From a virus: DNA of 30,430 bases. Position numbers and translations under genes: made by a program. The stretch is taken from positions 1 through 30,430 of the IMG/VR virus record IMGVR_UViG_3300042731_004498, one strand, 5' to 3'. Below the pieces are notes generated by a model. That model did not search any database, was not told the origin of the DNA, and saw only the letters and a list, made by a program, of their open reading frames with translations. Shown piece after piece: positions 1-30,430 of the stretch; the stretch's first letter is position 1, and every line of letters begins with the position of its first letter.

Positions 1-37
1 CGGGCGCGGTGCAGTGCGCGGTCTCCCGCGTGGGGGT

Positions 38-952
38 CTAGCCTTGAGTCCCATCGTTCTGATCCTCCGTGCAAGTGGCACAAGTTGCCGGCGGCCGAGA
101 GTCGGCGCCGATCCAACGGCCGCACTTGGCGCAGTACCAGTGCCCGTCCCTCGCGTTCGCGTGGTTCTCGGTCGCGATCGCCAGTGCGCACTCCTCGAGC
201 TCGAACCAGCGGCGCTCCATTGCCTCGTAAACGTGTGCGACACAATGGAGTTCGTCGGTGTGGAGTCTCTCGGCGGTCTCGGCAAACGACTCTCCGGGAT
301 CGCTTAGGCCCATTCGCTCATCGGCGGCGGTCAACTCGAGCTGGCTCATCGTCGCGACCTGATCAATCGATGGGAGCTGTATCGGTTGCGGCGAATCCTC
401 GAGGCAATGCGTCAACGACTGCGGCTCGATCCCCCGAACGTGAGTCGGCGGATGTGCGAGGCAATTGGGGTGACCCTGCTCGCACGTCCAAGGCACCGGA
501 TCGGGCGATGTCCAGTCGTGATCGACGCCGCACACGACACACCGGCCCTCGTCGTCGGGGTGACAATTGAGCTCCGGCCGCGGCTTGCTCGCGGTGATCG
601 GCCCGTCCATGAGCGCGGCGATTCGCGCCGCCGTGCCCTCGGCAAGCTCGGTGACCCCCATCATGGTTCCGAGCGCGACGATCGCCCGCTCGTTTGCCTC
701 GACGCGCTCCTTGAGATCGGCGACATCTTGCCGGAGATCCTCGAGGGAGCTTGCCTCGAGCTCCGTCAGTCGCAGGTCGAGTCTCTCAACGAGTTCCAGC
801 AGGCCGTCGCCGGCTGTCGACGTCGCGTTGACCGCCCGCTGCGTCTCGCCGGACAAACGGACCACTGCCTCCCGGAGCTCGTCGATCTCTTTCCCGAGGT
901 CGCGGAGCCGATCGAAGATCTGCTGTGTCTGCACTGAGTCGAGATCGATCAT
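38..952 (-). CDS. Coiled-coil protein with zinc-binding clusters, unknown function
   Basis: 304 aa from ATG 952, two bases beyond the stop of the upstream gene. An in-frame ATG at 1018 would overlap that gene by 64 bases, so 952 is preferred; a GAGG lies about 10 nt upstream. Residues 1-100 are heptad-rich and charged (for example FDRLRDLGKEIDELREAVV), predicting a coiled coil. Residues 130-170 hold a Cys/His cluster (C130, C138, C141, H145, C157, H161, C164, H167). The C-terminus has a textbook zinc-ribbon spacing, C274-x2-C277-x13-C291-x2-C294. It is the last visible gene of a four-gene leftward operon. I recognise no family. The architecture suggests an oligomeric nucleic-acid-binding or protein-binding factor, which is inference. 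That it is a real gene is likely; its function is unknown. Confidence 0.7.
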   Translation of the reverse strand: MIDLDSVQTQQIFDRLRDLGKEIDELREAVVRLSGETQRAVNATSTAGDGLLELVERLDLRLTELEASSLEDLRQDVADLKERVEANERAIVALGTMMGVTELAEGTAARIAALMDGPITASKPRPELNCHPDDEGRCVVCGVDHDWTSPDPVPWTCEQGHPNCLAHPPTHVRGIEPQSLTHCLEDSPQPIQLPSIDQVATMSQLELTAADERMGLSDPGESFAETAERLHTDELHCVAHVYEAMERRWFELEECALAIATENHANARDGHWYCAKCGRWIGADSRPPATCATCTEDQNDGTQG

Positions 953-954
953 GA

Positions 955-1185
955 CTATCTCGCCTCTCGTGGAATCAAAACAGAGTAGGCGCCGCCTGCG
1001 TGTCGCCACTCCACGCATGGGCCGTCAAGCGAGTGCCAACCCTCAACCTTGTTGATGCCGCCCCGAACGCGCTTAAATTCGTATCCGTTCGCGGTGGTCG
1101 GAATGCCCTGATCGTCGACCAGAACGATCGTCGGCCTACAAAGGCCGCTTTCGGTATCGTAGTGTAATGCTGTTTTCTCGGTCAT
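955..1185 (-). CDS. Small hypothetical protein
   Basis: 76 aa with an ATG preceded by GGAGG at 4 nt, a good ribosome site on the minus strand. The sequence looks like a single compact beta-rich domain (TIVLVDDQGIPTTANGYEFK, then CVEWRHAGGAYSVLIPRE), with no signal peptide or membrane segment. It follows a hairpin-containing 62-base gap after the wHTH-like gene and is followed at two bases by the coiled-coil/zinc protein. I do not recognise the family. The coding call rests on the Shine-Dalgarno, the GC-rich codon pattern and its place in the operon. Confidence 0.6.
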   Translation of the reverse strand: MTEKTALHYDTESGLCRPTIVLVDDQGIPTTANGYEFKRVRGGINKVEGWHSLDGPCVEWRHAGGAYSVLIPREAR

Positions 1186-1202
1186 GTCGCCTCCAATCCG
1201 GG

Positions 1203-1237
1203 AAAAGCCCCGCTCGAGCGGTCGCCGGCGCGACCGC
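1203..1237 (-). terminator. Tandem hairpins, possible weak terminator or attenuator
   Basis: Ten bases after the stop of the wHTH-like gene, the minus strand carries an 8-bp perfect stem (GCGGTCGC, loop GCCG, GCGACCGC; 1218-1237). A second stem, CCGC-TCGA-GCGG (1210-1221), follows and then GGCTTTT. The two stems share bases 1218-1221 and therefore cannot form together. The T-tract is only four long, so termination would be partial at best. The position inside the left operon would allow attenuation of the two distal genes; this is inference. Confidence 0.4.
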
Positions 1238-1247
1238 CCTGACTGGA

Positions 1248-1493
1248 CTACTCCAGCGGGAGCGGGAGCTGAACCATCGGCGCCGATCGCGGGCGCATCC
1301 GCGGCGCCGGCGCCGCGACCTGATCCTCAGACGTGATCACGATGAGACCGCGAGCCGCGAGCGCGCGCAAAGTGCGCCCGTCATACTTGCCGCATTCAGA
1401 ATACGGCCGGCGGCGGATCTCCTCGAGGGCCGAGCTCATCGCCGGCGATGGCCGCCACGCCGGCGCACGCCTGGGAAAGTAGCGGCAACCCAT
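1248..1493 (-). CDS. Small winged-helix-like protein with a QLPLPL C-terminus
   Basis: 81 aa. The ATG at 1493 overlaps the upstream stop as TAATG, indicating translational coupling; an in-frame upstream start at 1511 would overlap more and is less likely. Residues near 25-60 (ALEEIRRRPY, then DGRTLRALAARGLIVI) resemble the recognition helix and wing of small winged-helix DNA-binding domains, where a (R/K)TLRAL..RGLI stretch is common. The last residues read QLPLPLE. QLxLxL is the hexapeptide form of the bacterial beta-sliding-clamp binding motif, and its terminal position is typical of clamp ligands. Both readings are pattern recognition, not homology. It could be a regulator or a replication-related adaptor. 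Confidence 0.6.
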   Translation of the reverse strand: MGCRYFPRRAPAWRPSPAMSSALEEIRRRPYSECGKYDGRTLRALAARGLIVITSEDQVAAPAPRMRPRSAPMVQLPLPLE

Positions 1494-1810
1494 TAGCGCA
1501 CCCTTGCGCAACGGGCACCGAGCTCGCGGCCATCCCGTTCGAGTGTCGCGATCTCCTCATTCGTTGCCGGCCTCGAGTCACGCTGTGCGGTCACTTCGCG
1601 GCGTTCGCCTTCGAGCGTTGCGGCCTCGATCGCATACGGTTCGCGGGTCGCGCTCGCATAGATCGACGTGTGCACGTTTGCGCCGAGTTCTGCCAAGACA
1701 TCGACGGCGCACTCATTCACGCCGAATCCCAACCGCAAATGATCGTCGGCCTCGAGACCGTCGATCGCGAGAAACTCCTCAATCAATGCCCTGATCACGT
1801 GTCGCTGCAT
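1493..1810 (-). CDS. Hypothetical protein, first gene of the left operon
   Basis: 105 aa. ATG 1810 is preceded by GAGGAGG at 5 nt, the best Shine-Dalgarno of the left operon. The N-terminal half (RHVIRALIEEFLAIDGLEAD) looks helical. The C-terminal half (EAATLEGERREV, then NEEIATLERDGRELG) is charged and probably coiled coil. No membrane segment, signal peptide or known motif is visible. It directly follows the region carrying three TTCAAG-N5-CTTGAA palindromes, the nearest only 15 bases from the start codon, so its expression is probably controlled through them. I do not recognise the family. Confidence 0.65.
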   Translation of the reverse strand: MQRHVIRALIEEFLAIDGLEADDHLRLGFGVNECAVDVLAELGANVHTSIYASATREPYAIEAATLEGERREVTAQRDSRPATNEEIATLERDGRELGARCARVR

Positions 1811-1824
1811 GGTAACCTCCTCTA

Positions 1825-1841
1825 TTCAAGTCTCGCCTGAA
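1825..1841. promoter_or_regulatory. Operator-like palindrome, copy 1 (imperfect)
   Basis: TTCAAG-TCTCG-CCTGAA differs by one base from the symmetric TTCAAG-N5-CTTGAA. It sits immediately upstream of the Shine-Dalgarno of the first left-operon gene, so a bound protein there could block transcription or translation initiation. The regulator is unknown. Confidence 0.55.
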
Positions 1842-1851
1842 ACTCGGAGGG

Positions 1852-1857
1852 GGTCAA
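1852..1857 (-). promoter_or_regulatory. Possible -35 box (TTGACC)
   Basis: On the minus strand TTGACC lies between palindrome copies 1 and 2, so a promoter here would be overlapped by both sites. No good -10 is found 16-18 bases downstream, so this is only a weak candidate and the true promoter may not follow the sigma-70 consensus. Confidence 0.25.
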
Positions 1858-1863
1858 CACCTA

Positions 1864-1882
1864 TTTCAAGGTAGACTTGAAA
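1864..1882. promoter_or_regulatory. Operator-like palindrome, copy 2 (perfect, 7-bp arms)
   Basis: TTTCAAG-GTAGA-CTTGAAA is a perfect inverted repeat with 7-bp arms and a 5-bp spacer, the best of the three copies. Its centre is 40 bp from copy 1, about four helical turns. This is typical of dimeric repressor operators in phage control regions. Confidence 0.6.
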
Positions 1883-1979
1883 CGCGGCCCCGGGGGCATC
1901 CGGGCGGTATAGTGCAGGTCGAAACGCCGAATCGGCGACCGGAAAAACCTAATGATTTTCCCTGGTGACAATGTAGTTA

Positions 1980-1996
1980 TTCAAGTAACCCTTGAA
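1980..1996. promoter_or_regulatory. Operator-like palindrome, copy 3 (perfect, 6-bp arms)
   Basis: TTCAAG-TAACC-CTTGAA has the same arms and spacer length as copy 2, centred 115 bp from it. The spacer sequence differs, so the copies share arms rather than being a recent duplication of the whole site. It lies nearer the end of the lysis module. Confidence 0.55.
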
Positions 1997-2097
1997 CATT
2001 GTTGGGGATGGTATTCCGAGTAATACCTCCCCGGCCCCGCCGGGAAACGGGGTGCACTTCAGTGCAGGTTTTTCGGCGCGACGATCGCGCCCGCCAC

Positions 2098-2823
2098 CTA
2101 CACGAGCCGGCCGATTGTCTCGAGCGGTAGCTCGTCGAGGTCCCGCACCTTCCGAACGTTGAGCGACGGAAAGCGGCCCGTGTTCCCCTCGATCGTCTGA
2201 ACGCGGTTGCCCGGGAGACCTTCCGTGATCACGAAAACGTGCCCGGCGCGCGAGCCCCGACGGCCGCGTTTGATCGCGCCGATGTCGCCGGCGATCGGCG
2301 CCTCGAGGAGCGCCCCGTCGCGGGCCACGTACCGCCCGGCCTCGGCCACGCGGGTGGCCAGCGCACGGGCATTGCCAATCGGCATCCGGCGCGAGAAGCG
2401 CTGATCGTAGAAGCGGCGCCACTTGGGCGCCGGGAGCCCGACGCGGGCGGCCGCTTGCTCGATCACGTAGCCGACGAAAAACGCACACCAGTGCCCGATG
2501 GGCCGGGCGAAATCGTCGCCATACGGGAAATCTCGGTAGCGGTGGAGATCCTCGCCGGCGTTGTCTTGATAGGCCTCGCCTTTGCCGAGCTCCTCCTCGG
2601 CGACCTTGACGATCTCGAGTGCCCATGCCGAGGCGTGCTCCTCGGTCTCGCCGAGGTCGGCCCGGCGGCGCGCGTCCCATGCGTTGACGGTGATCGGGTC
2701 GAGGTAGCCATCGACGAGCACGCCGAGGGCTTCCTGCAGGGCCCGCACAGCGTCAGTCTCGCACTCCGGCGGAATGGCCCCGCGATCGCGCTGGCGGGCG
2801 TTGTAGGCTTCTGGGGTCGTCAT
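2098..2823 (-). CDS. Endolysin, CHAP/NlpC-P60-like peptidoglycan hydrolase
   Basis: 241 aa. ATG 2823 overlaps the upstream stop as ATGA. The C-terminal two thirds fit a papain-like (CHAP or NlpC/P60) amidase or endopeptidase. The catalytic Cys is expected at C113 in GHWCAFFV, the His at H195 in AGHVFVI, and the third polar residue around E212/N214 in TIEGNT. AGDIGAIKRG before the His matches the usual GDI/GDV strand of CHAP domains. Residues about 22-58 (DAVRALQEALGVLVDG...ITVNAW) resemble a short peptidoglycan-binding-like helical repeat. There is no signal peptide, so export would need a holin, and small membrane-protein genes lie just upstream. It is the last gene of the long late operon. 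Hydrolase class is fairly sure; the bond cleaved cannot be told. Confidence 0.75.
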   Translation of the reverse strand: MTTPEAYNARQRDRGAIPPECETDAVRALQEALGVLVDGYLDPITVNAWDARRRADLGETEEHASAWALEIVKVAEEELGKGEAYQDNAGEDLHRYRDFPYGDDFARPIGHWCAFFVGYVIEQAAARVGLPAPKWRRFYDQRFSRRMPIGNARALATRVAEAGRYVARDGALLEAPIAGDIGAIKRGRRGSRAGHVFVITEGLPGNRVQTIEGNTGRFPSLNVRKVRDLDELPLETIGRLV

Positions 2824-3176
2824 AGGAGGCTCCCGAGAGTGAACGCGGCGCCGATCGCGGCGCCGATGAGGGTCCAGCGAAGCCCGACGCGCCAGCCCGG
2901 CTCCGGCTTGCGGCGCTCGGCGAGCTCAGACGAGCACGCGAGGAGGTCGGCCTCGAGGCGCCGAGCAAGCTCGGCGGTCGCATTGGCCCGGTCGATTTGC
3001 GGCCGCGGGATGAGAAACCGGGTCTCCGTCAGAGTAAGCTGCTCGCCCCCACGCGGAAGCTGGATTACAGTTCCGGCGGGCAAGATCCGCGGCTCCGGCT
3101 CGTCCGCGTGGGCCACGGCCACGGCGGCGAGCACGAGCCCCAGGGCAATCAGTCCCGCTTGTAGTGTTTTCGCCAT
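2820..3176 (-). CDS. Secreted membrane-anchored lysis-region protein (possible spanin-like)
   Basis: 118 aa. ATG 3176 has AGGAGG about 10 nt upstream and overlaps the previous gene by 28 bases. Residues 1-25 form a typical signal peptide (MAKTLQ, hydrophobic ALGLVLAAVAVA, cleavage expected after AHA). A periplasmic stretch with a helical segment (QIDRANATAELARRLEADLL) follows, and the last 18 residues are hydrophobic (WTLIGAAIGAAFTLGSLL), giving a type I membrane topology. A secreted coiled segment with a C-terminal membrane anchor, next to the endolysin, recalls unimolecular spanins, but those start with a lipobox and here the signal peptide has no Cys. The function is therefore inferred only from position and topology. 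Confidence 0.6.
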   Translation of the reverse strand: MAKTLQAGLIALGLVLAAVAVAHADEPEPRILPAGTVIQLPRGGEQLTLTETRFLIPRPQIDRANATAELARRLEADLLACSSELAERRKPEPGWRVGLRWTLIGAAIGAAFTLGSLL

Positions 3177-3358
3177 CTGTCCAAGGCCTCCTGATCGCTC
3201 CGCTCCGCCTCGCTCCGCTCAAGGCGATCGCGCTGTCCGGCGAGCGCGTCTCGGCTGGTACGCGCCCGCTGCCGCCTGGCCCACCAAACGAGCCAGATCA
3301 CGGCGCCGAGCACGGCGAGCGCGACTAGGGCGAGCGCGATCGCCTTACCCGTTGTCAC
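3149..3358 (-). CDS. Small membrane protein with charged C-terminal helix (holin or i-spanin candidate)
   Basis: About 69 aa. The GTG at 3358 has GGAGG at an ideal 8 nt. An ATG at 3364 is only 2 nt from the same GGAGG, and an ATG at 3385 has no ribosome site. One N-terminal membrane helix (AIALALVALAVLGAVIWLVWWARR) is followed by a highly charged coiled-coil-like tail rich in Arg, Glu and Asp. This architecture, N-terminal anchor plus charged helix, fits inner-membrane spanin subunits or small holins; the tail is short for a spanin. It sits between the holin-like gene and the secreted protein, in a run of three overlapping genes ahead of the endolysin. The exact role is uncertain. Confidence 0.55.
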   Translation of the reverse strand: MTTGKAIALALVALAVLGAVIWLVWWARRQRARTSRDALAGQRDRLERSEAERSDQEALDRWRKHYKRD

Positions 3359-3770
3359 CGGCATCGCCTCCGGCGGGATCGCCATCGACCCAATCCGGCA
3401 CCGGGCCGGCGCGGCGTGCGCCGAGCCTCTCCTCGAGGTAGTCTTCGACCTTATCAGATAGCCATGAAATCACACGTTTACGCGCGTGCTCCCGGAAGTA
3501 GGTTGCGGCTTTCTCCAGCTTGAGGTTGTGGGGCAGCGCGTCATTTAGTTTCTGCGCGTGTTTCCGGCCGAGCTCCTCGGCGCGGTTGATCGCCCGGTCG
3601 GCGAGCCGCTGGGCCTCGCGCTCGATCGGGTCCGGGATGTCGACCCCGATGCGCCGTTCGATGGCGGCGAAGATTTTCGGCAGGTAGATAGCGGCGATCG
3701 CCGCCAGCGCAGTCGCCAGGACCTTGATCGCGACGATCGCAACTTCGTTGGCTACGGATGTGGGTTCCAT
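3345..3770 (-). CDS. Holin-like membrane protein (LL-H holin type, tentative)
   Basis: 141 aa. ATG 3770 has GGGAG at 5 nt. A single N-terminal hydrophobic helix (residues about 7-32, IVAIKVLATALAAIAAIYLPKIF) precedes a helical soluble domain with AINRAEELGRKHAQKLNDAL and KRVISWLSDKVEDYLEE. That layout, an N-terminal anchor followed by AE..G..K and a short V..L segment, resembles the phage LL-H holin family. The position two genes before the endolysin supports a lysis role. The similarity is judged by eye; a structural tail-completion role cannot be excluded. Confidence 0.55.
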   Translation of the reverse strand: MEPTSVANEVAIVAIKVLATALAAIAAIYLPKIFAAIERRIGVDIPDPIEREAQRLADRAINRAEELGRKHAQKLNDALPHNLKLEKAATYFREHARKRVISWLSDKVEDYLEERLGARRAGPVPDWVDGDPAGGDAGDNG

Positions 3771-3782
3771 TCTCGCTCCCTT

Positions 3783-4166
3783 CTATCTAGGCCCGGTGCC
3801 CCGAGAGCGCCGAGCGGCCTCCTCCTGTCGGCGCTCGATGCGGTCGAGCGCTTCCTTTTGCCCCCTCGCGATCGCGACGAGCTCGGCCAGGAGCTTGCCG
3901 TGCTCCTTGCGCTCGGCGCGATCGTCGATCGTCCATTGATGCAATTGGGCGAGCCGCTCGCGGGTTTTGTCGCGCGCGTGGATCTCCGACTTGGACAGCG
4001 AGATCGCATGGAGCGAATTTGCGGTGCGCTTGCCGCCGTTTCGTTTGGCAATGAAAGCGGCCACGAGATCGGCAATCACTTTGGCGAGGATCACGGCGAG
4101 CGCGACGAGCCCGGCCGTGCCGGCGCCCTCCTCGGTTACGACCGCAGCTAGAGGCCACACGTGCAC
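3783..4166 (-). CDS. Membrane protein with C-terminal coiled coil, lysis-region
   Basis: About 127 aa from GTG 4166, chosen because GGGAGG lies 5 nt upstream; an ATG at 4187 is in frame but lacks a ribosome site. The start overlaps the preceding gene by 19 bases. One hydrophobic segment (TAGLVALAVILAKVIADLVAAFIA) is followed by a Lys/Arg/Glu-rich helix ending DRIERRQEEAARRSR. The topology is the same as in the next two small genes, so this may be another component of the lysis set (holin/antiholin pair or spanin-like). I recognise no named family. Confidence 0.55.
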   Translation of the reverse strand: MHVWPLAAVVTEEGAGTAGLVALAVILAKVIADLVAAFIAKRNGGKRTANSLHAISLSKSEIHARDKTRERLAQLHQWTIDDRAERKEHGKLLAELVAIARGQKEALDRIERRQEEAARRSRGTGPR

Positions 4167-4507
4167 GTGTACCTCCCACAGTCGCACCCCCCGCCGCCGC
4201 CGCTGATATCGTCAAGTGAATTCACGAAAAACGGCACAGTATCGCCGGCGAGATCGATCGGCGCGGTCGTGAGCTCGACGGTGATACCGTACTCGCCGGC
4301 GCCGTGCGTGGTCGTGAACGCCGCCGGGATCGTGAACCGATACATCCCGCCGCCAACCTCGGAAACACTCGGATTGGAGCTTGCCGTGTCTTGCGGGTTG
4401 CGCACGGTCACGGTGAAATCGCCGGCGCCGAGGCCGGTCCGCGGCGCCCCGCTCGAGGTCTTCACCCCGAACGTGTACTCGAAATCCTGATTGACCTTGC
4501 CGATCAT
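4148..4507 (-). CDS. Small Ig-like virion protein with CxC...CxC tail
   Basis: 119 aa. ATG 4507 lies one base after the upstream stop; an in-frame start at 4561 would overlap the upstream gene. The body alternates beta strands (FEYTFGVKTSSG, DFTVTVRNPQD, MYRFTIPAAF, GEYGITVELTT) and looks like a single immunoglobulin-type sandwich of the kind found on phage tails and heads. After a glycine linker the protein ends CDCGRYTCTCGL, two CxC pairs in ten residues, which could bind metal or form disulfides. It lies between the fibre gene and the lysis genes. The family is unknown to me. Confidence 0.6.
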   Translation of the reverse strand: MIGKVNQDFEYTFGVKTSSGAPRTGLGAGDFTVTVRNPQDTASSNPSVSEVGGGMYRFTIPAAFTTTHGAGEYGITVELTTAPIDLAGDTVPFFVNSLDDISGGGGGCDCGRYTCTCGL

Positions 4508-4508
4508 G

Positions 4509-4772
4509 CTACTTGTCGAGCGCCTTGATCGCGTCGATCTTGGTCTGGAGATCGGCCGCACTCGTGGTCAGGTTCGCGTGCGCCTGTTCGATCTGCGTGA
4601 CCAGCCCGTCTTTGTCCGGGATCGGCAGCACGTGGGTCTGAATGACCTTGCCCTTGTGCTTGATCTCCAGTTTCTCGAAATAGCTACCGTCAATCTTCGT
4701 GAACGACTCCTCGACCTCGAGGCCGAGCAATCTCGCGGCGGCAACCTTGCGGTTCATCTCTTGTTCGTTCAT
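4509..4772 (-). CDS. Small hypothetical protein downstream of the tail fibre
   Basis: 87 aa, ATG 4772, six bases after the fibre stop. The N-terminal half mixes a helix (QEMNRKVAAARLLGLEVEES) with a beta hairpin (YFEKLEIKHKGKVIQTHVLP). The C-terminal half is a predicted amphipathic helix or coiled coil (LVTQIEQAHANLTTSAADLQTKIDAIKALDK). It contains no Cys and no membrane segment. A fibre chaperone, tail-tip protein or unrelated morphon is possible. The position in the fibre cluster is the only functional hint. Confidence 0.55.
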   Translation of the reverse strand: MNEQEMNRKVAAARLLGLEVEESFTKIDGSYFEKLEIKHKGKVIQTHVLPIPDKDGLVTQIEQAHANLTTSAADLQTKIDAIKALDK

Positions 4773-4780
4773 CGTTTCCC

Positions 4781-6346
4781 CTATGCCAGTAGCCCGGCGC
4801 CCTGGAGTCTGCTCTCGAGTTGATCGACGCGGGTCTGTAGGTTGAGGATCACCGACATGATCGTCTCGAATTCATCTTGGGTGGAGAAGCCCCACGCGCT
4901 CCCCACGCCGGAGTCGACCGGCGTAGCGATCGAATAGTCGGGCGTGGTGGGGCCGGTGTGGGCGATTTGCGTGAGCGCGGCGGTGAGCGCCGCCGGCCGC
5001 ACGACCGGAGTCGCCCCCCAAAACCCGAGCTTCTGAGTTGTGGCCGTGCCGATTTGCGAGCCGGTGGTCGCGTTGACTGCAACGTTCTTGCCGTCCGACA
5101 TCACGAGATCTTGAATGCACCGAACCTGCGAGGCCGTCAGTCGGAGGATATCGGCGGCAGCAACTTGGAGACCGAGCTCGCCACTCGTGCCCCAATCAAG
5201 CTGCGTTTTCGTCGCGCCATTGTTGAGCTCGAGCGTGTCGGGCTTGATCGTCGCTTCGGTCAGGCCCGCAAACAGGAAGTTGATCGCGGTGAGCGTCGAG
5301 CACGTGAGATCGAAACCGCCAAAATCGTTGCCGCCGGAGCCGATGTTCAGGGTCGTGACGTCGGTCGGCTGACTGAAATCGCGAACCAGGAGCTCGGCGA
5401 TCGCGCCGCGCACACCCATTTGCAGCCACGCGGTCGCGCCGGTGTTCCCATTGTTGTAGGTGTTGACGTAGCTGTCGGTCGCGGTGCCGTTCGGGAACAT
5501 GCCGAGGCAAGCGCCGAGGTCCGTGGTCGTTGAGAAAAGCGTGAGGTAGTCGAACCAATTGAGCCCAAAAAAATTCGAGTACGCTGTGAACGTGAGCGCC
5601 GCGACCCCGGCGTTGCCAAACCCGGAGCCGCTCTGGATGGCCGTGATGTCGGCGCGCGGCGCGGTCAGGAAGTCGGCGACAATGACCTCGCCGTCGGTCT
5701 CGATCGAAAGCTTGTTTACCGAGTTGATCCGGAAGTCGATCGACCGACGGAAATCGGTGTCGGGAATCTGGTTGTCGAAGATCAGCGTTTTGCCGGAGGT
5801 CTCAACGCCGGAGATCCGGCGGAGCTCGAGGCCATACTCGACATCGTTCCAGCCGCCGAACGAGCTCACGAAACCATACGTCGCGATCCCGTTGTAGCTC
5901 TGGAAAATGACATCGTTCACGGTGCCCTGCGCGAACACGTCGGGCCGGCCCGGGTCGAGAATGAGCTGGTTAACGCAGGTCCCGAGAGAGCTCGCGATGT
6001 CCCCCATCTTGAAAGTAAACGTGCCGCCCTGGTTCTGATCGGCCCCCCACTGACCCCCGCCGAGAAACATCTCATACTGCGTCGCCGGCCCACCGGAGAC
6101 AACGCCTTTGCATTGCGCGACTCGGCCGCCCTGGTTTTCGAGAAAGAGCGTGCGCCAATAGTTCGTCGCGTCGCCGATGTCGTGAGCGCCGTCGGTATCG
6201 GCGAGGAGGTGCCCGGCCGCGGTCAGAACGTCGAGGTCGGATAGATCCCAGCCGCTCCCCTGGAGGAGTGCGCCGTCCCACCGGGCCAGGGAATGGTCGG
6301 CGCCGCTTCCGATCGAGGCCGCGATCTCGCCGAGCGTCATGCCCAT
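4781..6346 (-). CDS. Tail fibre / appendage protein
   Basis: 521 aa, ATG 6346. It is rich in Gly, Thr, Asn and Asp with alternating short strands, as in trimeric phage fibres. Around residues 35-70 it has LSDLDVLTAAGHLLADTDGAHDIG, and later repeated units of the type GxxxLxLxxNGxTxT. The end is characteristic: near residues 420-490 the pattern NVAVNATTGSQIGTATTQK, then GFWGATPVVRP, is followed by GFSTQDEFETI and a coiled coil (VILNLQTRVDQLESRL). This module closes many phage fibre and appendage proteins and probably trimerises them. It follows two paralogous small virion proteins. Receptor binding is inferred. Confidence 0.65.
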   Translation of the reverse strand: MGMTLGEIAASIGSGADHSLARWDGALLQGSGWDLSDLDVLTAAGHLLADTDGAHDIGDATNYWRTLFLENQGGRVAQCKGVVSGGPATQYEMFLGGGQWGADQNQGGTFTFKMGDIASSLGTCVNQLILDPGRPDVFAQGTVNDVIFQSYNGIATYGFVSSFGGWNDVEYGLELRRISGVETSGKTLIFDNQIPDTDFRRSIDFRINSVNKLSIETDGEVIVADFLTAPRADITAIQSGSGFGNAGVAALTFTAYSNFFGLNWFDYLTLFSTTTDLGACLGMFPNGTATDSYVNTYNNGNTGATAWLQMGVRGAIAELLVRDFSQPTDVTTLNIGSGGNDFGGFDLTCSTLTAINFLFAGLTEATIKPDTLELNNGATKTQLDWGTSGELGLQVAAADILRLTASQVRCIQDLVMSDGKNVAVNATTGSQIGTATTQKLGFWGATPVVRPAALTAALTQIAHTGPTTPDYSIATPVDSGVGSAWGFSTQDEFETIMSVILNLQTRVDQLESRLQGAGLLA

Positions 6347-6350
6347 AGGT

Positions 6351-6725
6351 TCACCGCTCCACCGGGGTAACCGTGAAAGTCACGGTGCCGGCGCTCACGC
6401 CGGCGACGAGAGCGAGCCGATCGAATAGGCCGAGGTCTCGCGCGCCGCCCGACCAACCAACGTCGGCCGTGAGATCGATATCCTGGCCTCCGTTCAGATT
6501 CCCGAGGTTGCGCCAAGAGCCATCGCGATATCCGGCCAAGTAAACATCCGAGAGCGTGCACGCCTCCGACGCGGCGATCGCGAGATCGTAAAGGCGCGGC
6601 GCGCGCCCGCCGATGCGCCAGTCAGTTACGTCTTTGCCGTCGCCGTCGTCGACCGGTGCCGGGAGACTTGCTTGCGCGGCCTCGACCTCGATTGCCTTCG
6701 AGCGTATGAGAGCTGACCGGCCCAT
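6351..6725 (-). CDS. Small virion protein, paralogue B of a tandem pair
   Basis: 124 aa, ATG 6725. Its core aligns with the gene just upstream: a start of type (I/V)E(A)EAAQA(S/T)LPAP, then DG..V.DW, an AGSC/ACTL strand, YLAG, W, LN, IDLTA(D/N)VG, and a closing RLALVAGVSAGTVTFTVTP. The last part (sandwich strands with a TVT..TP end) suggests a beta-sandwich tail-surface protein. It sits between the fibre and its paralogue, with four-base gaps. I do not know the family; a receptor-binding or fibre-connector role is inference. Confidence 0.6.
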   Translation of the reverse strand: MGRSALIRSKAIEVEAAQASLPAPVDDGDGKDVTDWRIGGRAPRLYDLAIAASEACTLSDVYLAGYRDGSWRNLGNLNGGQDIDLTADVGWSGGARDLGLFDRLALVAGVSAGTVTFTVTPVER

Positions 6726-6728
6726 CGC

Positions 6729-7148
6729 CTACCGGAAGTAACGATCGATCTCCTCGATCGGCGTGGCCTTGCATGTGACCGTCGAGGTCGAGAGCGTCCC
6801 GACCACCGCGAGCCGGCGCCACACCCCCACGTTTTCCAGGCATTCGGCAAACCCGACGTTCGCGGTGAGATCGATTTGCGTTGGCACGCCGTTGAGCACG
6901 TTCAGGTATTTGACGAGCCGCCAGTTCTCGTCAGCATCCATGCCCGCCAGGTAGGCGCCGGCGGCAATGTTGCACGAGCCGGCCGCGTCGATCGTGAGCA
7001 TGGTTTTGACATGGGAGTGTCCCTTGCTGGCGCCTTGGCGCCAGTTGTCGGGCACCGCTTCGCCGTCGGACGCGCTCGACGGCGCCGGGAGGGTCGCTTG
7101 TGCGGCCTCGATCTCGAGGGTGATTGAGGGGAGCAAGACTTGTCGCAT
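6729..7148 (-). CDS. Small virion protein, paralogue A of a tandem pair
   Basis: 139 aa, ATG 7148 with AAGGA about 6 nt upstream. It shares IEAAQATLPAP, an acidic DGEAVPDNW segment, AYLAG, W, YLNVLNG, QIDLTANVG, RLAVVGTLSTSTVTCKATP and the final acidic/aromatic residues with the following gene, indicating tandem duplication with substantial divergence. It is predicted to be mostly beta strands. The position downstream of gp48-type and collar-like proteins puts it among tail appendages. Confidence 0.6.
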   Translation of the reverse strand: MRQVLLPSITLEIEAAQATLPAPSSASDGEAVPDNWRQGASKGHSHVKTMLTIDAAGSCNIAAGAYLAGMDADENWRLVKYLNVLNGVPTQIDLTANVGFAECLENVGVWRRLAVVGTLSTSTVTCKATPIEEIDRYFR

Positions 7149-7160
7149 CGGGGATCCTTT

Positions 7161-7676
7161 CTACGGGTGGTCGACCGTGAGCTCGACCAGGAAGTATTTG
7201 CGGCCGATGGTACCGCCCGCGACATCTCCGACGGTGACGCGAACGGTTACACCGGCGGTCAGGGTAAACGGCAACGAGCCACCATTCAACACGACTTCTT
7301 GAAACGTTCCGGCACCGGGCGAGGCGCCGGAGTCGAGTACGCTTTGGGTGTCATCTTTCGCGCTATGCTCGGAGACGGAGACCGCAATCGCGTTGCCGGA
7401 GTTCTCGTGCACGTAGGCCCGCACTTCCTTGATCCGGTCGCCGACGCAGAGCTTACTGCTCGTGTAGGTCACCGTATCGTTGACGGTCGTGGTTTGCCAG
7501 TAGGAGTGATACGCGGTGGGCGCTCCGCCGAGTGCCTGTTGGTTGATCGGATGGAGTTGCACGATCCGTTCGCCGTGCTCGCCGCCTATGATCGCATCTT
7601 GGATATCGTTCATATCTTGCGAGGCAACAGGCGTGCCCGAGCTGTAGGTGCGGTTTCTGCCAGTCGGAAGCGTCAT
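7161..7676 (-). CDS. Putative tail appendage / fibre-attachment protein
   Basis: 171 aa, ATG 7676 with AGGAG at 8 nt. The first 35 residues, with TYSSGTPVASQDMNDIQDAII, match the pattern often found at the N-terminus of fibre-associated virion proteins (YxxGTPVxxxDLNxIQDxI), which probably docks onto the tail. The rest (residues 55-171) is beta-rich with FTLTAGVTVRVTVGDVAG near the end, like a jelly-roll or carbohydrate-binding sandwich. It directly follows the gp48-type protein, where phage Mu encodes its fibre, so it may be the adaptor of a host-binding complex. The function is inferred. Confidence 0.55.
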   Translation of the reverse strand: MTLPTGRNRTYSSGTPVASQDMNDIQDAIIGGEHGERIVQLHPINQQALGGAPTAYHSYWQTTTVNDTVTYTSSKLCVGDRIKEVRAYVHENSGNAIAVSVSEHSAKDDTQSVLDSGASPGAGTFQEVVLNGGSLPFTLTAGVTVRVTVGDVAGGTIGRKYFLVELTVDHP

Positions 7677-7687
7677 GGATCGTTCTC

Positions 7688-9568
7688 CTAGCTACACGGC
7701 GCCTCATCGGCGCCGGCGTCAGTGTCGTCGGCCTCGACGTAGATCGTTGCGGTCGCGCCCGCCTGGCTGTCGGCGGGCTTGATGCCTTCTATGATGGCGC
7801 GCGCGCCGTCGAAATCCGGCGAGCCGCTCAAGGCCGGATCCGCGTAGGCATACCAGTTGAAGACGCGCAGACCGTTCGGCATGAACGCTCGCCATTCGTC
7901 GACGTCGACCTGCGTTGCGCTCGGATTGCTGGCGACATCGGTCATATTCATGATCCCAACGTTGAGCGGAAGATCGATGCCGGTAATCGACGAGGACGCG
8001 GAGTCATCATCAGGATCGGTCGCGTGATAGAACAGGGTCCAGTCGTCGCTGCCGTCAAAGCGCATTCGGATGTAGCCGGGGGGCGAAACCACCGCTTCCT
8101 GGTTCCAGGCCTGCCAACCCCCCGCGGCCGTGTAGACGCGGTAACCGCGCTCGACCGTGCCGCCCGATTTGCGCCAGCCGAAAAACAAGAGATCGCCGGC
8201 GAGGTTGTAGGCGAATAGGCCAATGTAATTGCCATTGTCGAAATTCGAGGCGAGCGTCGAGACGACCTTCACCTGGGTATCGCAACCTTCGGATGGATCG
8301 CCATCTCGGAGATCGCCGTCGATCGGCATCACCAAATACGTCGGTCCGTTCGTATCGTCGCGCGATTCCCACCGCGCATCGGCGCCGCTGTTCGTGATGA
8401 AATGCGCCATGCCGGCAACCGAGGAGACGCCCCCGGCCGGCGAAACTTCGAGCCAGTAATCGGCGAGCGCCGTTGCGAACGCGTCGACGTACCGATTCGT
8501 GTAGTTGAGGATCTCGAGATCGTCGGAGGCGATGTCGAGCACGTCGGCGAGCGCTGTCTTGATGTCCGGCTCAGCGTAACCGTGGCATGTGCGGAGATAG
8601 GAAACGATCCGGTTGCGGCGCGTTTCCGTCGTGTCGAGCGGTCCCGGCGGCAACCGGCAAACGCGCTCCCAATCCTCGAGCATACTCCACGCGCGATCGG
8701 GCGCGTAGTCTTCGCGGAGCTCCTGATTTTTCGAGTAGAACGCGCCGAGGCCATCGCCCTCGACGATGAGCTCGGCCTGGATGCCGCTATCGGGATCGAT
8801 CGAGTAAGCGGTACCGGGCGGCAGCATCGGCCGCACGAGCAAGCGGCCCTCCGGCTGGTGTACGGCGATCCGGCGGTAGGTCTGGCGGATCTCCTCGATC
8901 GACATCTCATGATCGGCGACCAGGATCCCGTCGACATCGGCGGCCAGGAAATACTCGTAATCCGCCCCATTCGGCCGACAGCCGACGGTGACCGGATCGG
9001 CGGCGTTGCCGTCGATGTCGCCATACGTCGACGTGACCTCACCGGCAAGCCAGTCGTTGACGTAGTAGCGGACCCTGACCGAGCTCGCCGAGTACCAATG
9101 GCGAGTCACGGTCAAGAGGAGATAGCCGTCGTCGACGACGGCGAAGGCTTGCGCGGCGGCGCCGGCGATGTCGGGATCGGGCTGGGAAACCGCGGCCCAC
9201 CCGAGTCGCATACTGCCGATCCCGAGGGCCACGCTGAGAACGTCGAGTTGGAGCTGCCAGGCCGAGTCGCAGGCAATGACGATGCCCGCGGTGCCGATCG
9301 TGTCTTGCCCGGAAACATCGTACTTGATCAGGGTTTGGATCGAGAGATCCTTTTCCTGCAACGCGGCGGAACCGATATCGTCGGCGGTCGCGCCTTTGTC
9401 CGTGGTGAAACGCCGGGCCGGGCCGGTGCAGCCATCGACAACCGTGGGGAGCTCGAGGTCGGGGGTCGCGCCGGTGTCTCCCTTCATGTCCTCGACGCCG
9501 CCGGCCGCATCGGAGATGTGCAGACCGGTCGCGCGTTCGCGCAAACGGAGCTGGATGATCGTGCTCAT
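7688..9568 (-). CDS. Mosaic Mu gp48-like (DUF2313) baseplate protein with two inserted beta-sandwich domains
   Basis: 626 aa; ATG 9568 overlaps the upstream stop as ATGA. Residues about 35-240 form a LamG/concanavalin-A-like domain (VRVRYYVNDWLAGE, then VDGILVADHEMSIEEIRQTYRR). Residues about 248-375 match the Mu gp48/YmfQ pattern: MLPPGTAYSIDPDSG, then SMLEDWERVCRLP and TRRNRIVSYLRTCHGYAEPDI. Residues about 385-565 are a second sandwich, similar to glycan-binding or GH-associated domains. The gp48 pattern resumes at about 575-612 (AYADPALSG, GIKPAD, ATATIYVE). In Mu, gp48 follows gp47 at the baseplate. The extra domains probably put carbohydrate-binding surfaces on the wedge; that is inference. 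Confidence 0.65.
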   Translation of the reverse strand: MSTIIQLRLRERATGLHISDAAGGVEDMKGDTGATPDLELPTVVDGCTGPARRFTTDKGATADDIGSAALQEKDLSIQTLIKYDVSGQDTIGTAGIVIACDSAWQLQLDVLSVALGIGSMRLGWAAVSQPDPDIAGAAAQAFAVVDDGYLLLTVTRHWYSASSVRVRYYVNDWLAGEVTSTYGDIDGNAADPVTVGCRPNGADYEYFLAADVDGILVADHEMSIEEIRQTYRRIAVHQPEGRLLVRPMLPPGTAYSIDPDSGIQAELIVEGDGLGAFYSKNQELREDYAPDRAWSMLEDWERVCRLPPGPLDTTETRRNRIVSYLRTCHGYAEPDIKTALADVLDIASDDLEILNYTNRYVDAFATALADYWLEVSPAGGVSSVAGMAHFITNSGADARWESRDDTNGPTYLVMPIDGDLRDGDPSEGCDTQVKVVSTLASNFDNGNYIGLFAYNLAGDLLFFGWRKSGGTVERGYRVYTAAGGWQAWNQEAVVSPPGYIRMRFDGSDDWTLFYHATDPDDDSASSSITGIDLPLNVGIMNMTDVASNPSATQVDVDEWRAFMPNGLRVFNWYAYADPALSGSPDFDGARAIIEGIKPADSQAGATATIYVEADDTDAGADEAPCS

Positions 9569-10332
9569 AGGCCGATGCCTCCGGGTGGATCGTCCGGCAC
9601 GATCCGGGCGCGCGCCGAGGGGAGATCGTTGGTCGGCGCGTGATCGGTCGTGAACACTGGCGCCGCGGCGCCGGCACCGGGCGTGAGATCGTAGCCGTTC
9701 GGCCCCGAGTCATTCCAGTTGTTGTCGAGGCGATAGTAGGCCTCCAGGTCACTCTCATCGCCTTGGAGATGCCATAGGTAGTTGGCGGCGATCTCGTCAT
9801 CGTCGAGCACGCGCGACCAAACCCGCACTTGGTCGAGATCGCCCTCGGCCCAGTGCTGAGGATACGCGGTATTCTTGGCCCCCAGGAAAAACCCCGCGGC
9901 GCTCGCCTGATAGATGTTGCCGATCGTGCCCGTCTTATTGCCGAGCGGTGCCCCGTCGACGTAGTAACGAATGCGCGCGTCGGCCGCCCGGTAGCTCAGC
10001 GCGTAGTGGTGCCATTCGTCTTTCGGGATGTTCAGGCTTCCCGCGGTTGGCCAGTATTTCGTGATCGGCGAATTGCCGTCGAGTGTGTACACGAGATAGA
10101 AACGATTGACGACGCCGGAATTGCCCTCGAGGTAGACGTGGTAGGAGCAATCGCTCGGGTTCAGATACTTGCCGATCGCGGTCCACTGATCATCCGGCGC
10201 GGCGGGATCGACCTTGAACCAAAACTCGAAGGTGCCCTCGGTCAGCTCCAGGTTCGGACAAGAGGCGCCCGCGATCGATGCGTAGTCTTCCTGGTTGAGA
10301 TCGAAGTAGGCGCTATGCGTGTTCGCGGCCAT
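9565..10332 (-). CDS. LamG-like (concanavalin-A fold) virion protein
   Basis: 255 aa, ATG 10332. The pattern is that of a laminin-G-type lectin domain: YFDLNQEDYASIAG, GTFEFWFKVDP, DEWHHYALSYRAADARIRYYVDG, then FFLGAKN, a GDLDQVRVWSRVLDDDEIAANY strand, and a final YYRLDNNWNDSGPNGYDL that resembles the closing strand of LamG repeats. The neighbouring gp48-like protein carries a related domain at its N-terminus (IRYYVDG against VRYYVND), so the two genes look like a duplicated lectin. The position between gp47- and gp48-type genes marks it as a baseplate-associated adhesin, probably binding host surface glycans. Confidence 0.65.
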   Translation of the reverse strand: MAANTHSAYFDLNQEDYASIAGASCPNLELTEGTFEFWFKVDPAAPDDQWTAIGKYLNPSDCSYHVYLEGNSGVVNRFYLVYTLDGNSPITKYWPTAGSLNIPKDEWHHYALSYRAADARIRYYVDGAPLGNKTGTIGNIYQASAAGFFLGAKNTAYPQHWAEGDLDQVRVWSRVLDDDEIAANYLWHLQGDESDLEAYYRLDNNWNDSGPNGYDLTPGAGAAAPVFTTDHAPTNDLPSARARIVPDDPPGGIGL

Positions 10333-10336
10333 TGGC

Positions 10337-11719
10337 TCACTCGTACCTGACCAGGGTCTCCTGGGGGATCAGAAACTCGATCGAATCATCGTTCGGGTAG
10401 ACCGGATCGTCGGGCACAACCGTGCTCGCCGGATCGTCGCACACGGCATCGCGCACGTTCTCGATCGCGAGCGCGACCGCCTCGAGGCGCGACGGGTTGA
10501 GGTCGGAATCCCACTCCCCGGTCCCATAGCTGCCGACCGCCGGGCCGAGCGCATCCATGTGCGCGATCAGCGCGTCGCGCACGTCGTCGATCAGCGGCCC
10601 GCCGGAGTAGACGGTATCCGGGTTGACTGGCGCCGGCACGGGGACCTCCTCGAGCACGACATCGTTCGCGCCGGCGCCGAGCTCGGAAATCGTGTACTGC
10701 TGGCCGGTGCCGTTGCCGGCATTGGTCTTGATCACGAGCCGATCGCCCGCCGCCATATCGCTCGGCCGCGCCGCCGTGAAGGTGAGCGTTTTCGTGCCGG
10801 CAACCCATGAGCTCACGACTGGCGGCGTCGAGTCGTCCCAGTCGCGCACGTAAGCCGCGCCGGGGCGCGGCGTGATCTTCATCTCGATATTCTCCGCCTG
10901 CGTCGTGGTCTCGAGCACGCGGAACGATTTTACGTGGCACGGCCGCTCGAGATCGATCGCATCCTGCAACGCGGTGCGCTCGGTTGCGTTGAGCGCGCGC
11001 ACCGAACCGGAGCCGGTGTGCAACGCGGCGACGTCGACGGAGCCGCGGCCGGCGCGGAGCGGATAGACGTAAGCGGTCGAGATGCCCGTGACCTCGAGTG
11101 CCCACGTGGCGTAATCATTCTGATTGCCGCCGAGGCCCGGCTCGCCGAGCTTGTCGAGGATCCGCGTGCGCCATGCCCCGATCGATTCCTGGTCTTCCCC
11201 GTCTTCGTCGAGGTCAAGCTGTAGCTCGGCCTCGGCCGTGATCCCGGCGGGCGGCGACGAGAACGTGAGAATCTGGCCCGCTTCGAGATGGGTCGCTGAG
11301 CCAGTATCGACCGAGATCACATCCGCATCGAAATAGAGCGCGGCGGGGACGGTCACGTTTTCGTTGAGCTCATAGGTCAGACCGTTTTCGTGGGTAAGTT
11401 GCTCGCCGGCACTCGCCGTCGCTCCGAGCGTTCCGACTACTCGGAGCGCGTCACTCTTGCGGACTACGGTCGCGCCGCGGCGCGGAACGTCGAGCATTCG
11501 GCCCCAGTGTTCGAGGCCGGCCTCGCTCGCGGTGTCGGGGAAGAGATCGTCATACGTGATTTTGCCGGCATTATAGAGACCCCAGAGACCGAACGCGATC
11601 ACGCGAAGTCGCTTCCAGTTATCCGACCACTTGCTCACGTCATGCTGATCGAGTCGCGACTTGAAACTCGCGAGCAAATCATCGTGGATTTCGTCAAGAG
11701 TCGGAACGGTGTAAGACAT
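10337..11719 (-). CDS. Baseplate J-like wedge protein (Mu gp47-like)
   Basis: 460 aa, ATG 11719. It opens with the J-family arrangement (YTVPTLDEIHDDLLASF, then GLWGLYNAGKITYDDLFPDTASEAGLEHWGRML), followed by the typical jelly-roll strand AGEQLTHENGLTYEL and by GEPGLGGNQNDYATWALEVTGISTAYVYPLRAGRGSVDV, the conserved core of P2 gpJ / Mu gp47. An extra beta region (residues about 290-360, WVAGTKTLTFTAARPSDMAAGDRLVI) interrupts the usual C-terminal part. It forms the baseplate wedge with the gp46- and gp48-like neighbours. Family assignment is strong. Confidence 0.85.
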   Translation of the reverse strand: MSYTVPTLDEIHDDLLASFKSRLDQHDVSKWSDNWKRLRVIAFGLWGLYNAGKITYDDLFPDTASEAGLEHWGRMLDVPRRGATVVRKSDALRVVGTLGATASAGEQLTHENGLTYELNENVTVPAALYFDADVISVDTGSATHLEAGQILTFSSPPAGITAEAELQLDLDEDGEDQESIGAWRTRILDKLGEPGLGGNQNDYATWALEVTGISTAYVYPLRAGRGSVDVAALHTGSGSVRALNATERTALQDAIDLERPCHVKSFRVLETTTQAENIEMKITPRPGAAYVRDWDDSTPPVVSSWVAGTKTLTFTAARPSDMAAGDRLVIKTNAGNGTGQQYTISELGAGANDVVLEEVPVPAPVNPDTVYSGGPLIDDVRDALIAHMDALGPAVGSYGTGEWDSDLNPSRLEAVALAIENVRDAVCDDPASTVVPDDPVYPNDDSIEFLIPQETLVRYE

Positions 11720-11720
11720 C

Positions 11721-12107
11721 TCAGAGATCCAATGGTAGGAGGTTTACGAGGTCGAGCTCCTCGCCGGTCTCGAGATCGATCACGGTCGTTTCCGCCGCCG
11801 CCCGATCGACCGCTTGCCGTTCGGCGCGGATGCTTTCGACCGCGATTCGGCCCTCGGCCACGAGCGGCGCGGTGCATTCGTTCAGGATGTCGCGAAGCAC
11901 GGCCGGCGTGCGCAGGGTCGATTTGCCGCGGGCGAGCTCGTAAAAACGTGAGCCGGCATCGGGATCGCCGGCCCAGTTCTCGAGCTCGCCGACCACTTGA
12001 TGATAGAGCGCGGTCTCCGCGCTCCGGGTGAGCTCCCATGTCCCCGTCGAGGCATCAAAAATGTAGTCTCGGGTGAGAGGGTCGATTCTGCGGTCGAGTC
12101 CTGCCAT
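11721..12107 (-). CDS. Mu gp46-like baseplate protein
   Basis: 128 aa. ATG 12107 is 8 bases after the upstream stop. It begins MAGLDRRIDPLTRDYIFDASTG, matching the small Mu gp46 family that opens with D.R..P.TGD, and has the helical middle segment SRFYELARGKSTLRTPAVLRDILNECTAPLVAEGRI and a beta C-terminus ending VIDLETGEELDLVNLLPLDL. These proteins are wedge components adjacent to gp47 in contractile tails (analogous to P2 W and T4 gp25). It lies directly before the gp47-like gene, as in Mu. Confidence 0.75.
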   Translation of the reverse strand: MAGLDRRIDPLTRDYIFDASTGTWELTRSAETALYHQVVGELENWAGDPDAGSRFYELARGKSTLRTPAVLRDILNECTAPLVAEGRIAVESIRAERQAVDRAAAETTVIDLETGEELDLVNLLPLDL

Positions 12108-12115
12108 GCCTATGC

Positions 12116-12607
12116 CTACGTGATGGTTTTGATCACCGGCCCCGGAAACGTGGCCGTCCCTTTGCCGTCGGTCGCGGGGTGGATGTCGGCGGCAAGCGCG
12201 GCGGCGGATTGGGCGCGCGAGCGCCGATTGGTCGTGTTCGCGGTGAAGGTCGCGGCCAACGCGGCCTGCAAGCCGGCGAACGTCGGTTTCGTCACCGCGG
12301 TTGCGCCACTGAAAAACGAGGCGGGAAACGCGACCATGCGATCCCACAGCCGATTGAAACACTTGATCACTTCGGCGGCGCCCTCGCTCGCCGAGTCGCC
12401 GGCCTCGAAATCGACGACCGAGGCCATGCCGGTAACTTGCGCCTGGACAGCGGCGGCGATGATCGGCACCGGGGACCCCCCGTTTGCGATCGCGTTGTCC
12501 ATATAGTCGGCATAGGCTTGCGCCAGCGCGGTTGCAGCATCGCCCTCGCTCATGGTTGGCACCATATTCGCGAGCTCCGCGGCCAGCGTGCTTTCGGAAA
12601 GTGCCAC
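12116..12607 (-). CDS. Hypothetical structural protein between spike and wedge genes
   Basis: 163 aa. GTG 12607 begins immediately after the upstream TAG (TAGGTG). It is rich in Ala, Thr and Ser: helices ALAQAYADYMDNAIANGG and SASEGAAEVIKCFNRLWDRM are followed by FAGLQAALAATFTANTT. It has no signal peptide, Cys cluster or known domain. Mu does not have a gene of this kind between gp45 and gp46, so this is an insertion relative to the reference order. It is probably a virion or baseplate assembly component, by position only. Confidence 0.6.
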   Translation of the reverse strand: MALSESTLAAELANMVPTMSEGDAATALAQAYADYMDNAIANGGSPVPIIAAAVQAQVTGMASVVDFEAGDSASEGAAEVIKCFNRLWDRMVAFPASFFSGATAVTKPTFAGLQAALAATFTANTTNRRSRAQSAAALAADIHPATDGKGTATFPGPVIKTIT

Positions 12608-13156
12608 CTATTCGCCCTCCACATTGCTTGTGCCGGCGTTGCCGGCGTTGTCGGGAACGCCGGTCGGCCCGGTGCCGGAGGGATGGACATGCGCGTCATA
12701 GGCCGAGGCGCGCACGAGGGCATCGCTACTGCCCCCGTCCGTGCGGAGATAGACCTTGCGCCCGCTCGCGCAATTGATTTCCACGTCGCCGTCTTTCGTC
12801 AGTTTCGCCAGTGCGCCGGCTTCGTTGAAAATTGCCGTTTCGCCCGCTTCGAGCTCCACGCGGATCGACTCGTCGCGAGTCGCGACGATCACCGGGTGCG
12901 CACTTTTGCCGCCGATCTTGACAAGAATCGCCTCGGCATTGCCGGCGTCGAGGCTTGTTTGTGTCGGTCGCGAAGCAAAGCCGATGCCCTGAAACGCCGG
13001 CGCGTCATCCTCGGTCTCATCCTCATGGCCGAGGAGTTGCCACAAACCGCCGGGGGTCGCGGCGATCACGAGCCGGCGGATCGCCGCCCGGCCCTCGACG
13101 GCGGCGCGGCCCGTTGTGCGGCGCACTCTCGCGCCCAGTCTGTGGAGTCGACTCAT
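12608..13156 (-). CDS. Baseplate spike / central puncturing protein (Mu gp45-like)
   Basis: 182 aa. ATG 13156 overlaps the upstream stop as ATGA. Residues 37-115 follow the Mu gp45 pattern: GLWQLLGHEDETED, then FQGIGFASRPTQ, the OB-type strand ILVKIGG, PVIVATRD, LEAGETAIFNEAG. Residues about 118-140 (AKLTKDGDVEINCASGRKVYL) look like the triple-stranded beta-helix of the spike shaft. The tip carries H156-V157-H158; an HxH motif at the apex coordinates an iron ion in the gpV/gp45 spikes. The trimer would cap the tail tube and pierce the outer membrane. Confidence is high. Confidence 0.85.
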   Translation of the reverse strand: MSRLHRLGARVRRTTGRAAVEGRAAIRRLVIAATPGGLWQLLGHEDETEDDAPAFQGIGFASRPTQTSLDAGNAEAILVKIGGKSAHPVIVATRDESIRVELEAGETAIFNEAGALAKLTKDGDVEINCASGRKVYLRTDGGSSDALVRASAYDAHVHPSGTGPTGVPDNAGNAGTSNVEGE

Positions 13157-14292
13157 TGGGTCAGGATCGTGTTCAAGGGGACCAGGGTCAGGGTTGTCAT
13201 TTCGCCGCCGGGCTTGTCGGCGATAAAATCGCACGCGACGATCAGGCCCTTGGAGTCGATGTCGAGGGCATCGATCTTGATCTCGGCGATTGTGTCGCAG
13301 GCATACAGGGTCGCCGGGGTAGTCGGGCCGTAGCGTTGCCCGTGGCCCGGCACGTTCAGCGTGATTACTTCGGCGCCCGAGTTGCGCAGGTTCATCTCCC
13401 GGATCGCGCGATCCTCGGCATCCTTCGCCGACTTGATCTCATCGTCGGAGAGGATCAGGGTTTTCCGGTGGGCGAAACTCCCGCCGATGCCATTGGCCCC
13501 GTCGCCGTCGCTCACAACCCCGCGGAGCTTCGTCACGCGTCGGCCATAGTTGGCCGAATCGCCGCGCATCGCGCCCACGACCGTGATCCGCGAGTAGCGC
13601 TCGGCGATCGATTCGGTGAGCTCGGCCTCGATCACGTTGCCCCGGAAACCGCTTCCGGTCAGCGGGAGCCGAAACGCATACTGTGATTCTTGCTCGTAAT
13701 TTGGAAGCCCGATTACGAAACTGTAGCCATCGGCGGTCGACCAGCCGAGGAGTTGCGCCGGTTCGAGCCAACTGGCCAACACATCCCAACGGGACTGGCC
13801 CGGCTCGACCTTTTTCGGCGCCTTGCTCCGGTCGAATACGACCGGCGGTTCGCCGTAGGCGGCCGCCACATGCGCCCGTTTGCCCCGGAGCCGGGTGCGG
13901 TTATCCGCGTTGGAGAAGCCAACTTCGGTGAACCACGGCCCGATGGCGGCCTCGGCGAGCGACTGAAGCGTTTGCAGACCGCGGAACGTGGTTAGGGGCA
14001 TCGACTCATCGACGAGCCGGCCGCCTTTGTCGCGCCCGCTGATACTGAGCCGCGTTCCGTCGCGGCCCACACGGCGCCGGCGCTCATCGACATAGCCGGT
14101 CAGGATCCGGGTGCCGTCGATCGACACCTGGATTTCGGCATCGGGAGGCACGAGCTCGGCGGCCTCGGTCGAATAGGGCGAAAGCTCGAGCTCGAAATCG
14201 TCGGCCGGACTGAGCATGTCGCACGTGATCCGGTAGCGTTGCCAGCGCTCGATCACCTTGCCCCCGGCCTTGATGTCGATCTGGTGTTTCAC
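13153..14292 (-). CDS. Baseplate hub protein (Mu gpP-like)
   Basis: 379 aa. GTG 14292 overlaps the upstream stop as GTGA. It has the gpP/gpD hub layout: an N-terminal beta-barrel (VSIDGTRILTGYVDERRRRVGRDG), then SISGRDKGGRLVDESMPLTTFRGLQTLQSLAEAAIGPW, which matches the conserved ISGRD...LVD step of these hubs. A third domain (DVLASWLEPAQLLGWSTADGYSFVIG) and C-terminal strands end in LDIDSKGLIVACDFI. Such hubs trimerise between tape measure/N protein and the spike. Its neighbours, N upstream and the gp45-like spike downstream, are as in Mu. Confidence 0.8.
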   Translation of the reverse strand: MKHQIDIKAGGKVIERWQRYRITCDMLSPADDFELELSPYSTEAAELVPPDAEIQVSIDGTRILTGYVDERRRRVGRDGTRLSISGRDKGGRLVDESMPLTTFRGLQTLQSLAEAAIGPWFTEVGFSNADNRTRLRGKRAHVAAAYGEPPVVFDRSKAPKKVEPGQSRWDVLASWLEPAQLLGWSTADGYSFVIGLPNYEQESQYAFRLPLTGSGFRGNVIEAELTESIAERYSRITVVGAMRGDSANYGRRVTKLRGVVSDGDGANGIGGSFAHRKTLILSDDEIKSAKDAEDRAIREMNLRNSGAEVITLNVPGHGQRYGPTTPATLYACDTIAEIKIDALDIDSKGLIVACDFIADKPGGEMTTLTLVPLNTILTQ

Positions 14293-15170
14293 GGAACCTC
14301 GATCGTGATCACGGTGCCGGCGACAACAAGCCCGGGGTTCGGGATGTCGTTGAGCTCGAGGAGCCGCTCGCACTTCGCGAGGGCATCGGCGCCCCCATAG
14401 AGTCGCTGGCAAATTGAGATGAGCGGCTCATCCGTCGGCACGGTGTAGGTGGTCAATTTCGGGGCGGTCGAAACGTAGAACGCCGCCAGGTTGCGGAGAT
14501 TGTTGTGCAACCGAGTAATCGACCGTACCAGGGGGTAATTGGCGACATCGGCGGCGAGCTCGAGGCTATCGGCGAGATCCTGGATTTTGTTGGCCATCTC
14601 GGCGACCTCGAGATTGACCTGACGCGCATAGAGCTCGGTGGAGTCGCTCCAGGAATCGGCAAGCTCACTTGCCTCGGTCGGCACGGTCGAGCTCGTGCCG
14701 GCGGCGGCAAGCGCGGCATCGGCCTCGGCGGCGGCCGCATAGACATTGGCGAGCTCATCCTCGCCGGCGATCTCGACAAACGTCACGCCCTCGGAGGCAT
14801 CCTCGATGAATGTGCAACTGATGGTCACGTAGTCCCGATCGGCGCCGCTTGCCGCGACGCGCACGCCGCGCGGTCTTGCGAGGTACGTGCCGAAAAGCGG
14901 ATGCGTGAAGCGGTAGGCCTTACCCTCGGCGACCACGAGCAAAAACTCGGCGACGCGCGTCAGCACTTCCGGGGGGATAAAAACCAGCGTGCACGCGGTT
15001 TCGCGCGGCACGGCGCCCATGTCCTCGAGACTGGCGCCGTCGACGTTCGGATACTCGTGCTGTGCCAGCGTGCGCGAAAAATCGTCCGACGTATCCAGGA
15101 TATCGAGCGGAATTCCGGCCCACTCAGCATCGAGGAGCTGAACCTCGAACTCGTCGACGGTGACCGCCAT
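14289..15170 (-). CDS. DNA circularisation / tail protein N (Mu gpN-like) with LysM-like end
   Basis: 293 aa. ATG 15170 overlaps the tape-measure stop as TAATG. Residues about 5-110 match the DNA-circularisation N-terminal domain of Mu gpN: ILDTSDDFSRTLAQHEYPNVDGASLEDMG, then a VFIPP...VAEFLLVVAEGKAYRFTHPLFGTY segment and FIED. The middle is Ala-rich and helical. Residues about 238-293 (TYTVPTDEPLISICQRLYG, LLELNDIPNPGLVVAGTVITI) form a LysM-like module, common in baseplate proteins. It links tape measure and hub. Confidence 0.8.
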   Translation of the reverse strand: MAVTVDEFEVQLLDAEWAGIPLDILDTSDDFSRTLAQHEYPNVDGASLEDMGAVPRETACTLVFIPPEVLTRVAEFLLVVAEGKAYRFTHPLFGTYLARPRGVRVAASGADRDYVTISCTFIEDASEGVTFVEIAGEDELANVYAAAAEADAALAAAGTSSTVPTEASELADSWSDSTELYARQVNLEVAEMANKIQDLADSLELAADVANYPLVRSITRLHNNLRNLAAFYVSTAPKLTTYTVPTDEPLISICQRLYGGADALAKCERLLELNDIPNPGLVVAGTVITIEVP

Positions 15171-16981
15171 TACATGCCTCCCTTGCGCTCGATCTTTGTT
15201 TCGGCGGCGAGCTCGGGCGGTACCTTGATCTGGACATCGACTTTGACCTCTTGCGGTCTCAGTGCCGGGTGGATCCCGGGCGCGGCCGTCGCACCCTCGA
15301 GCGCGCCGGCCTGCTGTTTCTCCCACTCCTTGATCTTCGCCGCCTCCTCGCGGAGTCGCGCGGCGTGCTTGCGTTCGCCGGCGGCAAACATCCCGCCATA
15401 GTCGGCGAACATGCCCCGGGCCATTCCGAGTTTTTGTAGGCCCTCGGCGATAAAGGCCTCTTTCTCGAGCTGTTTCGCCCGCATCATGCGCGAGGCCGCG
15501 GCCCCGGTGGGATCGTACTTGCCGGCGCGTACCGTCGTATCTTCGATCCCGGCGAGATAGTCGGAGGCTCCGGTGTACTCATCGATCACGCTACCGATCC
15601 CGTAGCCGATGCCGCCGGCAATCGTTGCGTTGAGCGCACCGCGCGCATAGCCCCCCATCTTGGAGCGCTTTCCTTGCGACTGGCCGCGGCTTTTCGCGCT
15701 CCGGCCCCGGCCGCGCCCGCCGGCACCGAAACCTCCAACCCCGCCGCCGCCCATGCCGAGGAGCGCGAGCAAGTGCGGTGAGACTTTGGCCGTGGCGATC
15801 GCGGCCAGCGTGAGCTTGAGATTGTCGGCCAGCACGCCAAGGATATCGGCGACGGTCTCGAGGGCTCGAGCGAATTTCTCGATTCGCTCCGGGGTGAATA
15901 GACGCGCGATCGTGTTTTTCATCCGCTCCCAAGACCGATTCATCCGGGCCACGGAGCTCTGCTGGTAGGTGGCATAATCCTCGGCAACCGCTTTTGATCT
16001 GAGGCCGGCTTGCGTGAGCTCGTCGACCTTATCGACGTTCTCCGTCAACATCTTGAGCGCACGCGCGCCCTCGGCGCGGCCCATCGCCTTGAGCATTTTT
16101 TCGATGTCCTTCCCGCCTTTTGAGCGGGCGATGTCCTTCACGATCTCTTGAATCGTGCGGGCTTGCTTTAGGCGCTTGCCCGTTTTCGGATCGGTTTTGT
16201 AGGTGAAAACCTCGACGCCGGTCGCCTTCTTGATCTCCTTGGACTTCTTGAGAAACGCCGTCATCATGCCCATGAAACCGGTCGCGGCCTCGGAACCACT
16301 GCCGAAACCTTGCCTGACGACCTGCATCGCAGCACCGAGATCGGCCAGGCCCTCAACCCCGACCTTGCCGAATTCGGGAAATTGCGAGCCAAGGCTTGCC
16401 ATGAGAGTAGAGAGCTCGCGGAGCTCGATCGCGCCGGCCTTGCCCTGCGAGAGAAGCACGGAGAAGGCTTGCTCGAAATCCTTGGGATCGATCTTGAGAT
16501 TCTGCCGCAACGCCGCGGCGGTGCCAGCGATGTCCTCCATTTCGGCGCCGGAGGCCGCGGCGACCTTCGCGAATGTTGTGAGCGCCGCTTGCGCGGTATC
16601 CATTTCGCCGGTCAGCGAAACGAATTGCGCCACGCCGCCGAGGAGCTTATCCGAGGCGACTCCGGTTGTATCGCCCATGTCTCGGAGCCGCTTGCGCAGA
16701 GTCGCGGTTTCCGCGGCGGTCATGCCCGATTGAATGCGCAAGCGGAGTAGGCGCTCCTCGAATTGCTTGACATCTCTCGCGGCCATAGCGAGGCCGGCGG
16801 CGCCGCCGAATCCGGCGAGCTGACCGAGGCTCCGCGTCACGCCCGAAAAAGCCTTCTTCAGATCCCGGCTCGATTTTCGTCCGAATCGATTTAGCTTTTC
16901 ACGTGCGCGACGGAGCCCGGCGTCGAGCTTGCGCGACCGGGCGCCGATCTCTATGTTTGCGGGCCGCGAGCCTCGAGGCAC
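15170..16981 (-). CDS. Tail tape-measure protein
   Basis: 603 aa. GTG 16981 is supported by AGGAAGG at 7 nt. The N-terminus is a charged helix (KLDAGLRRAREKLNRFGRKSSRDLKKAF). Residues about 65-260 are the phage-minor-tail/TP901-type core (VKQFEERLLRLRIQSGM, then GVAQFVSLTG, TFAKVAAASGAEMEDIAGT). A hydrophobic Gly/Ala stretch and a Gly/Arg-rich linker with GGGGVGGFGAGGRGRGR (about 425-450) follow, then a helical C-terminus with EKEAFIAEGLQKLGMARGM. Its length implies a tail near 90 nm by the usual 1.5 angstrom per residue rule. It starts 82 bases inside the tail of the -1 chaperone frame. Identity is strong. Confidence 0.8.
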   Translation of the reverse strand: MPRGSRPANIEIGARSRKLDAGLRRAREKLNRFGRKSSRDLKKAFSGVTRSLGQLAGFGGAAGLAMAARDVKQFEERLLRLRIQSGMTAAETATLRKRLRDMGDTTGVASDKLLGGVAQFVSLTGEMDTAQAALTTFAKVAAASGAEMEDIAGTAAALRQNLKIDPKDFEQAFSVLLSQGKAGAIELRELSTLMASLGSQFPEFGKVGVEGLADLGAAMQVVRQGFGSGSEAATGFMGMMTAFLKKSKEIKKATGVEVFTYKTDPKTGKRLKQARTIQEIVKDIARSKGGKDIEKMLKAMGRAEGARALKMLTENVDKVDELTQAGLRSKAVAEDYATYQQSSVARMNRSWERMKNTIARLFTPERIEKFARALETVADILGVLADNLKLTLAAIATAKVSPHLLALLGMGGGGVGGFGAGGRGRGRSAKSRGQSQGKRSKMGGYARGALNATIAGGIGYGIGSVIDEYTGASDYLAGIEDTTVRAGKYDPTGAAASRMMRAKQLEKEAFIAEGLQKLGMARGMFADYGGMFAAGERKHAARLREEAAKIKEWEKQQAGALEGATAAPGIHPALRPQEVKVDVQIKVPPELAAETKIERKGGM

Positions 16982-17668
16982 GTGATTTCCTTCCTACGAA
17001 GACCCCGCGTTTGGCGATCTTCGTTCCTTTGGCTTTCGGTTTCGCTTCGATCCAGATCGTCATGTACTCGAGGAGTTGCCAGTCGGTCAGGTCGACGGCG
17101 GGTTGTCCAAAGTAAGCAAAAAGCTCGCGAGCGCGCGTGACCCGAAACTGGTCAAGTTGGCCACGTGCTTTTTTTTTACGGCCTCGGCGATCGCCCGATA
17201 GGTCTCCGGATCGAGCTCCCAGGGATCGGGATCGACTGATGCGCGAAAATCGCCATAGTCCGAAAACAGGATGTCGCATTCTGTTTCCGAAAGAAGATCC
17301 CGGAGCTCGAGGGAATCCTCGGCGAACGGCCGCGGGTAGGGTTCGCCGTTGCCGCCGAGCTCGGGTTCGAGATCGCGCATCGCGAGCGAGAGAACCTCCC
17401 ACGCGACCGCTTGCTCGAGGTCGGAATAGCTGCGGAGCTCGACCGGGATCCCGAGGTCGTTGAGCCGCGCGCACGCCTGGGCAACCGCCTGATCCTCCTC
17501 GATACCCGTGAGCAAACGCCAGCCGAACGGCTCGCCGGTGTCCGGGAGCTTGCCTTTGCCCGTCAGGCGGCGCCCACGGCGCAAGCGAGCGAGCGCCGAG
17601 GCCGCTTGGACCTCGGCCTCCGGCGCCTTGGCGAGCTCGTGCGCTCGCCTCATGGTGCGATCGCGCAT
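16899..17668 (-). CDS. Predicted -1 frameshift product of the tail-assembly chaperone (GT-type fusion)
   Basis: Ribosomes slipping back one base at A AAA AAG (17168-17174) would leave the 193-aa frame after residue 167 and continue in a frame open to 16899, adding about 89 residues (ARGQLDQFRVTRARELFAYF, then QPAVDLTDWQLLEYMTIWIE). That extension is helical and hydrophilic, then very basic. The total is about 256 aa. In lambda G/GT and most long-tailed phages the chaperone pair upstream of the tape measure is made this way, and the location here is exactly the same. The last 28 codons overlap the tape-measure start. The product is inferred from the sequence. Confidence 0.6.
17087..17668 (-). 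CDS. Tail-assembly chaperone (lambda G-like role), unshifted product
   Basis: 193 aa, ATG 17668 (a second ATG in frame at 17653). No enzyme motif is present. The first half is basic and helical (EVQAASALARLRRGRRLTGKG) and the second acidic (EPELGGNGEPYPRPFAED, ELRDLLSETECDILFSDYGDF). It ends with a 26-residue tail after the AAAAAAAAAG run. It sits between the tail tube and the tape measure, where tail-assembly chaperones are always found, and contains the slippery site at its 3' end. Function rests on position and frameshift architecture, as these proteins diverge quickly. Confidence 0.7.
   Translation of the reverse strand: MRDRTMRRAHELAKAPEAEVQAASALARLRRGRRLTGKGKLPDTGEPFGWRLLTGIEEDQAVAQACARLNDLGIPVELRSYSDLEQAVAWEVLSLAMRDLEPELGGNGEPYPRPFAEDSLELRDLLSETECDILFSDYGDFRASVDPDPWELDPETYRAIAEAVKKKHVANLTSFGSRALASFLLTLDNPPST
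17138..17177 (-). promoter_or_regulatory. Programmed -1 frameshift signal: A AAA AAG plus stem-loop
   Basis: Nine A residues (minus strand, 17177-17169) followed by G contain A AAA AAG in the right phase for the zero frame: GTA AAA AAA AAG CAC. This is the same heptamer as in E. coli dnaX, one of the most shift-prone bacterial sequences. Thirteen bases after it, TGACC-AGTTTCG-GGTCA (17138-17154) can form a 5-bp hairpin, and CTCGCGAG follows. It is the longest mononucleotide run I noticed in the window. Confidence 0.65.
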
Positions 17669-17671
17669 GGC

Positions 17672-18070
17672 CTACGTGGGCTGAATCTCGGGGTAATGGT
17701 CGAGGCAGAGGATCTTGACGCGGTAGATCGATTCGCCGTCCGCGTTGTGGCCCTTGCCAACCTCGGTGATCTTCGAGTCCTCGCACCGGTAGCGAAGCCC
17801 CCCATCGTTCTCCTCGTAGACCAGGAGAAACTCGGTCTTTGCTCGCTTGAGTCCGTGCCAGTCGATCTCCGGTGGGTTGATCGCCTTCACTTCGAGATCG
17901 ATCTCGTAATCGGAAACGCCCGACTTGTGGCCGAGCGCTTTCCGATTCCGGCGCATGGTCTTGACGACTTCGGCGCCGGGATCGGTGTCGGAGATGTCGA
18001 GCGACATGACCGTTTGGAGCTCCTGGCCGTTGATCGAGATGAACGCGATTTCTATGACTTCACGTGCCAC
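17672..18070 (-). CDS. Tail tube protein (Mu gpM position)
   Basis: 132 aa, GTG 18070. The protein is beta-rich with FISINGQELQTVMSLDISDTDPG at the start, then a GHKSGVSDYEIDLEVKAINPPEIDWH strand pair and a C-terminal pair with FLLVYEENDGGLRYRCEDSKI, ending KILCLDHYPEIQP. These elements fit the small tail-tube fold, whose members start with a beta hairpin and carry D.S.....VKTMRR-type loops. It lies between the sheath and the chaperone gene, exactly where phage Mu encodes its tube. The assignment rests on position and fold pattern more than on a motif. Confidence 0.7.
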   Translation of the reverse strand: MAREVIEIAFISINGQELQTVMSLDISDTDPGAEVVKTMRRNRKALGHKSGVSDYEIDLEVKAINPPEIDWHGLKRAKTEFLLVYEENDGGLRYRCEDSKITEVGKGHNADGESIYRVKILCLDHYPEIQPT

Positions 18071-18080
18071 GGGTAACCCC

Positions 18081-19502
18081 CTACTCCACGATCAGGTTCA
18101 TAACGTTGACAGTTTGATTGAGCGGCGCGACAACTGCCGCCGGCACCGCTTGCACGAGCCGATCGGTGACGACCGGATCGGTTTCGACCACGAGCTCGGC
18201 GGCGTGATCGTCGATGTTGTGCCAGATCTCGAGATCCTCGAGCTGGTACATGACATCCAACGTCACCGAACGCACATCCTTGGCCGTGCGCTCGGTCTTC
18301 TTGGCGCGCGGGAAGTGCAGCGCTTGGGCGATGTCGATTTGGCGCGCGCCGTAGTAGAACGAGCGGCCGATCGTGTAGTCGAGCATGGTGTAGAACGGGA
18401 CCGCATTGTAGGTGACTTGCGTCGTGACCGCCCTGACGATCTTCGCCTCGGTCTGCGCTTCGTTGGTCGAAAGCATGAACAGACCGCCGCCGATCCCGCT
18501 CTCGAGCTCGGCGTTTGTCGGGATGTCCGCTTTCTCGGGAAGGTAGAGACTCGGGAGCGCTACGTCATTCCAAGGCAAAGCCGGGTCCGGCTCGGCCGCG
18601 AGCATGGTGCCGATGTAGGCTGCGATCTCGCTCGGTGTATTCCGAAAGCCCTCCGCGCTGACTACCATCTGGCGCCAGTCATCGGCGGCGGTCGCGAGGG
18701 CCTGTTGCGTGGCCAGGGTTCCGCGTCCGGCCATGAGGCAATGCCGCCAGCGCTTCGTGGTCGCTTCCCAACAGGTCGCGATATGATCGGCGCAATCGGC
18801 GATGTCTCCGGCTTTGTTGTTGGCCGTGACCACGACATCGTAGTCTTTGTCCTCGAGGAGATCGAGACTGGCCGTGATGTCGACCGTGCCGGCGCCGGCG
18901 ACTCCGGCCGCGGCGACCACGGTCACGCCGCCTACGGTGCTGATCACGTCGATTTCGACTTCGGCGCCGTTCTCGCCGGTGTGTACCGCGGTAGTCGTGA
19001 CTACGTTCGAGGCCGCCGCCGAGGTCACCGGGAGCTCGGCGATGAGCTCGTCGATCGCGTCATCAATGGCCGTGGCGATGTCCGCTTGGAGATCGCCGTT
19101 GGCGACGGCCACGCGGATGTCGCGCCCGGAAATCCGGATGTGGATCTCGCCCGCTTCGCTCGCGGTGCCCGTGACCGTGATCGTGTTCGTCTGCGCGGTG
19201 CCGGCCGGATCGGCGATCCCGATCGCCCAGATCTCCGGGGCCTTGCCGTAGTCTCGGGTTGCCTTCATCGCCCACCGGCACATGAGGGCGAGCTCGGAGC
19301 CGGTGCCGAAGTAGGCATCGGCCTCGGCCTCGGAGAAAATCTCCTTGAGCTCGCCGGCGCTCGCCGACCCCGACGAATCGAGAATCCCGACGAGTACCAC
19401 GCGGGTGTCGAGCGCGACGAGCCCCCTCGCCGCGGCCGCATAGTTGAAATTGAAAAATCGCCCCGGGCGGCGGATGTTGCTCGCTACGTCATGATCGATC
19501 AT
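18081..19502 (-). CDS. Contractile tail sheath protein (Mu gpL-like)
   Basis: 473 aa, ATG 19502, three bases beyond the upstream stop. After an N-terminal arm (DHDVASNIRRPGRFFNFNYAAAARG) comes the conserved LVALDTRVVLVGI strand, then SGELALMCRWAMKATRDYGKAPEIWAIGI-type packing. An inserted Ig-like domain (residues about 105-230: TITVTGTASEAGEIHIRISG, AVANGDLQADIATAIDDAI, HTGENGAEVEIDV) is also found in Mu gpL. The C-terminal part (ALPSLYLPEKADIPTNAELE, then YYGARQIDIAQALHFPR) completes the fold. Its presence fixes the virion as a myovirus. Confidence 0.85.
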   Translation of the reverse strand: MIDHDVASNIRRPGRFFNFNYAAAARGLVALDTRVVLVGILDSSGSASAGELKEIFSEAEADAYFGTGSELALMCRWAMKATRDYGKAPEIWAIGIADPAGTAQTNTITVTGTASEAGEIHIRISGRDIRVAVANGDLQADIATAIDDAIDELIAELPVTSAAASNVVTTTAVHTGENGAEVEIDVISTVGGVTVVAAAGVAGAGTVDITASLDLLEDKDYDVVVTANNKAGDIADCADHIATCWEATTKRWRHCLMAGRGTLATQQALATAADDWRQMVVSAEGFRNTPSEIAAYIGTMLAAEPDPALPWNDVALPSLYLPEKADIPTNAELESGIGGGLFMLSTNEAQTEAKIVRAVTTQVTYNAVPFYTMLDYTIGRSFYYGARQIDIAQALHFPRAKKTERTAKDVRSVTLDVMYQLEDLEIWHNIDDHAAELVVETDPVVTDRLVQAVPAAVVAPLNQTVNVMNLIVE

Positions 19503-19504
19503 GG

Positions 19505-19774
19505 CTAGCCCTCCGGTGTGTCGCTCTTGCGGGGCGCGGCCACGCGTCGAGCCGGTTTCGGTTGCGCGAGCTCGGTCTCGACCACGAGCTCGAGATCGCC
19601 GCGGCGGATGGCGCGGCGGTAGAACGAGTGATTGGGAACCTCGACGATCTCATCGTGATAGATCATCGTCGGATCGCGGCCAGTCTTGCGATTGGGCCGA
19701 GCGCGCTTGCGCATCTTCGGGCACGGTCGGCCCTCGACGGCGGCGCGCACTTTCAAGGTTTTGGGTTTGCTCAT
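19505..19774 (-). CDS. DUF2635 family protein (Mu gp38-like)
   Basis: 89 aa. ATG 19774 overlaps the upstream stop as ATGA. The key pattern is EVPNHSFYRRAIRRGDLELV near residues 44-63, which corresponds to the V(P).S.YW.RRL..GD(L/V) signature of the small protein before the sheath in Mu-like phages. The N-terminus (MSKPKTLKVRAAVEGRPCPK) and C-terminus are basic. Its function in the family is not established. Confidence 0.7.
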   Translation of the reverse strand: MSKPKTLKVRAAVEGRPCPKMRKRARPNRKTGRDPTMIYHDEIVEVPNHSFYRRAIRRGDLELVVETELAQPKPARRVAAPRKSDTPEG

Positions 19775-20391
19775 GGTGCGATGTCCGTTCGTGATGTGGT
19801 GATCGGATCGATCGTGGCATCCTCTGCGTTGTTTACCTGCGTTTCGAGCTCGGCGTAATCGTCGGCATCGGCATCCGGTGCCGGGCGATTCGCGTCGAAA
19901 TCGACATCGTAGGACAGGCGCCAAACGGTTTCCTCGGCCGTGCGCAGCACAACGGCCTCGGCCGCCGGGAGCGCGAATCCGGCGCCATCGACGCCGAGCT
20001 CCTCGCCGAATAGCACATTGCGGATGTCCTCGATCAGTTGGTAGACGCCGGGATCGTCGTCGATGCCGTCGCCGCGATTGTGCTCCTCGGCGCCCCGATA
20101 GTTGGAGCAAACGACTAGGAGCTCAAGGGCCGCGTTCAGCGTGCTTTTGCGCTGACGGAGCGCGATGTCGGAATAGTCGCCGTCGCCGGTCGTCACGCCA
20201 ATCGCCGGGGTCCCGTTCTCCTTGAGCCGCCTGAGTTGCGGATCGTCCGCGGTTGGCGCCAGCGGCCCATTGTACGGGGTGACGAGCTTCACATAGCCAC
20301 CGGTCGCGCCGCCCGGCAAGGTCTCGGCAAGGAGCGCGGTTTCGAGCGCGGTGATCACCGCGTCTTCGTAGGATTTGCGAAGTGCGGTCAA
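19771..20391 (-). CDS. Mu gp37-like (DUF1834) tail protein, TTG start
   Basis: About 206 aa from TTG 20391. The start is supported by GAGG at 5 nt and by a TTGA overlap with the upstream stop; a longer in-frame ATG at 20565 would overlap the preceding gene by 178 bases. Features are TALRKSYEDAVITALETALL, NGTPAIGVTTGDGDYSD, STLNAALELLVVCSNYRGAEEHNRG, DDPGVYQLIEDIRNVLFGEELGVDG, and a VVLRTAEETVWRLSYDVDFD strand near the end, the arrangement of the gp37/tail-terminator-like family. It precedes the gp38 and sheath genes as in Mu and probably acts in tail completion. Confidence 0.75.
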   Translation of the reverse strand: MTALRKSYEDAVITALETALLAETLPGGATGGYVKLVTPYNGPLAPTADDPQLRRLKENGTPAIGVTTGDGDYSDIALRQRKSTLNAALELLVVCSNYRGAEEHNRGDGIDDDPGVYQLIEDIRNVLFGEELGVDGAGFALPAAEAVVLRTAEETVWRLSYDVDFDANRPAPDADADDYAELETQVNNAEDATIDPITTSRTDIAP

Positions 20392-20858
20392 AATCGCCTC
20401 GTAACGTGATCGAGAACGCGTTCCACCAATTCGCCCAGAAACTTTTCGCTCGCCCACATGTGGACGCGCGCCGGGATCTTGGCACCGCGCCCGACAATCC
20501 CGCCCTCCTGGTGCACGCCCGACCACGGAATGCGCGAGATCGCTCGAATGAATTTCGGCCCCCATTCGATGTCAAACTGCATCCGAAGTTGCCCGAGAGT
20601 CGCCCGGGCGAGCTTGCGGCGCCATTTCTTGCCGCCCGGGGATTGCCGTTGCTGGCGGCGTTTGGCTTGCGTGGCCGGCGCCAGCGGCTCCCAGGCGCCG
20701 TCAGGGCCTTGCCGTTTGCGGCCGGTCTCGCGGATGTCGGCTTTGAGCTCCGGCGCACTCTGGCGCCATACGGACGTGAGATTGCGCGCCCGCCGGCTGG
20801 TTTCCGAGAATGCTCGATTGAGATCCTCGAGGTCGAGATCGAAGGTCGGCTCGATCAC
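20388..20858 (-). CDS. Virion morphogenesis protein (Mu gpG-like)
   Basis: 156 aa; GTG 20858 overlaps the upstream stop as GTGA. An N-terminal helix (LDLEDLNRAFSETSRRARNLTSVWRQSAPELKADIRE) is followed by a basic middle with DGAWEPLAPATQAKRR, a segment typical of this family (G..W..L...T...K). The IHQ-type core is near residue 117 (SGVHQEGGIVGRGAKIPARVHMWAS). Members are tail-completion or head-tail joining factors. It stands between the gp36- and gp37-like genes; in Mu, G is found earlier, next to F. Confidence 0.75.
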   Translation of the reverse strand: MIEPTFDLDLEDLNRAFSETSRRARNLTSVWRQSAPELKADIRETGRKRQGPDGAWEPLAPATQAKRRQQRQSPGGKKWRRKLARATLGQLRMQFDIEWGPKFIRAISRIPWSGVHQEGGIVGRGAKIPARVHMWASEKFLGELVERVLDHVTRRF

Positions 20859-21313
20859 CAGAACCCCTTGAGTGATTCCCGGGTGACCGTGGTCGCGTCC
20901 CCGTCGGAATCCGTGAGCGTCGAGCGGTCGCCGGTAGTCGCGGTGACCGCGGAGGATTTGGCCGGGGGCGGGTCGACGCCGGGGTTGATCCGGCCCTCGC
21001 TCACGCCCTCGAGCCAGTCGCGGTGTTGGTCGTACTTGACCTGTGCGCGATCGTCGAGGCAGTCGCGATTATCCTTCAGGATGTAGACCGCGACATCCGC
21101 CGTCACGCGGCGGATCACGTCTGACGGCTCGTCGAGCGGAACCTCATAGCGCCGGGCAAGATAGCCGTCGATCCAGCGCGAAGCGTCATTGATCGCCTCG
21201 GCTAGCACGGTCGCATCGGCCGTGCCGTCAGCGTCGAGATCGGCCAGTTGGACTAGCTTTGCCGCCCCCCCGGCCGCCCGCTCGAGATCGGATTGCGAGC
21301 AGTAGTCGGCCAT
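20855..21313 (-). CDS. DUF1320 head-tail connector (Mu gp36-like)
   Basis: 152 aa, ATG 21313. It starts ADYCSQSDLERAAGGAAKLVQLAD, then AINDASRWIDGYLARRYEVPLDEPSDVIRRVTADVAVYILKDN. The DA...IDGYLA.RY.VPL pattern and the downstream VA.Y.L helix are the hallmarks of the DUF1320/gp36 family, all-helical proteins that join the portal to the tail. The C-terminal 40 residues (DPPPAKSSAVTATTGDRSTL) are low-complexity and may be disordered. The call is strong. Confidence 0.8.
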   Translation of the reverse strand: MADYCSQSDLERAAGGAAKLVQLADLDADGTADATVLAEAINDASRWIDGYLARRYEVPLDEPSDVIRRVTADVAVYILKDNRDCLDDRAQVKYDQHRDWLEGVSEGRINPGVDPPPAKSSAVTATTGDRSTLTDSDGDATTVTRESLKGFW

Positions 21314-21316
21314 AGG

Positions 21317-21778
21317 CTAGCTCTCCTTGGGTTTGGTTTTCCGCGTGCGAGCCTTGGCCGGCTTGCGAGTCGCCGGCTTTTTCGCTCCGGTCTTGCGCTC
21401 GGAGGCGCCGGGCGATTTGGCCGCGGCCGCCGGCGATGTGCCGGCGGCCTTGGCCGGTCGTGCTGCGACATCGGGATCTGACGCAGTAGGAACGCCCGGC
21501 GGCCGCGTCGGGGGGGTTGGCGTGGCCTCCGGGGCGCTCCGGTCGTCCGGCGGATCGTGCGGTTCCGCCGGCGACATCGGTAGCTCGGTGAGTTGCTCGA
21601 CGACCAGTTGGAGCTCGCCGCAAATCGCGCGCGCCCGCTCCTCGCCGATCTTGGCGATTTCGATCACGAGCGGCTTGCGGGTGAACCACAACCCGACTTT
21701 GCCGAACGGTCGGCCCGGATCGGTGCTCGGCGCGCTGGAAACGCGCAGAGCTACCGTGTCTTTTTGGAGCGGGCGCAT
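21317..21778 (-). CDS. Hypothetical protein in the Mu gp35 position, low-complexity tail
   Basis: 153 aa, ATG 21778. The first 65 residues form a small domain (ALRVSSAPSTDPGRPFGKVG, LWFTRKPLVIEIAKI, EERARAICGELQLVV) resembling in layout the Mu-like gp35/HI1506 group: a short beta start with GL.F....  then a helix. From residue about 75 it is a Pro/Ala/Thr linker, and the last 40 residues are Lys/Arg/Ala-rich with KKPATRKPAKARTRKTKPKE, which could bind DNA. It lies between capsid and gp36-like genes. The family link is tentative. Confidence 0.55.
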   Translation of the reverse strand: MRPLQKDTVALRVSSAPSTDPGRPFGKVGLWFTRKPLVIEIAKIGEERARAICGELQLVVEQLTELPMSPAEPHDPPDDRSAPEATPTPPTRPPGVPTASDPDVAARPAKAAGTSPAAAAKSPGASERKTGAKKPATRKPAKARTRKTKPKES

Positions 21779-21784
21779 CGGCTA

Positions 21785-22729
21785 TCAGGTCGTGCCGTCG
21801 GAACCCCACGCGTAGTGAGGATCGCCGTAGCCGAATCCGTACCGCGCGTCGACGCCATACTTCAGCACCTTGCGCATGAATACGTCATTCGACTTGGGAT
21901 CGTCCGCGCTCTGGAAGGTCGCCGATTCCCGCTTCTGGTAGATCAGCGGCTTGATCGGCGCGGTGAGGTCGCACAGGAACCAGTAGTTCGCATACGAGCC
22001 GACCAGAGCGGGCGAGATCATGACGCGGGCGGTCTCGCGCATGACGTTCTCGATCTGCACGTTCGAGCCATCGTTTCTGTGCTCGGTGCCGACGATCTCG
22101 AGCGCAGTCCTCTCCAACGTCGGCCCGACCACAAGCACGTTCGGAACGATCCCGCGCGAATACTCGCCGCCTTCGTCGAGGTAGGAGCCCATGACGGCGC
22201 GCGCGGTGAAATACGAGTCATGCGCGAGCGCCGCGGTGCCGAGGTTTGAATACGTCGCCGAGGCGCCGTCGACATGCGAGGCCGAAAAGAAAAACAGCCC
22301 GTCGTATGATAGGCCGCTACTCCACGAGACCACGGTACCGTCGAAACCGTTGAGCAGCATCCGGCCGAGCATCAGACCGGGGTGCATTCCGGCCTTGCGA
22401 CCCATCGTCATGATCTTGGGTTTGACCATCGCCAGCCGGTCGTCGAGGATGTCATTCTTGTCGACCTCGAGGCCGGTCGCATAGTCGAGGTTCTCGATCG
22501 TCATGGCCTCGGCGCGGAGCTTCGCCAGCGGGCGATCGTCGAGCCACTGTTGCAGCCCGGGCACGTCGCCAAACCAGTTGTATTGCTCCTCGCCCGCCTT
22601 GGAGCTCACTTCCATTGCGAGTTGCCGAACCGGGTCTTCCACGAGATCGAGCTCGCGGTTGAACATGGTTTGGAAACCGCGCTGTGCGGCGGCGATTTGC
22701 GCGGCCTGTAGGTATCGCTTGCTGGACAT
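21785..22729 (-). CDS. Major capsid protein (Mu gpT-like)
   Basis: 314 aa, ATG 22729 with AAGGA at 9 nt. It matches the Mu major head subunit throughout: RGFQTMFNRELDLVEDP, then YNWFGDVPGLQQWLDDRPLAKLRAEAMTIENLDYATGLEVDKNDILDD in pieces, SASHVDG, and near the end FLCDLTAPIKPLIYQKRESATF and RYGFGYGDPHYAWGS. These W.GD.P....W and KPLIYQ motifs identify the gpT/HK97-fold group. The length equals that of Mu gpT (about 300 aa). Its neighbours, decoration protein upstream and small connector genes downstream, fit. Confidence is high. Confidence 0.9.
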   Translation of the reverse strand: MSSKRYLQAAQIAAAQRGFQTMFNRELDLVEDPVRQLAMEVSSKAGEEQYNWFGDVPGLQQWLDDRPLAKLRAEAMTIENLDYATGLEVDKNDILDDRLAMVKPKIMTMGRKAGMHPGLMLGRMLLNGFDGTVVSWSSGLSYDGLFFFSASHVDGASATYSNLGTAALAHDSYFTARAVMGSYLDEGGEYSRGIVPNVLVVGPTLERTALEIVGTEHRNDGSNVQIENVMRETARVMISPALVGSYANYWFLCDLTAPIKPLIYQKRESATFQSADDPKSNDVFMRKVLKYGVDARYGFGYGDPHYAWGSDGTT

Positions 22730-22744
22730 GAGTCAGGTTCCTTC

Positions 22745-23467
22745 CTACGCGACGGTCGCGCCTTCGACGTGACAGACGATCCAGCCGCCCGAGTGCCATT
22801 CGAGCTCGATTTGCTCATCGACGGCATCGAACGTGATCGTGGTTCCGTCTGCGAAATTGGCCGGCGTGAGCGTCCCGACCGGGGTGCTCGCGGCGACGGT
22901 GCAGTACAGGGATTTGCGCTGGCCCTCATAGCGGCCATCGGCCAGCGTGAACGCCATCGTGCCAGTGACCTCGAGGCGCGTTGTCCTGGTGTAGACCGAG
23001 ACGGCGCCGGCGGCGTCGAGGGTCTCGAGCGCGCTGACCGCTTCGTCCGGACCTTCCGGGGTGCAGACCCACGGGAGTCCGGTCACCGGATCGAGCGAGT
23101 CGAGAATGCCGGCGACGAGTGCCGATCCCTCGGTTTCGTCGGCGACGGTCTGATCGTCGACCGCGTAGACCGGGCGCCCGACATCGGCTTGAGTCACGGC
23201 GTTCGCGTCATTTTCCCATTCAAACACGCCGGTGGAAACGCGAACGTTGAGATCGCCGTCGGAGCCGCTCGAGTTGTCGACTTGCTCATCGGCGCGGCCC
23301 TTGCACACGTCGCCCGGTGTCCCCTTGGCGGCCGGTTTGGCGTAGCCATCGGAGCCGATGGCGACATAGGCGCCGGCGTAGATCAACTGCGAGGCGGCGA
23401 CCGGAAGCGAGATCGTGCGGAAGGTTGCCTTGCGGCGCGTGTTTCTGTCTTGTGCGAGCGCGGTCAT
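22745..23467 (-). CDS. Capsid decoration (cement) protein, two-domain
   Basis: 240 aa, ATG 23467. Residues about 12-150 have the small beta-barrel pattern of DUF2190-like capsid cement proteins: IYAGAYVAIGSDGYAKPAAKG, STGVFEWENDANAVTQADVGRPVYAVDDQTV, VAGILDSLDPVTGLPWVC. A second domain (about 155-235: TTRLEVTGTMAFTLADGRYEGQRKSL, then GTLTPANFADGTTITFD) looks like an added sandwich. It lies between scaffold and capsid genes, as decoration gene D does in lambda; Mu itself lacks one here. The function is inferred from fold pattern and location. Confidence 0.65.
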   Translation of the reverse strand: MTALAQDRNTRRKATFRTISLPVAASQLIYAGAYVAIGSDGYAKPAAKGTPGDVCKGRADEQVDNSSGSDGDLNVRVSTGVFEWENDANAVTQADVGRPVYAVDDQTVADETEGSALVAGILDSLDPVTGLPWVCTPEGPDEAVSALETLDAAGAVSVYTRTTRLEVTGTMAFTLADGRYEGQRKSLYCTVAASTPVGTLTPANFADGTTITFDAVDEQIELEWHSGGWIVCHVEGATVA

Positions 23468-23470
23468 GGC

Positions 23471-24031
23471 CTAGCCCTCCTCTCCGTCGCTGTCGAGCCA
23501 GCGAGTGTGTTGCCCGTGCTTGAGGAAATCGGCCGGGGTCAGACCGAGCTGACGAAACTGCTTCGCCTGGATCTCGACCTCGAGCTCGCTCGCCCCGTAC
23601 TCCTCGACCAGGATCCGCTTGACCTCGCGATCGTCGTCGCTCTCGGCCGGCTCCGGCGGCGTGTCGAGTTGCCTCGGCTGGCCGACGGGCACGGCCGGTT
23701 CGAGCGTTTTGAGGAAACGCTCGCCGCGGTCGACGTCGGCCTCGCAGAGCTCGAGAAACAGCTTGTCGCGCTGATCGCCCGGCGTGATCAGGCCGCGATT
23801 CAGCGCGTCTTCTCGGAGCGCCGCCACTTGCGCTTTGCGGCGCTCGGCGAGTTCCTGGGCGCGTTCCTCGCGCTGTTTGTCGAGAGCGAATTGGACCGAC
23901 TCTCTCGAGAGTCGCTCCGCTTCGATCTCCTGGGCTTGTTCGGCGAGCCGCCGTTGCTGTGCCTCGAGGATTTCCTCGGCGGTTGCGTCGGGCGGTAGGC
24001 CGAGCTCCGATCTCACTTTTTCAAGCGACAT
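23471..24031 (-). CDS. Nested scaffold protein from an internal start (Mu gpZ-like)
   Basis: 186 aa in the same frame as the protease, from ATG 24031. A perfect AAGGAG (24041-24046, minus strand) lies 9 nt upstream, inside the protease gene where no ribosome site is needed for another purpose. The start reads MSLEKVRSELGLPPDATAEEIL, whose LGLPPDATAEEI pattern also occurs in the C-terminal part of Mu I-type proteins. This is the same arrangement as Mu I/Z and lambda C/Nu3, where the scaffold is translated alone and the protease carries it as a fused domain. Direct expression is inferred. Confidence 0.65.
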   Translation of the reverse strand: MSLEKVRSELGLPPDATAEEILEAQQRRLAEQAQEIEAERLSRESVQFALDKQREERAQELAERRKAQVAALREDALNRGLITPGDQRDKLFLELCEADVDRGERFLKTLEPAVPVGQPRQLDTPPEPAESDDDREVKRILVEEYGASELEVEIQAKQFRQLGLTPADFLKHGQHTRWLDSDGEEG

Positions 24032-24835
24032 GGGCAATGGCTCCTTGTGTGGAAACTGGTCTGACCGTGCGGCCATGAGCGCGGCACGGATATCGGCGAT
24101 CTCGGTCTGCTCGACCGCGGGAAATGAAACGGCCGAGGTCTCGGCTCCGACAACACCGCGCCATTGGAGCTCAACGATCGCACGTTCGCCGTTCTTTCCA
24201 AATTTCACGACATCGCCGGGAAAGTGCTTGCAGTCTCCGCCCCAGAACGGTTCGTCGCAGACGGTGCAGTAAAGCGACTGTCTCAACCCCTTCATGCCGC
24301 GCGCGACTCGATCCCAGGAAATCGAGAAAGTCTGCAACGTTCCGTCTAACGCGCCCTCGACGGCCCACGGTTTCACGAGATGCAGAAGTTGACGAAACAC
24401 GGTCCAGTCTCCGAGCTCCTCGGCCTCGGAGAGTAGGACGTGCCCCCCGACCGCTTCGAGATGCCGGCGATCATGGTCGCGGAGAAACTGCACCCCCTCG
24501 AACGTGCGCGCGAACGCGGCGACCTCGGCGGGCGCGAAGTGAAAGAAATTGCGGTTGGCCTCTTTCGCCTTCGATTCCGGCAATGGGCGCGGCGTGTTCG
24601 ATTGCCGGAACACGATCGCGTTCGCGATGAGCTCGTGCGGCTCGCCTTGGCGCACGCCGCGGAGGAGCTCGATCCGACGTTGCTCGTCGATCGCCTTTTC
24701 GCCGGCTTCGCCGAGTTGCTCGAGCTTATCGCCCGGAGCGGTCGGATCGTACTCATAGAGCGTATAGCAGACGGGGCTTGCATCGCTCCGGAAATCGAGG
24801 GTTGTCGGGATCGCATTCGGATCAGGCTTGCTCAT
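23471..24835 (-). CDS. Prohead protease-scaffold fusion (Mu gpI-like)
   Basis: 454 aa from ATG 24835, favoured by GGGAG at 6 nt; ATG 24841 (used for numbering) would abut it. Residues 115-180 fit the capsid-maturation serine protease pattern: a His in LRDHD (H123) and a Ser in the FSISWD strand (S173 or S175), separated by a helical LVKPWAVEGALDGTLQ. A zinc-knuckle C192-x2-C195-x8-C204-x-H206 and HFPGD follow. From residue 271 on, the protein is a highly charged coiled coil (QRRLAEQAQEIEAERLSRES, EERAQELAERRKAQVA), as in gpI whose C-terminus is also made as scaffold. Its role is to cleave scaffold and mature the prohead. Confidence 0.7.
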   Translation of the reverse strand: MSKPDPNAIPTTLDFRSDASPVCYTLYEYDPTAPGDKLEQLGEAGEKAIDEQRRIELLRGVRQGEPHELIANAIVFRQSNTPRPLPESKAKEANRNFFHFAPAEVAAFARTFEGVQFLRDHDRRHLEAVGGHVLLSEAEELGDWTVFRQLLHLVKPWAVEGALDGTLQTFSISWDRVARGMKGLRQSLYCTVCDEPFWGGDCKHFPGDVVKFGKNGERAIVELQWRGVVGAETSAVSFPAVEQTEIADIRAALMAARSDQFPHKEPLPMSLEKVRSELGLPPDATAEEILEAQQRRLAEQAQEIEAERLSRESVQFALDKQREERAQELAERRKAQVAALREDALNRGLITPGDQRDKLFLELCEADVDRGERFLKTLEPAVPVGQPRQLDTPPEPAESDDDREVKRILVEEYGASELEVEIQAKQFRQLGLTPADFLKHGQHTRWLDSDGEEG

Positions 24836-26261
24836 CGTCATCTCCCATCGGGCCGTGTTTTTTCGTGCCGACTAGCGGTGTGCCTTGCGGGCGGCGCAGT
24901 AGGGTCAGGTCGCGGATTTGCTCCTCATCGATCTCCATGCCGAGCTCATTGGCGCAAATCGAGGCGATCTGCACTTGCTCCTTGATCGACACGTCGAGGG
25001 CTAGATACATCTTGAGCCGCGGCGGTCGCGCCTTCAGATTGTTGAATTTGACAAACGGCCGGCCGATGCAGTCGGCAAAGCTCTCGGCGAGCCAACCCGC
25101 ATCGCCGAGGAGGAGGGCAAAATTCGTATTCTGGTGTACGCGCCCGATCGCGTAGCTCGCCTGGCCGGTGGTTTCCTGGACAAGAGTTGCGCCCGCGATC
25201 AGTTTCGAGATCTGGAGATCGCAGAGGGTTACGAGCGAACCATGTACGTCTTCAGCGCGACCGCCGGTTTTCGCCTCAGTCAGCGCGATCTCGCAGGCTT
25301 CGCTCACGGTCGCGTAACCGTCAGTCCCGACCGCGGCGACCGCGGCCTCGAGGGTCGCTTTGTCCTCCGGCGATACTTGCTCCTCGTACTTGCCGAGCAC
25401 GTAGGGGAGACCGAACCTGTCAGCGAAAACCAGCCAATCGCGCACGGAAAGCGATTTGAAATGCGACCAAATGGCCGCCGTTCTCATGAGGCCGCTCGAG
25501 GCGATCAGCGGCGTATCAGTGCGATGCGTGTACCACCACTTGCCAGGGATCAGGGGCACCCCGTCGATGTCCGTCGGTTTGGTCAAGAGGAGCGGTGTGT
25601 CGGTCTTCCGATCGAAGCGAAAGCGCCGTTGTGGCGCATTCTCGATCCCGACGGGCACGGCCAGGCCGCCTACCCGTTGCCAGTCGATCTCCGAGAGTGC
25701 CCAGCCGAACGGATTGGCCGTGAGTTGATGCTCGAGTACCGCGGTGAATCCCGGCACGTCGCGGAGTGCGCTCTCGAGGTTGACGGCCGCTTGTTTGTCG
25801 GCCGGACTATCGCCACCTTCCTGGAGAACCCACGGTTTGCGCGCGACGGATTCGCGACGGTTGCCGAGCACGGCGCGGAGATGTGCGTCGACCATGATCC
25901 GCTGACTGAACAAATCGCACATGTTTTCCGGATAGCCGTCATCAGCCTCCTCGTAGGAGGCAAGGAGCGAACCTATCGAAAGCGCCGTGGTCGAGAGCGT
26001 CGACATCCGGTCGAGCTCCTCGGAGAACGAGAATTGCGGCCCTTTGTTGATCGATTTGCGCCCGTCGTTTCGGTCGGCAAGGAGCCGGGGCGCCGGGCGG
26101 CGAGGAGCGGTCAGACGGCGCCAGGCCCGACGGAGTCGACCGGGAGGGCGAGCTCGCGCCGGCTTGGGCGCCCCGGGAATGCTCGGGATAGCGGGCCTCC
26201 CGGTGAGTCGTGACAATGCCCGGCGCCACCACGGCGCCCCGACAAACATGGGATTCGACAT
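24822..26261 (-). CDS. Portal protein (DUF935, Mu gp29-like)
   Basis: 479 aa, ATG 26261. The first 65 residues are Arg/Pro-rich and possibly disordered. The core shows family marks: DAHLRAVLGNRRESVARKPWVL, then GFTAVLEHQLTANPFGWALSEIDW, and residues 264-292 with IWSHFKSLSVRDWLVFADRF followed by GLPYVLGKY, the strongest signature of DUF935 portals. The C-terminus holds helical crown elements (EQVQIASICANELGMEIDEEQI). The dodecameric ring is the packaging vertex. It sits directly after TerL. No gpF (MuF) gene follows it. Confidence 0.85.
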   Translation of the reverse strand: MSNPMFVGAPWWRRALSRLTGRPAIPSIPGAPKPARARPPGRLRRAWRRLTAPRRPAPRLLADRNDGRKSINKGPQFSFSEELDRMSTLSTTALSIGSLLASYEEADDGYPENMCDLFSQRIMVDAHLRAVLGNRRESVARKPWVLQEGGDSPADKQAAVNLESALRDVPGFTAVLEHQLTANPFGWALSEIDWQRVGGLAVPVGIENAPQRRFRFDRKTDTPLLLTKPTDIDGVPLIPGKWWYTHRTDTPLIASSGLMRTAAIWSHFKSLSVRDWLVFADRFGLPYVLGKYEEQVSPEDKATLEAAVAAVGTDGYATVSEACEIALTEAKTGGRAEDVHGSLVTLCDLQISKLIAGATLVQETTGQASYAIGRVHQNTNFALLLGDAGWLAESFADCIGRPFVKFNNLKARPPRLKMYLALDVSIKEQVQIASICANELGMEIDEEQIRDLTLLRRPQGTPLVGTKKHGPMGDDDEQA

Positions 26262-26263
26262 AG

Positions 26264-27859
26264 CTAGATCCGATCGAGGTCTTTCGCGCGATTCGACCGC
26301 TTGGGCTTGACTGCTTTGTAGCTGACCTTACCCCGCCTCCGGCGCCGGGGGAAAAACCGCCAAACAGGGTAGCTGACCGCATCACATAGGTGAGCGTGTG
26401 GCGAGCGCCGATAGGGTACTCCGCCGCGATTCTCCCATTGCTTCAAAGCCTTATTAGTCTCGCGGTTTTCGGGGACGCTGAACAGGCGCCGATACGGTTG
26501 GGCCGAGCGCCGGGCCGAACACATGCGCGCATTCGTTGCCTGGACTCGTTCCACGATCGGCGGATTCTTTTCCATGCGGCGATCGGGGACATAGAGAAAC
26601 TTCCAACCGCGAGCCTTGAGCAAATCCCAGGAGCCGCGGCCTCCCTTGACTCGTTCGTGCGATCCGGTTTGCCACTTGGCCGAGGCGTCGAGGATGAGCG
26701 CGGTCGTTTCCTTGTCGTACCCCTTGGCCTCGAGCTCGTCGGAGAGATCATCCTCGGTTCCCTCGACGACGGTCTCGTCGACGAGCCATTGGAGCGGGTC
26801 GATCGGATCGCGCGGGTTGGCGAAAAACTCCGAGGTCACCGCGGCCATGTAGGGCGATTTCTGAAAGTCGATCCCGATCACGTGATCGAATTCGCGCCCG
26901 AGGTGCCGGCGCGTGACTTGGCGTGTGATGTTGCCGAGCTCCGGGGTCGGGCGGATGTTGCCGGCGGTCGTCGACGGTAGCCACGCGTAGAAAACCCGAT
27001 CCCCGATCGGTACGAAGATCCCGAGAACCTCGCGATCGTAGTCATCCTCGCCGAATTCATCGCGGAGGAGCTCGAGGCTTCGCCAATCGAGCGTTGGGTT
27101 TTTCTGATTGTCGAAATGGATCAGCTTGACGCCCGGGAGCGCGTTCGCTTGCGCGGCGTCGTGAAACTCGGTGATCCACATGCCTTTGCGTTCGCGCGGC
27201 GGGTTGGCCGTGATCAATCCGAGACCGCCGGTGTCGGCCAGGCGTGGCCGAGCCATGAGGTAAGCGTCTTTTTTGAAACGCTGGCCCTCGTTCATGAGCC
27301 AGATATCGACTCGGCCGCGTTTCAGACTCGAGGGATCGTAACCGCTGAGAAGTTGAATCTCGGAGCCGTTCCAGAATCGCCACGTGAGCTCGGATTGTTT
27401 CCACTGATACCAGCCCGGCACGAGTACCTGATCCATGACACGCCGGAGCTCGTCGGCCTCCTCGATCACCGGCGAGATGTCCCAGCAGATCCGATCGGCC
27501 ATGCCGAGCGCCATGAGGGCGACGGCGCGCACCGCGAAATCCGATTTGCCGGCGCCGCGACCGCCCTCGAGGATCAGGGTATAGATGTCCTCGAAGCCTT
27601 CGAGCCGCTCGCCGGCGGCATAGGCCCGGAACCAATCGGCGAACCAATGGGCGGCCTCATACTCGGCCGGCTGAACGCGCCAAATCGCTTGGGTGTGCCC
27701 GTCCCCGATCCAGCGGCGCTCCTCGGTATCCCAGCGACCGCCGGCGCGGAGGATCGTGTGCTCGCCGTTCCACTCTCGGAGGTCTACTTGTAAGTCGACC
27801 TCGCGGTCAGCCCCGGATAGGAGCTCCGCCGCCTGTCCTTGGATTCCCCGGGGTGACAC
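26264..27859 (-). CDS. Terminase large subunit (Mu gp28-like)
   Basis: 531 aa, GTG 27859, overlapping the small gene upstream by 53 bases; no better downstream start is seen. ATPase: Walker A GGRGAGKS (residues 99-106), Walker B VDIWLMNEG with catalytic E191, coupling motif near LITANPP (214-221). RNase H-like nuclease: D331 in VIGIDFQ, D391 in ALILDAS, D493 in AHLCDAVSYP, the expected acidic triad. The Asn before Glu in Walker B (MNEG) replaces the usual Asp-Glu. It translocates DNA into proheads through the portal encoded next. Identity is very secure. Confidence 0.9.
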   Translation of the reverse strand: MSPRGIQGQAAELLSGADREVDLQVDLREWNGEHTILRAGGRWDTEERRWIGDGHTQAIWRVQPAEYEAAHWFADWFRAYAAGERLEGFEDIYTLILEGGRGAGKSDFAVRAVALMALGMADRICWDISPVIEEADELRRVMDQVLVPGWYQWKQSELTWRFWNGSEIQLLSGYDPSSLKRGRVDIWLMNEGQRFKKDAYLMARPRLADTGGLGLITANPPRERKGMWITEFHDAAQANALPGVKLIHFDNQKNPTLDWRSLELLRDEFGEDDYDREVLGIFVPIGDRVFYAWLPSTTAGNIRPTPELGNITRQVTRRHLGREFDHVIGIDFQKSPYMAAVTSEFFANPRDPIDPLQWLVDETVVEGTEDDLSDELEAKGYDKETTALILDASAKWQTGSHERVKGGRGSWDLLKARGWKFLYVPDRRMEKNPPIVERVQATNARMCSARRSAQPYRRLFSVPENRETNKALKQWENRGGVPYRRSPHAHLCDAVSYPVWRFFPRRRRRGKVSYKAVKPKRSNRAKDLDRI

Positions 27860-28250
27860 TTTCTACCGGTGGCCCGATCGCGGGCATGGGCGTGCGCCGT
27901 GCCTTGGCGGCGATCGCGATGCGTTTCTCGACCTCGGCGAGTCGCTCGGTCGGCACCGCGCGGATGATCACGCCGGTGAACGCGCGAATCTCCGCGTTGA
28001 GCTCGCGGTTTCCGCGGCCTTGCACCGTTTCAAATAGCGCGCGCGCTGAGATCGATTGCGCCCACAAACAGGTTTCGAGCGGATCGCCGGTGGGCGGCTC
28101 GGCGAGGTCGGCGAAGATCTGATCGTATTTGTGCTTCCGAGGCCGCCCGCCCTTTTTCCCGTTCTCCCTCGCCGCGGCCCGGCGTGCTTCGCTCGCGGCG
28201 GTTTTCGTGCCACGAGCTCGGGGGCCGGCCGTTCCCGCGCGCCCTCCCAC
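27807..28250 (-). CDS. Putative terminase small subunit
   Basis: 147 aa. GTG 28250 overlaps the upstream stop by one base (TAGTG). The basic N-terminus contains RAAARENGKKGGRPRKHK, a GKKGGRP(R/K) pattern frequent in small phage DNA-binding proteins, followed by a helical domain (QIFADLAEPPTGDPLETCLW, NRELNAEIRAFTGVIIRAV, RLAEVEKRIAIAAKARR). A DNA-binding N-terminus plus helical oligomerisation region immediately ahead of TerL is the usual small-terminase layout. No closer homology is visible, so the call relies on context. Confidence 0.55.
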   Translation of the reverse strand: MGGRAGTAGPRARGTKTAASEARRAAARENGKKGGRPRKHKYDQIFADLAEPPTGDPLETCLWAQSISARALFETVQGRGNRELNAEIRAFTGVIIRAVPTERLAEVEKRIAIAAKARRTPMPAIGPPVESVTPGNPRTGGGAPIRG

Positions 28251-28603
28251 TAGTCGGCCTCCTCGAGTCGCCGGCGATCGCGACGGCCAGGCCGCCGGCG
28301 CTCGCGACGGCGGATCGATTCCGCGGTCGCCGGTCCGTGGAGATCGGGTTGCGGCATTCGGCCACGGCGCGGGAGCGGCTCGGCGTCATCCGGGCGCCCC
28401 CACGGCCCGGCCACGAGCTCGCGCCGGTAGAACACCGCGCGCTGCAAGGTGCGGTGTCCCTCGGCGCGCTTCGCCCGTTCGATCGCGTCCTCGAGAAACT
28501 CGTAACGGCTCCGGCGCACTTTCTTGCTCGACCACCGCGACCAGGGATCGACCTTGCCCCGGCCGCGCCAGATTCGCTGTTTCACTATGTAAGCCGCCTT
28601 CAT
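28250..28603 (-). CDS. Arg-rich hypothetical protein
   Basis: 117 aa. ATG 28603 overlaps the upstream stop as ATGA; a longer in-frame start at 28951 would run through the whole preceding gene. The N-terminus is a compact segment (MKAAYIVKQRIWRGRGKVDP) and a helix (SRYEFLEDAIERAKRAEGHR). The C-terminal 40 residues are very Arg-rich (RRRERRRPGRRDRRRLEEAD), which suggests nucleic-acid binding. No family is recognised. It lies in the packaging-module upstream cluster, coupled to the probable small terminase. Confidence 0.55.
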   Translation of the reverse strand: MKAAYIVKQRIWRGRGKVDPWSRWSSKKVRRSRYEFLEDAIERAKRAEGHRTLQRAVFYRRELVAGPWGRPDDAEPLPRRGRMPQPDLHGPATAESIRRRERRRPGRRDRRRLEEAD

Positions 28604-28911
28604 GCCGCGGCCCCCTTGGCGGGAGTCATGCGCTGCAGACAACAGACGACGCAGAGCGGCGGTTTCTGCACGAATGCGCCGGTGTGCGGGAGCGCGGGAT
28701 TCGGTCGCCACTGCGATACCATCCACACGCGCCCCTTGATGTCGCACTCGAAGCACGGCCGCTGATCCGGGATCTCGAAGATGTCCCAACCATTGAGCCG
28801 GATCTCTCCGAGGCGAACGTCGCGCGCAAAATCGTTCGCCATCTTCCGACGCAGCGATTGCGCGGCGCGGTGTTTCAGCAACTTCGGATCCGGTCGAGCT
28901 CGCTTTTTCAT
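28600..28911 (-). CDS. Small zinc-knuckle-like protein
   Basis: 103 aa. ATG 28911 overlaps the methyltransferase stop as ATGA. A basic helical start (KKRARPDPKLLKHRAAQSLRR) is followed by C53-x2-C56 (RPCFECD) and C87-x2-C90-C91 (PPLCVVCCLQ), a four-Cys zinc-binding layout with a 30-residue loop. Cysteine is otherwise rare in this region. Coupling to the methyltransferase gene suggests joint expression. Family and function are unknown; DNA binding is a guess from the basic helix and the Cys pairs. Confidence 0.6.
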   Translation of the reverse strand: MKKRARPDPKLLKHRAAQSLRRKMANDFARDVRLGEIRLNGWDIFEIPDQRPCFECDIKGRVWMVSQWRPNPALPHTGAFVQKPPLCVVCCLQRMTPAKGAAA

Positions 28912-29942
28912 GTGGCGACTCCGGGGAGCGATCGTTGCGCGGTGCGCGCATCCTGCAACCGCTTGTAATCGGCGTTGATGTCGAAACCGAGCCAGCAGCG
29001 CCCGTGTTTCTCGGCGACCTCGCCGACCGTGCCTGAGCCGAAAAACGGATCGAGCACGAGAGCCGGCCGAAACTTTCCGCTTTCGTGCTCGCAACCTGGC
29101 TCCGTAGTACGCCACGGGGCCCCGCAAATGGCGCAGCACTTCGCGGGCGTGCCGGCCAGGATACAGGGTTCGATCAGGGCCGGCGGGAATACCGCGAAGT
29201 GCGCGCCGGTGTACGGCGCCGAGACCACGGTCCAAACGGATCGCTTGTTGCGGCCGAGCGGGTGCAGCGGGAGGCCCGCTTGCGGCCCGAGCATCGGGAT
29301 GTGTTGGCCGTTCTGGTAGCTCGAGGCCGAGCCGCTCGCATAGGGCCGGCGGGGGCCGCGGCGATCGGCGGTCTCGTATGGCTCGCGGATCGCGTCGGTG
29401 TTGTAGTAATAGAGCGGCGACTTGGACAAAAGGAATAGGTACTCGTGCGCTTTCGTCGGCCGATCCCCGACTGACTCGGGCATCGGGTTTGGTTTCGCCC
29501 ATATGATATCGCTGCGCAGGATCCACCCATCGGCCTGCAGCGCAAAGGCAACGTGCCACGGGATGCCGATGAGGTTCTTGGGGGCGAGACCTTGCATTGG
29601 GGGTCTAGCCCGCTGCCAATCGGCATCAGCAACCCGCATCCCCTCATACTGCCCCGCTTGCTTTGCCCCACCTTGACTAGAATACGTATCCCCCAGGTTG
29701 AGCCACAGCGTACCGTCTGCGCGCAGCACCCTGCGCACTTCGCGAAACACGCGCACGAGCTCGGCCACGTATTCGTCGGGCGTGGCCTCGAGGCCGATTT
29801 GGCCCTCGGCGCCATAGTCGCGCAAGCCCCAATAGGGCGGGCTGGTCACGACACACTGCGCGCACTCGTCGGGCAACTCGGCCAAAAGCTCGCGGCAGTC
29901 GCCGACATACGAGCCGGGGATCTCGAAGCGGCCAACCTTCAC
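28908..29942 (-). CDS. DNA methyltransferase, beta-class (N4-cytosine or N6-adenine)
   Basis: 344 aa from GTG 29942, chosen because it overlaps the upstream stop as GTGA; a longer in-frame reading from 30125 would run across the preceding gene. The catalytic motif IV, TSPPYWGLRDYG, lies at residues 33-44, ahead of the AdoMet-binding motif I, DPFFGSGTVGE (298-308), which defines the beta order. TLWLNLGDTY and GRCWLGFDINADY are further conserved blocks. SPPY is more frequent in N4-cytosine enzymes, but TSPPYWGLRDY enzymes include adenine methylases. A CCAICGAPW loop before motif I may bind zinc. No restriction endonuclease is nearby, so an orphan anti-restriction or regulatory role is likely. 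Confidence 0.85.
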   Translation of the reverse strand: MKVGRFEIPGSYVGDCRELLAELPDECAQCVVTSPPYWGLRDYGAEGQIGLEATPDEYVAELVRVFREVRRVLRADGTLWLNLGDTYSSQGGAKQAGQYEGMRVADADWQRARPPMQGLAPKNLIGIPWHVAFALQADGWILRSDIIWAKPNPMPESVGDRPTKAHEYLFLLSKSPLYYYNTDAIREPYETADRRGPRRPYASGSASSYQNGQHIPMLGPQAGLPLHPLGRNKRSVWTVVSAPYTGAHFAVFPPALIEPCILAGTPAKCCAICGAPWRTTEPGCEHESGKFRPALVLDPFFGSGTVGEVAEKHGRCWLGFDINADYKRLQDARTAQRSLPGVAT

Positions 29943-30328
29943 CGATCGTCCCCCGGTGGAAAAACGAGCTTGACCGCGCGATCGTGCTTCGTGATCCGCG
30001 CGGTCTCGGCGCACGCCCACGCCGCGCACCCGTCGCACGGCGCCTCCGGGTCGCAGAATTGCTCGGCGGGTTGCAGACACCGGCCGCGCACCGGTGGGTT
30101 GTTTTCGACGTGGCGCGCGCGCCACTCCGCACGAGTCAGACCGTTGTAGAGCGGCGAGAGCTCGCCGCCGAGGTAGTGCGGCAGCGTAGTCCAGCGCTTT
30201 TCATGGTCGGCTTGAAAATCCCCGGCAACCGATCGACGATCCGCGGCGGTTTCGGTTTCGCGGCTTTCGGTCACCGGTTTTCGGGCATCGGCGGCGCGGG
30301 TTGCATCAGACTGCATATCCGGAATCAT
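29939..30328 (-). CDS. Cys-rich small hypothetical protein
   Basis: 129 aa from ATG 30328 (a second ATG at 30316 is equally possible; neither has a strong Shine-Dalgarno). The N-terminal 40 residues are polar and probably disordered (AADARKPVTESRETETAAD). Residues about 80-110 contain five Cys in the spacing C-x7-C-x5-C-x2-C-x4-C (GRCLQPAEQFCDPEAPCDGC), suggesting a metal site. It is the first visible gene of the run, ends as GTGA with the methyltransferase, and lies just downstream of a palindrome-bearing non-coding stretch. No family is recognised. Confidence 0.55.
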   Translation of the reverse strand: MIPDMQSDATRAADARKPVTESRETETAADRRSVAGDFQADHEKRWTTLPHYLGGELSPLYNGLTRAEWRARHVENNPPVRGRCLQPAEQFCDPEAPCDGCAAWACAETARITKHDRAVKLVFPPGDDR

Positions 30329-30430
30329 CCTGCATGTTTGGGTCAGTTGACCCCCCTATAAGATAGCGTAATCGCTTGGGTTTTTGTGGCCAAAGCCGAT
30401 GTCAATAATATCGCGAAGTTGAGCCGCGCC
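30329..30430 (-). other. Right-end non-coding stretch, probable promoter region
   Basis: These 102 bases are AT-richer than the genes and hold no supportable coding frame. On the minus strand there is a consensus -35 (TTGACA, 30405-30400) without a matching -10 at 17 bases, a TATTAT (30410-30405) whose -35 would lie beyond the window, and TATCTTATAG near 30365. I infer that the promoter of the rightmost operon is here but cannot place it exactly. Confidence 0.35.
30340..30353. promoter_or_regulatory. Palindrome GGGTCA-GT-TGACCC upstream of the first right-hand gene
   Basis: A perfect inverted repeat (6-bp arms, 2-bp centre) lies 12 bases upstream of ATG 30328. The location fits an operator acting on the operon that begins there. 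Its half (GGGTCAAC on the minus strand) also appears in the left control region near 1851-1858. Confidence 0.45.

Follow-up and report, generated by a model that had tools for sequence, protein, structure and literature searches.

At the OL and OR regions of phage lambda, several copies of one dyad-symmetric site are read by the dimeric HTH repressors CI and Cro. The locus described here resembles these regions in that multiple dyad-symmetric sites are found at what is proposed to be an early promoter, where they would overlap the promoter elements. It differs in its site sequence and in its spacing: lambda has three closely packed sites, whereas here two sites bracket the -35 hexamer, the third lies ~115 bp away, and the repressor was not found in the fragment. 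A second point of comparison is provided by phages TP901-1 and phi13, in which CI binds three related palindromes per switch, OR, OL and OD (PMC11149083, PMC8516035). The half-sites of phi13 contain TTCA, as do the arms of the palindromes considered below (PMC11149083, PMC8516035). This likeness is one of palindrome number and kind, not of base-by-base layout against TTCAAG-N5-CTTGAA, and the TP901-1/phi13 system is a Gram-positive phage switch with CI and Mor, whereas no CI or Mor gene is present in the fragment. Nor are divergent cI and mor genes found around the sites: in this incomplete contig both neighbouring genes point leftward, and family searches identified a regulator in neither case. 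The kind of switch, phage repressor operators, is well known; what is new is the operator sequence only.

The window, by which is meant the whole stretch of DNA that was analysed, is a linear IMG/VR fragment of 30,430 bp (record G000). Its credible genes all point leftward and run, from the right, through a DNA methyltransferase and packaging genes to those for portal, head, sheath, tape measure, baseplate, tail and lysis; the portal, major head protein and sheath are akin to those of Mu-like phages. To the left of the lysis genes there is a gap of 287 bp (1811-2097), longer than any other non-coding stretch in the contig, and beyond it a second leftward operon (the left operon) that reaches the left end. 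Three palindromes of the form TTCAAG-N5-CTTGAA lie inside this gap, all of them upstream of the left operon. The features of the region are as follows.

38-952, minus strand: fourth left-operon gene (~304 aa), in which inspection by eye suggests a coiled coil and a Cys-rich C-terminus; no convincing family
955-1185, minus strand: third gene of the left operon, 76 aa, no assigned function
1248-1493, minus strand: second gene of the left operon, 81 aa, the wHTH-like protein of the preliminary description; no family match
1493-1810, minus strand: gene that opens the left operon; its product of 105 aa has no family match, and the model predicted from its single sequence is unreliable (pLDDT 44)
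1816-1821, minus strand: Shine-Dalgarno AGGAGG of the left operon's first gene
1825-1841, minus strand: putative operator copy 1, one mismatch; TTCAAGTCTCGCCTGAA, on the minus strand TTCAGGCGAGACTTGAA
1829-1834, minus strand: proposed -10 GAGACT, a poor match (3/6) at 17-nt spacing, inside copy 1
1852-1857, minus strand: TTGACC, proposed as the -35 for leftward transcription; it separates copy 2 from copy 1 and is placed as TTGACA is in relatives G047 and G057
1865-1881, minus strand: putative operator copy 2, perfect; TTCAAGGTAGACTTGAA, on the minus strand TTCAAGTCTACCTTGAA
1980-1996, minus strand: putative operator copy 3, perfect; TTCAAGTAACCCTTGAA, on the minus strand TTCAAGGGTTACTTGAA
2098-2823, minus strand: endolysin, the upstream neighbour and last gene of the late/lysis block; CHAP and peptidoglycan-binding matches

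The positions of the three palindromes (1825-1841, 1865-1881 and 1980-1996) come from a motif scan of the whole 30,430-bp record, which bore out the preliminary description, made from the letters alone, of two perfect and one nearly perfect inverted repeats with the same arms and a 5-bp spacer. Start to start they are 40 and 115 bp apart, the longer distance (copy 3 to copy 2) amounting to ~11 helical turns. The arms are conserved among the copies and the spacers (TCTCG, GTAGA and TAACC) are unrelated, which is the trace expected of a dimer reading two half-sites. No further perfect copy was found in the 30.4-kb record, and the single extra match at ≤2 mismatches in the 30,430 bp (30200-30216, one mismatch) is within a coding frame; the preliminary description, too, had noticed no other paired copy in the window. 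It had also been proposed that occurrence of the motif at random frequency across the rest of the genome would count against a control function; within the 30.4 kb, to which this measure of rarity applies, four matches (≤2 mismatches) were seen against a mean of 0.34 expected, and none of 100 dinucleotide shuffles reached four. For perfect pairs with a spacer of 0-12, two were observed and none expected. In a stricter test the arms could be any hexamer, and one perfect partner together with a third copy with ≤1 mismatch was required within 200 bp; this free-arm triple was found in 27 of 1518 dinucleotide shuffles (p ~0.018). On its own the cluster is significant, not overwhelming, and probably real; the weight is carried by the comparative geometry described below.

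Read on the minus strand, copy 2 (1881-1865) is followed after 7 nt by TTGACC (1857-1852) and, 10 nt further on, by copy 1 (1841-1825), then by AGGAGG (1821-1816) and the ATG (1810) of the left operon's first gene. The end of copy 2 thus lies 7 nt upstream of the -35 hexamer, whilst copy 1 lies 3 nt upstream of the Shine-Dalgarno sequence and 14 nt upstream of the ATG and overlaps the proposed -10/start region. A right-orientation TTGAC is present in only ~1% of the window's 23-bp stretches. A consensus scan found no sigma-70 promoter at the left-operon gap and also missed the proposed -10 GAGACT, so that the proposed promoter rests on comparison with relatives and not on its own strength.

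These relatives were found by protein comparison. A nucleotide search of deposited phages returned no relative, and scans with single proteins (the endolysin, the first-operon gene, the terminase and the 38-952 protein) returned no useful one. Scanning with an alignment of major head proteins recovered a single syntenic fragment (L107/G007, 55% identity); the baseplate proteins of this fragment and of the window, scanned together, then led to a clade of uncultured relatives, several of them 30-50 kb long. Perfect TTCAAG-N5-CTTGAA was found in none of ~70 related or partly related records, and isolated one-mismatch matches in only two of them; as far as the collections searched show, the sequence is private to the window's phage. 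The preliminary description had looked to conservation of the sites in related phages, and here it did not hold for the sites themselves: the pair is absent from the ~70 related records and the arrangement alone is kept.

The arrangement is seen in two of the relatives. In G047, a syntenic relative with 42% identity in the baseplate protein, CGTGAG-N5-CTCACG is present at 26571-26587 and, with one mismatch, at 26612-26628; like copies 1 and 2 of the window these are 6-N5-6 palindromes (here 41 bp apart) that flank a TTGACA, with the upstream one 7 nt from it, ahead of a leftward operon (starting at 26567). The arms differ entirely from those of the window, and the place of the third copy differs too: in the window it is upstream in the same gap, whereas in G047 it is a perfect copy (27120-27136) in an intergenic gap flanked by divergent genes. 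This copy closely follows a TTGACG, and 8 nt beyond it comes the ATG (27145) of an HTH_3/HTH_31 gene, the product of which matches phage transcriptional-repressor families. G057 is a more distant relative (32% over part of one protein), in which the 6-N5-6 palindrome GTTTCC-N5-GGAAAC is found twice before a leftward operon; the two copies flank a TTGACA, with the upstream copy again 7 nt from it. The arms are again different, the spacing is 35 bp, and three further near-copies are found where an S24/HTH repressor gene begins (HTH and S24 peptidase domain, CI/LexA type; PHROG ‘transcriptional repressor’, E 8.6e-15). The layout common to the three phages is therefore an upstream operator, 7 nt, TTGAC, then 10, 11 or 5 nt (window, G047 and G057, respectively) and a second operator, with G057 set apart by its 5 nt after the -35 and 35-bp operator spacing against the 10-11 nt and 40-41 bp of the other two.

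A search for this layout, as N5 palindrome pairs 30-45 bp apart in 1.49 Mb of related sequence, yielded six pairs. Three of these belong to a single phage, where they are repeats that overlap one another within a reading frame. The remaining three, those of the window, G047 and G057, contain TTGAC, always at an offset of exactly 7 nt from the upstream operator; in 129 shuffled sets, 0.016 TTGAC-containing pairs were found per set. By this comparison, what is conserved among the relatives is arrangement, not sequence, in only three instances, of which G057 is distant. Where repressor specificity drifts, arrangement without sequence conservation is to be expected. One layout with three operator sequences suggests that the promoter architecture is kept while the specificity of the repressor drifts, and the layout provides a simple rule by which early promoters and immunity groups can be sought in raw phage contigs. 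No characterised switch was found for this uncultured clade of contractile-tailed phages with Mu-like heads, for which the locus supplies an operator sequence and a probable promoter layout.

The records of this clade, G046 (L229-L231), G047 (L232-L233) and G048-G052, come from phages that are uncultured and appear to be temperate, and whose heads and tails are Mu-like. The genes of G046 include a tyrosine integrase, HTH genes and ParB-domain, YqaJ and DnaB genes. G048 (31667-31699, L235) and G050 (220-335, L244) have palindrome doublets of their own near contig ends (GGAATCGATTCC; TGTCTC-N2-GAGACA and GATCAC-N6-GTGATC).

The reading to which we give the greatest weight, with a probability of about 0.78, is that the three palindromes are operators through which a dimeric HTH repressor controls an early promoter directed leftward. 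It is supported by the confinement of the sites to one control region and by the same layout in two relatives, the extra operator copies of which adjoin Cro/CI-type HTH repressor genes. Two or more clustered copies of one dyad-symmetric site are indeed present in a control region, as in CI/Cro-type multi-site operators. Copies 2 and 1 would bracket the -35 of the promoter of the left operon, which we take to be of the early type. We infer that a dimer binds these sites and represses rather than activates: on copy 1 it would cover the -10/start region and block polymerase directly, and on copy 2 it would sit just upstream of the -35 and add cooperativity, so that RNA polymerase would be excluded until the repressor was lost. 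Given the 17-nt spacer and the -10 GAGACT in copy 1, transcription would start near 1822. Copy 3, ~11 turns upstream, may be an auxiliary or distal operator that strengthens repression via cooperativity or looping. The preliminary description had likewise proposed that the sites form an operator read by a dimeric regulator of the phage, copy 1 being placed to block the promoter or ribosome site, and the two relatives with the same TTGAC layout and further copies at HTH repressor genes support this. Its suggestion that the 1248-1493 protein might be the regulator gained no support: this protein has no family match, and its low-confidence model (pLDDT 63) gave no significant fold match in a structure search. 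The repressor is most likely of the CI/Cro (XRE) type and would be encoded outside the 30-kb fragment, in which no repressor gene was recognised by family searches that covered part of its small ORFs.

The same sites could instead bind a phage activator of the late- or middle-gene type that turns the left operon on. Sites for activators can be located upstream of the -35, where copies 2 and 3 are; the weak -10 is typical of activator-dependent promoters, and the left operon comes after the lysis block. An activator is nevertheless unlikely, because on copy 1, which overlaps the proposed -10/start region, it would hinder polymerase, and because the similarly sited palindromes of G047 and G057 recur at Cro/CI-type repressor genes.

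It is less probable still that the palindromes act as hairpins in the mRNA leader, with copy 1 extending to CCTCC/GGAGG and hiding the ribosome-binding site. In predicted folds the copy-1 hairpin does bring the Shine-Dalgarno sequence into pairing with a CCUCC that lies upstream (z -2.7), and the whole leader is more stable than 200 of 200 shuffles (z -3.0); moreover, the mismatch of copy 1 is a G-U pair on the mRNA strand, and copy 3 is extended by a lower stem, ACAATG/CATTGT. Any DNA palindrome, however, folds in this way by construction, and the hairpin needs transcription to begin before copy 1, whereas from the proposed promoter it would begin inside or after this copy. The loops are unconserved and the arms conserved, and in G047 and G057 it is the position around the -35 that is kept, not one around the ribosome site. 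There was no Rfam family match (Rfam and tRNA searches found nothing), and no homologous leaders were found for covariation. A two-level version, in which copy 1 is both a DNA operator and an RBS-hiding hairpin in a read-through transcript of the late operon, so that the left operon is silenced before and after transcription, seems to us just as improbable.

Operators of an early promoter are also a far better account than a partition (parS-like) or replication-origin repeat set, for which the chances appear very small. A relative, G046, encodes a ParB-domain protein, part of the 1811-2097 gap is A+T-rich, and the half-sites recall, in GTTTCA/TGAAA, the arms of chromosomal parS. Against this, the copies have a promoter-like arrangement that brackets the -35, those of the relatives are at repressor promoters, and among the genes of the window none was recognised as encoding ParB or a replication protein. 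A chance cluster, although free-arm triples arose in 1.8% of shuffles, is hardly credible for low-G+C arms that all lie in one long gap of a 64% G+C genome, with four matches where 0.34 were expected for the motif and an exact 7-nt offset to TTGAC that two relatives share.

Inverted repeats are unusually frequent throughout the 1811-2097 gap. A further strong hairpin, ACC-GGGAAAATC-ATTA-GGTTTTTCC-GGT (1938-1966), is situated on the minus strand between copies 3 and 2, and a perfect dyad, CGCCG-ATT-CGGCG, is found on the same strand at 1925-1937. On the plus strand TGCACTTCAGTGCA followed by GGTTTTT (2053-2075), just after the endolysin gene, is terminator-like for rightward transcription, although no rightward gene is evident. 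At the right end of the window there is a palindrome, GGGTCAGTTGACCC (30340-30356); it includes GTTGACCCCC, which recurs on the opposite strand in the proposed -35 region (1858-1849).

The motif was also sought elsewhere. A literature search for TTCAAG-N5-CTTGAA returned only a paper on Acinetobacter UmuDAb. The UmuDAb site is reportedly TTGAAA...TTTCAA, with arms opposite in order to those of TTCAAG-N5-CTTGAA. Paired-motif scans of the collections gave 9 and 2 viral matches and 68 genome matches, most of them repeats that are interspersed or lie in coding sequence. In two assemblies, a gammaproteobacterial and a planctomycete one (L025, 3842-3898, and L052, 3821-3878), Fic-wHTH genes that are 72% identical are preceded by a pair of TTCAAG-N5-CTTGAA sites at a distance of 40-41 bp; such sites are not general for the Fic-wHTH family. 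Fic-wHTH proteins were considered as binders, in the manner of an autoregulatory operator, and rejected, since among 30 homologous Fic loci paired sites were present only at the already known locus, and since the spacers at the Fic loci are RYNRY, unlike those of the phage.

TTCAAG-RYNRY-CTTGAA pairs 40-52 bp apart were also seen in Mycobacterium (L021, L037, L048, L051, L069, L081 and L088) and Nocardia (L045 and L080), at several of the Mycobacterium loci just upstream of a YbaB-like gene. Their flanks vary by locus yet stay complementary (e.g. CTAATCC...GGATTAG), and these pairs look like a separate regulatory or hairpin element. Finally, four related viral contigs (L010, L013, L014 and L018) contain a region in which TTCAGGTACC(C)CCCTGAA palindromes recur at intervals of ~22 bp; this array is possibly another multi-site operator.
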